From positions 1 to 64,000 of the forward strand of contig NZ_QUZK01000051.1 in the NCBI RefSeq assembly GCF_003410055.1: a stretch of 64,000 nucleotides of DNA, written 5' to 3'. Origin of the DNA: Wenzhouxiangella sediminis. Its GTDB lineage: Bacteria > Pseudomonadota > Gammaproteobacteria > Xanthomonadales > Wenzhouxiangellaceae. The position numbers and the translations under genes were made by a program. Positions 1-64,000 of the stretch are shown here, piece after piece (position 1 is the stretch's first letter; each line of letters begins with the position of its first letter). Under the pieces are notes generated by a model. It searched no databases. It was not told where the DNA came from and was given only the letters and a program-made list of their open reading frames with translations.

Positions 1-20
1 GAGTCTCCCCCTGGGCACCA
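1..20 (+). tRNA. 3' end of a tRNA gene (partial, cut by window start)
   Basis: The first 20 bases read as the end of a tRNA: the last bases of the T loop, a T-stem 3' strand CTCCC, an acceptor 3' strand CCTGGGC, discriminator A and an encoded CCA. The matching 5' half lies outside the window. A GCCC...GGGC-A-CCA acceptor is typical of tRNA-Phe, but 20 bases do not fix the identity. The following 190 bases, up to the cysNC stop, show no gene. Confidence 0.5.
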
Positions 21-209
21 TCTCATTTCCCGCACTTCCCCCAGCCTCGTGCACCTGAAGCGACTCAGATAGATCGCGGAGAGCGGGCGGTTTTGCGCGC
101 AGCGCAAAGAAGCGCGCTCGGAGCACCTTGAACGCTGGTATCCGAAAGGATGTGCCCCTCGGCACCTCCCTCGACCCCCTCGTCACACAGGATCACGCCA
201 GCGACAGGC

Positions 210-2108
210 TCAGTGCAGGATCCCGCGACGCTTGAGGTACTCCAAAACCACGTCGACGCCCTCTTCGACAGAAAGCTTCTCGGTATCGACGACGATCTCC
301 GGATCTTCCGGCGGCTCGTAGGGCGAATCGATGCCGGTGAAGTGCCGGATGGCGCCCGCCCGCGCCTTGGCGTAGAGCCCCTTGGGATCGCGCTTCTCGC
401 AAGTCTCGAGGCTGGCCTTGACGTGGATCTCGACGAACTCGCCCGGCTCCATCAACTCGCGCACCATGGCGCGGTCGGAGCGGAACGGCGAAATGAAGGC
501 GGTCAGCACGACCAGGCCGGCATCGGCCATCAGGCCGGCCACCTCGCCGATACGCCGGATGTTCTCGACGCGGTCCTCGTCGGTGAATCCGAGGTCCCGG
601 TTGAGACCGTGGCGCACGTTGTCGCCGTCGAGGAGGTAGCTGTGGTGACCGCGCTGGAAGAGCGCCTGCTCGAGCGCATTGGCCACGGAGGACTTGCCGG
701 CCCCCGACAGGCCGGTGAACCAGAGCACGGCGGGACGCTGGGCCTTCTGGCCGGCGCGCTGCGTCTTGTTGATCTTGTGCTCGTGCCAGACGACGTCTCG
801 TGACTTGTCGGCCAGGGTATCGGTGACCGGCCGCACGATCATGCCCGCGCCGACCGTCAGGTTGCTGATCCGGTCGATGACGACGAATGCACCGGTCTGC
901 CGATCGTGCTGGTAGGAATCGAAGGCCGCGGGGCCGCCCAGGCGCCAGCGCACCAGGCCGATTTCGTTTAGATCGAGTTGCTCGACGTGCTGGTGCTCCA
1001 GCGTATTCACGTCGATGCGATGGTGCACGAGTTCCGGGATCGCACTGAGCGTCTTCGGGCCCATCTTGATGTCGTACTGGCGGCCCGGCAGCAGCGGGGT
1101 GTCGTTCATCCAGACCACGCGGGCGTCCAGCGCCTCGGCCACCCGGGCCCTGGCTTCGGGCCTGACCAGCAGGTCGCCGCGGCTGATGTCGATTTCGTCG
1201 GACAGGGTCAGGGTCACGGCCTGCCCGGCCGAAGCGGCATCGAGATCGCCGCCGAAGGTGACGATGCGCTCGACGCGGCTTTGCCGACCGGAGGGCATCA
1301 CCATGATCGGGTCACCAGGCGCGATTCTGCCCTGGGAAACCGTGCCGGCAAAACCGCGAAAATCGGAACGGTGCCGATTGACGTACTGCACCGGCATGCG
1401 GAAGTCCGCGTCCGAACGGCCCTCGTCGACAGGCAGGGTCTCGAGCAGTTCGATCAGAGTCGGGCCGTCGAACCACGCCAGGTTCTCGCCCCGGACCGTT
1501 ACGTTGTCACCGCCCAGGGCCGCCACGGGCAGGCAGTGGACTTCCTCGAAATCAAGCTTGTTGCAGAACGCCTCGTATTCCGCCCAGATCTCTTCGAAGC
1601 GGCCGCGATCATAGTCCACAAGGTCCATCTTGTTGACCGCCACGATGACCTTCTCGATGCCGAGCAGGGAGACGATATAGGAATGCCGGCGGGTCTGGGT
1701 CTGGACGCCGTTGCGGGCATCGACCAGGATGACCGCCGCATCCGCGGTCGATGCTCCAGTGGCCATGTTGCGCGTGTACTGCTCGTGGCCCGGCGTGTCG
1801 GCGATGATGAACTTGCGGCGCGCCGTGGCGAAGTAGCGGTAAGCCACGTCGATCGTGATGCCCTGCTCCCGTTCGGACTGCAGGCCGTCCACGAGCAGGG
1901 CAAGATCCGCCTGGTCCCCTGTCGTGCCCCACTTCCGGGAGTCGCGCGTCACGGCCGAAAGCTGGTCCTCGTAGACCTGCTTTGAATCGAACAGCAAGCG
2001 CCCGATCAGCGTCGACTTGCCGTCGTCGACCGAACCGCAGGTGATGAAACGCAGCAGATCCTTGCGAGAGTCCGCCGCCAGTACCTTTTCGATATCGACT
2101 TCAGCCAT
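210..2108 (-). CDS. cysNC: Bifunctional sulfate adenylyltransferase subunit 1 / APS kinase (CysN-CysC fusion)
   Basis: This 632-residue protein joins the GTPase subunit of ATP sulfurylase to APS kinase. With CysD it makes adenylylsulfate (APS), which the C-terminal half phosphorylates to PAPS. The N-terminal P-loop GSVDDGKST (near residue 25), the [12 protein letters not shown] switch region and the NKMD guanine-binding motif identify the EF-Tu-like GTPase. A second P-loop, [11 protein letters not shown] (near residue 460), and [16 protein letters not shown] identify the kinase. It starts 3 bp after the cysD stop, so the two are translationally linked. The fused form is common where PAPS is made for sulfotransferases as well as for assimilation. 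The next genes in the window that could use PAPS are 13 kb away (sulfotransferase at 14959). Confidence 0.96.
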
Positions 2109-2111
2109 GAG

Positions 2112-3023
2112 TCAGAAATAGCCCTGCATCTTCTTTTCTTCCATGCTCGCGCCCGAATCCTTGTCGATGGCGCGGCCCTGCCGTTCGGAATGCCGTACGG
2201 AAACGGTTTCCTCGATGACCTGCAGCAATGTCGTCGCCTGCGACTCGACGGCACCGGTCAGGGGCCAGCAGCCCAGGGTCCGGAAGCGAACCATCCGCAT
2301 CTCCGGCTTCTCGCCGGGCTCGAGAGGCATGCGCTGCTCGTCGTCGACCATCATCAGCATGCCGTCGCGCTCGACGACCGGACGCTCGGCCGCGAAGTAC
2401 AGCGGCACCATCGGGATGTCCTCGGCGTAGATGTACTGCCAGATATCGAGCTCGGTCCAGTTGGACAGCGGGAAGACGCGGATCGACTCGCCCTTGTGAA
2501 CGCGCCCGTTGTAGATGTTCCACAGTTCGGGGCGCTGGTTCTTCGGGTCCCAGCGGTGATTGCGGTCGCGGAAGGAGAACACGCGCTCCTTGGCGCGCGA
2601 GCGTTCCTCGTCGCGGCGGGCGCCGCCGAAGGCCGCATCGAAACCGTACTTGTCCAGGGCCTGCTTGAGCGCCTGGGTTTTCATCACGTCGGTGTGCACC
2701 TTCGAACCGTGCGTGAACGGTCCGATTCCCTGCTCGACCCCCTCCTGGTTGGTGTGCACGATCAGCTCCATCCCCGCTTCGGCGGCAATGCGATCGCGAA
2801 ACTCGTACATCTCCCGGAACTTCCAGGTCGTGTCCACATGAAGCAGCGGAAACGGCGGCGGAGAGGGGTAGAAGGCCTTGCGCGCCAGGTGCAGCATCAC
2901 GCCGGAGTCCTTGCCGATCGAATACAACATGACCGGATTGGAGAATTCCGCGGCCACCTCGCGGATGATGTGAATCGACTCCGCTTCAAGCCGGCGAAGG
3001 TGGTTGCTGAGTTTGTCGCTCAT
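2112..3023 (-). CDS. cysD: Sulfate adenylyltransferase subunit 2 (CysD)
   Basis: The 303-residue catalytic subunit of ATP sulfurylase belongs to the PP-loop ATP pyrophosphatase family. The [17 protein letters not shown] segment (residues about 37-53) is the adenylate-binding PP-loop. The conserved [15 protein letters not shown] stretch and the C-terminal [12 protein letters not shown] are hallmarks of CysD. Length matches the family (about 302). It lies between ugd (46 bp upstream) and cysNC (3 bp downstream) on the same strand, so the three probably form one transcript. No cysH, cysI or cysG is adjacent, which argues for PAPS supply rather than a full assimilation operon. Confidence 0.96.
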
Positions 3024-3069
3024 TGTCGCAGTGTCCCGATTCGGGTCGCCAGTGGGTTGTTTCCGTCAA

Positions 3070-4422
3070 TCACGAGACCGCCGCACAGGAGCGCCCGCGA
3101 CCGATCGCGTAGTAGGCCAGGCCCATCGACTCCACGTCAGCGGGCTCGTAGAGGTTGCGACCATCGAACACGACCCGATCGGAAAGCGAGCGCGCGAGCA
3201 AGCGGAAGTCGGGGCTGCGGAACTGCTTCCACTCCGTCAGCACGATCAGCGCATCGGCGCCTTCCAGGGTCGCTTCTGAACTGTCGCAGAAGGCCAGGCC
3301 CTCGGGCTCACCGAACACGCGCCGGGCCTCGTCCATCGCTTCCGGATCGTAGGCCCGAACCGACGCGCCGGCTTCCCGCAGCTGGGCGACGAGGGTGCGG
3401 CTGGAGGCCTCGCGCATGTCGTCGGTATCGGGCTTGAAGGACAGGCCCCACAGTGCGAAAGTCTTGCCGCGGAGATTCTCGCCGCCGTGGTAGTGTCGAG
3501 CGACCAGCTCAAAAAGATGCTTCTTCTGCCGCTCGTTGACCGACTCGACGGCCGAAATCAACTCCGGTTCGACGTCATGCTCACGTGCGGTGCTGGCGAG
3601 GGCGCGAACGTCCTTGGGAAAGCAGGAGCCGCCGTAGCCCGCGCCGGGATAGATGAAATGCCAGCCGATGCGGGGGTCCGAACCGATGCCCTTGCGGATC
3701 ATCTCGATATCGGCGCCGACGCGCTCGGCGACGTTGGCCATCTCGTTCATGAAGCTGATCTTCGTGGCCAGCATGGCGTTGGCCGCATACTTCGTCAGCT
3801 CAGCGGAGCGAACGTCCATGATGATCAAGCGATCGTGATTGCGATTGAAGGGCGCATACAGCTGCCTGAGCCTGTCGGCCGTCTCTTTCGAGCGCGTACC
3901 CACGATGATCCGGTCGGGCCGCATGCAGTCATCGACGGCAGCGCCCTCCTTCAGGAATTCGGGATTGGAGACGACTTCGACCGGGAACTCCTCGCCGCGC
4001 GCCGCCAGCCGCTCGCGAATGACGCCGTCGACCTTTTCGGCGGTACCCACCGGAACCGTGGACTTGTTGGCCACGATTACCGACCCGCGGATATTGTCCC
4101 CGACGGTCTCGGCCACCTTGAGGACGTACTTGAGGTCCGCGCTGCCGTCCTCGTCCGGAGGCGTGCCCACGGCAATGAAGAGCACCTCGGCATCGGAAAC
4201 CGCTTCAGCGGCATCGGTGGTGAAATGAAGGCGGCCATCGCGGACGTTGTCACGGACCATCGGCTCGAGCCCGGGCTCGTAGATCGGAATCCGGCCTTCG
4301 TTGAGGCCGTCGATCTTGTCGGCGTCGATATCCACGCAGGTGACGTGGTGACCGACCTCGGCCAGGCAGGTGCCCGTGACCAGTCCGACATAGCCCGTGC
4401 CGAAAATGCATACCCTGAACAT
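3070..4422 (-). CDS. ugd: UDP-glucose 6-dehydrogenase
   Basis: Converts UDP-glucose to UDP-glucuronate with two NAD+, feeding uronic-acid-containing surface polysaccharides. The start was set at [13 protein letters not shown] because AGGAGC lies about 12 bp upstream and the Rossmann GxGYVG motif then falls at the N terminus; an upstream in-frame ATG adds only unconserved residues. The sequence shows [18 protein letters not shown] and the active-site [12 protein letters not shown] with the catalytic Cys, then the C-terminal domain [17 protein letters not shown]. The 450-residue length matches bacterial Ugd. It heads the ugd-cysD-cysNC group, linking uronate and sulfate activation. Confidence 0.95.
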
Positions 4423-4503
4423 TGTGAAAAAAAGCTCCTGATCGGGCCGAACGAGGCCGGCCAGCACATCCCCCGACACTGCCCGGACCGACAGCCGGAC
4501 TCA

Positions 4504-4588
4504 TGGTGCCGAGGAGAGGACTCGAACCTCCACGGGTTGCCCCACCAGGACCTAAACCTGGCGCGTCTACCAATTCCGCCACCTCGGC
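4504..4588 (-). tRNA. tRNA-Leu (anticodon UAG)
   Basis: Read on the minus strand, the gene begins GCCGAGGTGGCGGAATTGG and ends CCTCGGCACCA. It has a seven-pair acceptor stem, A-box GTGGCGGAATTGG, anticodon stem CCAGG/CCTGG with loop TTTAGGT (anticodon TAG), a short class II variable arm and T-arm GGTTCGAGTCC. The CCA is encoded. The long variable arm and acceptor are those of tRNA-Leu. Confidence 0.95.
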
Positions 4589-4635
4589 ACGAGCGGGCAT
4601 TGTAGCGGGTCGGGCCCGCGATTTGGACCCTGCCC

Positions 4636-4665
4636 AAACGACAAACCCCGGCGCAGAGGCCGGGG
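4636..4665 (-). terminator. Rho-independent terminator of the M3 peptidase gene
   Basis: On the minus strand, CCCCGGC and GCCGGGG form a 7-bp stem around a 6-base loop, followed by a T-rich tail (TTTGTCGTTT). It sits 40 bp downstream of the stop at 4707 and upstream of tRNA-Leu. Confidence 0.7.
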
Positions 4666-4706
4666 CTTGTATCGACTTCCCGATTGAGACCGGGTACTGC
4701 GCTGGC

Positions 4707-6935
4707 CTACTCGGCGTCGATGATCAGGCCGCGACGTTCCAGCAGCGGCTCGATCGAGGGCTCACGGCCGGCAAAGTCCTGGTAAAGCTCCATCGCGGCC
4801 TTGCTGCCGCCCTTCGACAGGATCGTGTCGCGGTAGTGCTGGCCGGTTTCGCGGTCCAGGCCACCGTTTTCCTTGATCCACAGCACGCTGTCGGCGTCGA
4901 GCACCTCGCTCCAGATGTAGGAGTAGTAGCCGGCGTCGTAGCCGCCCATCGAGTGCGAGAAGTACGGCGTGCGATAGCGCGGCGGCACGGCCTCGTAATC
5001 CAGACCGTGATCGGCCAGGACCTTCGCCTCGAAATCCATCACCTCGTCGGCCGACGGGGTCTCGTCCGGGCCGAGCTGGTGCAGGGCCTGATCGATGATG
5101 GCCGCGCCCAGGTATTCGGTGGTGGCGAAGCCTTCGTTGAAGGTCTGCGCTTCGATCACCTTGTCGAGCAGCTCCTGGGGAATCTGCTCACCGGTCTCGT
5201 GGTGCTGGGCATAGTTGGCCAGCACTTCCGGCCAGGAAGCCCACATTTCGTAAACCTGCGAGGGGTACTCGACGAAGTCACGCGGCACGGCGGTGCCGGC
5301 GAAGGTCGGGTACTGAACGTCCGAGAAGAGGCCGTGGACGACATGGCCGAACTCGTGGAACATGGTGGTCGTCTCGTCCCAGGTCAGCAGGGTCGGCTCG
5401 CCTTCCGGCGGCTGGGGCACGTTGAGATGCATGCCGATGACCGGGTGGCCGCCGAGCAGCTCGGATTCGACCTGGTAGGAGTTCATCCAGGCCCCGCCGC
5501 GCTTGGTGCCGCGGGCATAGAAGTCGGTGATGACGATGCCGAGTTCCGAACCGTCCTGGTCGAAGACTTCCCAGGCCGTGGCCGTTTCGTGCTGCGTCGG
5601 CAGGTCCGGGCGCTCCTCGAAGGTGATGCCGAACAGCTTCTCGGCCGAGAAGAACACGCCGTTGACCAGCACATTGTTCATCTCGAAGTACGGCTTGATC
5701 TGCTCTTCGTCGAAGGCGTAGCGGTCCTGGCGGACCTTTTCGGCGTAGTGGAACCAGTCCCAGGACCTGAGTTCGAAGGGCTCCTCTTCGGTCTCGTTGA
5801 TCATCTCCTGGATGTCCTGGCCTTCCAGCCGGGCATTGGCCACGGCAATCGGGGCCAGTTCGCCCAGCATGCCGTTGACCGCCTCGACGGTCTGGGCTGT
5901 GCGATCCTCGAGCACATAGTCAGCGTGCGTGTCGTAGCCCAGCAGCGCCGCGCGCTCAGCGCGCAGGCCGACGATTTCGGCCACGACGCCGGTGTTGTCG
6001 TACTCGTTGCCGCGCGACCCGCGGGCCAGGGAGGCCTTCTTGACCTTCTCGCGGGCGTCACGGTTGGTCATGCTCGCCAGGGGCGGCTGGATGGAGGTGT
6101 TCACCAGGGTGATCACGTAGTGTCCCTCTTCCAGGCCGCGGTCGGCGGCTTCCTGGGCGGCCGCTTCGATGCGCGCATCGCTCAGTCCGGCCAGGGCTTC
6201 GCGGTTGTCGAAGACCACGGCCGAGTCGTTGACCTCCTCGAGCACGTTCTGGCTGAACTGCGTGGTCAGCTGGGCCAGGCGCGAGTTCATTTCCCTGAGC
6301 TTGTCCTTGTCGGCATCGCTCAAGAGCGCACCGGCCCGGACGAAGTCCTTGTAGTACTCCTCGAGCAGGCGCAGGCTCTCGGCGTCGAGCTCCAGCTCGT
6401 CGCGCTGCTCATAGAGCGCGCGGATGCGGGCAAAGAGATCGCCGTTGAGATAGATGGAATCGCTATGCGCGGAGAACTTCGGCGCCATCTCGCGCTGGGT
6501 CTCCTTGAGCTTGTCGTCGATGACGGTGCTCGTCAGGTTGGAGAAGACGCGGCCGACGTAATCGAGCTTCAGGCCGGCGCGCTCCATCGCGACGATGGTG
6601 TTTTCGAAGGTCGGTGCCGCTTCGCTGGCGGCAATTTCCTCGATCTCGGCCATGTGCTCTTCCATGGCGGACTCGAAGGCCGGCATGAAGTGCTCGGATT
6701 CGATCTTGTCGAACGGCGGCATGCCGTAGGGCAACTCGCTTTCGGCCAGCAGCGGGTTCTGGGCGGGCTCTTCGGATTCGGACGAAGCCTCGGCTTCCTG
6801 CGCCGGCTGCGCCTGGGACTCAGCGGCGGCTTCCGGCGCTTCGGGTGCCTCCGGGGGCGGCGGCGCCTGCTCCGAGCAGGCCGCCATCAGGCTGGCGGCG
6901 ATCGCCAGCGTCAGTAGATTCAGGGACTTGTTCAC
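4707..6935 (-). CDS. M3-family zinc metallopeptidase lipoprotein (peptidyl-dipeptidase Dcp-like)
   Basis: A zinc metallopeptidase of the thimet oligopeptidase family, likely cleaving dipeptides or short oligopeptides in the periplasm. The zinc site FHEFGHVVHGLF is clear, followed by the downstream conserved stretch AGTAVPRDFVEYPSQ. A GTG start at 6935 was chosen: GAGG precedes it by about 8 bp and it gives a clean lipoprotein signal, NKSLNLLTLAIAASLMAAC. A proline/alanine/glutamate-rich linker (residues about 22-50) follows the lipid-anchored Cys. About 742 residues, slightly longer than cytosolic Dcp because of signal and linker. It has its own terminator and no operon partner. Confidence 0.92.
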   Translation of the reverse strand: MNKSLNLLTLAIAASLMAACSEQAPPPPEAPEAPEAAAESQAQPAQEAEASSESEEPAQNPLLAESELPYGMPPFDKIESEHFMPAFESAMEEHMAEIEEIAASEAAPTFENTIVAMERAGLKLDYVGRVFSNLTSTVIDDKLKETQREMAPKFSAHSDSIYLNGDLFARIRALYEQRDELELDAESLRLLEEYYKDFVRAGALLSDADKDKLREMNSRLAQLTTQFSQNVLEEVNDSAVVFDNREALAGLSDARIEAAAQEAADRGLEEGHYVITLVNTSIQPPLASMTNRDAREKVKKASLARGSRGNEYDNTGVVAEIVGLRAERAALLGYDTHADYVLEDRTAQTVEAVNGMLGELAPIAVANARLEGQDIQEMINETEEEPFELRSWDWFHYAEKVRQDRYAFDEEQIKPYFEMNNVLVNGVFFSAEKLFGITFEERPDLPTQHETATAWEVFDQDGSELGIVITDFYARGTKRGGAWMNSYQVESELLGGHPVIGMHLNVPQPPEGEPTLLTWDETTTMFHEFGHVVHGLFSDVQYPTFAGTAVPRDFVEYPSQVYEMWASWPEVLANYAQHHETGEQIPQELLDKVIEAQTFNEGFATTEYLGAAIIDQALHQLGPDETPSADEVMDFEAKVLADHGLDYEAVPPRYRTPYFSHSMGGYDAGYYSYIWSEVLDADSVLWIKENGGLDRETGQHYRDTILSKGGSKAAMELYQDFAGREPSIEPLLERRGLIIDAE

Positions 6936-7019
6936 GTATTGCCTCGTGCTTGAGTTGAACAGAACTCGAAATGGTAGCACCGATGCCCGGGGCGATGCCT
7001 ATGCCATGGGTCATGGGCC

Positions 7020-7051
7020 TTGGTTGGCTGGTTGGCTGGTTGGCTGGTTGG
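7020..7051. repeat. 8-bp tandem repeat (TTGGCTGG)
   Basis: Three full and two half copies of TTGGCTGG lie directly next to the dispersed repeat at 7061. The plus strand carries eight GG doublets at 4-base intervals, a two-tetrad G-quadruplex-like pattern. Confidence 0.8.
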
Positions 7052-7060
7052 CCACCATTG

Positions 7061-7140
7061 TGTCGCCCCGGACTTGATCCGGGGCCTTCCCTGAGGCTGG
7101 CGCCTTCTTCGGATCGGTCCCGGCTCGAGGCCGGGACGAT
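7061..7140. repeat. Dispersed 80-bp double-hairpin repeat, copy 1
   Basis: Contains two palindromes: CCCCGGACTTGATCCGGGG (7066-7084) and a GTCCCGGC/GCCGGGAC hairpin (7117-7137). Two further copies of the same length and layout lie at 23562 and 23669. It resembles REP/BIME-type intergenic repeats and lies between the M3 peptidase start and the tadA stop. Confidence 0.8.
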
Positions 7141-7148
7141 GAGTGAGA

Positions 7149-8412
<1,264 letters not shown>

Positions 8413-8416
<4 letters not shown>

Positions 8417-10338
8417 GATTCATCCTCCCGGATCTGGCGGCGGGTCAGTTGCCACACATCACGAATGCCGCCGATCTCGACTTCGGGGGTGAAATTCGAG
8501 AACAGCACGCCGGGAACCAGCGCCGGGTCGATGCAGTGATCGCCGCTCCACTTCTGGCGGTTGGGCTCCATCAGCGGCTTCGGAATCGCGCCCAGGGTGG
8601 TCTGCCAGGACGCCCGGTAGCCGCGGTGGTAGCCGACCACCATGTCCGGCGCGTCGCCCCGCTCGGGGCCGCGATAGGCGGCTTCGCCGTCGAAGACGCG
8701 GCGCACGACGGGCTCGCCGCTTTCCGGATCGGTCCACTCGGCCAGGCCGGCGGAGATTTCGGCCTTGAGGGCTTCGACCTCGTCGGCGGCGACGATGCCC
8801 TGCCCCTCGCGCCCGGCCAGGTTCAGGAACAGGCCGTTGAGCCCCAACGCATAGGCGCGTGAGCGACTCCAGTCGACGTTGGAGAAGATCACGTCGGATT
8901 CCGTCGCGCCCTCTTCGAGCACCAGGTAGCCGTTGTCGACCAGCCAGCGGTTGAGGTGCACGGCCTTGCGGAAGGGCGCGAAGCCGTGGTCGCTGATCAC
9001 GATCAGGCGGTCGTCCGGCCCCAGGCGATCCATGGTCTCGCCCAGGATGCGATCGGCCTCCCGGTAGATCCACTCGACCTCGTCGCGGTGCTCCGGAGCG
9101 GTGTCTGCATGCCTGGGATGCTGCTCATCGAGACCGCGGTAGAACATGTGCGTGACGCGGTCGGTCTGCACGAAGGCGCCGACCACCAGCTCGCTGTCGT
9201 TCTTGTCGAGCGTCTCAAACCACATGGCCTCGCGCTCGGCGAGGATGGTCTTCTCCATCTCCAGCCAGGCGGCATCCGAGATGTGCTCCTCGTTGAGCGA
9301 CCAGGTCTCCTCGGGCATGCCGATGGTGTGGAACAGGCCGATGTCCTCGACCAGTTCGGCCGCATAGCCGGACGGCGAAGCGATCTCGACCGCGGGGTTC
9401 TCGGGATCGATCTGGATCGGGGAGACATACAGGCGCGGACTCGGATAGCCCTGAACCAGCAACAGGCGGACCGTGCCGGTCACGCTGACGGGCCCGGTCA
9501 CGTCGAAGGCCACGCGGATCCAGTCCGACCATTCGCCGGGTTCGAGCGAAACTTCATCGTCGCCCAGTTGAACCAGGGCCCCACCCTCGGCAGGCTCGAG
9601 CACCAGGGGGACGGTCATCGGCTCGCCCGACTCGAGTAGCGGATCGGGCGGGCCCTCGAATTCGGATTCGATGCGTCCCTGGCGATCGGGCCGGACGCGC
9701 ACGGTGCGCGTGCTCGAGCCGGCGTCGCCCAGGCGCGTGGTGGTGTAGTAGGTGTAGGTACCCTGCGTGCCCAGCAGGTCGGGCACGCCCATGCCCGAGA
9801 GCATGCGATGGATGTCGTCGGGCGGATAGGTGACCGGGATGCGCAATACCGAGGCGCGGGCGCCCTCGTCGCGCTCGGCCTTGACCCAGAACGCCTCGCC
9901 CTGGCGGCGGTTTAGCACCTCGCCGCTACCCAGCGGCACCTGCAGGCCGAACAACTTGATGAAGCGATCCGGCGGAATGTTCTCCGAAATCGAGAAGTTG
10001 GGCGTGTAGGTCTCGGGATTGCGGCGCAGGAAGTCGAAGATGCCGTGCTCACCCGGCCCTTTGCCCGTGGCGAAGCTCGACCAGGCCACCGGCGACTGCG
10101 GCGGATTGCTGGTACCCAGCTCCTGGAAATGGCCTTCTTCGGCCAGGCGGCTGAAGTTGGGCAGCTTGCCCTCATCCATCCAGCGCCGGGCCAGCACCGG
10201 ATCCATGCCGTCGAAACCGAGCACCACGACACGGGAATCGACCGGCTCCGGATCACCACCGCAACCGGCCAGCGCAACAACCCCGAGCACCGCCGCACAG
10301 AGCGCCGCGCGGCGCCGCAGATCACGCAATTGAAACAT
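8413..10338 (-). CDS. Alkaline-phosphatase-superfamily lipoprotein (phosphodiesterase/nucleotide-pyrophosphatase type)
   Basis: A 641-residue lipoprotein with signal ending VALAGC. The fold belongs to the type I phosphodiesterase/AP superfamily. VVVLGFDGMD supplies the first metal Asp, SPVAWSSFATG holds the likely nucleophile Ser, and VISDHGFAPF supplies the late metal-binding Asp-His. A central insertion (residues about 150-300) looks like a beta-rich accessory domain. The substrate cannot be read from sequence. It is coupled downstream to the EMC3-like gene and preceded 3 bp upstream by a 2-TM miniprotein. A paralogue (13238-14860) shares the SPxxW[ST][ST]FATG and EHGI[FL]DF motifs. Confidence 0.88.
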
Positions 10339-10341
10339 GGC

Positions 10342-10602
10342 TTACTCGGACCGACTGGTCGAGCGCTCGGCCTCGACGGATTCGGCCGCCTCGCTCGCAG
10401 GCGCCCCGCCGAACTTGCGCTTGAGCCGGCGGAACACGTAACGAATCGGCCAGATCAGCACCGCGCCGACGGCCAGCACGATCGCGACCAGCACACCCCA
10501 CAGGCCGCCCAGCAGGCTGATGCCCGAACCGGGGCCGATGTAGGCCAGGGCCGGCAAGGCCTGCAGCAGCAGGACCAGGGCGAGGGCGATCTTCATCCGC
10601 AT
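10342..10602 (-). CDS. Small two-TM membrane protein (YIGPGSG motif)
   Basis: An 86-residue protein: a cleavable-looking N-terminal hydrophobic segment ending at ALA, then YIGPGSGISLLGGLWG, one more transmembrane segment, a basic stretch (RYVFRRLKRK) and a Ser/Glu-rich tail. Translation may start at the first or second Met (two codons apart). It ends 3 bp before the phosphatase-gene start, so it is probably the first gene of that operon. No enzymatic motif is visible; it may be a membrane partner of the phosphatase. Confidence 0.75.
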   Translation of the reverse strand: MRMKIALALVLLLQALPALAYIGPGSGISLLGGLWGVLVAIVLAVGAVLIWPIRYVFRRLKRKFGGAPASEAAESVEAERSTSRSE

Positions 10603-10704
10603 GGAATCACTCCGGTTTTCTAGCCAACAGGGGCGGGATTATAGACGTTTTGTCGCGCCCGCCCCACCCCACAACCGGTCGCCAACGATCAACGCCTGCT
10701 TGGG

Positions 10705-10710
10705 TATACT
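10705..10710 (+). promoter_or_regulatory. Candidate -10 element (TATACT) for the GMC oxidoreductase
   Basis: TATACT lies 31 bp upstream of the chosen GTG start. No good -35 hexamer is visible at 16-18 bp, so this is tentative. Confidence 0.3.
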
Positions 10711-10741
10711 GCCTCGCTGTTGCAATGGCCTGGCGCGAACC

Positions 10742-12157
10742 GTGATCACAGACGCCCGAGAAAACCTGCCCGAGGTGCTGGAAGCCGAGGTGGCGATCGC
10801 CGGCGGCGGCCCCGCGGGCATCGTGCTGGCGCTCGAACTGGCCGAAAGAGGCCGGAAGGTCCTGCTTATCGAAGGCGGCGGCCGCAACTCACCGGAAGGC
10901 GGGATGTCTCTGTACCAGAACACGACCAGCGGTCGCTCCTATCCCCTGACCGGCTCGCGGCTGCGCTGGCTCGGCGGCACGACAAACCACTGGGGCGGCT
11001 GGGTGCGCCCCTTCGATGAACGCGATTTCAGCGACGAGCCAACAGGGGAAATGCCGGGCTGGCCGATCGGCGCCGGGGAACTTGGCGGCTGGTACCGCAA
11101 GGCGGCCGACTGGTGCGAGGTCGGCAGCGACAAGTACGATCCGGAACGCATCGGCCTGGAAGACCGCGCCCGGCTGCTCGACTTGACCGACACCGGCTTC
11201 CGCCACCGCATCTTCCGCTTCAGTCCGCCGACGCGCTTCGGCACGCGCTACCGCGAAGCGCTGGAGCAGACCGACAAGGTCGATTGCCGCGTCAACCTGA
11301 ATCTCGTGGATCTCGAGCAGTCTGACAGCCGGGTCCGCCGTGCCCGCGCGGTAACGCTAGACGGCAAGGCCTGCACGGTGCGCGCCGATCATTTCGTGAT
11401 CGCCATGGGCGGGGTGGAGAACGCCCGCTTTCTGCTCGACCAGGAAGTCGTGCCGGGCAACCAGTCCGACCTGGTGGGGCGCTGCTTCATGGACCACTTC
11501 GGCTTCACCCCCGGCCTGATGCTGGCCGCCGAAGGCCTACAGTACGAGCGCGGCCAGATTCCCGGCGAGGACCTGATGACCGTGATGGCCCCGGAACCCG
11601 GCACCGAAGGCCCCAACTCCTGCGTGCTGGTCCAGGCCACCGCACCGGATGACGTGCTGCCGCCGGCCTACTGGACCAACCCGGCCATCGGCGGGGACTC
11701 AGCCGGACACTACTCCCTGAGCATGATCAACGCGCCCACACCGCATCCCGAAAGCCGAATCACGCTGACCGAGGAACGCGACGCGCTCGGCATGCGTCGA
11801 CCCAACTTGCACTGGCACCTGCCGTCGACGGAATTCAGGCCGGTCATCGCACTTTTCGAACGCTGGATGGACGCGCTCAGCGCCAGGAATCAGGCCCGGA
11901 TCAAGTGGAACCGCAAGGATGCGCCCGGACCGGACGACTTCGTGGGCGTGGGCTACCACCACATGGGCACCACCCGAATGTCTTCCAGCCCCGATCACGG
12001 CGTGGTGAACCCGGACGGGCGCGTGTGGGATCGCGACAACCTCTACATCGCGGGAAGCTCGGTCTATCCTGCCGCCGGGTTTTCCAACCCTACCCTTACC
12101 ATCGTGGCGCTGGCTTCCCGCATGGCCGAACACCTGCACCGGCAACTGGAGGGCTGA
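10742..12157 (+). CDS. GMC-family FAD-dependent oxidoreductase
   Basis: A flavoprotein of the glucose-methanol-choline family, oxidising an alcohol or sugar hydroxyl; the substrate is unknown. VAIAGGGPAGIVLALELAE is the N-terminal dinucleotide-binding motif. SRLRWLGGTTNHWGG is the FAD-contact region, and YHHMGTTRM with LYIAGSSVYPAAGFSNPTL forms the C-terminal domain with the conserved active-site His. A GTG start at 10742 puts the FAD motif near residue 15; the frame is open further upstream but reads unconserved sequence across the promoter-like region. 471 residues. The next gene, 3 bp downstream, encodes a Tat-type lipoprotein, recalling dehydrogenases with an exported small subunit. Confidence 0.9.
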   Translation: MITDARENLPEVLEAEVAIAGGGPAGIVLALELAERGRKVLLIEGGGRNSPEGGMSLYQNTTSGRSYPLTGSRLRWLGGTTNHWGGWVRPFDERDFSDEPTGEMPGWPIGAGELGGWYRKAADWCEVGSDKYDPERIGLEDRARLLDLTDTGFRHRIFRFSPPTRFGTRYREALEQTDKVDCRVNLNLVDLEQSDSRVRRARAVTLDGKACTVRADHFVIAMGGVENARFLLDQEVVPGNQSDLVGRCFMDHFGFTPGLMLAAEGLQYERGQIPGEDLMTVMAPEPGTEGPNSCVLVQATAPDDVLPPAYWTNPAIGGDSAGHYSLSMINAPTPHPESRITLTEERDALGMRRPNLHWHLPSTEFRPVIALFERWMDALSARNQARIKWNRKDAPGPDDFVGVGYHHMGTTRMSSSPDHGVVNPDGRVWDRDNLYIAGSSVYPAAGFSNPTLTIVALASRMAEHLHRQLEG

Positions 12158-12160
12158 GCC

Positions 12161-13219
12161 ATGCGACGCAGGACACTCCTACAGACCGCCGGCCTGAGTT
12201 TCGTCGGCTTGCAGCTCGGCCTGCTGAGCGGCTGCGGACGCGATTCGGCGCCCGAGCTGGCAACGCCCCCGTCCGACCCGGGCGCCCGCGAGGCGCTCCG
12301 TGAGCTGGCCGGGAGGCTGAACGGAATCGAATTCGTGGGACCGGTTTGCGCGACCGAAATCGGAGAGGCCGAACCGCTCGAGGCGCTGCTTCAGCAACTG
12401 CGGGACACCCCCGAGACAACGCTCGAGGCCGCCCTGCTCACCCGAATCGCGAGCGACTTCGCCAACGGCGAACGCCTCGACATCGCGGGGTGGCAACTCA
12501 GCCGGACCGAGTGCCTGTTGCTGGCCGCGGGCGCTCACGAACAGGGTATGAGCGAGCCTCGACGGACCGAGCAGGGTGAACTTCAGTTCCAGCAGTTTGC
12601 CGAAATCGAACGTTGGGGGCCCGAGGAAACGATCGAGGGCCGGATCTTCAACCCGATCGGCAATGGCAGGGGCGGTTTCTGGATCCGCGTTGCCGAACCC
12701 GTTCCGGGATCCACGCGTCTGATGCTGGACGGTGTCCTGCTGGCCACGCACTTCGAACCCGGCGTGGTGACCGCCAGCCTGGAACCCGATTACATGGACG
12801 AAGTCATCGCCAAGCCGGGCATGTATCCCCTGCTCATGGTCGATACCGCACGTAACATCGCCCAAAGGGTCGGCTACCTGACCGTTCGCCCCCGGCCGCC
12901 GGCGGCCACACTCGCCGATGGCAGCCAGTCAGCGGTCTTCTGCCAGGTGGAACGTTGGGGGCCGGACCACGCCAACCAGGGCCAGGCATTCAACGAGCAA
13001 CCCGACGGCGGGGCCGCCTTCTGGGTCCGCATCGGCTGTGCCCCCAGGAACGCTCGGCTCAGGCTGAATGGCAGACCGCTACCGACAACCGTCAGCACAA
13101 GCCTGGTGACCGCGCGTGTGCCACATTACGCCGAGCTCGAGCCTGGCGACTACGTGCTCGACATTCACGACCCGGATTCCGGCGAGACCCTGCAGGTCGG
13201 CACCTTCAGGGTCAACTGA
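12161..13219 (+). CDS. Tat/lipoprotein-signal protein with duplicated beta-domain, partner of the GMC oxidoreductase
   Basis: 352 residues beginning MRRRTLLQTAGLSFVG, a twin-arginine-like signal, and reaching a lipobox LLSGC. Residues about 35-130 form an alpha-rich domain that may resemble small subunits of membrane-bound dehydrogenases. Two tandem repeats follow. They share IERWGPEE..G..FNP...GGFWIRV (residues about 148-235) and VERWGPDH..G..FNE...AAFWVRI (about 262-350), each a likely Ig-like beta-sandwich. Starting 3 bp after the GMC stop, it is almost certainly co-expressed. No family name is claimed. Confidence 0.8.
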   Translation: MRRRTLLQTAGLSFVGLQLGLLSGCGRDSAPELATPPSDPGAREALRELAGRLNGIEFVGPVCATEIGEAEPLEALLQQLRDTPETTLEAALLTRIASDFANGERLDIAGWQLSRTECLLLAAGAHEQGMSEPRRTEQGELQFQQFAEIERWGPEETIEGRIFNPIGNGRGGFWIRVAEPVPGSTRLMLDGVLLATHFEPGVVTASLEPDYMDEVIAKPGMYPLLMVDTARNIAQRVGYLTVRPRPPAATLADGSQSAVFCQVERWGPDHANQGQAFNEQPDGGAAFWVRIGCAPRNARLRLNGRPLPTTVSTSLVTARVPHYAELEPGDYVLDIHDPDSGETLQVGTFRVN

Positions 13220-13237
13220 CCTACCAGGCCAGGTCAG

Positions 13238-14860
13238 TCAGCGCGAGGCCGTGCCCTTGTGTGCGTCCACGTACTCGTCTGTCCCCGGCGCCAGCCCTTC
13301 ACCATCGGGAATCTCTTCACGCAGCGTGTGGACCTTTGCACGAACCCGGGCCAGGAGCTGGGGCAGCAGCTCGGGGCGATTGCGCTTGAGCGCATTAGTG
13401 GCAGCGTCGGCCGCCGCCCGGTTCTCCCGGATCAAGTGATAGACCACGTTGCCGTGCAGATTGCCGGCGAGCAGATTGGCGTCCACCGCCCAGAAATCGA
13501 ACTGGCTCTCGGCCGAACTGTCCGCCAGGGTCACGCCTTCCCCGATGTAACCCAGCCCTCGCAGCGACTCCATTTCCTCGGCCTGCGCCTCGGCACCGGC
13601 TTCCTGAGCCTCCGGGGCACTCCAGCCGATGTCATAGCGTTCGACGAAACGAGGCTGATTGTCGGCCGTAAACGATTCCGACAGCATGGAATAGGCGACC
13701 GAGCCGGGAATCGTATCGGCGATCGGCACATCGAGCAGGTAGGCCAGGGTCGGGAAGATCTCCATGATGGTGATCGGCTCCAGGCGCCCCGGCTGTATAT
13801 CCGGACCGTGCGCCAGGACCACGCCGTTGGGACGATGGTTGCCCGTGAGCAGATCGCTGGCTTGTGGCTGGTAGCGTCCCGTGCCCGAGCCGAAACCGTG
13901 ATCGGAAATCACGAATATGTTCGAGCGGTCGCCGTACTTCTCGAAAGCCTGCTGGATGACTTCGTCGACGTAGCGGTACGACTCCTCGAGGACATCCCCG
14001 AGCAATTCGACCTGCCGCTGATCGGGCTTTTCCTCCCAGTCGCTGGCATCGTAGTACTTCCATAGCGAGTGACTGACGATGTCGACAATCCGGTAGTAGC
14101 TGATAAACAGATCGGCGGGCTCGTCGAAGAGCCGATCGGTCATGCGCCGCACGTATTCGTCGGAACGAATCCGATTGTCGACCCGACCCTTGACCATCCT
14201 GGCGGCCCGGTAGTACGGGCTGGACTCGTCCTCGGCCTGCGCGTCCTCGTAAGGCCAGGGGAAAAAGCGCTGATACAGCTCGGACTCCTCCCGGAACACC
14301 GAGCGGCGAACCTCCTGCGATAGGGACTCCAGTGTCTCCGGCCACACCTTGTGGTCGATGTTCTGGAAAGCCCGGTCCGAGACGATTCGCCCGTCGATGG
14401 CCTCGGCCGGCCAGGACACGAAATAGCCGATCACGGTGGACTGCTTGCCATGCGCATCGAGCACATTCCACAGCGCGGGCTGCTGCCGCAGCGACACATC
14501 CACCGGTTGCTTGCCGGAGTCCCCGTTGAACGGATAGACAAAGTCGAGGATGCCGTGCTCGGAGCCGAAATGCCCGGTCGCGAAGGTCGTCCAGACGACC
14601 GGTGAAACCTGTGGCCCAGGATTGATCAGATGCCCGTAGGCGCCCTCTTCCATCAGGCGCGCGAACCCCGGCAACTCGCCCCGACCCACCATGTCCTCGA
14701 TCACCTGCCATTCGGCGCCGTCCACGCCGATGACGATCACCTCCGGCGGATCACCGGGGTCGACATCGTCGGTCGGCCGGCCGGTCTGCGGAGCGTCCGA
14801 GCAGGCAGCCAGCGCCAGAAGGGAAAAAAATCCGAGCAATCGCGACGAGAGTTGGTACAT
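13238..14860 (-). CDS. Alkaline-phosphatase-superfamily lipoprotein (second paralogue)
   Basis: A 540-residue predicted lipoprotein (LLALAAC lipobox) with the type I phosphodiesterase/AP fold. IVIGVDGAEW gives the first metal Asp, SPVVWTTFATG the likely nucleophile Ser, and FVISDHGFGSG the later metal ligands. It shares these blocks, plus SEHGILDF, with the 641-residue paralogue at 8413, but lacks its long insertion. The C terminus (about 430-540) is helical and may be a dimerisation or membrane-proximal tail. It is convergent with the GMC operon and divergent from the sulfotransferase. Substrate unknown. Confidence 0.86.
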   Translation of the reverse strand: MYQLSSRLLGFFSLLALAACSDAPQTGRPTDDVDPGDPPEVIVIGVDGAEWQVIEDMVGRGELPGFARLMEEGAYGHLINPGPQVSPVVWTTFATGHFGSEHGILDFVYPFNGDSGKQPVDVSLRQQPALWNVLDAHGKQSTVIGYFVSWPAEAIDGRIVSDRAFQNIDHKVWPETLESLSQEVRRSVFREESELYQRFFPWPYEDAQAEDESSPYYRAARMVKGRVDNRIRSDEYVRRMTDRLFDEPADLFISYYRIVDIVSHSLWKYYDASDWEEKPDQRQVELLGDVLEESYRYVDEVIQQAFEKYGDRSNIFVISDHGFGSGTGRYQPQASDLLTGNHRPNGVVLAHGPDIQPGRLEPITIMEIFPTLAYLLDVPIADTIPGSVAYSMLSESFTADNQPRFVERYDIGWSAPEAQEAGAEAQAEEMESLRGLGYIGEGVTLADSSAESQFDFWAVDANLLAGNLHGNVVYHLIRENRAAADAATNALKRNRPELLPQLLARVRAKVHTLREEIPDGEGLAPGTDEYVDAHKGTASR

Positions 14861-14958
14861 TACGCGGTGTTCCGTCTTGGCTTTGGGGTGTCGGGTATTC
14901 TAGCTCGTTTGACAAGCACGTCCGCCGCGCCCCCGCAATCGTCTCGATCTCTGACGCA

Positions 14959-16092
14959 ATGACCCAGACCGTCCGCGAACAGCGCCGTCACGTCCCCAAG
15001 TCACTGCACTGGCGTGCGCGCTTCTTCGAACGTACCGCCCCTGCCTGGCGACACCTGGCCCGGCTCGAGTCCTCGGTGCTGCGCGACGAAATCGAGAAGA
15101 TCGGCATCGAACAGCCCATCTACATCGCCGGCGTGCCGAGAGCAGGCAGCACCATCCTGACGGAGTTGCTGTCACGCCATCCGGATGTCACCAGTCACCG
15201 GTACAGCGATTTTCCCAATGTCTACACGCCGTACTGGCGCAACTGGCTCGCCCAGCGCAGCGGGCGGCAGCAGGCAGAGATGGTCGAACGAGCGCACCGC
15301 GACCGCATCATGGTCAGCAACGAGAGTCCGGAGGCCGTCGAAGAAGTCATCTGGATGCAGTTCTTCGGCCGCTTGCACGACCCGACTCGCGACCAGGTGC
15401 TCACCGAGAATACGTCCAACCCGGAGTTCGAAGGCTTCTATCGCGACCACATCCGGAAGCTCCTGCTCGCCCGGAACAGAAGCCGCTATCTGGCCAAGGG
15501 CAACTACAACACGACACGCATTCGCTACATCCGCAAGTTATTGCCGGATGCGCGATTCATCGTACCGGTTCGCAACCCCGTCAATCAGGTCGCTTCGCTG
15601 ATCAAGCAGGATCGTCTTTTCCGCCAGGCCAACGAGGAAGACCCGCGCGTGGCTCGGCAGCTGGGGATGTCGGGTCACTTCGAGTTCGGCCCGGGTCGAC
15701 GAGCCGTTTGCATTGGCGACGGCAAGGACGCTCGCAGGATCAAGGAGCACTGGGAGGCCGGCCGTTCAGTGGCTGGCTGGGCGCTTTACTGGAATTCCGT
15801 CTACAGCCACGTCCTGGAGTCCATGGCACAGGACACTCAACTGGAGCCGGCCGTTTACTTCCTGCGCTACGAAGATCTCTGCGCCGATCCGGAAGCGGTC
15901 ATCAGTAAGGTTCTTGACCATGCACGACTCGACGTCGACCGCGCCACATCTCTCATCGCCGAGTATGCAGAGCGGATCAGCGAACCGGAATACTACCAAC
16001 CCGATTTCTCCACCGCGGAGCTTGACGACCTGGCCTCGATCTGCCAACCCGCGGCACGCAAGCTTGGCTATTCGCTGCGAGGCGGTGTCTAG
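14959..16092 (+). CDS. Sulfotransferase family protein
   Basis: A 377-residue PAPS-dependent sulfotransferase. The 5'-phosphosulfate loop reads IAGVPRAGSTILTELLSRHP (residues about 55-75) and the 3'-phosphate-binding element reads FIVPVRNPVNQVASL (about 197-211). FLRYEDLCADPEAV is the usual C-terminal block of this family. No membrane anchor or signal peptide, so it should act in the cytoplasm where PAPS is made; the acceptor is unknown. It is followed by a methyltransferase and a sulfatase-fold lipoprotein on the same strand. The ugd-cysD-cysNC group in this window could supply its donor. Confidence 0.86.
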   Translation: MTQTVREQRRHVPKSLHWRARFFERTAPAWRHLARLESSVLRDEIEKIGIEQPIYIAGVPRAGSTILTELLSRHPDVTSHRYSDFPNVYTPYWRNWLAQRSGRQQAEMVERAHRDRIMVSNESPEAVEEVIWMQFFGRLHDPTRDQVLTENTSNPEFEGFYRDHIRKLLLARNRSRYLAKGNYNTTRIRYIRKLLPDARFIVPVRNPVNQVASLIKQDRLFRQANEEDPRVARQLGMSGHFEFGPGRRAVCIGDGKDARRIKEHWEAGRSVAGWALYWNSVYSHVLESMAQDTQLEPAVYFLRYEDLCADPEAVISKVLDHARLDVDRATSLIAEYAERISEPEYYQPDFSTAELDDLASICQPAARKLGYSLRGGV

Positions 16093-16155
16093 TTGGAAAT
16101 TGGACCCAACAGCCCGGCCTTCGCCCAACCAGCGACCTTCAAGGACTACTGAACC

Positions 16156-16938
16156 ATGCCCGAAGCAACAAATTCCACAGAGGCGCGATTTAAGGACTAC
16201 GCGGAACTTCTCAATCATGCGGCCCAATGGAAATCGGGCCTTGAGAAGGTCAAGTCCGCCCCGCCCGCGCCCGAGAGAACCTGGTATGCCTACGACATCC
16301 TGTCGAATCTCTGGCACATACAGAACCTGATGGATCAGCTGCCCGATGAAATACTGTCCTTGTTCGGCTCAGGGCACGTGGCAGACATAGGGGCTGCCGA
16401 CGGCGACCTGTCCTATTTTCTCGAGAGCATCGGCAACTCAGTCGACTTGATTGACTGGCCGGACACGAACTGGAACGGACTGATCGGCGCTCGTGAATTG
16501 GGGAGCAGGCTCGAATCGAAAACGGTCTCGATTCACGAAGTAGACCTCGACACGCAATTCCAGCTCCCCTCGGAGCGCTACGATCTTGTCTTCTTCCTGG
16601 GGATCCTGTACCACCTAAAGAACCCCTTCTATATTCTAGAGACGCTGGCACGGCACAGTCGATTCTGTTTCCTTAGCACTCGTATCGCACGTCGCACGGC
16701 AGACCGCCGCCTCAAGCTGGAGGAAGCCCCCCTGGCTTATTTACTGGCTCCGGAAGAATGCAACGACGATCCGACCAATTACTGGATCTTTTCTGCCCCC
16801 GGCCTGATCAGGCTGGCAGAACGAACCGGTTGGAACGTTCGAGCAACCTATCGAGTGGGCGATACGAAAAAATCAGACCCCAGTTCGGCTGATCACGATG
16901 AGCGAATGTTCCTCGCTCTGGAAAGCCGATACCGATGA
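16156..16938 (+). CDS. Class I SAM-dependent methyltransferase
   Basis: A 260-residue predicted methyltransferase. HVADIGAADGDLSYFLE (residues about 74-90) is the SAM-binding motif I, and YDLVFFLGILYHLKNPF (about 140-156) resembles the post-motif region of CmoB/DUF1698-like enzymes. It lacks the extra N-terminal domain of CmoB, so a tRNA role is not implied. It sits 63 bp after the sulfotransferase and 28 bp before the sulfatase-fold gene. AT content is a little higher than in the neighbouring housekeeping genes. A role in modifying the same surface molecule is inference. Confidence 0.78.
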   Translation: MPEATNSTEARFKDYAELLNHAAQWKSGLEKVKSAPPAPERTWYAYDILSNLWHIQNLMDQLPDEILSLFGSGHVADIGAADGDLSYFLESIGNSVDLIDWPDTNWNGLIGARELGSRLESKTVSIHEVDLDTQFQLPSERYDLVFFLGILYHLKNPFYILETLARHSRFCFLSTRIARRTADRRLKLEEAPLAYLLAPEECNDDPTNYWIFSAPGLIRLAERTGWNVRATYRVGDTKKSDPSSADHDERMFLALESRYR

Positions 16939-16966
16939 TTCTTGTGATTGTGCGGAGACCTGGCCC

Positions 16967-18364
16967 ATGAAGGCGACACGACACCCCATCCGAATTTTCT
17001 TGTTGGCCATCGTCATCGTTCTCACTGGTGCGACGGCCTGTACTAGCGGAGACGACAACCGACCAAATATCGTCCTGATTTCGATCGATACCTTACGCAC
17101 TGACCGCCTCGGCGCCTACGGTTACGGACGAGATCTCACGCCCAATCTCGATCGCCTCGCTGAGGAAGGCGTCGTTTTCGAACGTGCTGTTACTAGCGCC
17201 GGAACAACCTGGCCGGCGCACGCCTCGATGCTCACAGGCCTGTATCCGCGCTACCACGGCGTACGACGTAATGGCCTGGAGCTTGACGGGGATATTCCGC
17301 TTGTGACCGAACTACTCTTGGAATCGGGATACTCGACAGGATCGTTCGTCAGCTATAAAGGCATGCACTTTCGCGGCAAGCTCGATCGCGGTTTCGATGT
17401 CGCGAGCGACAGTGAGTTTCCGCCGGACGGCGACGACCCGATCCGCAACGGCATAGACACAACGGGAATGGCACTCAACTGGCTCGAGCAGCGATCAGAC
17501 GCCGTCGAACCGGCATTCATGTGGCTGCACCTATTCGAACCGCACAGCCCATATGACCTGACAGAACACTCCCGGACATGGATGAAGGAAACGGGCTACG
17601 ACGGATTCCTCGCTGACGGCGCCAGCGGCGAGGAGCTGCGAGGGCAACGAGACAGGATTCTCGCCTCACCCGAGCACATCGCCGCCATGAATGCACTCTA
17701 CGATGGCGAAATCGAGCTGGCCGACGAACTGGTCGGGCAAGTACTGGACAAGCTGCAATCCACCGGTCGGCTGGACAACACTATCGTGATCGTCGTCTCG
17801 GACCACGGCCAGGGACTGGGAGAAAACGGCAATATGGGTCACGGACCCACGCTACGCGAGGACGTGCTGCATGTGCCGCTGATCATTCGCGATTTCCGAC
17901 AAAGCCAGGCTGGCCGGCGCGTATCCGAAACCGTCAGCGTAATTGACCTGGCTCCCACCATCGCGAATGCAGCGCTTGGAATCGAACTGCCCGGCGTGCA
18001 GGGTCGATCGCTCATGTCTCATCTGAGTAACGAGACAGGGGAAGACGCCGAACGCGAAGTGTTTGCCGAGATCCGGCTCTGGCACGACATGGACAACACT
18101 CCAGACTGGTACGACGAGAAGTCGATCGCGGTCTATGTCGATGGGCTGAAGTTCAAGACGCAGCACGGAAAGACCGAGGTCTTCGACCCCCGGATCCGGC
18201 CATCCAGCGAGACCCGCCTGGAAGCCCCGGAGGTCAGCGAAGCGCTCATGGCTTATCTCGATTCCCTGCGACAGGAATTTCTCGCCGGCGAAGTCAAGCC
18301 CAACGAAGTCGAGCTCACCGACAAGGAAATCGAAACGCTGAAATCACTCGGCTACATCCAGTAA
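16967..18364 (+). CDS. Sulfatase-fold lipoprotein with Thr at the nucleophile position
   Basis: A 465-residue protein of the sulfatase branch of the AP superfamily. The start at 16967 gives the lipoprotein signal KATRHPIRIFLLAIVIVLTG ending in Ala-Thr-Ala-Cys. NIVLISIDTLRTDRLGAYGY gives the first metal site and VVSDHGQGLGENGNMGHG the later one. The sulfatase signature (C/S-x-P-x-R) reads TWPAH: Thr replaces the Cys/Ser needed for formylglycine, and His replaces Arg. Classical sulfatase chemistry is therefore unlikely; phosphatase, phosphodiesterase or transferase activity is more plausible, as in other AP-superfamily enzymes with a Thr nucleophile. It closes the sulfotransferase-methyltransferase group. 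Confidence 0.86.
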   Translation: MKATRHPIRIFLLAIVIVLTGATACTSGDDNRPNIVLISIDTLRTDRLGAYGYGRDLTPNLDRLAEEGVVFERAVTSAGTTWPAHASMLTGLYPRYHGVRRNGLELDGDIPLVTELLLESGYSTGSFVSYKGMHFRGKLDRGFDVASDSEFPPDGDDPIRNGIDTTGMALNWLEQRSDAVEPAFMWLHLFEPHSPYDLTEHSRTWMKETGYDGFLADGASGEELRGQRDRILASPEHIAAMNALYDGEIELADELVGQVLDKLQSTGRLDNTIVIVVSDHGQGLGENGNMGHGPTLREDVLHVPLIIRDFRQSQAGRRVSETVSVIDLAPTIANAALGIELPGVQGRSLMSHLSNETGEDAEREVFAEIRLWHDMDNTPDWYDEKSIAVYVDGLKFKTQHGKTEVFDPRIRPSSETRLEAPEVSEALMAYLDSLRQEFLAGEVKPNEVELTDKEIETLKSLGYIQ

Positions 18365-18379
18365 ACCGACGGCCCCGGC

Positions 18380-19948
18380 CTACTCCCACTCGATGGTGGC
18401 CGGCGGCTTGCCCGAGATGTCGTAGACCACGCGGGAAACGCCGTCGCATTCGTTGATGATGCGGCGCGAGACGTGGTCGAGGAAGTCATGGTCCAGGTAG
18501 GCCCAGCGCGCGGTCATGAAGTCGATGGTTTCCACCGCGCGTAGCGCGATGACGTACTCATAACGACGCGCATCGCCGACGACGCCGACCGACTTGACCG
18601 GCAGGAACACGGCGAAGGCCTGGCTGACCTTGTCATACAGGCCGGCCGAGCGCAGCTCGGAGATGAAGATATGGTCGGCCTTCTGCAGGGGTTCGACGTA
18701 CTCGGGCTTGACCTCGCCCAGGATGCGCACGCCCAGGCCCGGCCCCGGGAAAGGGTGGCGCATGACCAGGGACTTGGGCAGGCCCAGCTCGATGCCGATC
18801 TTGCGGACTTCGTCCTTGAACAACTCGCGCAGCGGCTCGACCAGCTTGAGGTTCATGTCCTCGGGCAGGCCGCCGACGTTGTGGTGAGACTTGATGACCT
18901 TGGCCTTGCCGGTCTTCGCGCCCGCCGATTCGATCACGTCGGGATAGATCGTGCCCTGCGCCAGCCAGCCGGCTTCCTGGTGTCCCTTGGCGGCGGCATC
19001 GAAGACCTTGATGAATTCCCGGCCGATGATCTTGCGCTTTTCTTCGGGATCGGACACGCCGGCCAGCGCATTCATGAACTGGTCGCGGGCGTCGACGCGC
19101 TCGACGCGCACGCCCAGGTGCTCGGCGAAGATCGCCATGACCTCGTCGCCTTCCTGGTATCGCAGCAGACCGGTGTCGACGAAGATGCACAGCAGCTGGT
19201 CACCGATGGCCTGATGCAGCAGCGCAGCCACGACCGAAGAGTCGACTCCGCCCGACAGACCGAGCAGCACGGTGTCCTTGCCGACCTGCTCTCGCACCCG
19301 CGCGATCTGGTCGTCGATGATCGCCTCGGTGGTCCAGGTGGCATCGCAGCCGCTGATGTCGAGCACGAAGCGCTCGAGTATGCGCCGCCCCTGGCTGGTG
19401 TGCGTGACCTCGGGGTGGAACTGCAGGCCGTAGAGCCGCTGGTCCTCGTTGGCCATGCCCGCGATCGGTGCGGATGTCGTCGTGCAAGTCGTCACGAAGC
19501 CTTCGGGCAGGCCGGTGACCTTGTCGCCGTGGCTCATCCAGACTTCGAGCAGGCCCTGCCCGTCCTCGACGCGGTCCTCGATCCCCTCGAAAAGGCGGCC
19601 CGGCTCGGCCAGCGCGACTTCGGCGTAGCCGAACTCCTTCTCGTCGGAAGGACTGACCGCACCGCCGAAATGCGCCGCCATCGCCTGCATGCCGTAGCAG
19701 ATGCCAAGCACAGGCACGCCCAGGTCGAACACGAGGGGCGGAATTCGCGGGCTCTCTTCCAGCGCCACCGATTCCGGTCCACCGGAACAGATGATGCCGC
19801 TGGCGGCGAAATCACGGATGGCCTCGTCGCCGACGTCGAAAGGCATGATCTCGGAGTACACCCCGATCTCGCGCACCCGCCGGGCGATCAGCTGGGTGTA
19901 CTGCGATCCGAAGTCGAGAATCAGGATCCGATGACGATGAATATCCAT
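18380..19948 (-). CDS. guaA: GMP synthase (glutamine-hydrolysing)
   Basis: Converts XMP to GMP with ATP and glutamine. The class I amidotransferase domain (residues 1 to about 200) has the nucleophile Cys in GICYGMQAM and the His/Glu of LQFHPEVTH. The ATP-PPase domain carries the P-loop LSGGVDSSV. The C-terminal dimerisation domain ends in KPPATIEWE. The 522-residue length matches the family. It lies downstream of guaB on the same strand, the usual gua order, separated by about 120 bp holding a short tandem repeat. Confidence 0.97.
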
Positions 19949-19964
19949 ATGACTATGCGCTTTT

Positions 19965-19992
19965 CCTGAACCCTGAAACCTGAACCCTGAAA
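19965..19992. repeat. 14-bp perfect tandem duplication (CCTGAACCCTGAAA x2)
   Basis: Two identical 14-bp units, each itself made of two CCTGAA-type half-units, lie between the guaB stop and the guaA start. Confidence 0.8.
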
Positions 19993-20067
19993 CCTTCCAC
20001 GACGAGGCACGGTTTCAGCTCGTTGGCACGAACAGCCGCCCCGCTCCGACCCGCGGCAGAGGGCCGG

Positions 20068-21558
<1,491 letters not shown>

Positions 21559-21719
21559 TTACCGCGTTAGGCTTACGGTAGGCAATTCGCGGATCAAATT
21601 CGAAACTCGAAGCAGCAAATCCGGAACAGAAAACCCATGGGTTTCGAGCCGTTTGGGTTTTCGAATCTTGAATTTGCTTCGGATTTCGGGTTTCGGATTC
21701 CGAATTTCCGTCGGTCAGG

Positions 21720-22091
21720 TCACTGACCGACGGTGAAGCTCTCTCCGCAGCCGCACTCGCCCGTGACGTTGGGGTTGCGGAATCGGAATTCGCGCACCAG
21801 GCCCTCGTGGACGAAATCGACGGTCGTGCCGGCCACCATCGGCATGGCCTTGTCGGAGACGACGATTGTCAGTCCGTCCTGCTCGAAGCTGTGGTCGGAC
21901 TCTTCGATTGCCTCGGCCAGGCCCACGTCATAGGCCCAACCCGAGCAACCGGTGCGGCGGACATCGATACGCAGTCCCAGGCCGCCCTCGCGCTCGAGGA
22001 ACCCGCGCACGCGCTCGACGGCGGCTTCGGTCAGTCGAATCCCCCGATCCGGGGCGGTTTGTGCCTGATTTTCTTGGGTTGCCGTTGCCAT
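21720..22091 (-). CDS. HesB/IscA-family iron-sulfur cluster assembly protein (ErpA/SufA-like)
   Basis: A 123-residue A-type Fe-S carrier. The three conserved cysteines are in [10 protein letters not shown] and GECGCGESF. The start at MATATQENQ was preferred over an upstream in-frame codon, giving normal family length plus a short polar extension. It is divergent from asnS across about 56 bp. The paralogue (IscA, SufA or ErpA) cannot be decided here because no isc or suf operon is adjacent. Confidence 0.92.
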
Positions 22092-22147
22092 GTTGGGTAT
22101 TATTGCGGCTCGCCGTTCGCGTTTCAATGACAAGGATTCTCAACACC

Positions 22148-23548
<1,401 letters not shown>

Positions 23549-23561
23549 ACCAGGCAACCCC

Positions 23562-23641
23562 TGTCGCCCCGGACTTGATCCGGGGCCTTAGCTGACGCTG
23601 GCGCCTGCGGCTGAAAGGTCCCGGCTCAGGGCCGGGACGAC
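23562..23641. repeat. Dispersed 80-bp double-hairpin repeat, copy 2
   Basis: Same layout as the copy at 7061: the CCCCGGACTTGATCCGGGG palindrome, then a GGTCCCGGC/GCCGGGAC hairpin. It directly follows asnS and may serve as its transcript end. Confidence 0.82.
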
Positions 23642-23668
23642 GATGTGTGGGGTGGCCGTTCCAATTTC

Positions 23669-23748
23669 GTCGCCCCGGACTTGATCCGGGGCCTTTTCTG
23701 ATGCCGGCACCGGCGGTTGGAAGGTCCCGGCTCGGGGGCCGGGACGAC
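23669..23748. repeat. Dispersed 80-bp double-hairpin repeat, copy 3
   Basis: Tandem with copy 2 at a period of 107 bp. The spacers after both copies share GGGGTGGCC, so the pair looks like a local duplication. It lies between the convergent ends of asnS and the delta-60 gene. Confidence 0.82.
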
Positions 23749-23793
23749 AAGGTGCGGGGTGGCCAACTTTCGGTTGCCGGCGGGGCTCTCCAG

Positions 23794-26700
23794 TCACTGG
23801 AACCCCTGGAATCGGTCGGAGAAGATCGCGTCCTCGACGCTGTCGGACAAACCGATACCGCTGACCGGGATGACGTAGGTCCCGTTGGGATCATCGGAGC
23901 CGATCCGAACCTCGGCATCGGTCCACGTGCCTGCCGCCTCGGGGACGAAGCGCAGGGAAACGATACAGGTCTCACCGACATTCAGCGGCGGCGAGCTGGA
24001 GGTGCACGAGCCGCCGTCGAATACGAAGTGCAGATCGTCATCACCCCACAGCGTCGTGAAGCCCATCTGCAGCGGCTCATCGCCGACGCTGGTCACGGTG
24101 ATCACCACCGAGTCGCTGGACTGGCCGACCTGGACCTCACCGAAGTCGATCGAGGCCGGACTGAACTGGCCGAAGGGGCCGTCGAACTGATAGCGAACCA
24201 GGACTTCGGCACTGTTGTTCGAGGGGTCCAGATCGAATGCGGCACTGCTGACCGTGGCGCCGACACCGGTGTCCTCATGAAAGCCGGGCGTGCCGTCGAT
24301 CACCAGCACTGCCGTTTCGCCCGGCTGCAGCGACCCCACGGTCCAGAGGCCCGAGTTCGGCTCGTAGTCGCCGCTCGAGGCGAAATAATCCTGGGGGATG
24401 AACCCGCCCGACAGGGGCGTCACCTGCACGCTGACGGCATCCGCCGCGCGCGCGCCGTTGTTGACGACCTCCACGGTCATCGTCAGGGCATCGCCCATCC
24501 CCGCCCATTCGGCGTCAGCCTCGATGCTCACGGCCAGGTCGGTGAACGGATCGACCTCGGCGAAGGCCAGGTTGTTGAGCGGCTCGGGGTCTTCCGAGAA
24601 GCTGCTGGCCGAAGCCGAGCTCATGAAACCGCCCGAGCCGTTGACCAGGGCCGCAACCTCCAGCAGCGCGCCCTCGCCCACGTCGAGGCTGCCCAGCTGC
24701 CACTGGCCGGTGGCCGAGTTGTAGCTGCCGAGGCTGCTGTTGTGGCCCTGGTAGCTGTAGCCGGTGGGCAGCAGATGGGCCACCTCGACGCCATCGGCCG
24801 ATTCGGGGCCGAGGTTGTCGACCAGCACTGCGAAGGTCACCTGATCGCCCGGCAGCGCCGCGGCGGGCGAGACACTGTGAACCAGCTTGAGGTCGGAGCG
24901 GCTGCGCAGGACATCAGGGGTCAGCGTGGCCACGTTGTTGTTCAGGTTCGGATCGAACTCCGGGGCGAAGATCTGCGCCTCGATCGCATACGGTGTCTGT
25001 TGCGTCACCTGCAGCTGCAGGCGCAGCTGCGCTCCGGCGCCTGGACCGCTGCCGGCCAGGTCGTCGAGCTTCCACAGCATGTCGCCGGGCAGGAAGGTGC
25101 CCTGATCGGAGTCGTCGAAGTCGATCAGGGTGTATCCCGCCGGCAGATCGATGGTGACCGCGGGCATCCCGGCCAGGTCGGGACCGGCGTTGCCGGCCAG
25201 CACATCGACGATCACCACATCGCCCGGTTCGACCGGGTCCTGATCGATGACCAGCTTGAGCGACAGATCGGCCGTGTCCACGGCCGGCGGGATCTCGCCG
25301 TAGAGTCGCTGGATCGGGGTGACCAGGGTTGATGAACTCTGGGCGTTTCCGATCCGATACTCGATGCGCACGTAGAACTTGCCCGGCAGACCTGCAAAAC
25401 CGTCCAGGCGCCAGTCATCCCCGTCGCGGCTCATCCAGCCGCCCCCGGCGGCCGGCACGAAGTCGTCCGCGTCGCAGCAGGTCTGCGAGACCAGCACCCG
25501 GGGTGTGCCGAGCACGGCCGGCGCAGAGCCGAAACCGGTCAGCCGATCCCAGACCAGTCGCTCAGGCTGGCCCGGCGTGCCCCAGACGATGCGCTGGCGT
25601 AGCGGCAGGCCGTCGGGATTGGCGAAGCGATGCAGGTGGTCATTTATTCCCAGCAATACCCGACCATCAAGGGTCATTTGCAGGGCAGTATTATCACGGA
25701 TTAACTCAACACTACCTGCGGACCACGGCTGTACGCCCGGCCACAAGGCATTGCCGGCGTGATTCAGCAGGGCAAGATGCTTGCTCTCCTCGTTCAACAG
25801 GAAAGTTCCAGCGGCCAAATAACCAGAACCTCTCTTCTGGATCGAAATAACCCTGCTACGATCAAGCGAAGCGCCGCCTCCTTCGAAAGGACTGGCCACG
25901 GTATGGTTGCCGTTCTGATCAATCAGCGACCAACCGTACTGGTTGCCACCGAAGGAGTATTGGATTCTCCCTCCCACAACGATGTGATCGTCGATGACTA
26001 TTGATCGGCAGAGGTGCCGCCCAGCACCAATGGCAAGCGGCGGATCAAAGCTTGACCAGAGCTGTCCGCTTGGGGTGAAGCGGGCGAATATTAGTCTATC
26101 TTGGCTGGCATAACCTTCGCCACATGTGTACACCCAACCATCGTCATCCACCGCCAAACTATTGAGAGAAGCCTGCGACTCGGTCCAACTGGGTGAGAAA
26201 TTGGTATCCAGGCTGCCATCCGGGTGCAAGCGCGCCAGGTCGAGACGCGCCTGTTCGTTGACCTCAGAAAACCGCCCACCGATCAGAATCTTGCCGTCAT
26301 CGAAAATATGGATCGAATTGACAAGGGGGGAATTATCTCCTCCGACTTCCGCATTGAAACTGGTGTCCAGACTACCGTCCGGGTGCAGACGGGCCAGCCG
26401 GGAGCGTGGCGTGCCATTGACAGTTTCAAACCACCCGCCAACGAGGATGCGACCATCGCGTTGTACGGCGATAGCATTTATTGTCACGCCGTCGATCAAG
26501 GGCGCAAAGCTGCTGTCCAGGCTGCCGTTGAGATGCAGGCGCGCCAGAGATCTGCGGCTGGTGCCGTTGATATGGGTAAATACGCCCCCGACCAGAATGC
26601 GACCGTCGGCTTGCAGTGCGATTGTTTTCGGCGAGAGGAGGCCCGACGGGGCAAACTCCACCTCCGCCTGCGCTTGATCGATCCTCCCCTGAGCATCCAG

Positions 26701-27801
26701 CCGTGCCAGGCGATTCCGACCCAGGCCGGTAATCTGATTGAAGGCCCCACCGAGCAGCACTGCGCCATCGTCCTGAACCAGCACCCTGCGTACTGCAGCG
26801 TTGGGGTTGACCAGTGGGGCAAAGCCGTTGTCGACGCCGCCGTCTTCGTTCAGGCGGGCGATTCGGCTGCGCGGGCCCACGCCGCTGGTGAAATCGCCGC
26901 CGATGAGGGCGCGGCCGTCGGGCAGAAGATCCAGCGCGTAGACCGGGCCGTTCAGGCTGGGCGGCTCGTAGGCCCCATCCACGCTGCCGTCGGCGTTCAG
27001 GCGCAGGACAAAGCCATCACCGTCGACCTCGCCGGCAACCAGGATGCGGCCGTCGTCCTCGATCTGCAGGGCCTGGACCGTGCGCACACCGCTGGCCAGG
27101 CCGGCTGCCTGGAAACTGTTGTCGACGGAACCGTCCTCATTGAGCCGGTACAGGCGCCGGGCCGGAATCTGTCCGGTGATGCCGATGCTGCCGGCCACCA
27201 GCAGCTTGCCGTCGTCCTGCACCGCCAGGGCGCGAACGCTGCCGCTGAAATCCGGCGGCACGAAGCCCGTATCGAGCTGGCCGTTGTAGTTCAGCCGGGC
27301 CACGCCGGTTCGGGCCTGGCCACCGACGTTGGCGAAACTGCCACCGATGTAGATGCCGTAATTGCCGGTCATAGGGTCGGGCTTTTCGGCCAGGGCATGG
27401 ATATCGCCATCGGGATTCGAACCGGACCAGGGCGAAAGCGGCGCACCGTCGCCGTCCAGGCGCTGGATGCGGCCGTTGAAACTGCCGGCAACGACCAGAT
27501 CGGTACCGCCGGCCAGCAGGCTGACGTTCACGTCTCCACCGCTCAGGTTCGGCCCTGCGAAGAACGAGGTGTTCCGACCGGCCGCGTCGAGCATCGCCAG
27601 GCGCGAGCGCGGTGACCCGGCAATGCTGGTGAAGTTGCCGCCCACCAGGGTGCCGTAGGGCGTGCTGGTCAGGCTGTAGACCATGCCGTTGGGATTGGGC
27701 TGGTAGCCGTCGTCCTCGGTCAGCGCCAACACCGGGCCGGCCCAGGCCAGCAGCCCGGTCAGAAGCAACCCCATTACAACCTGCCATTGCTGTCTATTCA
27801 T
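23794..27801 (-). CDS. Large secreted delta-60-repeat / DUF11 / choice-of-anchor protein with IFSDRF C-terminal tail
   Basis: A 1,335-residue secreted protein. The start at MNRQQWQ has GGGAGAG 6 bp upstream and yields a signal peptide ending near VLALT. Residues about 30-800 hold many delta-60 repeats, with the recurring core DGRILVGG...RSRLARL..DGSLD, a likely beta-propeller. Residues about 880-1200 hold three DUF11-like Ig domains (VDVLAGNAGPD, FAVLVDNLGPESADG, MTVEVVNNGARAAD). Then comes a choice-of-anchor D domain (IDFGEVQVGQSS). The chain ends IFSDRFQGFQ, matching the tails of two other secreted proteins here. Likely surface-attached or released. The candidate operator at 27885 lies 84 bp upstream of the start. 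Confidence 0.88.
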   Translation of the reverse strand: MNRQQWQVVMGLLLTGLLAWAGPVLALTEDDGYQPNPNGMVYSLTSTPYGTLVGGNFTSIAGSPRSRLAMLDAAGRNTSFFAGPNLSGGDVNVSLLAGGTDLVVAGSFNGRIQRLDGDGAPLSPWSGSNPDGDIHALAEKPDPMTGNYGIYIGGSFANVGGQARTGVARLNYNGQLDTGFVPPDFSGSVRALAVQDDGKLLVAGSIGITGQIPARRLYRLNEDGSVDNSFQAAGLASGVRTVQALQIEDDGRILVAGEVDGDGFVLRLNADGSVDGAYEPPSLNGPVYALDLLPDGRALIGGDFTSGVGPRSRIARLNEDGGVDNGFAPLVNPNAAVRRVLVQDDGAVLLGGAFNQITGLGRNRLARLDAQGRIDQAQAEVEFAPSGLLSPKTIALQADGRILVGGVFTHINGTSRRSLARLHLNGSLDSSFAPLIDGVTINAIAVQRDGRILVGGWFETVNGTPRSRLARLHPDGSLDTSFNAEVGGDNSPLVNSIHIFDDGKILIGGRFSEVNEQARLDLARLHPDGSLDTNFSPSWTESQASLNSLAVDDDGWVYTCGEGYASQDRLIFARFTPSGQLWSSFDPPLAIGAGRHLCRSIVIDDHIVVGGRIQYSFGGNQYGWSLIDQNGNHTVASPFEGGGASLDRSRVISIQKRGSGYLAAGTFLLNEESKHLALLNHAGNALWPGVQPWSAGSVELIRDNTALQMTLDGRVLLGINDHLHRFANPDGLPLRQRIVWGTPGQPERLVWDRLTGFGSAPAVLGTPRVLVSQTCCDADDFVPAAGGGWMSRDGDDWRLDGFAGLPGKFYVRIEYRIGNAQSSSTLVTPIQRLYGEIPPAVDTADLSLKLVIDQDPVEPGDVVIVDVLAGNAGPDLAGMPAVTIDLPAGYTLIDFDDSDQGTFLPGDMLWKLDDLAGSGPGAGAQLRLQLQVTQQTPYAIEAQIFAPEFDPNLNNNVATLTPDVLRSRSDLKLVHSVSPAAALPGDQVTFAVLVDNLGPESADGVEVAHLLPTGYSYQGHNSSLGSYNSATGQWQLGSLDVGEGALLEVAALVNGSGGFMSSASASSFSEDPEPLNNLAFAEVDPFTDLAVSIEADAEWAGMGDALTMTVEVVNNGARAADAVSVQVTPLSGGFIPQDYFASSGDYEPNSGLWTVGSLQPGETAVLVIDGTPGFHEDTGVGATVSSAAFDLDPSNNSAEVLVRYQFDGPFGQFSPASIDFGEVQVGQSSDSVVITVTSVGDEPLQMGFTTLWGDDDLHFVFDGGSCTSSSPPLNVGETCIVSLRFVPEAAGTWTDAEVRIGSDDPNGTYVIPVSGIGLSDSVEDAIFSDRFQGFQ

Positions 27802-27884
27802 TTCCATCTCTCCCGTGCCAGCCTGGTGCTGACCTTGAACCATGAATCCCGAACGCAAACATCTCTCCGGCGGGCCGGTGCTGC

Positions 27885-27912
27885 ATGAAATCAACTTGAA
27901 AAGCGCGTGAAA
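27885..27912 (-). promoter_or_regulatory. Three-unit 11-bp direct-repeat site A (upstream of the delta-60 gene)
   Basis: On the plus strand, ATGAAA, TTGAAA and GTGAAA are each separated by 5 bp (period 11). The first two units are joined by TCAAC and the next two by AGCGC. Read toward the gene on the minus strand it is TTTCA-type. Two near-identical sites occur at 28671 and 31770. An 11-bp period is typical of OmpR/PhoB-type winged-helix binding, and such a regulator is encoded at 28851. Confidence 0.65.
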
Positions 27913-28056
27913 ATTCGTTGCTCAAGGCTCGAAGCGATCGCCGAACAGACCATCGGCCTGGAGTTCGAAAGCCCCGATCTCGGGCTGGCCGCGCCGGTCG
28001 CGGTCGAAGCCGAGCTGCCGCAGGCCAGAACGTCCAGGTTGCCGGCCGGGCTGCTG

Positions 28057-28578
28057 TTACCGGCGACATGGTGTGTTCTCCCTGGAAATGAGGATCAATC
28101 GGATGGCGGCGAAGGCCAGCAAGAGCAGGCCGAGCAGAATGCGGCCGGCATCGTGGCGCGACAGGCCGGGCTGGACCAGCGCGCGCCCGGGCCTGGATGG
28201 ATCGACATGGACGGTGATCACGGCACCGGGCAGAAAACGCCGCACGGCCTCGGCCCGGCCACCCGAGGCGCGATAGGCCGACCCGGCGAAGACCCGGCCG
28301 TCGTGAACATAGCGATAGCTGAACACCGCACGCGCGGCCAGCGGCGGCAGCCAACCCGCGCCCTGATCGAAATGCGCTTCGGTAACCTGGGCGCGCACCG
28401 GCACGGAATAGTCCGAGGGCCAATGGGACAGTTGCGGCAGGACACTCATCGCCACGAGCAAAAAGCCGCCCAGGCATGCGAGCCGCCACACGAGCAGACG
28501 GCCGGCCGGGCTGCAGCCGCGGACCATTCCCGCGCTGCCCGCGGCCGTTTCAACCCGAGTGGAGCGGGAACCCTGCAT
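28057..28578 (-). CDS. DUF3592-like membrane protein
   Basis: A 173-residue protein with two transmembrane segments (residues about 25-48 and 146-163) flanking an extracytoplasmic beta-rich domain. That domain has the family-like pattern AVFSYRYVHDGRVFAGSAYR and PGAVITVHVDPSRPGRALV. GGGAGA lies about 10 bp before the start; a second in-frame ATG 17 codons in is possible. Function unknown. The operator-like site at 28671-28698 is 93 bp upstream. The 255 bp between its stop and the delta-60 start hold site A and nothing else evident. Confidence 0.75.
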   Translation of the reverse strand: MQGSRSTRVETAAGSAGMVRGCSPAGRLLVWRLACLGGFLLVAMSVLPQLSHWPSDYSVPVRAQVTEAHFDQGAGWLPPLAARAVFSYRYVHDGRVFAGSAYRASGGRAEAVRRFLPGAVITVHVDPSRPGRALVQPGLSRHDAGRILLGLLLLAFAAIRLILISRENTPCRR

Positions 28579-28670
28579 CGTTGACGTTCTCCCGGCAAAG
28601 CGATGGACTTCGGGCCCGGCCCAGCCGGCCGAGCACTTCGGTCAGCATCTCCCGCCTGTCCTGTGCAGAC

Positions 28671-28698
28671 TTGAAATCAGCTTGAAACTTGCGTGAAA
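28671..28698 (-). promoter_or_regulatory. Three-unit 11-bp direct-repeat site B (upstream of the DUF3592 gene)
   Basis: TTGAAA, TTGAAA and GTGAAA at an exact 11-bp period, with spacers TCAGC and CTTGC. Orientation relative to the downstream minus-strand gene is the same as at sites A and C. It lies in the 272-bp divergent region before the regulator gene, so it may also affect that gene. Confidence 0.65.
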
Positions 28699-28850
28699 GC
28701 CGCTCCCTCGGGTCGAGGCATCACCCAGCGAACATGACAGCGCTGAGGTTTGATGGCAATCTGATATAAAGAAGTCCTGTCGGATTGACCATCTGTGGTG
28801 CCTGTCGCGGTCGACCAGGACCGCCCGGGCGCCTTCGTGCGGGGATACGT

Positions 28851-31748
28851 GTGAGGATCGAATTCGAGAACTTCCAGCTCGACACCGAGCAGAAGCAAGT
28901 CAGCGGGCCCGACGGCCCCGTCATTCTCCGGCCCCAGACCTTCGCCGTGCTTTGCCATCTCATCGAGCAGGCACCGGCCGTGGTCAGCCGCGACCAACTA
29001 CTCGACGCCGTGTGGGGGCACCAGGCCACCTCGGTCAGCTCGGTCGCCCAGACCATCAAGGAACTGCGCCAGGCGCTGGGCGATTCCAGCAGCGAACCGC
29101 GTCTGATTGCCACGCGCCGTCGGCTCGGCTACCAGTTCATCGCCAGCGTGCGCGCGGTTTCCGACGATGGCGAGGCGAGCGATGAGCATGACACTGCGGC
29201 CGTCATCGCCCCCCCGGTATCGGAATTGCCGGCCGATCGACTCAGCCGCTATTGGCCCTGGCCTGCGGCCGCGGCTGCCCTTGTGACCCTGCTGGTCGTC
29301 GCCCTGTGGTGGATCCAGACACCCAGCCCGGTGGGCGACCGCGGCCAGCTGCCGACCCTGGCGGTGGCCGGCATGGTCAACTCCAGCGAGGACCCGGAAC
29401 TCAACTGGATCGGACCGGCACTCGAGACCTACCTGGGACACGCCCTGGTCGAGCTGGGCGGGTTTCGCGTCCTGGCGGTCGATTCGGCCGCGGCGGCCAG
29501 CGAGTCCGGCATGGAAGGCATCGACTACCTGGTCGAGGGTCGCTACCTCAGCGCCGGGGTCGATGGCTCGCGCCTGCTGGCCAGCCTGCGCCGGCCCGGC
29601 TCGAACGAGATCCTGACCAGCCTGGAGTCGGGCCGCAGCGACTGGGATATCGCGTCGATCAGCATCGACATGGCCAACGCCATCCGCGACCGGCTCGGTT
29701 TCGCGCCGCCACCGGAAGCCGACGACGCAGCCATTCGGGCCCGGCTACCGCGCCGCCCCGCCAGCCAGCAGGCCTACTTCGCCGCAGTTCAGGCACTCGA
29801 ACGCTTCGACACGGCCGCCGCCCTGGAATCGCTCGACCGCGCCCGCGAGCACGAGCCCGACAACCCGCGTCTCGACCTGCTCAGCGCCCTGGCGCACGAA
29901 CGGCGCGGCGACCTGGCGACCGCGCGTAAGTTCAGCGAACGTGCCATGGCCGCCACCCGCCTGTGGCCGCGACGCGACCGGCTTGACATCGAGGCCACTG
30001 CAGCGATGCTGGCCTTCGACTGGCAGCGCGCCGCCGACCGCCTGCAGGCGCTGACGCAGTTCTTCCCCGACCCCGGCAGTAGCCGCCGCCTGGTCCGGGC
30101 GTTGAGCCAGTCCGGACGCTTCGACGCTGCCACCGAAGCGCTCCAGTCGCTCCGGCTCAAGCAGCCCGAGGACCCGCGACTTGCCCTGCTCGACGCCGAA
30201 CTGGCCGCACTCCAGAAGCAGCATGATCAACAGCTCGAAGCCGCACGCGAGGCCGCCGAACTGGCCACCAACCAATCCACCCCGGCGCTACTGGCCACGG
30301 CCCAGCTGTCTCAGAGCGAAGCCCTGATCGAACTGGGTGAATGGTCGGCTGCGCGCGAGCGGCTCGCCCGGCTGACCGCCGGCGACAGCGACCTGTCCGA
30401 CAGCGACCACGCCCGTGCCCTGCTGCAGCTGGCCCGACTGGAGTTTCTGCAGGGCGACCTGGAGCCGGCCCTTCAAACCGTCGATCTCGCCGAGCAGCTG
30501 TTCGAAGCCATTCCCCACCCCGTGGGCCTGGCCGAATCCGCCCTCCTTCGCGGCTCAATCCACGAACGGGCAGGTCGCCTGAACGATTCGATCGGGGCCC
30601 TGGCACAGGCCCTGACCCGCTTCGAGACCGTCGCCGACCCGCGCCGCGTGGCCCGGGCGCACGTCCAGTTCGGCAACACCCTGATGCGCGCCAACCGGCC
30701 CGACGAGGCAATCGACCACCTCCACCAGGCGGCGCGCAGCTTCCGCTCGCTGGGCGACCGCCAGGGCGAAGGCGCGGCCCTGATCAACCACGCCACCCTG
30801 CTCGCCCGTTCCGGTCGCCTGCCGGACGCCGAACCGATCTTCCAGCGCGCATTGGAAGCCTTCGAGGACGCCGGCGACCTGCGCGGACAGGCCATGGCCC
30901 TGGGCAACCTGGCCGCGATCGCCGGCGACCGCCGCGACATGACCCGTTCGATCGAGCTGGCCGAAGAGTCGTTGGGGATCTTCGAGATGCTCGGCGCCCG
31001 AACCGATATCGCCCGGGTGTCCTACAACCTGGCGCTGATCCACCGCCGCCAGGGCGAGCTGCTCAGCGCCGAGCGCCGCATCCGCCAGGCGGGCGAGGCC
31101 TTCGCCGAACAGGGTGCGGTACTGATGCAGATGCGCGCCTTGACTACCCTTGGCGCCATCCTGGTCGGCATGGGCCGCTTCGAGGAACTCGAGGCGGTCA
31201 TGCAGACCATCGAGACGCTCGACATCGAAGACCCGGCCGAGACTGCGGTGGCCCACATCGTTCGCGGCGAGCACGCATTGATCGAGGGCGACCCCGAGGG
31301 CGCCCGCAACGAATTCCAGCGCGCCCACGACCTGATGACCGGGATCAACGCCGAAAACCACATGCTGGTCACCGAAATGCACCTGGCGCGCGCCGACCTG
31401 GCGCACGGCCAGGCCGTCGCCGCCGAGCAGACCGCACGCCGCCTGGCCTTCGCCTTTGGCGAGATCCGCATGGTCAACCGCCAGATCGACACCCTGCTGC
31501 TGCTGGCCGAAGCGCTGATCGAGCAAGACCGGCACGACGACGCCGCCGGCGTGCTCGGCCAGGCCGACGAACTGCTGGTCGGCTCGCCCGATGCCGAGCA
31601 GACCCTGCGCCTCGGCCTGCTGCGCAGCCGGGTTGCCCCGCCCGAGCTGGCCCGCGAGCGCCTGGCCTGGGTCGAGGAAACCGCAAGCCGGCAGGGCTTT
31701 CTGCCGCTGATGCAGCGCGCTCGCGGACTGCTGACGAAAGTCGACTGA
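28851..31748 (+). CDS. Transmembrane winged-helix transcriptional regulator with FlgO/TolB-like and TPR domains (CadC-like)
   Basis: A one-component regulator of about 965 residues. The N terminus (about 1-97) is an OmpR/CadC-type winged helix: FENFQLDTEQKQVSGPDG, then SRDQLLDAVWG, SVAQTIKELRQALGD and RRLGYQFIA. A transmembrane helix follows at about 134-156. A domain with AVAGMVNSSEDPELNWIGPA and YLVEGRYLSAG (about 170-290) resembles the TolB-like FlgO region found in similar regulators. The rest is TPR-like repeats, probably extracytoplasmic and ligand- or protein-sensing. A GTG start at 28851 was chosen (GGGG 5-8 bp upstream, winged helix starts at once). It probably binds the three 11-bp repeat sites nearby. 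Confidence 0.87.
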   Translation: MRIEFENFQLDTEQKQVSGPDGPVILRPQTFAVLCHLIEQAPAVVSRDQLLDAVWGHQATSVSSVAQTIKELRQALGDSSSEPRLIATRRRLGYQFIASVRAVSDDGEASDEHDTAAVIAPPVSELPADRLSRYWPWPAAAAALVTLLVVALWWIQTPSPVGDRGQLPTLAVAGMVNSSEDPELNWIGPALETYLGHALVELGGFRVLAVDSAAAASESGMEGIDYLVEGRYLSAGVDGSRLLASLRRPGSNEILTSLESGRSDWDIASISIDMANAIRDRLGFAPPPEADDAAIRARLPRRPASQQAYFAAVQALERFDTAAALESLDRAREHEPDNPRLDLLSALAHERRGDLATARKFSERAMAATRLWPRRDRLDIEATAAMLAFDWQRAADRLQALTQFFPDPGSSRRLVRALSQSGRFDAATEALQSLRLKQPEDPRLALLDAELAALQKQHDQQLEAAREAAELATNQSTPALLATAQLSQSEALIELGEWSAARERLARLTAGDSDLSDSDHARALLQLARLEFLQGDLEPALQTVDLAEQLFEAIPHPVGLAESALLRGSIHERAGRLNDSIGALAQALTRFETVADPRRVARAHVQFGNTLMRANRPDEAIDHLHQAARSFRSLGDRQGEGAALINHATLLARSGRLPDAEPIFQRALEAFEDAGDLRGQAMALGNLAAIAGDRRDMTRSIELAEESLGIFEMLGARTDIARVSYNLALIHRRQGELLSAERRIRQAGEAFAEQGAVLMQMRALTTLGAILVGMGRFEELEAVMQTIETLDIEDPAETAVAHIVRGEHALIEGDPEGARNEFQRAHDLMTGINAENHMLVTEMHLARADLAHGQAVAAEQTARRLAFAFGEIRMVNRQIDTLLLLAEALIEQDRHDDAAGVLGQADELLVGSPDAEQTLRLGLLRSRVAPPELARERLAWVEETASRQGFLPLMQRARGLLTKVD

Positions 31749-31772
31749 AAGCGCGCCGACCCGGCGCGTTTT
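31748..31772 (+). terminator. Rho-independent terminator of the regulator gene
   Basis: A 10-bp stem AAAGCGCGCC/GGCGCGTTTT with a 5-base loop overlaps the stop codon. Its T-run is the first unit of repeat site C, so the terminator and the operator overlap. Confidence 0.7.
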
Positions 31773-31797
31773 CAAGCAACTTTCAAGCTGATTTCAC
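31770..31797 (+). promoter_or_regulatory. Three-unit 11-bp direct-repeat site C (upstream of the Asp-box gene)
   Basis: TTTCAA, TTTCAA and TTTCAC at an 11-bp period; the complement reads GTGAAA-TCAGC-TTGAAA-GTTGC-TTGAAA. It begins at the regulator's terminator and ends 63 bp before the next ATG. Confidence 0.65.
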
Positions 31798-31860
31798 CCT
31801 GCCGGACGCCCCACCCGGAATGATGACGACTGTTCTGTTCATCATTCCGGAGATCGCATC

Positions 31861-32991
31861 ATGACCCATCGTTCCGCATCGCTCGTTCAGCTTGTCCTGC
31901 TTGCGGCCTGTCTGCTTCCCACCACTACCACACAGGCCGGGCCCGGCAGCTGGTCAATCCACAACGTCGGCTGCGATGCCTCCCAACAGCACGCGCTGCA
32001 CCGCGACGACGACGCCACCCTGTGGGTCGGCTGCGGCACCGGCAGCAGCGGGTTCGGGCTGCACCGAAGCACCGACGGCGGTCAGAGCTGGCAGGTACCG
32101 ACGACCAACCCCGCCGGCATCATCGATACCTTTCGTGTTCACGATATCGAACGGGGCCACGACGGCGCCCTGTACCTGGCCGGGACGATCTCCGATGCCG
32201 GCACTCAATACCGCATCATCCGACTCGATACGAGTGGTACCCAACCCTACCCTGCTGAGGCCGCCCTGATCGGCGCGCCGGTGGCCGGCCTCAACGACAC
32301 CATCGGCCACTACGCCGAACTCGACAGCGGCGCAGCCCTGACCGCCTCGCAGACCGGCTGGACCAAGCTGTTCCGCCCCGACTCCACCGTCGGCAGTTCA
32401 GCCCAGGACTGGACCCGCCTGGACGGCATCGAGCCATTCACCAGCCTGATTGCCCACGACGGCGGCTTCTACGGCTCGGGCAGCCGCAACAGCGTCGCGC
32501 CGCGGATCTTCCTGCCATCCCAGACACCCGGTGCCCTGCCTTCAGATCTGGTCGAAGTGATCCTCGACCCAAGCTACGATGGCGAGCTGTGGGGCATCGC
32601 GGTCAGCAACGAGCGCGTCGTCGCCGTGGGCCGGCAGACCACCCCGACCCTGGGCAAGATCTACGTCAGCAGCGGCGACCCCTACAACCCGGCCAACTAC
32701 ACCGTGCACGAGTTCCGAGACGATGGCGACAGCTGGGCGCACGGCGTGTGCATGCGCGGCGACCGCATAGTGGTCGTCGGCCGGCGCTTCCCGTCGGGAT
32801 CACGCGCCCTGGCCTCGACCAACGGCGGCTTGAGCTTCTTCGACATCTCCCCGACAGGCTCCGGCGCCCTCCTCAGCCAGTGCGTTATCGCCCCGGATGG
32901 TGAGCTGACCGTATTCGGGTCCGGTGGCTTCATCGGCGTCTTCGACGGCCTGGTGGCGGGTGATGTCCTTTTTGCAGATCGATTCCAGTAA
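31861..32991 (+). CDS. Secreted Asp-box (BNR-like) propeller protein with LFADRF C-terminal tail
   Basis: 376 residues with a signal peptide (MTHRSASLVQLVLLAACLLP, cleavage near TQA). HRSTDGGQSW and STNGGLSFF are Asp-box (BNR) repeats of beta-propellers, and the protein is rich in short beta-strand/turn blocks. No catalytic motif is visible, so binding or a structural role is likely. The chain ends GDVLFADRFQ, matching the tails at 23.8 and 42.2 kb. The AGATCGCATC stretch before the ATG gives only a weak ribosome site. Probably controlled through site C by the regulator encoded just upstream. Confidence 0.82.
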   Translation: MTHRSASLVQLVLLAACLLPTTTTQAGPGSWSIHNVGCDASQQHALHRDDDATLWVGCGTGSSGFGLHRSTDGGQSWQVPTTNPAGIIDTFRVHDIERGHDGALYLAGTISDAGTQYRIIRLDTSGTQPYPAEAALIGAPVAGLNDTIGHYAELDSGAALTASQTGWTKLFRPDSTVGSSAQDWTRLDGIEPFTSLIAHDGGFYGSGSRNSVAPRIFLPSQTPGALPSDLVEVILDPSYDGELWGIAVSNERVVAVGRQTTPTLGKIYVSSGDPYNPANYTVHEFRDDGDSWAHGVCMRGDRIVVVGRRFPSGSRALASTNGGLSFFDISPTGSGALLSQCVIAPDGELTVFGSGGFIGVFDGLVAGDVLFADRFQ

Positions 32992-33060
32992 GGCATCCAC
33001 CCCATGTCATCCCGCCACCAAGCCTGGAACTCGCGCGTCAAAGTCACTGCGCGGCCCCGT

Positions 33061-33972
33061 TTAGGCCGTTCCAAACACCCATTCAGCCACGAAGTACCAG
33101 GCAGGCACGGTGAGTGCCGACAGCAGGACACCCCAGGCCACCAGCGCCGAGGCCAGCGGCGGTGCCAGGCGGGCTGAGGAGAGCAGGGCCGCGGCGGTGA
33201 TCATCGGCGGCATGGCCGACTCCAGCAGGGCGACCCGGGCGATGTCCGGCCGGGTCCCGAGAAGCAGGATCAGGCCCAGCGCGACCGCCGGCAAAATCAG
33301 CAACTTGCTGGCAAGGCCGATGAACAGCGGCCGGCGGTACTCGTGCACCAGCCGCAAATGGAGACTCATGCCGATGGCGAGCGTGACCAGGGGCAGCAGC
33401 ATGTCGGCGAAATTCCGCGCCAGCTCCATCAGCCAGTCGGGGAACCAGGCGTTGCCGAGCAGCAGTGCGCCCACCAGGGCAATGAAGGGCGGGAAGGTGA
33501 CGATTCGCCGGGCCATGTCGCCCACGGCCGGACGCTGGCCGGTGCCGAACCAGGCCAGCACGAACAGCGCGTGCGTGCATACGATCAGGAAGGATCCGAA
33601 CTGGTCGTAGACCACCGCGTAACGCACCTGCTCCTCGCCCAGAAGCGCCTCGACCAACGGAAACCCGAGGAACGAAGTGTTGCCCAGCGGCAGCAGAAGG
33701 AGCAGAACGGCGACCGCCTCGCGCCGCAGTTCCAGCCAGCGCGCGAGCAGCAGCACCAGGCCCACGCTCACCGCCAGCAAGGTCCACGGCACGATCACCA
33801 GCGGCAACAGCGCCGTGCTGGCCTCCAGCGTGGGCACGTGGATAAAAATGAGCGCGGGCAGGCACAGCATGATGACCACGCGGTTGAGCACTTCCGGCGC
33901 ACTCGCCGGGAAAACACGTGCCAACAGGCGACCGACGACGATCAGCGAGATGATGACGAAATAGGCCGACAT
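33061..33972 (-). CDS. AEC-family (auxin efflux carrier-like) transporter
   Basis: A 303-residue membrane protein with about ten transmembrane segments in two halves, typical of AEC permeases such as malonate/malate carriers. Near the N terminus, LNRVVIMLCLPALIFIHVP matches the family's first half. LPLGNTSFLGFPLVEALLG and ESAMPPMITAAALLSS are the conserved crossover segments. The substrate cannot be told. It is convergent with the Asp-box gene and divergent from the GST gene. Confidence 0.88.
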   Translation of the reverse strand: MSAYFVIISLIVVGRLLARVFPASAPEVLNRVVIMLCLPALIFIHVPTLEASTALLPLVIVPWTLLAVSVGLVLLLARWLELRREAVAVLLLLLPLGNTSFLGFPLVEALLGEEQVRYAVVYDQFGSFLIVCTHALFVLAWFGTGQRPAVGDMARRIVTFPPFIALVGALLLGNAWFPDWLMELARNFADMLLPLVTLAIGMSLHLRLVHEYRRPLFIGLASKLLILPAVALGLILLLGTRPDIARVALLESAMPPMITAAALLSSARLAPPLASALVAWGVLLSALTVPAWYFVAEWVFGTA

Positions 33973-34037
33973 GGCCGCAGATCATACGGTAGATTGGCCG
34001 TCGCAAGGCAATCCCATGGCACAAAGCGGGAAATCTC

Positions 34038-34613
34038 ATGACCATCCAACTCTACGGCACCTACACCTCGCCCTACGTGCGCCATTGCCGCATTGCCCTG
34101 GCCGAGACGGGACAGGATTACGAGCTGATCGAAACCGATTACGCGCAGAGCGCCCGGTTGGCGCCGGCAAAACGGGTACCGTTCCTGAAAGCCGGCGATC
34201 TCGTACTCAACGACTCCCTGTCCATTCTGAAGTTCATCCGCGAGTCGGCACGCCGGGCATTCCTCCCCGATGTGGAGGACTGCGACCTGTTCGCGCTGAC
34301 CAACACGGCCCTGGACACGGCCATCAACCTGTTCCTGCTCGAGAAAGACGGACTCGGGCCCGCGCAGAGCGGCTATCTGGCCCGACAAGCCGCGCGGGTA
34401 CACGACATTCTGGAGGCGCTGGAAGGGCGAGCGGGCGCACTGCCCGCGAAAACCGACCGCTTTACCGACGGCGAGCTGCGACTCGGCTGCTTCCTGGACT
34501 GGGCCCTCTTCCGCGAGCGAATCACCCTGACCGAGCACATCGAGCTAGCCGCCTTCCTCGAGCGCATGAAGGAATACCCGTGCTTCGCCAACACACCGCC
34601 CAGGGTGACCTGA
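34038..34613 (+). CDS. Glutathione S-transferase-like protein
   Basis: A 191-residue protein with an N-terminal thioredoxin-fold half, MTIQLYGTYTSPYVRHCRIA (a Ser/Tyr active-site region near residue 10), and RVPFLKAGDLVLNDSLSIL, where VPFL gives the cis-Pro and NDSLSIL the glutathione-binding Ser. The C-terminal half is helical. It is slightly shorter than typical (200-210). Substrate not predictable. Confidence 0.85.
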   Translation: MTIQLYGTYTSPYVRHCRIALAETGQDYELIETDYAQSARLAPAKRVPFLKAGDLVLNDSLSILKFIRESARRAFLPDVEDCDLFALTNTALDTAINLFLLEKDGLGPAQSGYLARQAARVHDILEALEGRAGALPAKTDRFTDGELRLGCFLDWALFRERITLTEHIELAAFLERMKEYPCFANTPPRVT

Positions 34614-34689
34614 AAGACTTTCGACAGGTATTTCCGGGCTTTCGGTGCTGAATTGCCCCTTCCACAAGATCATTTTCGGGAGGGAAACC

Positions 34690-35436
34690 ATGAAATTCGC
34701 ATCGATCGGCATTGCCTGCTTTGCACTCGCTTTCGTTCCGGCCTTCGCCGACGAGAACGGGGAGGCTGAAGACTGGGTTCAGCGCGTCTACCTGGAATAC
34801 GTCAAGGGCGACATGCACGACGAATATCGTGAAGTCGTCGGCGACTGGAACGAATGCATCACCGAAGCCGATGACAGCATGGAGTGGTGGGTCTTCCGCG
34901 CGGAGACCGGCAACATGAACCGCTACGCCTTTGTGCTGGGCAACCAGCGATGGTCCGAATTCGATTCAGAGACCCCGGAACTGGACGCCTGCTACGAGCA
35001 GTTCAAGGACCGCTATCACGCTGCCGTGGACAAGGTCTACGCCTCGTTCGATATCTACATGGACGAGCACAGCTACCACGTGGATGACGACAAGGACCGC
35101 AAGATCGCCTGGGTGACGACCTTCGAGCTCGAGGACTCCAGGGCCTTCCTGGAAAACGTCAAGAAATATGCTGAAGCCGCCCGCGAGAAAGACTGGCACG
35201 AGCCCTTCTATTTCTACTCGTCGGTGGGCGGCGAGCACCACAGCGGCATCTATGTCGTGTCACCGGCGGCGAGCTTCAGCGAATTCGACGGCGATAACGG
35301 CTTCTGGCAGATGCTCGAGGAGCACTTCGGCGAGGAGGAGTTCAAGAGGATGCGCGAGATCGATCGCGCAGCGATCGCTGACTACTACGCCGATGTCTGG
35401 GTCCGCGTCGACGAACTCAGCCACATGACCGAGTGA
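34690..35436 (+). CDS. Predicted periplasmic protein of unknown function
   Basis: 248 residues from ATG 34690 (GGGAGGG 5-10 bp upstream). A signal peptide, MKFASIGIACFALAFVPAFA, is followed by a very acidic, Tyr/Trp/Glu-rich soluble domain with two similar halves (residues about 20-125 and 135-248), each ending in a FxxM/FKxR-like helix. This could be two ferredoxin-like (dimeric alpha-beta barrel) folds. No known motif. It is separated from the next, convergent gene by a strong hairpin. Confidence 0.7.
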   Translation: MKFASIGIACFALAFVPAFADENGEAEDWVQRVYLEYVKGDMHDEYREVVGDWNECITEADDSMEWWVFRAETGNMNRYAFVLGNQRWSEFDSETPELDACYEQFKDRYHAAVDKVYASFDIYMDEHSYHVDDDKDRKIAWVTTFELEDSRAFLENVKKYAEAAREKDWHEPFYFYSSVGGEHHSGIYVVSPAASFSEFDGDNGFWQMLEEHFGEEEFKRMREIDRAAIADYYADVWVRVDELSHMTE

Positions 35437-35448
35437 CGAAAACCTGCA

Positions 35449-35473
35449 GGGCCCGGGCCGGGTGCCCGGGCCC
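35449..35473. terminator. Hairpin between convergent genes
   Basis: GGGCCCGGG and CCCGGGCCC pair perfectly around a 7-base loop, between the ends of the 34690 and 35489 genes. No T-run, so Rho-independent function is uncertain. Confidence 0.5.
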
Positions 35474-35488
35474 GCTGCCGTGGAGCCC

Positions 35489-38464
35489 TCATTCGCTTCC
35501 GGTCTGGGAAGGCGACTCGCCAAAGTGATTGCGGTAGGCGCGGCTGAAACCGGAAACACTCGAAAAACCGACAGAATAAGCGACGTCTGAAACACTCCTG
35601 CCGTCACCCTGCAGCATCTGGCGAGCCAGCCCGAGCCGCACATCGCGAATGAACTCGCCGGGCGAACGGCCAGTCTCCCGGACCAGGCGCCGGTGCAGCT
35701 TGCTGCGCGACATGTGCATCGACTCTGCCAGGGCGGCCACCGAAAGACCACCGTGTTGCACATTTCGTTCGATCCAAGTTCGCACATCGTCGGCCAGCAG
35801 GGGTTCGGTGGTTGCCGTGGCGACGGCGCTCTCCGCAGTCGACGCCTCTGCGCCTTCCGATCGTTCACCCGCGATTGCCACGGCCGCATCGGCCCGGTGC
35901 CGCTCGCGCAGCACCTGGCTCGTCCGGCGGTCCACTTCCCGATGCAGGTACTGCTGCAGCCGAATGGCCGCGCGATGACGTCGTGCGAGCCAGACAGCCG
36001 CCAGCAGCACAATCGCTCCGATACTCGCAACGCGAACGCTCGTCCGCTCGTATAAATGAGGCGGCACCTCGATATCCATGCTCGCGACCGGACCCGACAA
36101 GCCGCTGTTGGCGTCGACGGCTGCGATTTCGAGCCGATGCCGGCCGGCCCGAACGTTGTCGAAACCCAGGTTACGGTCTTCGCCGACCTCCATCCAGGAT
36201 CCGTCGTCGAAGCGGTAGCGAAAGTAGATCTCCCCGGTCAAGCCGGGCTTGATACCGGTGATCTGCACCGAGAACACGCGTTCGCCAAGCGGCAATTCGA
36301 CGCGATTTCCGGCCGGCAGGGCGGTCCCGTCGGCCAGGCGAAGCTGCTGGATGATCACGCGCGGTGCCCCCTGGTGCTCCTCCACGACGCCTGGATCGAA
36401 TATGGCAATGCCCCCCTGGCCGGGAAACGCCAGGCGTCCGTCGAGAAGTCGAATGCCGGCGTTCTGCACACCGCCGTTGCCTTCCCGGTCGGGGAGGCCA
36501 TCGCTTTCGGTGAATACGCGCGAATAGACGCGCTCCGCACGCCCTTCGAGCACGCGCTCCAGCGACTGTCGGTGCAGCCAGAACACGCCGCTGTTGCTGT
36601 TGAACCAGAATCGTCCCTTGCCGTCGGCCAGCAGGCGATGAAGGCTGTCGGCATAGAGACCCTGACGGCTGTCGAGACAGTCGAAAACAAGCCCGGGGCG
36701 ATGCTCGCGTCGATCGGAGCGGCAAACACCGCTGTCGGCGGTTACGACCCAGAGATGGCCGCTCGAGTCCTGGTAGAGATCGCGAATCCGGTCGCTTGAC
36801 AGACCGTCACCCCGGCCGAACGCCAACACTTCACCACCGGGCGACCGGCGACGCAAACCGTCGGAGTCCGTCCCGAACCAGAGACTGCCACTCTCGGCTT
36901 GGTAAACGGTCTGCACCTGAACCCACTCCGGCAGGGCCAGCGCTTCCTGCATGCTTCGCCAGCGGCCGTCATATCGGAGCCAAACGCCGGTCTGGCTGCC
37001 GATCCAGAGTCCGCCGGAACGGTCCTCGAAAATGCTGCGCACAAGAACATTCCCGAGCACCCGGGGCAATCGTTCCGGCACTTCACATTCACCCGCCTGC
37101 ATCGTGCAGAAGCCACCCTGTCCCACCAGCACGCGCCCTTGCCGAGTGACGGTCACCGTGCCCACGACCTGCCCGGGAGAACCGGCAGCGTGAACACCCC
37201 GAACCACGCCACCGCGAATCTCGGCCAGGGCTCCCGCGCCCACGCTGGCCCAGATTGTGCCGTCTGCGCCCTGGGCCATGCCGTATACCGGACCCTCAGG
37301 CAGTCCGTGCTGCGTGGTAATCGTGTCGAATCGACGCTGACTGACCCGCCACAGCCCGTCACAGAGCGTGGCCAGCCAGACGCCGCCGGTCGAGTCGAAC
37401 GCGAAGTCCCGGATGGGGCATGGCGCCCGGACTACCGACTCGCCGTTCTCGAGCAGGTCGTACTGGCGCACCCGCCACTCTGATCCATGCGGACCGTCAG
37501 CCACCAGGCGGACGTAGCCTGCAATCGGCCCCTCGTTGACGACGCGCCATCCGTCATCGCTCGAGCGCCAGGTGCGCTCGTAGGACTGCACGATCAGTTC
37601 GCCGCCAGGGGCAAACTCCAGATCGTTGACGGTCTTGCCCTCGAAGAGGCGCAGCATACGGCCCTTGTTGCCTTCGATTCGGACCAGGCCGCCCTGCCCC
37701 CCTGCGAACACGACCCCGTCTGAATCGACCGCCAGTGCGCGAACATCACGCAGCGCAATGCCGTCTTCGGCATTCAGGATCTGCTCGACGCCGCCAATGC
37801 CGGCGCGAATTACCCTGCCCGTGCCGGTTCCTGCCCAGATGCCGCCCTCCGGGGCATCGGCAAAGGCCTGGACAGCCTCGCCCTGCAGCGCGGATTCGCC
37901 AACGCTCTGGAAACAGGCACCGCCGCAGGCATGGGCCAATCCCTGCTCGGTGCCCAACCAGAGTCGATCCCGACGGTCGAGATGAAGCTTCAGCACACGC
38001 GGGGCAGGCAACCCCTGCTCGGTCCCGGCAGCGTGAAACTCCCGGCCATCGAAGCTGGCCAGTGCGTACTGCTCGGTGAGCAGCCAGATCAGGCCATTGT
38101 CCTGCTGGATCAGGCGGGTCAGACGATTGCCGGGCAGACCCGGATGGCTGCCGGCACTGTATGTCTTGAATCGGTGACCATCGAAGCGGACCAGGCCATC
38201 GAAGGTGGCGACCCAGAGATAGCCGTGCTTGCCCATCAGCACGTCGGTCGTCCCGTTGACGGGCAGCCCGTCGGCATTGGTCCAGCGATCCAGCAGGTAT
38301 CCCTCGGACAGCCACTCCGGCCGCGCCTGCGCCGGCGCGCCGGTCATCAAATCGCAAAAGCAGATGAACAGAGCGATCAGACCGAGACGGTTGACGGGCA
38401 TGCAGAAAACGACCTGCCAGGCAAAGCGCAACATTCTACCGGCATCTACAGCAGCCGGATTCAC
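35489..38464 (-). CDS. One-component regulator: two-component-type propeller + Y_Y_Y sensor, TM helix and AraC-type DNA-binding domain
   Basis: 991 residues. After a signal-anchor region, residues about 50-720 carry 'two-component regulator propeller' repeats (ADGLPVNGTTDVLMGKHGYL, QDNGLIWLLTEQ, DRSGGLWIGSQTGVW). A Y_Y_Y domain (YFRYRFDDGSWMEVGEDRNL) and one transmembrane helix (about 805-825) follow. A cytoplasmic linker then leads to an AraC-family helix-turn-helix (SVAALAESMHMSRSKLHRRL and SDVAYSVGFSSVSGFSRAYR). There is no histidine kinase or receiver, so the propeller sensor connects directly to DNA binding. Starts at 38464, 38434 or 38401 are all possible; 38401 gives the cleanest signal peptide. 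Confidence 0.88.
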   Translation of the reverse strand: MNPAAVDAGRMLRFAWQVVFCMPVNRLGLIALFICFCDLMTGAPAQARPEWLSEGYLLDRWTNADGLPVNGTTDVLMGKHGYLWVATFDGLVRFDGHRFKTYSAGSHPGLPGNRLTRLIQQDNGLIWLLTEQYALASFDGREFHAAGTEQGLPAPRVLKLHLDRRDRLWLGTEQGLAHACGGACFQSVGESALQGEAVQAFADAPEGGIWAGTGTGRVIRAGIGGVEQILNAEDGIALRDVRALAVDSDGVVFAGGQGGLVRIEGNKGRMLRLFEGKTVNDLEFAPGGELIVQSYERTWRSSDDGWRVVNEGPIAGYVRLVADGPHGSEWRVRQYDLLENGESVVRAPCPIRDFAFDSTGGVWLATLCDGLWRVSQRRFDTITTQHGLPEGPVYGMAQGADGTIWASVGAGALAEIRGGVVRGVHAAGSPGQVVGTVTVTRQGRVLVGQGGFCTMQAGECEVPERLPRVLGNVLVRSIFEDRSGGLWIGSQTGVWLRYDGRWRSMQEALALPEWVQVQTVYQAESGSLWFGTDSDGLRRRSPGGEVLAFGRGDGLSSDRIRDLYQDSSGHLWVVTADSGVCRSDRREHRPGLVFDCLDSRQGLYADSLHRLLADGKGRFWFNSNSGVFWLHRQSLERVLEGRAERVYSRVFTESDGLPDREGNGGVQNAGIRLLDGRLAFPGQGGIAIFDPGVVEEHQGAPRVIIQQLRLADGTALPAGNRVELPLGERVFSVQITGIKPGLTGEIYFRYRFDDGSWMEVGEDRNLGFDNVRAGRHRLEIAAVDANSGLSGPVASMDIEVPPHLYERTSVRVASIGAIVLLAAVWLARRHRAAIRLQQYLHREVDRRTSQVLRERHRADAAVAIAGERSEGAEASTAESAVATATTEPLLADDVRTWIERNVQHGGLSVAALAESMHMSRSKLHRRLVRETGRSPGEFIRDVRLGLARQMLQGDGRSVSDVAYSVGFSSVSGFSRAYRNHFGESPSQTGSE

Positions 38465-38539
38465 GGAAGTTGATCACGGCGTGAGCAGGTGACCTTCTGA
38501 ACGAAAGCACACGCCGGCATCGAGATCGATCCAGGAGAC

Positions 38540-38574
38540 AAAAAAGACCCCGGCACCCAGGGGGAGCCGGGGTC
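38540..38574 (-). terminator. Rho-independent terminator of katG
   Basis: On the minus strand a 9-bp stem GACCCCGGC/GCCGGGGTC is followed by TTTTTTG, 25 bp after the katG stop. Confidence 0.85.
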
Positions 38575-38598
38575 AAGTTGCTGACAGATCTCGCTGGA

Positions 38599-40869
<2,271 letters not shown>

Positions 40870-40880
40870 TCAGCCCTGTG

Positions 40881-40946
40881 ATCATATCGGCTCAGCGTGA
40901 ATTTCTACAATACATTGTTTTCATGTCTTCGATAGTCTGCGCTTAT
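40881..40946 (-). promoter_or_regulatory. Candidate katG promoter with OxyR-like site
   Basis: On the minus strand, TATGAT (40881-40886) and TTGTAG (40905-40910) stand 18 bp apart as -10 and -35. Touching the -35 are two 15-bp windows (40910-40924 and 40932-40946) 7 bp apart, matching 6 and 7 of the 10 fixed positions of the OxyR half-site ATAGnTnnnAnCTAT. Placement and spacing fit OxyR; the match is partial. Confidence 0.45.
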
Positions 40947-41057
40947 AGAAAACAAGCCGGGCTTTTTTCCGGTTTCGCCAACCGCATCACGGGACCAAGA
41001 ATCAGAAAGTGCTAAGGTTTCTCCGAGACCAAGGGGGATTAAACGGAGAGATTCGGA

Positions 41058-42227
41058 ATGCCCCCTGCTAAGCGCCCCTTACCCCGGCAATTCCCCGCGC
41101 TTTCGGCCTTGGTGCTGGTCACGTTCGCCCTGACAGTCGGTCCGGCCCTGGCCCAACAGGGCGGCGGCAGCGTCAGTCTCGGAACGGCAAGCGGCGCGCC
41201 CGGCACCACGGTGTCCGTCGCATTCGAGTTCGACAACACCGAAGACGCCGACGTACTCGAAGCCCGCGCCCGCATCCAGGGCATCGATGCCTTCAGCGCG
41301 GTCGACGTTGGAAATCTCTGCGACTCGTCTGCCGCCCTGATCGTCAGTTGCGTGCTCAACGATACGAACCGACTGGTCGTATCCGCCGCGAACCTGTCGG
41401 GCACTCCGATCGCCTCGTTCACCGGCACGCTAGAACTCAGCATTGCGCCCGATGCCCCGGGCGGCACCGATGTCTTGCTGGAATGGAATGCGCCCCAGGA
41501 TCAGGATCTGCTGTTCACACCGAGCGCCAGCGTCGACGGCCTGGTTTCGATCATCAGCGACGGGCCGCAGGTCGACCTCTCACCGTCATCTCTGGATTTC
41601 GGCGACATCGAAGCCGGCCAGTCCAGCCCGGCCCGGACCGTCCATGTGAGCAACAGCGGCAACGCGGACGGCTTGCAGATCAGCACCGTATCGACTGCAA
41701 GCGCCGATTTCGCCATCAGCCAGGATGACTGCGCATCGACCAGCCTGGCGCAGGGAGAATTCTGCTCGGTCCAGGTTGTCTTTGCGCCCACCACCGACGG
41801 CGCCCTGAACGACTCGCTGTCGGTTGCGACCAATGTCGGCACCATCGCCGCTTCCCTGACCGGAACCGGCACTGCGGCGGGCCTGGCCCCCACCCCGGCA
41901 CCCGGAACGATCGATTTCGGCGTGGTCGGCGTCGGCGACAGCGCCACCGTGGACGGGCAGTTCACCAATGACGGGAGCGCGCCCCTGGACATCGACTGCA
42001 GCCTGGCACCGGCCGATGAGAACTTTCAGACAGTCCCCGTTCCCCTCAGCTTCTCCGATGTCGCACCTTCGGACAGCGTCGACTTCACGCTTACGTTCAC
42101 GCCGACCAGCGGCGAGGAGCAGACCGCCACGATCACTTGTCAATCGAACGCGCTCGACCTGCCCGAATTCGAATACCAGCTGAGCGCGCCCGGCCTGTTC
42201 ATCTTCTCGGACCGCTTCGAGCCATGA
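41058..42227 (+). CDS. Secreted choice-of-anchor D protein with IFSDRF C-terminal tail
   Basis: 389 residues with a signal peptide cleaved near ALAQQ. Residues about 35-165 (VSLGTASGAPGTTVSVAFEF) resemble a cohesin-type beta domain. Residues about 175-270 (LDFGDIEAGQSSPARTVHVS) and 275-375 (IDFGVVGVGDSATVDGQF) are two choice-of-anchor D/Ig-like repeats, as in the end of the giant protein at 23.8 kb. The chain ends LFIFSDRFEP, the third copy of the shared tail. Likely surface-located or secreted; no enzyme motif. The candidate ribosome site GGAGAG is about 8 bp upstream. No TGAAA repeat site was found before this gene. Confidence 0.82.
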   Translation: MPPAKRPLPRQFPALSALVLVTFALTVGPALAQQGGGSVSLGTASGAPGTTVSVAFEFDNTEDADVLEARARIQGIDAFSAVDVGNLCDSSAALIVSCVLNDTNRLVVSAANLSGTPIASFTGTLELSIAPDAPGGTDVLLEWNAPQDQDLLFTPSASVDGLVSIISDGPQVDLSPSSLDFGDIEAGQSSPARTVHVSNSGNADGLQISTVSTASADFAISQDDCASTSLAQGEFCSVQVVFAPTTDGALNDSLSVATNVGTIAASLTGTGTAAGLAPTPAPGTIDFGVVGVGDSATVDGQFTNDGSAPLDIDCSLAPADENFQTVPVPLSFSDVAPSDSVDFTLTFTPTSGEEQTATITCQSNALDLPEFEYQLSAPGLFIFSDRFEP

Positions 42228-42240
42228 AGGCTTCTTCGGC

Positions 42241-42789
42241 ATGAATCGGCGCGTCGCCCTGCTGCGGGGGATCAACGTTGGCGGGCACAACCGCATCCCG
42301 ATGGCCGATCTGCGCGAGCTGTGCTCCGAAATCGGCTGGGGTGAGGTGGCAACCTACATCCAGAGCGGCAATATCGTCTTCGCGTCCGACCGGGAAGCGC
42401 GCACGCTCGAGGACGAACTCCAGGCCGCAATTCGCGATCGCTTCGGGCACGATGTCCACACGCTGGTTCGCACCGGCCGCGAATGGACCAGCCTTCTGTC
42501 TTCCAACCCGTTTCCCGAGGCCAGCGAGGCCGAGGCCAACCGGGTCATGCTCGGGCTTTCCAAAGCGCCGCTCGACCCGCGCGCGGCCGAGGCGCTCCAG
42601 GCCCGCGCCACGGCTGACGAACGCGCCGAGCAGCGCAACGGGGCCCTGTGGCTTCACTTCCCGAACGGCTCTGCGCGCAGCAAGCTCACCCCGGTCGCCC
42701 TCGACCGGCTGGCCGGATCGCCGGTGACGACGCGAAACTGGCGTACTGCCCTGAAACTGATGGAGATGCTCAAAGGCGCCGGCAGCTGA
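42241..42789 (+). CDS. DUF1697 family protein
   Basis: 182 residues matching the widespread DUF1697 family: VALLRGINVGGHNRIPMADL at the N terminus and ATYIQSGNIVFAS are its diagnostic blocks. The C terminus ends TTRNWRTALKLMEML. A small cytoplasmic protein with no established biochemical role. It starts 13 bp after the preceding stop. Confidence 0.9.
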   Translation: MNRRVALLRGINVGGHNRIPMADLRELCSEIGWGEVATYIQSGNIVFASDREARTLEDELQAAIRDRFGHDVHTLVRTGREWTSLLSSNPFPEASEAEANRVMLGLSKAPLDPRAAEALQARATADERAEQRNGALWLHFPNGSARSKLTPVALDRLAGSPVTTRNWRTALKLMEMLKGAGS

Positions 42790-42793
42790 CCGT

Positions 42794-43348
42794 CTATTGC
42801 CTTCGACTCGTTTCCAGGCCGCCGTATCGAACGCGACGCACCAGTACGGCAATACCGCGGGCTCCGAAAATGAGAAAGAGCGCCAGCGCGAGCTCTACGA
42901 GCGTGGCGCTGACGTAAGCCCCGAATTCGCTGGGACCCTGCTCATACGGCAATCGTTCGGCCTGGCTGCGCTCTGCGAGCAGTTGAAACACTAGATCGGA
43001 GATCGCCACCACGAACAGCCACAAACCAATGAGCACTGATCCCGCCTCGACCAGTCTGGCTACCCACACCGACTCTTCACCTTGCTCTCCACCCCCTCGA
43101 ATCACCGTATTGCTTATCGGGGCGGGAAAGAACCACAGGAACAGTCCCGCGCCGATGAATACGGCGGGGCCGCTCAGAAAGTTGAGCAACTGCAATGCGC
43201 CGGAGCTGGACAGAACCAAGGGTGCATAGGCTGCCAAGGTAGAGATGCCATAGACAGCGAGGACGAGCCCGAACAATTTCAAGACGACACGAACGAGACC
43301 ATCGAAGTCGAGAGCCACTCCCTTCTCCACTACTTTCTCCCTGTGCAA
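42794..43348 (-). CDS. Predicted four-TM membrane protein, unknown
   Basis: 184 residues with hydrophobic segments at about 18-43, 52-72, 93-118 and 145-168, and charged loops between. No recognised family. Convergent with DUF1697, stops 4 bp apart. The 170 bp upstream, to the FAD-oxidoreductase stop, shows no feature. Confidence 0.6.
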   Translation of the reverse strand: MHREKVVEKGVALDFDGLVRVVLKLFGLVLAVYGISTLAAYAPLVLSSSGALQLLNFLSGPAVFIGAGLFLWFFPAPISNTVIRGGGEQGEESVWVARLVEAGSVLIGLWLFVVAISDLVFQLLAERSQAERLPYEQGPSEFGAYVSATLVELALALFLIFGARGIAVLVRRVRYGGLETSRRQ

Positions 43349-43521
43349 AAGCCCAATGCCCCCAAGCTACCAAAAAAGTTCAGCCATCGGCCAACCGAGT
43401 TCAGCCCTCCGCTTGGTAACTCGCAGCGATTAAACTGCCCGGCGATGAGCCATGCCACCCGCACCGCTTCCAACCAACCCTTTCCGCGCGCCATCCTGGC
43501 GCGTCGGTGGGAGCAATGCAG

Positions 43522-44859
43522 CTATCGGCTCTTTACGGCCTTCTCGTAGAGCCCCGGGAACCGACCCTCGGGGTCGTATTCCCGCTTGAGGGATTCGTAG
43601 GCCTCGCGGTTGTACTCCTGCCAGAAGCGCTGTTCGTCGTAGGTGCTGCGCGAATACAGGCTCTTCTTGCCGCCGTGCCTGGCGACCAGGTCTTCGACCA
43701 AAGCGTTGTAATGGCCGTCGGGCTCGTCGCTGCGCACCATGTCCCAGAAACCGAAGTTGATGTAGGGCGTATCCGTGCGCAGCTCGAAAAGCGAGAAGCG
43801 GCCGTCGGGCACGACGAACGGACAGATCCAGACCGGGCGGATGCCGATCCGGGCTTCGAACTCGACCAGGAAGGCCGCGGCATTGTCGATCGGAATGTCG
43901 ACATCCTGGATGACCGATTCGGTGCGGGGACGGACGTGGCACATCATGCTCAGGGGCCAGCGATTGCTGGCCCGCATGACTTTCTGATAGGTGATGCTGT
44001 TGAGCCGCTTGCGCCCCATGAGAAAACGCAGGGGCTTGAAGTTCATGCCCAGGTTCTTGCTGCACCAGAACCAGTCGGTATCCCAACGCCACAGATAATC
44101 GTGGATCGAGAGGTAGTCTTCGCGCTTGTCCCGCAAGCTCTTCCAGTACTGCTGCATCCAGGTGTAGTCGCTGGGGGCCGTGTCGGGCGGCAACTCCTCG
44201 ACGAATCCCGCCCTGGTCAGCACGAATTCGCCGGGCGCGAAATACACCGCGTCAAGGTAGTCGCAAGTCGGCTGCTCGCATTCGTCGGCGATCGCGGCGA
44301 ACAAGTAGCCCGGATCGCTGAAGCGCGTGTGTTCCAGGCGAACGTGACGGGCCACCGGCACCAGCTCGACGCGTAGGCGCATGGCATAGCCGAGACTGCC
44401 GAAGGAATTCGGAAAACCGAAGAACAGTTCGCTTCGTTGGTCGGGAGAACAGGTCAGCACCCGACCGTCGGCGACGAGCACGTCCATTTCACTGACCGTG
44501 TGATGCACCAGGCCGTGTCGGAAAGCCATGGACTCGATGCCCAGGCCGGTCATCGCGCCCCCGACGGTAATGCTCTTCAATTCCGGCACGATGGCCGGCG
44601 CGAGCCCGAAAGGCAAGGTCGCGTCGACCAGGTCGGCGTAGGTCGTCATGCCTTCGACCTCGGCGACGCGCGCGTCGGGATCGATCTCGATGACGTGATC
44701 GAGCGAAGCCACGTCGAGCTGCGTGCGCTCGATCTCCTCGCGTGGACGAAAGAGATTGCTGGTGCGCTTGCGCAGGCGAACCGGACCGCGCGAGCCGGTC
44801 AACGCCTTCGAGAGCGCTTCAGTGCGGCGACGATGTGCCTCCCGGACATCCGTGCTCAT
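43522..44859 (-). CDS. FAD-binding oxidoreductase (DHCR24/FAD-linked oxidase type), partner of the Cfa-type methyltransferase
   Basis: A 445-residue flavoprotein of the VAO/FAD_binding_4 fold. RVAEVEGMTTYADLVDATLP and LKSITVGGAMTGLGIESMAFRHG are the FAD-binding blocks, and SFGSLGYAMRLRVELVPVA continues that domain. The protein resembles delta-24-sterol reductase-type enzymes rather than lactate dehydrogenases. It starts 3 bp after the stop of a Cfa-family methyltransferase, a pairing known from 10-methyl-branched (BfaA/BfaB, TmsA/TmsB) and furan fatty acid routes. A role in reducing or desaturating a methylated acyl chain is inferred from that pairing. Confidence 0.82.
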   Translation of the reverse strand: MSTDVREAHRRRTEALSKALTGSRGPVRLRKRTSNLFRPREEIERTQLDVASLDHVIEIDPDARVAEVEGMTTYADLVDATLPFGLAPAIVPELKSITVGGAMTGLGIESMAFRHGLVHHTVSEMDVLVADGRVLTCSPDQRSELFFGFPNSFGSLGYAMRLRVELVPVARHVRLEHTRFSDPGYLFAAIADECEQPTCDYLDAVYFAPGEFVLTRAGFVEELPPDTAPSDYTWMQQYWKSLRDKREDYLSIHDYLWRWDTDWFWCSKNLGMNFKPLRFLMGRKRLNSITYQKVMRASNRWPLSMMCHVRPRTESVIQDVDIPIDNAAAFLVEFEARIGIRPVWICPFVVPDGRFSLFELRTDTPYINFGFWDMVRSDEPDGHYNALVEDLVARHGGKKSLYSRSTYDEQRFWQEYNREAYESLKREYDPEGRFPGLYEKAVKSR

Positions 44860-44862
44860 GCT

Positions 44863-45993
44863 TCAGCGCACCGGAACATAGCGCGGGATATCGCCGTGGC
44901 TGAGCACCAGCTGCCAGAGATTCAGACCGCGCGAACGAAAGGCGCCGGCGGAACAGTTGAGATAGAAGCGCCACATCCGATAGAAGCGCTCGTCCAGGCC
45001 GTCCCGTTCGGACAGTTCCGGCCAGGCGCCGAGGAAATTCGACTCCCAGGCCATCAGGGTTCGATCATAGTCCGGGCCGAAATTGTGCCAGTCCTCGAGG
45101 ACGAGGAGACCTTCCTTGGCGCGAGTCAGCTGCGCTTCGGAAGGAATCACGCCGCCCGGGAAAATGTACTTCCGGATCCAGGCATCGGCGGTCGTTCGGC
45201 TGACATTGCCGCCGATGGTGTGCAGCAGGGCCAGGCCGCCGGCCTTGAGCCGCGCACGAACCAGCTCGAAAAAGCCGCGATAGTTCTTGGGGCCGACGTG
45301 CTCCATCAGCCCGACGCTGACGACCCGGTCGAAGGTCTCGGGCTCGTCGATGGCCTCCCGGTAATCTTGCAGGCGCACGTCCACAGGCAGCCCCTGGCAG
45401 ATCCGGCGGGCATACTCGACCTGTCGACGGCTGATATTGAAACTCACCACTTCGCAGTCGTGCTCGGCGGCCAGGTAGCGCGCCAGTTCGCCGAAACCGC
45501 CGCCGAGCTCGAGAATCCGCATGCCCGGTTTCAGATCCAGTTTCTGCGCCACCAGCGCCAGCTTGGCGCGCTGAGCCTCATCGAGCGACCCGATCTGCCC
45601 TTCCCGGCCGTAGTAGGCGCAGGTGTACTGCATGGTCGGACCGAGCATCGCTTCGTAGAGACGGGTGGAGAGGTCGTAGTGCTGCTCGGCCACCTGGCGC
45701 GAGCGCCGGCGGCTCTGCTGGTTGGCCAGCTTGCTCAGCAGGACCTGGGCGATGGTCGACGGCGTGCGGATACGGTCTTCGATGCGGGCGCGCTGAACGC
45801 GAACGAAAAACTCGTCGAGCTTTTCGACATCCCACCAGTCGTCCATGTAGGCCTCGCCCACGCCGAGCGACCCTTCAGCCAGTGCACGCCGATAGAAGCG
45901 GTCGTCATGAACCTTCAGGTCCCAGGGACGATCGCCGTCGATCTGCACATCGGCCGACTCGAGCAGTTCTGCCACTTTCCGTTTCGCTGACAC
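44863..45993 (-). CDS. cfa: Cyclopropane-fatty-acyl-phospholipid synthase family methyltransferase
   Basis: A SAM-dependent enzyme adding a methyl or methylene carbon to unsaturated acyl chains of membrane phospholipids. MQYTCAYYGREG, GMRILELGGGFGELARYLA (SAM motif), VSVGLMEHVGPKNYRGFFE, LLHTIGGN and EDWHNFGPDYDRTLMAW closely track E. coli Cfa. The start is a GTG at 45993 with GAGGGAG 7 bp upstream, giving 376 residues; the open frame further upstream looks non-coding. Tyr replaces Trp in the usual CAYW. The tight link to the FAD oxidoreductase suggests the product may be methyl-branched instead of a plain cyclopropane. Confidence 0.87.
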   Translation of the reverse strand: MSAKRKVAELLESADVQIDGDRPWDLKVHDDRFYRRALAEGSLGVGEAYMDDWWDVEKLDEFFVRVQRARIEDRIRTPSTIAQVLLSKLANQQSRRRSRQVAEQHYDLSTRLYEAMLGPTMQYTCAYYGREGQIGSLDEAQRAKLALVAQKLDLKPGMRILELGGGFGELARYLAAEHDCEVVSFNISRRQVEYARRICQGLPVDVRLQDYREAIDEPETFDRVVSVGLMEHVGPKNYRGFFELVRARLKAGGLALLHTIGGNVSRTTADAWIRKYIFPGGVIPSEAQLTRAKEGLLVLEDWHNFGPDYDRTLMAWESNFLGAWPELSERDGLDERFYRMWRFYLNCSAGAFRSRGLNLWQLVLSHGDIPRYVPVR

Positions 45994-46160
45994 CACGCCG
46001 CTCCCTCTGTCACGGTGGTTTCCAGTCGAATCGCAACCGCCAGACAACCCCCTTCCGCCTGATCGGCACTTGCCAGAAAGCCTAGTCGTCCGGGCCGGGC
46101 CGGTCAAGGTGCCGGGTTTGCCACGATCCAGGCAGACGAGGCGGCGGTGTCATCAAACAA

Positions 46161-47045
46161 TCAACGCAACAGCAACACGGGAATCGTGCAGTTCTGCAGC
46201 ACGGCGGTCGTCGTGCTGCCGACGATCAGGTGGCGGATGCGCGAGTGTCCGTAGGCACCCATGACCAGCAGGTCGATGTCGAACAGTTCGACCTGTTCTG
46301 CAATCACGTCTTCGGCATTGCCCGGACGCACCACGACTTGCGGCGCATAGCCGGCGGCTTCCAGTTCCCGGCAGGCCCGCTCCAGCCTGTCGCGCATCGG
46401 CCCGTCTTCGCTGCCGGCTACGATCAAGTGGCAGTCGAGCCCATGCAGAAGCGGGCTCTGACAGACCATGGCCACGCACTTGCGGCTGGTGTCGCTGCCA
46501 TCGTAAGCGATGGCGAAGGACCGGACCGGACGGAACCGCCGCGAGGCGACAAGCAAGGGACGATGCACCGCGCGGACGGTGCGCTCGAGGTTGGCGCCCA
46601 GGTGGCCCTTGCCGAAATCCACCGACTCGCCGCGCTTGCCGATCACGAACAGGCGGACGTCTTGCTCCAGCTGCGTGGCGGTTTCGACGAGGGTGCCGTG
46701 ACGCTGCAGGCTCTCGGGCTCCCGGGCGCCCGCCTTCGCAGCGCGTTCGGTCGCGCGCTCCAGCAGCGCGCGGCCCTGCTGCATGGCCAAGCGCGAGCGC
46801 TGGGCGTCGAGTTCGGCGAGCTCCTCGAGCAGGGCCGACTGTGTATCGACGCCGATATTGCCGCTGTAGTCCGCCGAAACCGCTCCGGACGTTTCCCGGT
46901 CGAGGACGTGCAGGCAGACCAGCGCGGCGTCCAGTCGTGCCGAAGCCCAGGCGGCATAGTCGATCACCGAATCGGCATAGATCGAGGTATCGAGGCAGGC
47001 CATGACCTTGCCGTCTTGAGGAATGGTGTAGTCAGTGTTGCTCAT
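46161..47045 (-). CDS. Tandem universal stress protein (UspA-type)
   Basis: 294 residues with two Usp domains. The first (about 12-150, MACLDTSIYADSVIDYAAWA) lacks a clear nucleotide loop. The second (about 165-294) has VMGAYGHSRIRHLIVGSTT, the G-2X-G-9X-G-S/T ATP-binding motif. Like E. coli UspE in layout. It follows the SulP gene by 12 bp, so the two are an operon. Confidence 0.92.
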   Translation of the reverse strand: MSNTDYTIPQDGKVMACLDTSIYADSVIDYAAWASARLDAALVCLHVLDRETSGAVSADYSGNIGVDTQSALLEELAELDAQRSRLAMQQGRALLERATERAAKAGAREPESLQRHGTLVETATQLEQDVRLFVIGKRGESVDFGKGHLGANLERTVRAVHRPLLVASRRFRPVRSFAIAYDGSDTSRKCVAMVCQSPLLHGLDCHLIVAGSEDGPMRDRLERACRELEAAGYAPQVVVRPGNAEDVIAEQVELFDIDLLVMGAYGHSRIRHLIVGSTTTAVLQNCTIPVLLLR

Positions 47046-47057
47046 CGCGGCGTCTCC

Positions 47058-48539
47058 TCAGTGCCCCAGCAGTTTCTCGGCATCGGGTTTGTCGTGCACA
47101 CCCAGGCGGTCCACCAGCGTTCGGCTGGCTTCGTCCATTCCGACAACCTCGACCTCGACCCCTTCGCGCCGGAATTTCAGTATCACCCGATCCAGCGCGC
47201 CAACGGCACTGAGATCCCAGAAGTGCGCGTTGGAGACGTCGATTCGCACCCGCTCCACCACTTCCCGGAAATCGAAGGCGCCCAGGAACTCTGCAGCGGA
47301 AGCAAAGAAGACCTGCCCGGTGACGGTATAGCGGCGGGTGCGCCCTTCGTCTTCCTGGTGCCTGGCCACGACCAGGACCTGCCCGACCTTGCGGGCGAAG
47401 CCCAGCGCGGAGAGCAGCACACCGGTCAGCACGCCCTTGGCGAGGTCGTGAGTGAACACGGTGACCACGACCGTTCCGATCATCACCAGGCTCGATGTCC
47501 TGGGATGGTGCCTGAGATTGGCGATCGACTGCCAGCTGAAAGTCCCGATCGACACCATGATCATGACCGCCACCAGGGCCGCCATGGGAATCATGCCCAC
47601 GTAGTCGCCCAGGAAGACCACCATCAGCAGGAGGACGACACCGGCGACGAGGCTCGAAAGCCGCCCGCGCCCGCCGGATTTCACGTTGATCACCGACTGC
47701 CCGATCATGGCGCAGCCGGCCATGCCGCCGAAGAAACCGGAGACGATATTGGCCAGCCCCTGCCCCCTGGCCTCGCGGTGCTTGTCGCTGGGCGTGTCGG
47801 TCAGGTCGTCGACGATCTGCGCGGTCAGGAAGGACTCGAGCAGTCCCACCACCATCATGGTCGTCGAGACCGGCAGGATGATCATCAAGGTTTCGAGCGT
47901 CCAGGGGATGTCGGGCAGCAGGAAAGTGGGCAGGGAATCGGGCAGCTCGCCCTTGTCGCCCACGGTCGGCACTTCGATGCCCATGGCGACCGCCGCAGCC
48001 GTCAGCAGCACGATCGCCACCAGCGGAGACGGAACGGCGCGGGTGAGATACGGCAGGCCATAGATGATCAGAAGACCGACGGCAACCATCGGGTACACCA
48101 TCCCGGGCACACCGATCAGCTCCGGGAGCTGGGCCAGGAAAATGAGAATCGCCAGCGCATTGACGAAACCGGTCACGACCGACCGCGACACGAAGCGCAT
48201 CAGATCGGCCAGCTTGAGGTAGCCGGCGACGATCTGTAGCAGGCCGGTCAGCACCGTGGCGGCCAGCAGGTACTGCAGGCCGTGGTCGCGGACCAGGGTC
48301 ACCATCAGCAAGGCCATGGCGCCCGTGGCCGCCGAAATCATGCCGGGACGGCCGCCCGTGAACGCGATCACCACGGCGATGCAGAAAGAAGCGTACAGCC
48401 CGACCCGGGGATCCAGGCCCGCGATCAGGGAAAAGGCGATCGCCTCGGGGATCAGGGCCAGCGCAACCACCAGGCCGGCCAGTACGTCGGCACGGACATT
48501 GGAAAGCCAGTCGCGCCGGATGGCATAGAGGACATTCAT
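47058..48539 (-). CDS. SulP-family anion transporter with STAS domain
   Basis: 493 residues: about 12-14 transmembrane segments with SulP motifs ([20 protein letters not shown] near residue 25, [17 protein letters not shown] near 265), then a C-terminal STAS domain (about 400-490, [13 protein letters not shown] and [15 protein letters not shown]). Bacterial members carry sulfate, bicarbonate or dicarboxylates. Sulfate would suit the PAPS genes but they are 44 kb away. The Usp gene follows. Confidence 0.92.
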
Positions 48540-48688
48540 TCGGGCAAAACCTTATGGCCCGAACAGCGATGTCCGGACTGTGGGATAGGTCTGGGAGCTG
48601 GTTCAGCGGAACGGTACGACTGTAGAAGCCATGACCGGACCCGGGTGAACCGCAATCGAAGCGGCGCGCATTGTAAACCAGTTTGCGG

Positions 48689-48702
48689 TTCTTGACACTT
48701 CG
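48689..48702. promoter_or_regulatory. Shared 14-mer upstream of the response regulator
   Basis: TTCTTGACACTTCG, 40 bp before the response-regulator ATG, recurs exactly at 50788 before the Spy/CpxP-like gene. No matching -10 stands 16-18 bp downstream of TTGACA in either copy, so it may be an operator as well as, or in place of, a -35. Confidence 0.4.
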
Positions 48703-48741
48703 GGACGGACAATCGGCCCCGGATCGCGCTAAATTGGCGCC

Positions 48742-49440
48742 ATGAAGCAGCCCAGCGTCCTGATCGTCGACGACGATGTCGAGCTCTGCGCGATGCTCGA
48801 GGAGTTTCTCGCGGGCGAAGGTATGAGCGTCACCAGTGTCCATGATGGCGAAACGGGCCGCACCCGGGCGACGCAGCCGCAGCCACCCGACGCCGTGGTC
48901 CTCGACGTGATGATGCCCGGCGCCAACGGATTCGATGTACTGCGCGAGATCAGGCGCCACGGCGACGTGCCGGTGATCATGCTCACCGCCCGGGGCGACG
49001 ACACCGACCGGATCGTCGGGCTCGAGCTGGGTGCCGACGATTACCTCCCCAAACCCTTCAATCCGCGCGAACTCGCTGCGCGTCTGCGCGCCGTGTGGCG
49101 GCGCGGCCGACCCGGTCCGGCAGAACAAGGTCCCGCCCAGGTCGGCCGCCTGCGCCTGGATCCGGAGAACCGGAATGCCGAGGGGGCCGCCGGCCGGATC
49201 GTCCTTACCGGCGCGGAGTTCGCACTGCTGGAAATGCTGGCGCGCACACCCGGCGAAGTCCACTCCAAGGACGCGCTGTCGCAGTATGCCCTGGGGCGCG
49301 AGGCGATGCCCTTCGATCGAAGCGTGGACACGCACGTCAGCCGGCTGCGCCACAAGCTGGAGGAAGCGGGTGCCGGCGTCAGCATTCGCAACGTCCGCGG
49401 GCGCGGCTACTGCCTGACGGCGGACGGGGATGCGCCGTGA
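48742..49440 (+). CDS. OmpR-family response regulator (CpxR-like)
   Basis: 232 residues. The receiver (about 1-118) has the acidic pair in VLIVDDDVEL, the phosphorylated Asp in VVLDVMMPGANG, and the conserved Thr and Lys in MLTARGDD and YLPKPFNPREL. The C-terminal winged helix (about 135-230) ends SRLRHKLEEAG..IRNVRGRGYCL. The next gene, the kinase, starts at a GTG overlapping its stop codon. With the Spy/CpxP-like gene downstream, this looks like a Cpx-type envelope-stress circuit. Confidence 0.93.
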   Translation: MKQPSVLIVDDDVELCAMLEEFLAGEGMSVTSVHDGETGRTRATQPQPPDAVVLDVMMPGANGFDVLREIRRHGDVPVIMLTARGDDTDRIVGLELGADDYLPKPFNPRELAARLRAVWRRGRPGPAEQGPAQVGRLRLDPENRNAEGAAGRIVLTGAEFALLEMLARTPGEVHSKDALSQYALGREAMPFDRSVDTHVSRLRHKLEEAGAGVSIRNVRGRGYCLTADGDAP

Positions 49441-50783
49441 ACCGGCTTTCGGTCCGCGTCTTCCTGGCTTTCTGGGCGGTCATCGTCCTGACCCTGGTTT
49501 CGGTGGTCCTGATCAACTCCCAGATCCACCGCTACCAACGCGGAGAGGAATTCGAACAGGAGCGCACGGAGTTCATCGAAGAGCGGGTCGTTGCCCCGGC
49601 CCGGGCGGCGCTGAACCGGCACGGTGAGCGCGGCCTGAAAAGATGGCTGATGGCCGCAAGGGCCCGCTCCCGCGTGCTGGACCTGCACGTCGTGAACGCA
49701 AACGGCGTGGAACTGCTCGGCGAGCGGCTGCCCAGGCACGGCCGTCCACTGGTCGAGGCTTGGCGATCCGGACGGGATTTGGGCCATGCGGGGGGCACCC
49801 ACCGCTGGGTGCGCGAACTCCAGGCACCGGGCGGCCGCGACTACCTGCTGATCATCTCGCGACCGCCCCGACCTTTCCTTTTCCGCCTGTTCGGACCCTT
49901 CGGTCCACTGGGCCTGCTCGTCGTCGCGATTTTCATCAGCGGGTTGATCAGTTTCGCGCTGGCCCGCTACATCGCCCGCCCGATGCAGCGCATGCGCGAA
50001 GCCGGCAGCGCGCTGGGCAGCGGCGACCTGGCCGCGCGCCTGCCCGGGCGGCTCACCCGAAGACGCGACGAGATCGGCGGCCTGGCCCGCGATTTCAACC
50101 GCATGGCCGACCAGCTGTCACAAATGATCAGCGGCCAGCAGCAGTTGCTGCGCGATGTCTCGCACGAACTGCGCTCGCCGCTGGCACGGATCCAGGTGGC
50201 GCTGTCGCTGGCCGAGCGCGACAACGATCCCCGCCACCTTGAACGGATCCGCGTCGAGGGCGAGCGCCTGGACCTACTGGTCGGCGAAATTCTCGCCTAT
50301 GCGCGGCTGCAGCATGCCGATCCGCTGGCGGATCGGACATTCGACCTGGTCGAGTGCGTTACCGATATCGTCGCCGACGCCCGCCTGGAAGGCCGGGCGC
50401 GAAAGGTCGGGGTCGAGTTCGAGGCCCCGGAGCGGCTGCCGGCCCAAGGCGATGAACAAGCCTTGCGTCACGCCATCGAGAACGTGATTCGCAACGCCGT
50501 CCGCCACAGCCCCGCGGATGCCGTCGTGAACGTCGTGCTGCGACAGCATGGAGATCGAATCCGCTTGCGGGTGACCGACCGGGGCCCGGGCGTCGATCCG
50601 GGCGACCTGCAACGAATCTTCGAACCCTTCGTGCGGCTCAGTCCGGGCCGGAGCGAATCCGGCGTCGGCGGCGGAATCGGCCTGGCCATCGCCCGGGCGG
50701 CCGTGGAGCGGCACGGCGGCGAGATCATCGCCGAGAACGCGCCCGACGGCGGGCTGGTCGTCACGCTGGACTTGCCGCAGTAG
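49437..50783 (+). CDS. Sensor histidine kinase (CpxA-like)
   Basis: 448 residues from GTG 49437, which overlaps the response-regulator stop. A transmembrane helix (about 8-28), a periplasmic sensor (about 30-155), a second helix (about 160-180), HAMP (RYIARPMQRMREAGSALG), the phosphoacceptor box RDVSHELRSPLARIQVALSL, and the ATPase N, G1 and G2 boxes (ENVIRNAVRHSP, DRGPGVDPGD, GGGIGLAIARAAVERHGG). The periplasmic domain should sense misfolded protein or an antagonist such as the Spy/CpxP-like product. Confidence 0.93.
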   Translation: MNRLSVRVFLAFWAVIVLTLVSVVLINSQIHRYQRGEEFEQERTEFIEERVVAPARAALNRHGERGLKRWLMAARARSRVLDLHVVNANGVELLGERLPRHGRPLVEAWRSGRDLGHAGGTHRWVRELQAPGGRDYLLIISRPPRPFLFRLFGPFGPLGLLVVAIFISGLISFALARYIARPMQRMREAGSALGSGDLAARLPGRLTRRRDEIGGLARDFNRMADQLSQMISGQQQLLRDVSHELRSPLARIQVALSLAERDNDPRHLERIRVEGERLDLLVGEILAYARLQHADPLADRTFDLVECVTDIVADARLEGRARKVGVEFEAPERLPAQGDEQALRHAIENVIRNAVRHSPADAVVNVVLRQHGDRIRLRVTDRGPGVDPGDLQRIFEPFVRLSPGRSESGVGGGIGLAIARAAVERHGGEIIAENAPDGGLVVTLDLPQ

Positions 50784-50787
50784 ACGT

Positions 50788-50801
50788 TTCTTGACACTTC
50801 G
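50788..50801. promoter_or_regulatory. Shared 14-mer upstream of the Spy/CpxP-like gene
   Basis: A second copy of TTCTTGACACTTCG, 102 bp before the ATG. A further TTGAC follows exactly 20 bp later (50811), two helical turns away. Confidence 0.4.
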
Positions 50802-50902
50802 AACAACCGCTTGACCCAACTTGTCGCGCGCCGCGCGCAGACTGGAATCGTGATCGGACAACGTTCGGTCACGCCCCAAACCCGAACCATGGAGAAAGCG
50901 CA

Positions 50903-51469
50903 ATGATGACTTCCCGACTGACCAAAACCATCGCCGGCCTGGCCTTGCTCTGCCTGTCCTCGCTGGCTCTCGCCCGCGGCCCGGTGGACAACCTGGCCGA
51001 GCGGCTCGACCTGGATGAACAGCAGGTCGCGACGATCACCGCGCTGTTCGACGAGCACCGCGACTACATGCACAACGAGATCCAGTGGCGCGACGCCGAC
51101 GGCAATCCCGATCCGGAGGCCCGGGAACAAGTCCGCGCGGCCAGGGAAGCCCTGCACCAGGAGATCCTGGCCGTGCTCGACGAGGAGCAGGCGGCCCGCT
51201 TCGAACAGATGAAGGAGCACCGGGAACGCCGCCATGCACGCGCAGGTCACGACAAGCGTCGCGGCAATCGCCTGGCCTATGCACTGGGCCAGCTCGACCT
51301 GAGCGACCAGCAAAAGGAGGCGATCCAGACCCTCATGGCCGAGCACCGAGCCGAGCGCATGCACGAGCGCGGAGCGCTTCGATCCGAGCTGGCCTCGATC
51401 CTGACCGAGGAACAGCTGGCCGAACTCGAGACCATGCGCGAAGCGCATCGCGGACGCCGCAACCGCTGA
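50903..51469 (+). CDS. Spy/CpxP-like periplasmic protein
   Basis: 188 residues with a signal peptide cleaved near ALARG. The mature chain is highly charged and helical, with two LTxxQ-type motifs (LDLDEQQVATITALFDEH and LDLSDQQKEAIQTLMAEH), plus LDEEQAARFEQM and LTEEQLAELETM. This layout is that of CpxP/Spy chaperones, duplicated here. It follows the two-component genes and would act as their feedback inhibitor or as a stress chaperone. Transcription probably ends at the hairpin at 51479. Confidence 0.85.
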   Translation: MMTSRLTKTIAGLALLCLSSLALARGPVDNLAERLDLDEQQVATITALFDEHRDYMHNEIQWRDADGNPDPEAREQVRAAREALHQEILAVLDEEQAARFEQMKEHRERRHARAGHDKRRGNRLAYALGQLDLSDQQKEAIQTLMAEHRAERMHERGALRSELASILTEEQLAELETMREAHRGRRNR

Positions 51470-51478
51470 ACGCGAACC

Positions 51479-51515
51479 GCGGGCTTCGCGCGTCCACTGG
51501 GCGTGCGAAGCCCGC
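51479..51515 (+). terminator. Hairpin after the Spy/CpxP-like gene
   Basis: Perfect 11-bp stem GCGGGCTTCGC/GCGAAGCCCGC around a 15-base loop, 10 bp after the stop. It lacks a T-run. Confidence 0.55.
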
Positions 51516-51566
51516 CGCATTCCCGATATGGATAATGGCCGGACACATTGTTTCGGGAGTTGAGGA

Positions 51567-52541
51567 ATGCGAGGGATTCAGATCACGGAATTCGGAAATC
51601 CGGCGGCCATCGGCGTCAGCGAATTGCCGCAGCCGCCCGAGCCGGGCCCGGGCGAGGTCCGTCTCGACGTCGGCGGCGTGGGTGTCGGCTTCTTCGACGG
51701 TCTCCTGATCCGCGGCGACTACCAGATCCGGCCCGAGCTGCCTTTCGTGCCCGGCAGTTCGATGGCGGGCACCGTCGAGTCGGTGGGTGAAGGCGTCGCT
51801 CATGTCAGGCCCGGCGACCGGGTCGCCGCTTTCGCCCTCCACGGCGGCCTGGCGGAGCAGGTGACCCTGCCGGCTGCTTCCTGTGCGCCGCTGCCGCCGG
51901 ACCTTGAGCCGGTGCAGGCCGCCAACTTCTTCATTTCCTGGGCCACGAGTCTCTTCGGCCTGCGCGAAATCGGCAACGTGAAGGAAGGTGAGACCGTCCT
52001 TGTTCTCGGCGCATCGGGAAGCACCGGCACCACGGCCATCGAGTGCGCCAGGGCGCTGGGAGCAAAGGTAATCGCCTGTGCCTCCAGCGAGGACAAGAGG
52101 AATCACTGCCTGACCCACGGGGCCGATGCCGTCGTGGACTACACGGCCGACGGCTGGCGCGACGAAGTCAAGGCAATCACCGGCAAGCGCGGCGTCGACA
52201 TCGTCTACGATCCGGTCGGCGGCGATACCTCGGAGGCCGCATTGCGACTGCTGGCCCCCGGCGGACGTTTCCTGGTCGTGGGCTTCGTCGCCGGCATGGC
52301 GAAGCTCCCGATGAACCTGCCGCTGCTCAAGCGCTGTTCCATCCACGGCGTCAACTGGGGCGGCACGGTCATGGCCGATCCCACCGTGGTCCCGCCGGTC
52401 ATCAAGACGCTGGCTGAATGGACCTTGTCGGGGCGGATCGATCCCACGCCGACCCGGGTCTATGACCTGGCCGATGCCGGCCAGGCCTTCGAAGCACTGT
52501 TCGGCCGCACTTCGACCGGCAGCCTGGTCGTCAGGCCCTGA
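51567..52541 (+). CDS. MDR-type NADPH:quinone oxidoreductase family protein
   Basis: 324 residues of the zinc-less quinone-oxidoreductase branch of the medium-chain dehydrogenases. The N-terminal GroES-like domain (PEPGPGEVRLDVGGVGVGFF, PGSSMAGTVESVGEGV) is followed by a Rossmann domain with VLVLGASGSTGTTAIECARA. No zinc-binding Cys cluster is present. It resembles NADPH:quinone reductases and enoyl reductases; the exact substrate is unknown. GGGAG lies about 8 bp upstream. Confidence 0.9.
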   Translation: MRGIQITEFGNPAAIGVSELPQPPEPGPGEVRLDVGGVGVGFFDGLLIRGDYQIRPELPFVPGSSMAGTVESVGEGVAHVRPGDRVAAFALHGGLAEQVTLPAASCAPLPPDLEPVQAANFFISWATSLFGLREIGNVKEGETVLVLGASGSTGTTAIECARALGAKVIACASSEDKRNHCLTHGADAVVDYTADGWRDEVKAITGKRGVDIVYDPVGGDTSEAALRLLAPGGRFLVVGFVAGMAKLPMNLPLLKRCSIHGVNWGGTVMADPTVVPPVIKTLAEWTLSGRIDPTPTRVYDLADAGQAFEALFGRTSTGSLVVRP

Positions 52542-52652
52542 GGCTTCACTGGCCCGCTCCGGGCCGGGGTCGAAACATGACTTCTGGCGCATGCCCTTGC
52601 CTGCGCCGGGAGTTTACAGTTTCCGGTCGAGTCAACAAAAACCGGGAAGACA

Positions 52653-54479
52653 ATGAAAAAATTCCTCAAGTGGGGCGGCGTCAGCCTGGCAGCCCTGATG
52701 CTCATCGGCGGCCTGCTGTTCGTCAATTTCTGGTACTTCAAGCCGCTTTCCATCGACTGGTTCTACAGCCGGGCCTTCCTGAAGTTCAGCCTTCAGCAGC
52801 CCGAGATGCTCACTTCGCTGCGCATTCTCGACCAATTCGGCATTCGCGGCCACAACGCCGAGCTCGGCGACGCTTCGCCCGAGGCCGGCGAGGAAATGCT
52901 GGCCTACTGGCGCGACGAGTACGAAACCTTCCAGCGCTACGACCGCGCCGACTACGAGGGCCAGGGGCTGCTCTCCTACGACGTGTTCGACTTCTTCATG
53001 TCCAACCAGATGGCCGATGCCGACCGCTGGCGCTTCCACAATTTCCCGGTCAACCAGCTCTTCGGCGTGCAGAGCAACCTGCCCGACTTCATGGTGCAGC
53101 AACACGTCGTCGAGGACGAACTCGGCGCCGAGCACTACATTGCGCGCCTGAACCAGTTCGACGAGAAATTCGACGGCGTACTCGAAGGCCTGCGGATTCG
53201 CGAAGAGCGCGGCATCCTGCCGCCCTCCTTCGCCGTCACCAAGGTCATCGAGCAGATCGAGGGCTTCCTCGACAGCGCGCCCGAAGAACACCTGCTGGTG
53301 TCCAGCCTCGACGGGAAAATGAACGAGATCGACGAGGCCGAGCTCGAAGCCGCACGCCGCGAAGAACTGCATGCGCAGGCCGTCGAGGCGGTCGAGCGCT
53401 CGGTCTACCCGGCTTATGAAGACCTGCTCGCCTATCTGCGCGAGCTTGAGCCCAAGGCCACCAGCAACGGCGGCGTCTGGCGACTGCCCGACGGCGACGC
53501 CTTCTACCAGCAGGCGATTCGCCAGCACACGACGACCGATATGACGGCCGAGGAGATCCACGAGATCGGCCTGGCCGAGGTCGAGCGAATCGGTCGTGAG
53601 ATGGACGCCATCCTGCGCGCCGAGGGCCTGACCGAGGGCACCATCGGCGAGCGCGTGCAGCAACTGGCCAAGCGGCCGGACCAGCTCTACCCCGACACCG
53701 AAGCCGGCCGGGAACAGATCCTGGCCGACTACCAGGCGATCCTCGACGAGATCGATCCGGCGATGGACGAGTATTTCAACCTGCGGCCCGAGACCGGCGT
53801 CGAAGTCAAGCGCGTGCCGGAATTCGCCGAGGAAACCTCGGCCGGCGCCTATTATCAGCGCCCGTCCCTGGACGGCAAGCGCAAGGGTACGTTCTTCGCC
53901 AACCTGCGCGATGTCTCCGAAGTGCCGAAGTTCGGCATGCGCACCCTCGCCTATCACGAGGGCATCCCCGGCCACCACTTCCAGATCGCCATCACCCAGC
54001 AGCTCGAGGGCATCCCCATGTTCCGGCGCCTGGTGCCCTTCACCGCCTACTCCGAAGGCTGGGCGCTCTACACCGAGCGTCTGGCCTGGGAGATCGGATT
54101 CCAGGACGACCCGCTCGACAACCTCGGACGCCTCCAGGCCGAGATGTTCCGCGCCGTCCGCCTGGTGGTCGACACCGGCATGCACCACAAGCGCTGGACG
54201 CGCGAGGAGGCCATCGACTACATGCTGGCCAACACCGGCATGGGCCAAGGCGAAGTCACCGCCGAGATCGAGCGCTACCTGGTCATGCCGGGCCAGGCGC
54301 TGTCCTACAAGGTCGGCATGATGAAGATCCTGGAGCTGCGCGAACGGGCCCGTCGCGAACTGGGCGAGGACTTCAGCCTGCCCGAATTCCACGACCAGGT
54401 GCTCGGCAACGGCGCCCTGCCCCTGACGCTTCTCGAGCGCGTCGTCGACGACTGGATCGAGCGCAAGCGCGCAGCCTGA
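52653..54479 (+). CDS. DUF885-family predicted metallopeptidase, signal-anchored
   Basis: 608 residues with a membrane signal-anchor (about 8-28). The family's putative zinc motif reads LAYHEGIPGHHFQIAITQ (HExxx-HH type, near residue 435), followed by AYSEGWALYTERLAWEIG with the third ligand Glu. DUF885 proteins are thought to be M32/M3-related peptidases. Length fits the family. The chain ends VVDDWIERKRAA. An 8-bp hairpin at 54490 follows the stop. Confidence 0.88.
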   Translation: MKKFLKWGGVSLAALMLIGGLLFVNFWYFKPLSIDWFYSRAFLKFSLQQPEMLTSLRILDQFGIRGHNAELGDASPEAGEEMLAYWRDEYETFQRYDRADYEGQGLLSYDVFDFFMSNQMADADRWRFHNFPVNQLFGVQSNLPDFMVQQHVVEDELGAEHYIARLNQFDEKFDGVLEGLRIREERGILPPSFAVTKVIEQIEGFLDSAPEEHLLVSSLDGKMNEIDEAELEAARREELHAQAVEAVERSVYPAYEDLLAYLRELEPKATSNGGVWRLPDGDAFYQQAIRQHTTTDMTAEEIHEIGLAEVERIGREMDAILRAEGLTEGTIGERVQQLAKRPDQLYPDTEAGREQILADYQAILDEIDPAMDEYFNLRPETGVEVKRVPEFAEETSAGAYYQRPSLDGKRKGTFFANLRDVSEVPKFGMRTLAYHEGIPGHHFQIAITQQLEGIPMFRRLVPFTAYSEGWALYTERLAWEIGFQDDPLDNLGRLQAEMFRAVRLVVDTGMHHKRWTREEAIDYMLANTGMGQGEVTAEIERYLVMPGQALSYKVGMMKILELRERARRELGEDFSLPEFHDQVLGNGALPLTLLERVVDDWIERKRAA

Positions 54480-54489
54480 CGACGACCTG

Positions 54490-54516
54490 CCGCTCGCTCC
54501 GTCAAGGGGCGAGCGG
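54490..54516 (+). terminator. Hairpin after the DUF885 gene
   Basis: CCGCTCGC and GCGAGCGG form an 8-bp stem around an 11-base loop, 10 bp after the stop. No T-run. Confidence 0.45.
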
Positions 54517-54566
54517 CGGAACAGGCGTACACTGGGATACGAGGGGAGTCTTACCAGGAGTCACCC

Positions 54567-54845
54567 ATGCAAGCACGCATGACGAAAGCACTACTGATCG
54601 GGGCCGCCGCACTGCTGGCAGCAGGCTGCGCGACCTCGCCCCCGAGCGCGGTCGAACTGGCGCAGGATACGCCCTGGTGGGAGTCGGCCGGGCCTTGCCG
54701 AATCTGGGTGCCGATCCAACCTCAACCGGGCCGGACACCGGCCTGGGATCCCGGCCCGTCCACCTCAAGAATGTCGAACACCGGCGATTGCCGGGCGCTT
54801 CAGGCCGCCTTGCCGGACGGAGCGGTCCTGATCGGTACTCGCTGA
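54567..54845 (+). CDS. Small lipoprotein, unknown
   Basis: 92 residues: a lipoprotein signal ending LLAAGC (Cys near residue 24), then a short Pro/Trp/Ser-rich domain with two further cysteines (SAGPCRIW and TGDCRALQA) that could form a disulfide. CAGGAG lies 7 bp before the ATG, a good ribosome site. No family recognised. The 78 bp to the convergent lipase stop hold only GC-rich inverted repeats. Confidence 0.65.
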   Translation: MQARMTKALLIGAAALLAAGCATSPPSAVELAQDTPWWESAGPCRIWVPIQPQPGRTPAWDPGPSTSRMSNTGDCRALQAALPDGAVLIGTR

Positions 54846-54923
54846 GCCTCGCGGACACGCGCGCTATTTGCGTAGCCGCTCGTCCCAAGCCGGGGCGAGC
54901 CGCCCCGACCCGGGCGGGGGCGA

Positions 54924-55619
54924 TTAGTCGACCAGGTCGACCTGGAAACCGGCCGTGTAGGCCTGGAGGCCGAAATGGCCATAGGGGAAGCTGTAGCTTG
55001 CATCTTCGCCCGAGATCCGCGAGCTGTGGACGCCACCCACCGTGCACACGCCGGTCGTGCAGACGACCTGGTCCGACCAGGACTTGATCGAGTAGACGCG
55101 ATTGCCGAGCGGCTTGCCGTCGAGCCAATCGAGGAAGGGGCTGCCAACCGACAATCCCCAGTAGCCGCAGGTACTGTTCCAGACGTTCCAGGGATAGGTG
55201 CCGCAGGTCCACAAGCCGCGAAAGGCGCCGGCCACACCGACGAACGCATCCACGTCGTCGGCCAGGCCGTAGTCGACGACCTGTTTGGCCGCCAGCGTTG
55301 CACCCATGGAGTGACCGATGATGTCGATCTTGCCCGAGCAGGACACAGCCAACGCTTCGACGATGGCGTCGACCACCGGTTCCTCTTCGCTCCCGCTGTG
55401 GTTGTTGCAGGCCGCGCAGGTCTTGCTTCCCCAGTCCGGCCGCTGGATTTCACCGGCTGCATAACCCGATGCAAGCAACTCGCCGTAAGTCTCGCTCCAG
55501 TCTCCCGGTGATCCGGCATTGCCGTGAACCAGCACGACGGCGTCCTTGCAGGCCAGGGCGGGGCCGGCCGCCAGGGCCAGCAGGCCCAGCGCCAGCAGGC
55601 TGATCGATCGATACTTCAT
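54924..55619 (-). CDS. Secreted lipase/esterase (class 2 lipase-like alpha/beta hydrolase)
   Basis: 231 residues from ATG 55619, with signal MKYRSISLLALGLLALAAGP. AVVLVHGNAGSPGDWSETY gives the oxyanion strand, and IDIIGHSMGATLA holds the nucleophile Ser in GHSMG. The Asp and the His (WSDQVVCTTG and YGHFG regions) complete a plausible triad. Eight or more cysteines suggest several disulfides. The layout is close to EstA/LipA class 2 lipases (PGAP1-like in BLAST-style naming). The frame is open far upstream, but only the signal-peptide start makes sense. Confidence 0.85.
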   Translation of the reverse strand: MKYRSISLLALGLLALAAGPALACKDAVVLVHGNAGSPGDWSETYGELLASGYAAGEIQRPDWGSKTCAACNNHSGSEEEPVVDAIVEALAVSCSGKIDIIGHSMGATLAAKQVVDYGLADDVDAFVGVAGAFRGLWTCGTYPWNVWNSTCGYWGLSVGSPFLDWLDGKPLGNRVYSIKSWSDQVVCTTGVCTVGGVHSSRISGEDASYSFPYGHFGLQAYTAGFQVDLVD

Positions 55620-55754
55620 AGCGCTCTCCCTCGATTGAGTTCCACGACAGCTTCGCGCCGCCCGCCCGCTTCGCTCAATTGGACCAAAGGGAGGGGTGGA
55701 GCGTGTACTCTGAAAGAAAAGCGCGGGCGACGACGCCCTACCCGGATCCCGATC

Positions 55755-57203
55755 ATGCCCGACCTCCAAATCGCCGTACTCGTCACTTACTTCATCGTGA
55801 TCTTCGGGGTGGGCGTCTACGCCACCCGATTCATCGACGACACGACCGACTTCCTTCTGGCCGGCCGCCGCCTGGGGCTGCTGCTGGCCACGGCGACGCT
55901 CTGTGCGACCCACTTCGGCGGCGGCTTCGTCATGGGCTCGGGCGAATGGGGTTTCGACTTCGGGCTGACCGGCATGGCCTATGCGGCCGGCGTCGGGCTT
56001 TCGCTGATCGTCCTCGGCCTGGTCGCGGCGCGCCGCATGCGGCAGCTGGCCATGTTCACGGTGCCCGACTACCTGGCGTTGCGCTACAACAGCCAGGTCG
56101 TACGCGTGCTGGGCGCCGTGCTTTCGCTGGTGGCCATCATCGGCATCATCGGTGCCCAGGTCTGGGCGGCGCAGGGCGCGCTGTCGATCGTCGGCCTGGA
56201 TCCGACCTGGGCGGCCATTGCCGCCACCGGGCTGTTCATCGTCTACACCGCGCTTTCGGGTCTGTGGGGTGTGACACTGACCGACGCCGTACAGCTTGCA
56301 ATCATCTTCGTCGGGGTGCCGGTTGCCGCGGTCATGGCGCTCGGTGAAGCAGGCGGCCTCGAGGGCATCCGGGCGGGCATCGAAGGCCTGGACCTGTCCG
56401 TGTCCACCGACGCCTTCTTTCACCCGCTCGGTGCGGGCCTGGGCATGGTGCTCGCCGCCATCGTACCCACCATGATGTACACCCTGATCGGCCAGGACTT
56501 TTACCAGCGCCTGTTCGCCGCCCGCGACGCGAACACCGCGCGGCGAGCGGCCGTCCTGGCCGGGGTGTTGCTGGTGTTGTTCGCTGTCTTTCCCGTGATC
56601 ACCGGCATGGCCGCCCGGGCCCTGTTCGGCGGCGAGATCGAGGCCGCCCAGGCCATTCCGAAACTGATCACCGAAGTCCTGCCGTCGGCGGCCGCGGCGA
56701 TCGTGATCGCGGCCATCGTCGGCGCAATCATGTCGACGGCCGACTCACTCTTGATGGCGGGCACGGCCCACGTGACCAACGACCTCTACGTGCAGCTCAT
56801 CAACCCTGAGGCCGAACGGAACAACCGCCGCCTACTCCTCATCTCTCGCATCGTCACCGTCATCATAGGCGTGCTGGCGCTGTGGATGGCCCTGGCCTTC
56901 GAGGCGATCATCGACCTGCTGTTGATGTCGTATACGCTTTATGCAGCCGGCGTGTTCATACCGGTCGTGCTCGGCCTTTACTGGCAACGCGGGAATGCTG
57001 CCGGGGCCATCGCCGGGATCCTCGGCGGCTCCGGTCTGGGCGTAGCGGGAGAACTCGACTGGATCGAGCTGTCGAGCCTGCCGTTGATCGGTGGATTCCC
57101 GGTTATCGCTACGGGTGCACTGGCCTCGCTGCTGCTGTACGTCGTGGTTTCCCTGATAACGCCGCCGGGCGCTCGCGACCCGGCCCTGGATGACGTGGGC
57201 TGA
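55755..57203 (+). CDS. Sodium:solute symporter family protein (SSS)
   Basis: 482 residues with about 13 transmembrane segments. ATRFIDDTTDFLLAGRRLGL near residue 25, YLALRYNSQVVRVLGAVLSL, and the SSS signature region GAIMSTADSLLMAGTAHVTN are typical of the PutP/PanF family. The start at MPDLQIAVL gives the usual first helix; no strong ribosome site is visible. The transported solute is unknown. Confidence 0.88.
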   Translation: MPDLQIAVLVTYFIVIFGVGVYATRFIDDTTDFLLAGRRLGLLLATATLCATHFGGGFVMGSGEWGFDFGLTGMAYAAGVGLSLIVLGLVAARRMRQLAMFTVPDYLALRYNSQVVRVLGAVLSLVAIIGIIGAQVWAAQGALSIVGLDPTWAAIAATGLFIVYTALSGLWGVTLTDAVQLAIIFVGVPVAAVMALGEAGGLEGIRAGIEGLDLSVSTDAFFHPLGAGLGMVLAAIVPTMMYTLIGQDFYQRLFAARDANTARRAAVLAGVLLVLFAVFPVITGMAARALFGGEIEAAQAIPKLITEVLPSAAAAIVIAAIVGAIMSTADSLLMAGTAHVTNDLYVQLINPEAERNNRRLLLISRIVTVIIGVLALWMALAFEAIIDLLLMSYTLYAAGVFIPVVLGLYWQRGNAAGAIAGILGGSGLGVAGELDWIELSSLPLIGGFPVIATGALASLLLYVVVSLITPPGARDPALDDVG

Positions 57204-57319
57204 TCGCAAGGCGGGTGTATACTCGCGCGTGCAGGCATTGGCGCGGTGGAGGCGATCGCCCCGGATCGTCACGGTCCTGAGCACGCCATCTTCCAGAAGC
57301 ATCTCACCGGAGCAAGACC

Positions 57320-58564
57320 ATGAGCGTCTCGCACGAACCGGCTCCCGACGACATGGCCGACGAGGTTCGCTCGGCGATCCGCTCGCAACAGCGCCGCGGT
57401 TGGATCGGCAAGCTGGCCTGGATATTGACCGCTGTCGTCCTCCTTGCATTCATCACCTGGTGGCTGTGGCCCCACGAGGAGTCGATCGAATGGCAGGCCC
57501 AGGTCATCGATCGCGGCGACATGCTGCTCACGGCGACCGCCACCGGAAACCTCGAACCGCGGCGGGAAGTCACGGTGGGCGCCGAAATCTCCGGCCTGAT
57601 TCGCGAAGTGAATGTCGACGAGAACGACAGGGTCGCCGTCGGCGATGTCCTTGCGCGATTCGACACCGAGGAGCTCGAGGTGAGCCTGGCGCAGGCGCAA
57701 GCGCGGCTGGCGCTGGCAAGGGCCTCGGTGGTGGAGGCCGAGGCCACGCTGGAGGAATCCCGGGCAAATGAACGACGACTGACCAACCTGGTCGAACGCA
57801 ATGTCGCCTCGCGCGCAGAACTCGACGCGGCCAGTGCCGCGGTCAAGCGAGCGGCTGCCCGAATCGACTCGACACAGGCTTCGGTGCGCGAGGCCGAGGC
57901 CTCGGTTTCAGCCGCCCGTACCCGCCTGGACAAGGCCGTCATTACCTCCCCGATCAACGGCGTCGTGCTCAAGCGCGATGTCGAACCCGGCAACACGGTG
58001 GCGGCCAGTTTCCAGGCGCCCGAACTCTTCGTCCTGGCCGAGGACCTGCGCGAAATGGAGCTGCACGTCTCGGTCGACGAGGCGGACGTGGGCCTGATCG
58101 AGGCAGGCCAACCGGCAAGCTTCACCGTCGACGCCTGGCCGGGCCGCGAGTTCGAGGCTCACGTGCTGCGGGTCTTCCTGTACCCGAACATCGAAAGCAA
58201 CGTGGTCACCTACACCACGGTGCTGGATGTCGACAACAGCGACGAGAGCCTCCTGCCGGGCATGACCGCCACGGCTACGATCACGACGGGAACACGCGAG
58301 GACATCGTCCGGATTCCCAACGCCGCGCTTCGTTTCCAGCCGCCGGCAGAACAGGTCGGCGGCGGCATGCTTTCGGGGCCACCCGGGATGATGCGCAGCG
58401 GGTCAGGCGCGACCGGGAGTGCGGTCTGGCTCTTGCGAAACGGCCAACCCGAAAGAGTCCCGGTGCGAACCGGGCATACCGACGGCCTGTATACGGAAGT
58501 GCTCGGCGAGGCTGTATTGGCCGGCGACCGGGTCATCGTCGGCCTGGTCCGCTCGGACAGCTGA
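57320..58564 (+). CDS. macA: RND/MFP-type periplasmic adaptor subunit (MacA-like)
   Basis: 414 residues: one N-terminal transmembrane anchor (about 28-50), a lipoyl/barrel-sandwich half (GNLEPRREVTVGAEISGLIR), a long coiled-coil hairpin (about 125-195), the second lipoyl half (DKAVITSPINGVVLKRDVEP) and a membrane-proximal beta domain. MacA-type adaptors connect MacB to TolC. It is the first of three adjacent genes with MacB ATPase (13 bp on) and permease. Gene symbol by family; the substrate may be a macrolide, peptide or lipid. Confidence 0.9.
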   Translation: MSVSHEPAPDDMADEVRSAIRSQQRRGWIGKLAWILTAVVLLAFITWWLWPHEESIEWQAQVIDRGDMLLTATATGNLEPRREVTVGAEISGLIREVNVDENDRVAVGDVLARFDTEELEVSLAQAQARLALARASVVEAEATLEESRANERRLTNLVERNVASRAELDAASAAVKRAAARIDSTQASVREAEASVSAARTRLDKAVITSPINGVVLKRDVEPGNTVAASFQAPELFVLAEDLREMELHVSVDEADVGLIEAGQPASFTVDAWPGREFEAHVLRVFLYPNIESNVVTYTTVLDVDNSDESLLPGMTATATITTGTREDIVRIPNAALRFQPPAEQVGGGMLSGPPGMMRSGSGATGSAVWLLRNGQPERVPVRTGHTDGLYTEVLGEAVLAGDRVIVGLVRSDS

Positions 58565-58576
58565 TTCGCGCCGCCC

Positions 58577-59311
58577 GTGTCCATCCGGAACGCCCCCAGC
58601 AGGACGCCTTCCCCCACCGTGCTGCAGATGCGCGGCATCTACAAGCTCTACGGCCAGGGTGCAGCCGAAGTTCGTGCACTCGACGGCATCGATCTCGACA
58701 TCACCGCCGGCGAGTTCGTGGCCGTCATGGGCCCGAGCGGTTCGGGCAAGTCGACCTGCATGAACATTCTCGGCTGCCTCGATGTCCCCAGTGCCGGCGA
58801 GTACCTGTTTCGAGGCGTGGATGTCGCCTCGCTCGATCGCGACGAACTGGCCTTGCTCAGACGCAAGTTTATGGGCTTCGTGTTCCAGAGCTTCAACCTG
58901 CTGCCGCGAACCAGCGCCCTGGCGAACGTCGAACTGCCCCTGATCTACGAGAACGTCTCACGCAAGCGCCGAAAGCGCCTGGCGCTCGACGCCTTGAGGC
59001 TCGTGGGGCTGGAAGACCGTGCCGACGCCAGGCCCAACCAGCTCTCCGGCGGCCAGCAACAACGCGTGGCCATCGCCCGTGCGCTGGTCACCGAACCACC
59101 CTTCCTGCTGGCCGACGAGCCGACCGGCAATCTCGACACGCGCACGGCCGACGAAATCATGCACCGCCTGGTCGAACTCCGGAACGAACGTGACCTGACC
59201 ATCGTCATGGTCACGCACGAACCCGATATTGCCATGTATGCCGAAAGGGTGCTCTTCTTCGTCGACGGCAGAATCCAGCGCGACGGCCCGCCAGCGGAGG
59301 TGCTGACTTGA
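58577..59311 (+). CDS. ABC transporter ATP-binding protein (MacB-type)
   Basis: 244 residues from a GTG start. Walker A VMGPSGSGKSTCMNILG, signature LSGGQQQRVAIARAL, Walker B PFLLADEPTGNLD and the switch His (VMVTHEPD) are all intact. It belongs to the LolD/MacB/FtsE group. A separate permease gene follows, overlapping at TTGA, so ATPase and permease are split here, unlike fused MacB. Confidence 0.93.
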   Translation: MSIRNAPSRTPSPTVLQMRGIYKLYGQGAAEVRALDGIDLDITAGEFVAVMGPSGSGKSTCMNILGCLDVPSAGEYLFRGVDVASLDRDELALLRRKFMGFVFQSFNLLPRTSALANVELPLIYENVSRKRRKRLALDALRLVGLEDRADARPNQLSGGQQQRVAIARALVTEPPFLLADEPTGNLDTRTADEIMHRLVELRNERDLTIVMVTHEPDIAMYAERVLFFVDGRIQRDGPPAEVLT

Positions 59312-60516
59312 ACACCGCAGACACACTGGCCATGGCGGGCCAGGCCATTGCCCGCAACAAGCTTCGTTCATTTCTGACGACCCTGGGCATCATCATCGGC
59401 GTGGCCAGCGTCATCGCCATGGTCCACCTGGGTCAATCAGCCACGAAATCGGTGGAGCAGCAGTTCGCCAACATCGGCTCGAACCTGCTGTTTGTGATGC
59501 CGGGCGTGTCCCAGCACGGTCCGAGCGCGCTTCGCGTGTCGGCCGAGCCCTTCGAAATGGAAGACGTGGCCGCCATTCGCCGCGAAGTACCCGGCATCCT
59601 CGTCGCACCCGCGGTCTCTCGCAACGAAACGGTGGTCTTCGGCAATGCCAACCAGAGCATTCGCGTGGAGGGGAGCACCAATGAGTACTTCACGGTACGC
59701 AACCACCCGGTCGAGCGCGGGCGCGAATTCGAGGAAGCCGAGCTGAGTTCCGGAGCCGCCGTTTGCGTCGTCGGCGATACGGTCGTCGAGGAAATGTACC
59801 TCAACACCGAGCCTCTGGGGTCCAACCTGCGCGTCGGCCGGACCGCCTGCCGCGTGATCGGCGTTCTCGAGCAGCGCGGCTTGTCGATGGGGCAGGATCG
59901 CGACGACGTCATCGTCATGCCGATCAAGGCCGTACAGCGACGCCTGGCGGGCAACCTGGACGTCAACACCGTCTACATCTCCGCGCTGCAGGACGGCACG
60001 AGTTCACGCGTGAGAAGCGAGGTCGAATCCCTGTTGCGCCAGCGCCGGAGGATCGCCCCGGACGAGGAGGATGACTTCTACGTCCGCGACACGCAGGACA
60101 TCATGGACGCGCTGTCTGAAACCACCGCGACCATGACGCTGCTTCTGGGCGGGATTGCCGCCGTGAGCCTGCTGGTCGGCGGTATCGGCATCATGAACAT
60201 CATGCTGGTGTCGGTCACCGAGAGAACGCGTGAGATCGGCATCCGCCTGGCGATCGGGGCCCGCTCCCGCGACGTTCTCCAGCAATTCCTGGTCGAGTCG
60301 GTGGTGCTGGCCACGCTGGGTGGCGTCATCGGCGTCCTGATCGGAATGGCCGGCACCTGGCTGATGACCGAGCAATTCAACATGCCCTTCGTCGCCTCGC
60401 CCGGCGTGATCGTGCTCGGCTTCACTTTCTCGATGACGATCGGCGTCGTGTTCGGATACTTCCCGGCGCGCAAAGCAGCACACCTCAATCCGATCGACGC
60501 CTTGCGGCACGAATGA
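59308..60516 (+). CDS. ABC transporter permease (MacB-type, FtsX fold)
   Basis: 402 residues starting at TTG 59308 inside the ATPase stop. N-terminal transmembrane helix with RNKLRSFLTTLGIIIGVASV, a large periplasmic MacB-type domain (about 45-270), then three helices with the FtsX motif MNIMLVSVTERTREIGIRLAIGA. The C terminus, FPARKAAHLNPIDALRHE, is diagnostic of MacB permeases. The tripartite system would export its substrate from the periplasm through TolC. Confidence 0.92.
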   Translation: MNTADTLAMAGQAIARNKLRSFLTTLGIIIGVASVIAMVHLGQSATKSVEQQFANIGSNLLFVMPGVSQHGPSALRVSAEPFEMEDVAAIRREVPGILVAPAVSRNETVVFGNANQSIRVEGSTNEYFTVRNHPVERGREFEEAELSSGAAVCVVGDTVVEEMYLNTEPLGSNLRVGRTACRVIGVLEQRGLSMGQDRDDVIVMPIKAVQRRLAGNLDVNTVYISALQDGTSSRVRSEVESLLRQRRRIAPDEEDDFYVRDTQDIMDALSETTATMTLLLGGIAAVSLLVGGIGIMNIMLVSVTERTREIGIRLAIGARSRDVLQQFLVESVVLATLGGVIGVLIGMAGTWLMTEQFNMPFVASPGVIVLGFTFSMTIGVVFGYFPARKAAHLNPIDALRHE

Positions 60517-60531
60517 TGCCCTGGAAAAGAA

Positions 60532-60557
60532 AAAGGCCCGCTCGAAGGCGGGCCTTT
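60532..60557 (+). terminator. Rho-independent terminator after the ABC permease
   Basis: AAAGGCCCGC and GCGGGCCTTT form a 10-bp stem with a 6-base loop, 15 bp after the stop. It is symmetric, so it could also stop transcripts from the right. Confidence 0.85.
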
Positions 60558-60564
60558 CTCGTGT

Positions 60565-60610
60565 TGGCGTCCCCACGGGGATTCGAACCCCGGTCGCCGC
60601 CGTGAAAGGG
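60565..60610 (-). other. tRNA-Glu 3' fragment, left attachment site of an integrated element
   Basis: On the minus strand the 46 bp read as the anticodon loop through CCA of tRNA-Glu(UUC): CCCTTTCACGGCGG, then the T arm GGGGTTCGAATCCCC and GGGGACGCCA. The match stops 3 bases 5' of the loop, so the 5' half of the tRNA is absent here. A duplicated tRNA 3' end next to an integrase is the usual mark of an att site. The intact tRNA-Glu is expected at the far end, outside the window. Confidence 0.8.
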
Positions 60611-60715
60611 AATGATGACCGTATTTTGACGTTCGCCAATATTCCCCTAAGTAGCTGTTTCCTTTGCTTTCTATTCTTCCGTGTTCTAGACTGTATCCAA
60701 CCGTTCCCCGGTGAC

Positions 60716-60735
60716 AGTTTGACAAAAGTTTGACA
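60716..60735. repeat. Direct repeat AGTTTGACA at 11-bp period before the integrase
   Basis: Two perfect 9-mers (60716-60724 and 60727-60735), 22 bp before the integrase ATG and 106 bp from the att fragment. They could be arm-type integrase/excisionase sites or an operator over the promoter. Confidence 0.55.
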
Positions 60736-60756
60736 CGGCCCACGGAGGCAACCGCG

Positions 60757-62028
60757 ATGGCGACCCGAAAAGAGCCCCAGATCACTACCCCGAACGCGCG
60801 CTCGAAACTCAAGTCGAGGGGCGCGCCCTACTACCGCCTGGTGCACGCTGGCCTGTATCTCGGATACCGGAAATCGAAGACCGCCGGCCGCTGGGTGATG
60901 CGCGCCTACGCGGGCGACAAGAACTATGTGGTCGAAACCCTGGCCGATGCCGATGACGGCGAACGCCAACCTGATGGCGTCGACGTGCTCGACTTCCAGC
61001 AGGCTCAGGATCGCGCCAGAGAGCGAGAAACAGAGATCAGGGCCGATGCTACCGGCCGGCGATTCGGACCCTACACGGTGGCCGATGCGCTCGACGATTA
61101 CCTGCGTGACAAGCTCGGACGCGAAGGCAGGGACAGCGCCGAAGCGCGCCGGCGCTGCGGAGACATAGCCGCCGCCATCGGAGAGCTCGAGGTCGGCAAG
61201 CTGACGAAGCGCGATATTCGCGCATGGATGGAAAGCATCGCCAACAGTCCGCCCCGGCTTCGCGGTGGGAAGTTTGCCCAGGTCGACATGAGCGACCCCC
61301 AAGTTCAGCGACGGAGGAAAGACACGGCCAACCGCTACCTAAACGACCTCAAGGCCGCGCTGAACTTCGCGGTCGAAGAAGATCACGTAGCACCCGGCGC
61401 CTGGCGCGATGTGAAGCCCTACAAGCTGGTGAGTCAGAATCGGCCCCGGTTCCTTTCGCTCGACGAAATCACCCGCCTGCTGAACGCCTGCCCGCCGGAT
61501 CTTCGCGCCCTGGTTAATGGTGGGCTGCTGACCGGGGCAAGGCGTGGCGATCTGGTGCATATGCGCGTCGGAGACTTTGTGCCCGAGTCACAAGCCGTCA
61601 CCATCGGCAATCGGAAATCACGCTACAAGGGCAAGCCGCCGTTTCTCTGCTACCTATCCGACGAAGGCCTGCGATTCTTCGAAGCACATACCGCTGGCCG
61701 TGACCGTCAAGAGCCGATGTTTCTGCGTGACGATGGTCGATCCTGGCGAGAGGATGACATTGCGCGTCCGCTCAAGGCCGCGAACAAGGCCGCGAAGATC
61801 AAGCCAGCTGCGAGCTTCAACGTGCTGCGTCATACCTACGCCAGCCTGTCGCTGATGAACGGTATGTCGCAGATGGCGGTAGCGCAGAATCTCGGTCATG
61901 CCGACACCAGGATGGTCGAAAAGCATTACGGCCACCTGACGCCCGACTGGCGCAAAGAGCAGGCCCGTCATATCCCCGAGTTCGGCATCCAGGTCGGCAA
62001 CGTCGAACCGATCCGGAGCGGCCGATGA
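60757..62028 (+). CDS. int: Tyrosine recombinase integrase of the element
   Basis: 423 residues from ATG 60757, chosen because GGAGG lies 8 bp upstream. The N terminus (about 10-70) looks like a DUF4102-like or arm-binding domain. The catalytic domain shows the first Arg in LLTGARRGDLVHM, then NVLRHTYASLSL (Asn where a His often stands, Arg and His present), LGHADTRMVEKHYG and the nucleophile Tyr in KHYGHL. It should integrate at tRNA-Glu, whose fragment lies 147 bp upstream. Confidence 0.92.
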   Translation: MATRKEPQITTPNARSKLKSRGAPYYRLVHAGLYLGYRKSKTAGRWVMRAYAGDKNYVVETLADADDGERQPDGVDVLDFQQAQDRARERETEIRADATGRRFGPYTVADALDDYLRDKLGREGRDSAEARRRCGDIAAAIGELEVGKLTKRDIRAWMESIANSPPRLRGGKFAQVDMSDPQVQRRRKDTANRYLNDLKAALNFAVEEDHVAPGAWRDVKPYKLVSQNRPRFLSLDEITRLLNACPPDLRALVNGGLLTGARRGDLVHMRVGDFVPESQAVTIGNRKSRYKGKPPFLCYLSDEGLRFFEAHTAGRDRQEPMFLRDDGRSWREDDIARPLKAANKAAKIKPAASFNVLRHTYASLSLMNGMSQMAVAQNLGHADTRMVEKHYGHLTPDWRKEQARHIPEFGIQVGNVEPIRSGR

Positions 62029-62558
62029 AGCTCGAGGATTATCTTGCCGAATTCGCCATCCAGGACGCGACCGAAGGCGAGCGCGCGCTGTTGCGGATCG
62101 CCGATGCCCTGGAATCCGGCAAGCTGCCCGACCAAACCGACGCGGATTTGCTCATCAATGCCGCCGAACTGATCCGCGCCAGTATCCGAGATCGGGAACC
62201 TATCGCGAAGCGGCGCGAGGCCTTCACCCGAAAGCTGGGAATGGTGAAGTCGAGCGGTCGCCCCGATGGGGCCCCGTCGACTGTAGGCGACGTGTTGCGC
62301 GGAAGGTATGGCCCGCGACAACTTGCGGAGGCTTTCTGGATGGCCAGGGCGAACGGTGCCGGGACCAACGAAGCGATCAGGCAGGCGGCGTCGGCTACCA
62401 ACGCGAGCGAGTCGAAGATCACGCGCGCCAAGAAGGCCCACCCCGAGGCGCGCGATTCGGTGATGCTGACCTATCAGCAAATGGCCGAGCATTACCGTGC
62501 CGAGCATGGAGAGGATCACCCCGGACTGGCACAAGCCATCGAACGGCTGGGTTCATAA
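62025..62558 (+). CDS. Unknown small protein of the element
   Basis: 177 residues starting at an ATG overlapping the integrase stop by 4 bp. Predicted mainly helical; residues about 70-150 (TVGDVLRGRYGPRQLAEAFW and EAIRQAASATNASESKI) could form a helix-turn-helix. No family recognised. Likely co-transcribed with int. Confidence 0.7.
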   Translation: MKLEDYLAEFAIQDATEGERALLRIADALESGKLPDQTDADLLINAAELIRASIRDREPIAKRREAFTRKLGMVKSSGRPDGAPSTVGDVLRGRYGPRQLAEAFWMARANGAGTNEAIRQAASATNASESKITRAKKAHPEARDSVMLTYQQMAEHYRAEHGEDHPGLAQAIERLGS

Positions 62559-62585
62559 AGCACCCCCACTTATTGACCCCAAAAC

Positions 62586-62618
62586 GGCATAGATTCCAAT
62601 TATTTAGAGGCGTAGATT
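62586..62618. repeat. Direct repeat GGC[A/G]TAGATT, 23 bp apart
   Basis: Two 10-mers (62586-62595 and 62609-62618, 9/10 identical) just before the AlpA-like gene, in a locally AT-rich stretch. Possible operator for that HTH protein. Confidence 0.45.
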
Positions 62619-62651
62619 GTTCCCCGCGATAAACCGAAACGCGAGGAAACA

Positions 62652-62864
62652 ATGCACGCAATCGAACAGCAGCAGTCAGATAACAGCGCGTTCCTGCTGA
62701 CCATCGAGGAAGCGATCAGCAGCACGCGCACCAGCCGCGCAACGCTCTACCGTGAGATCAACTCCGGTCGCCTGAAGACGGTCAAGATCGGCCGCCGCCG
62801 ATACGTCACCCCGGAGGCAATCCGAGAATGGGTTGCCGGCCTTTCCGATGGTGAGGCCGCGTAA
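62652..62864 (+). CDS. AlpA/excisionase-like helix-turn-helix protein
   Basis: 70 residues: LTIEEAISSTRTSRATLYRE and a basic wing NSGRLKTVKIGRRRYVTPEA, the MerR/AlpA-type winged HTH of prophage excisionases and activators. GAGGAAAC lies 5-10 bp before the ATG. Probably sets int expression or excision direction. Confidence 0.85.
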   Translation: MHAIEQQQSDNSAFLLTIEEAISSTRTSRATLYREINSGRLKTVKIGRRRYVTPEAIREWVAGLSDGEAA

Positions 62865-63139
62865 TGACCCGGCCAAAAGGAGAAGGCCCGGCGCTGCGGG
62901 AACAGCGACACGGGCCAGAGATCACGGGCAGGCGATCCAAGGCTAATTCTATCACCCCCGCCTTGCGCAACGCAGCCGCCCGAGCCCTTGAGCGCGAGCT
63001 GTCCATCATCGTCATGGCAGCGCATCGAGTGGCCGCCGGCCACGGCCTGGCCTGGAGCGACTACGACCGAGTTCACGAAGCCCACCAGCACACCATCCGC
63101 GTGCTGGCCGCACTACGCGAGGGGGAGGTGCTTCAATGA
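62864..63139 (+). CDS. Unknown small protein of the element
   Basis: 91 residues; its ATG shares one base with the preceding TAA and its stop overlaps the next start (ATGA). A basic N-terminal third is followed by helices (ALRNAAARALERELSIIVMA and VHEAHQHTIRVLAALREG). No family recognised; the tight coupling argues it is real. Confidence 0.65.
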   Translation: MTRPKGEGPALREQRHGPEITGRRSKANSITPALRNAAARALERELSIIVMAAHRVAAGHGLAWSDYDRVHEAHQHTIRVLAALREGEVLQ

Positions 63140-64000
63140 CACTCGACAGCGAAGCCGATCGCGCGCTGCGTGGTTCAGGCTGGGAGCAGGATGCAGGCAT
63201 CGAAAGCGAAGCCCGAAAACCTGGCGCCGTAGAGCTGGAGCTGGTCGAGCTTGCTGACCTGGACATGGCGGAGATCCCCGACCCGCCGCACATAATCGAC
63301 AAGCTGCTTCCGACCGGCGTTGCGTCGAGCCTGGCCGGTCACGGCGGGGCGGGTAAGACAACACTCGCAGATCACATGGCTGTCAGCACTGCAACGGGCC
63401 GGCCTTTCTTCGGGCTTCCCGTCGAGCAAGTGCCGACGTTGATCTTCAGTGCCGAAGATGGCGCCGAGATCAGCCGTTATCGGCTCAAGAACATCATCGA
63501 GCGCGAGGGCATATCACCCGCCGTGCTGGCCGAGTTCCTGCACATCATCGACGCCACTAATATCGACCCCGCGCTGTTCATCGAGCGCCATGAGCACGAC
63601 ACCTTCGGCAGCACCAGGCGCGGCATGACCACGCCAGTCTTTCAAGCCCTGGCAGAGCACGCCGAAGCGACCGGCGCGCGGCTCATCATCATCGACAACG
63701 CCAGCGACGTTTTCGAGGCGAACGAGAACGAGCGGGCCAGAGTTCGCGGATTCATCCGGGCGCTTGCACAGTTAGCACGGGGCATAGATGGCGCTGTGCT
63801 GCTGCTGAGCCATGTAGACAAAGCGACAGCCAAGCATGGCGGCAACTCTGAGGGCTACAGCGGCTCGACCGCCTGGCACAACTCGGTGCGGTCGCGCATG
63901 TTTCTCCATGGCGACGGGCGAAACCTGACGCTCGAGCACCAGAAAGCCAACTTCGGCCCGCTGGCCGATGACGTGTTGATGCACTTCGAAGGCGGCGTGC
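63136..64000 (+). CDS. RepA-like AAA (AAA_25) ATPase, 3' end beyond window
   Basis: Open from ATG 63136 to the window end, 288 codons. Walker A is SLAGHGGAGKTTLADHMA, Walker B is ARLIIIDNASD, and LLLSHVDKATAKHGG and YSGSTAWHNSVRSRMFL are further RecA-fold blocks. This pattern is that of RepA/phage-plasmid helicase-loader or primase-associated ATPases (AAA_25). It should drive element replication. The rest of the protein, possibly with a DNA-binding tail, is outside the window. Confidence 0.85.
   Translation, partial: MTLDSEADRALRGSGWEQDAGIESEARKPGAVELELVELADLDMAEIPDPPHIIDKLLPTGVASSLAGHGGAGKTTLADHMAVSTATGRPFFGLPVEQVPTLIFSAEDGAEISRYRLKNIIEREGISPAVLAEFLHIIDATNIDPALFIERHEHDTFGSTRRGMTTPVFQALAEHAEATGARLIIIDNASDVFEANENERARVRGFIRALAQLARGIDGAVLLLSHVDKATAKHGGNSEGYSGSTAWHNSVRSRMFLHGDGRNLTLEHQKANFGPLADDVLMHFEGGV

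Follow-up and report, generated by a model that had tools for sequence, protein, structure and literature searches.

The locus described here raises two questions: which protein reads three repeated sites that surround the gene of a putative membrane-anchored winged-helix regulator, and how far does the control they would exert extend? The locus lies in a window, the whole stretch of DNA analyzed, of 64,000 nucleotides from Wenzhouxiangella sediminis (contig NZ_QUZK01000051.1). An initial annotation of this DNA had proposed a new regulon around the regulator, which would control three genes from the membrane. The reading we favor is an activator resembling ToxR that uses a new box and has a predicted regulon rich in secreted proteins with a C-terminal tag, IFxDxFE; this conserved promoter system probably turns on secreted proteins in the source bacterium and its relatives. 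We found no publication containing the box sequence or the tag in any spelling searched, and literature searches on Wenzhouxiangella regulators and TPR proteins, regulons, C-terminal sorting, CadC with TPR, and the target families with a regulon yielded nothing matching this system. Here, sequence alone supplies one wHTH regulator with a box, a geometry for its promoters, and a list of targets, and its binding and signal are therefore directly testable.

Three boxes around one regulator gene

The common layout of the three sites first described was recovered with zero mismatches in each. The pattern is TGAAA-N6-TGAAA-N6-TGAAA, or TTTCA-N6-TTTCA-N6-TTTCA when read towards the gene. The features of the locus are as follows.

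23794..27801, − strand: delta-60/DUF5122 beta-propeller and DUF11 protein, secreted-type, C-terminus VEDAIFSDRFQGFQ (Pfam/NCBIfam-type profile matches)
27858..27863, − strand: −10 element predicted for the propeller gene promoter, GATGTT, 22 bp past box 1
27886..27912: box 1, TGAAA pattern on +, TTTCA on − towards the delta-60 propeller gene
28057..28578, − strand: DUF3592 membrane protein of 173 aa with two hydrophobic segments (Pfam and hydrophobicity)
28644..28649, − strand: −10 element predicted for the DUF3592 gene promoter, GATGCT
28672..28698: box 2, TGAAA pattern on +, TTTCA on − towards the DUF3592 gene
28851..31748, + strand: regulator gene, GTG start codon (28851) assigned by eye; residue numbers and analyses count from 28854
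31770..31796: box 3, TGAAA pattern on −, TTTCA on + towards the Asp-box-like gene
31819..31824, + strand: −10 element predicted for the Asp-box-like gene promoter, AATGAT
31861..32991, + strand: Asp-box-like protein, secreted-type, 376 aa, C-terminus GDVLFADRFQ (sequence reading)

Box 2 sits between the DUF3592 gene and the divergent regulator gene. The distances from box to start codon (84, 93, and 64 bp, with start codons picked by script) agree with the 60–95 bp originally given, as does the single orientation of all three boxes relative to their genes. The delta-60/DUF5122, DUF3592, and Trans_reg_C plus TPR identities likewise stand; the Asp-box label is drawn from a visible STDGGQSW string, the protein having no Pfam match at E ≤ 0.001 and a weak Ycf48-type match at E 0.04. 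An N5 spacing between the TGAAA words was considered and rejected, such triples being absent from the window and from the source genome; the true spacing is N6. At the gathering threshold, one tRNA is the sole RNA family in the window.

A pattern search of the whole assembly (3,506,010 bases, 54 contigs) returned exactly three perfect boxes, all within 3.9 kb around the regulator, rather than a genome-wide scatter of copies. At one or two mismatches, three further matches appeared, and one in the reversed-pattern control. The window itself holds four matches at up to three mismatches, including a shifted, overlapping copy that has three, compared to a mean of 0.24 and a maximum of 2 in 100 dinucleotide shuffles. 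The regulon of the source genome is probably these three transcription units alone.

Architecture of the regulator

The regulator consists of an OmpR-type winged helix (residues about 1–97), a transmembrane (TM) helix (about 138–155), an alpha/beta part (about 168–281), and a TPR superhelix (about 302–963). Pfam places Trans_reg_C at residues 22–95, the remaining matches being TPR-type together with a sub-cut-off SNAP match, and detects no receiver domain, which it does detect in a PhoB-type protein of the same genome. The top hydrophobic segment spans residues 136–154, and the model helix at 138–155 has low pLDDT. An N-terminal OmpR-type winged helix lacking a receiver domain and a single TM helix between the DNA-binding and sensor parts are among the features by which ToxR-like one-component regulators are recognized, and both were found here; a periplasmic C-terminal sensor, another such feature, is predicted.

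Conservation is highest in the winged helix, where 49 of 97 positions are invariant among 11 sequences; for the TPR part, the figure is 138 of 683. Modeled strands of the winged helix fall at residues 8–10, 15–18, 21–24, 85–88, and 92–95, given here by position. For the ToxR/CadC type, a five-stranded sheet is described in an excerpt of PMC8517210. In the PDB, the regulator profile matches the DNA-binding domain of ToxR best; with the single winged-helix sequence as query, response regulators rank above ToxR. A fold search with the whole regulator model retrieved long helical-repeat proteins throughout the best 50 PDB matches listed, and is thus silent on the DNA-binding and alpha/beta parts; no match of the alpha/beta part to the CadC periplasmic domain is among these 50.

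Conservation in the family and the identity of the binder

Upkeep of the sites in relatives that possess the regulator, as the initial annotation had foreseen, is borne out: among regulators found by protein search alone, 11 of the 12 genes in the family keep a box (≤1 mismatch) within 6 kb, a gene divided between two contigs in genome G022 being counted once. Of 43 family genomes, 11 encode the regulator and 13 contain exact boxes, the reversed control occurring in 0/43. Boxes of class A (with the four of class B, built of TTTCAGG units, excluded) are present in 11 genomes, nine of which have the regulator (p 4.8e-6, relatedness ignored). Among good genomes, exact class-A boxes mark 8/10 regulator-positive and 0/15 regulator-negative ones (p 4.2e-5, n = 25, relatedness again ignored). 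Of the 24 exact class-A boxes in the family, 16 have a regulator gene no more than 6 kb away and eight are on other contigs. Complete class-A targets that are neither tagged nor DUF3592-type number 3 of 19; at nine more sites the target is truncated or absent.

There are departures from this pattern. For the G026 regulator copy nearest to that of the window (69%), a search allowing one mismatch finds no box in the surrounding 6 kb, and its propeller gene is preceded by none at three mismatches either; the second G026 copy has a box. The G019 regulator is without a box on its divergent flank, and the box past its 3′ end has three mismatches. G011 and G014, both 84% complete, carry class-A boxes with no clear regulator, their best winged-helix matches reaching 51% and 27% identity.

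The boxes of G011 and G014 lend some weight to the view that the sites are genuine activator sites bound by another protein, the candidates being a response regulator and the 290-aa wHTH paralog next to the C20 one-mismatch site, with the TPR regulator a mere neighbor or co-target. The source genome encodes 10 Trans_reg_C proteins, a class-B box adjoins the shorter wHTH regulator in G000, and most boxes of the second family described below have no adjoining wHTH gene. Against this view stand the box near nearly every regulator gene and the lack of any exact class-A box in the regulator-negative good genomes, and we regard it as unlikely. Binding by the TPR regulator itself is the preferred reading, and control of the three genes from the membrane is supported by this upkeep and by the absence of scattered copies.

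We found no support for the broader rule that each such regulator is accompanied by a perfect triple box of its own. Near the nine other Trans_reg_C loci of the source genome, a search for identical 6-mer triples with a period of 10 or 11 came up empty; the scan is insensitive, having also missed the one-mismatch class-B box in one of these loci. When 20 wHTH loci of relatives, several with short flanks, were scanned for 5-mer triples outside long frames, two scored, both being the known regulator itself. Imperfect boxes may still exist at such loci. G013 and G022 have eight wHTH matches each of the regulator's kind, and for most such proteins of the relatives neither a target nor a box was found.

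Promoter geometry

Behind 26 distinct class-A boxes, a −10 element is fixed 22 bp downstream of the box (A at +51 in 25/26, T at +55 in 26/26), and no −35-like hexamer was seen. Because this fixed −10 stands behind them, the boxes gain evidence as activator sites; the arrangement fits class II activator geometry, and activator dependence is predicted. DUF3592-type genes lie downstream of a box in seven aligned loci of the family, and in these seven promoters the spacer bases, which the search did not use, are 66% identical as opposed to 28–32% in the flanks. The core words are 98% identical, a figure partly built in because those words selected the sites. At class-B boxes the −10 seems closer, at about +37 to +42, as judged from only four non-redundant sites.

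The regulator could instead act on the boxes as a repressor or anti-silencer, given that ToxR-family members repress as well as activate (MarT, in an excerpt of PMC11358694) and that activation here is a prediction from sequence. This we consider improbable: a box that ends 22 bp before a fixed −10, with no conserved −35, fits an activator replacing −35 contacts, and a repressor site would have no need of a fixed phase. Chance or a simple repeat family, such as a mobile element or REP-like repeat, for which we found no supporting evidence, is scarcely credible given the near-zero shuffle and reversed-pattern controls, the unrepeated flanks, and the placement of boxes with a fixed −10 before the start codons of unrelated genes.

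A second family and a C-terminal tag

In a second bacterial family, the C-terminal tag IFxDxFE is carried by 12 (strict) to 13 (loose) of 18 box-target genes, whereas among other frames it is found in 6 of 221 (p 5e-12 for the strict and 2e-13 for the loose count); four tagged genes are without a box. Of 17 box regions, six contain a wHTH gene, which lies next to the box or the target in about four, and three contain a different wHTH-TPR regulator. Three of the six wHTH genes helped train the model used, and Pfam confirms all three. In the source genome, 2 of 49 matches to the tag pattern belong to boxed genes, and NCBIfam does not recognize the tag in the tagged proteins scanned.

Box and tag co-occur in two bacterial families, and the regulators beside the boxes differ. 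In relatives, the regulon would include further unlinked members, and other wHTH-TPR proteins stand beside some such boxes in the second family. The proposal of a new regulon is supported, and "around one gene" is too narrow a description, because of the exact class-A boxes on other contigs and the recurrence of boxes in the second family. Tentatively, the triple-TTTCA box may mark the control circuit of an undescribed export or surface-anchoring pathway with IFxDxFE cargo, in which membrane-located TPR regulators would monitor the pathway and activate the genes for its cargo. The tag among the targets may open an unexplored export route.

Proposed mechanism

We favor, with a probability of about 0.8, the reading that the three sites are activator boxes bound by a ToxR/CadC-type membrane one-component regulator that controls secreted proteins and the DUF3592 protein. 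The sequences themselves show the boxes and their maintenance next to the regulator, the fixed −10, the co-occurrence and linkage of box and regulator, and the association with tagged proteins. From these we infer how the regulator binds and in how many subunits, that it activates and does not repress, its topology, the secretion of the targets, and the signal, as follows. The cytoplasmic OmpR-fold winged helix would bind the boxes along a single helix face, one subunit per 11-bp unit. The box, spanning about −61 to −35, would replace the −35 element, and the bound regulator would bring RNA polymerase to the weak −10. The extramembrane alpha/beta and TPR part would read the signal and switch the regulator. 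The predicted targets are secreted proteins, many with IFxDxFE, and a small DUF3592 membrane protein.

Comparison with known systems

Like ToxR of Vibrio cholerae, MarT, and TcpP, the regulator combines an OmpR-type winged helix, a single TM segment after it, and direct-repeat promoter boxes, to which binding is here predicted. A box TGTAA-N6-TGTAA, which we take to be that of TcpP, has an 11-bp period, as here (excerpt of PMC11358694). The ToxR box is TNAAA-N5-TNAAA with a 10-bp period (excerpt of PMC8517210); unlike it, the three window sites, searched in the TGAAA triple form, have N6 spacing, the TTTCA unit occurring three times with an 11-bp period, and the regulator adds a TPR superhelix of some 660 residues. 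The one-component layout is also shared with CadC of Escherichia coli, whose winged helix is matched far below the curated model cut-off. CadC has AT-rich sites arranged head-to-head and located far upstream, at −153 to −113 (excerpt of PMC5430869), whereas the boxes here are direct repeats ending near −35. With PhoB, the regulator has in common the winged-helix match and the 11-bp period, the Pho box being TGTCA-N6-TGTCA direct repeats (excerpt of PMC11358694). In contrast to PhoB, a response regulator with a receiver, the protein described here has a TM helix, no receiver, and TTTCA in place of TGTCA; a three-mismatch match in the source genome, with TGTCA on an 11-bp period directly before the PhoB-type response regulator gene, looks like a Pho box.

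Exact boxes in the window

Three 11-bp-period triple sites around a membrane winged-helix/TPR regulator were proposed in the initial annotation as a candidate regulon, and a pattern search of the window finds all three as exact copies of TGAAA-N6-TGAAA-N6-TGAAA.

Boxes in the window
27886-27912, + strand: box 1, exact copy
28672-28698, + strand: box 2, exact copy
31770-31796, - strand: box 3, exact copy

All three read TTTCA-N6-TTTCA-N6-TTTCA towards a gene and lie 64-93 bp upstream of its start codon. Behind them lie genes for a delta-60/DUF11 protein and a DUF3592 membrane protein, both identified in a Pfam scan, and for an Asp-box-like protein; the targets called secreted are so predicted from N-terminal hydrophobic stretches. 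The whole genome holds no exact copy beyond these three, and allowing one or two mismatches adds three further matches.

The regulator (28851-31748, + strand) combines an OmpR-type winged helix with TPRs (Pfam scan). Its structure model (mean pLDDT 85, pTM 0.64) places the winged helix at residues 1-97 and an alpha/beta domain at 168-281, beyond which a TPR superhelix runs to the C-terminus. Between the winged helix and the alpha/beta domain lies a helix (138-155), which falls on the main peak of hydrophobicity. The winged helix is the best-kept part, with 49 of 97 positions invariant among 11 sequences.

Two neighboring features were also observed. Directly upstream of box 1, a gene remnant (27922-28050, - strand) ends, by eye, in DGLFGDRFEP-stop and looks like the startless tail of a choice-of-anchor-Q-type tagged protein. 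Further along the window, 35489-38464 encodes a 991-aa protein with two-component-regulator propeller repeats and a C-terminal AraC-type helix-turn-helix; Pfam finds no kinase domain in it, so it is perhaps a second one-component regulator nearby.

Co-occurrence of box and regulator

The family sample comprised 43 genomes; its named relatives are Wenzhouxiangellaceae/Wenzhouxiangella isolates and metagenome bins, some of the bins labeled only to class or phylum. The regulator occurs in 11 (E<=1e-60) and at least one exact box in 13, for 28 boxes in total; the reversed pattern, our control, matches in none of the 43. By the bases that follow TTTCA, a split made after the boxes had been inspected, 24 exact boxes are class A and four are class B (TTTCAGG-type; genomes G030, G015, G009, and G006). 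Class-A boxes occur in 11 genomes, nine of which carry the regulator. The other two, G011 and G014, have class-A boxes yet lack the regulator at threshold; both are 84% complete, and no clear regulator was found in either (best winged-helix matches, 51% and 27% identity).

Among the 25 genomes with completeness of 90% or more and contamination of 5% or less, an exact class-A box is present in 8 of 10 regulator-positive versus 0 of 15 regulator-negative genomes, a co-occurrence whose p-values ignore relatedness. The two regulator-positive genomes without one, G026 and G065, have one-mismatch boxes, and G006, among the regulator-negative, carries a class-B box.

A protein search yielded 12 regulator genes, 11 of them with a box (no more than one mismatch) no farther than 6 kb away. 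For 16 of the 24 exact class-A boxes a regulator gene is found within 6 kb; the remaining eight are on other contigs. G026 accounts for the exception among the regulator genes: this single-contig genome carries two copies about 8 kb apart (L020/L021), and the one most similar to the window's regulator has no box nearby; only the more diverged copy retains a near-perfect box. G019 lacks a box in the flank divergent from its regulator and has a degenerate one past the regulator's 3′ end, yet exact boxes occur at a distance of 5 kb and on a different contig. No perfect triple was found beside the other wHTH proteins examined, in scans blind to imperfect ones.

Class-B boxes, built of TTTCAGG units, stand at C20:44830 in the window's own genome (G000; L004/L030/L094) and at L070, L077, L078, and L079. 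A shorter kind of Trans_reg_C gene adjoins them in G000, G030, G015, and G009; none was seen beside the box in G006 (L079). At L077 the box lies upstream of the wHTH gene itself.

Promoter architecture

An ungapped alignment covered 26 distinct sites of class A (zero or one mismatch); two more were dropped because a contig end was too near, and five class-B sites (four non-redundant) were kept out. Outside -2 to 31 (the box and its edges), the strongest columns are +55 (T in 26/26) and +51 (A in 25/26, the exception being the G026 site), followed by +56 (G in 19). The first two fit the last and second bases of a putative -10 hexamer at +50 to +55, counted back from which the box would span about -61 to -35. 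Edge columns 28-31 are also conserved, mostly AGTT. No conserved -35-like hexamer is found at the expected place, where +27 to +32 read A, A/T, G, T, T, T/G.

Seven promoters belong to DUF3592-type genes: five by proteins scoring above the Pfam cut-off, L026 by one slightly below it, and L027 by position and resemblance. Their 15 core bases show 98% identity, but those bases were the selection criterion; thus, only the spacers and the presence of a box serve as a test. The 12 spacer bases average 66% identity versus 28-32% in the flanks. Together with the box kept near nearly every regulator gene, this agrees with the expectation that the sites be conserved while their surroundings drift, and control of the three genes from the membrane is supported as an interpretation.

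Tagged targets and a second family

Many predicted secreted-type proteins were observed to end in an IFxDRFE-type tag. A DNA pattern for [hydrophobic]F-x-D-x-F-[E/Q] matches 49 times in the window's own genome (reversed control, once). From 30 loci fetched, 28 were matched by script, 27 of them at most 27 residues from the stop codon.

Tag-type matches in the window
23806-23825: tag-type match
27928-27947: tag-type match
32969-32988: tag-type match
42202-42221: tag-type match

The tag may be a sorting signal; NCBIfam at E<=1 gave no C-terminal sorting family match in five tagged proteins (eight proteins scanned). The 28 family class-A sites comprise 19 with complete targets, seven with targets cut by a contig end, and two without a gene before the contig end. 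Nine of the 19 complete targets are tagged (in L028 and L076, S or A replaces the last E/Q), seven are DUF3592-type, and three are neither.

Across 121 genomes of the order, the box plus -10 pattern has an exact match in 14, and its reversed form in none. Outside the window's family, matches fall in g30, a genus of a second family (nine genomes, 18 places), and once in G052. All 18 g30 places were examined, in 17 stretches; their -10 bases are not independent evidence because they belonged to the search pattern. Target genes there end in the tag in 12 of 18 cases by a strict motif and 13 by a looser one, compared with 6 of 221 other complete frames from these stretches (at least 80 codons; uncurated longest-frame calls). 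Boxless tagged genes are common. A wHTH gene occurs in six of the 17 stretches, including L184, L185, and L186, where a roughly 750-residue protein carrying Trans_reg_C and TPRs lies near box and target, and L224, where the target has a 319-residue wHTH gene as its neighbor; the majority of g30 boxes have no adjoining wHTH gene.

Another protein, ending by eye in PIGxWVxGxxxxGxxILxxxF, recurs beside boxes in both families.

PIGxWVxGxxxxGxxILxxxF-ending proteins
L185, 5235-6551
L074, 3563-3862
L075, 4165-4857

Comparison with known systems

The evidence supports a one-component activator of the ToxR-like type that has a box and a regulon of its own; within its own family, this regulator probably (at roughly 80%) binds the boxes and exerts activation through them. 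Literature searches gave no description of such a regulator/target system among the results listed, and in the papers searched neither the TTTCA triple box nor the C-terminal tag occurred under the spellings tried. The TGTAA-N6-TGTAA box belongs to TcpP. The regulator's profile matches the ToxR DNA-binding domain best in the PDB, followed by CadC, PhoB, and response regulators interspersed with TPR proteins; with the winged helix alone as query, response regulators rank above ToxR. In the literature, the ToxR box is given as TNAAA-N5-TNAAA (PMC8517210), the PhoB box as TGTCA-N6-TGTCA beside TGTAA-N6-TGTAA (PMC11358694), and the CadC sites as AT-rich and head-to-head at -153 to -113 (PMC5430869). 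The published N6-spaced boxes mean that an 11-bp direct repeat is already known for the winged-helix fold. Mechanistically, the system is a variation on a known type, to which this regulon adds an unexpected link between a box and tagged proteins, across two families.
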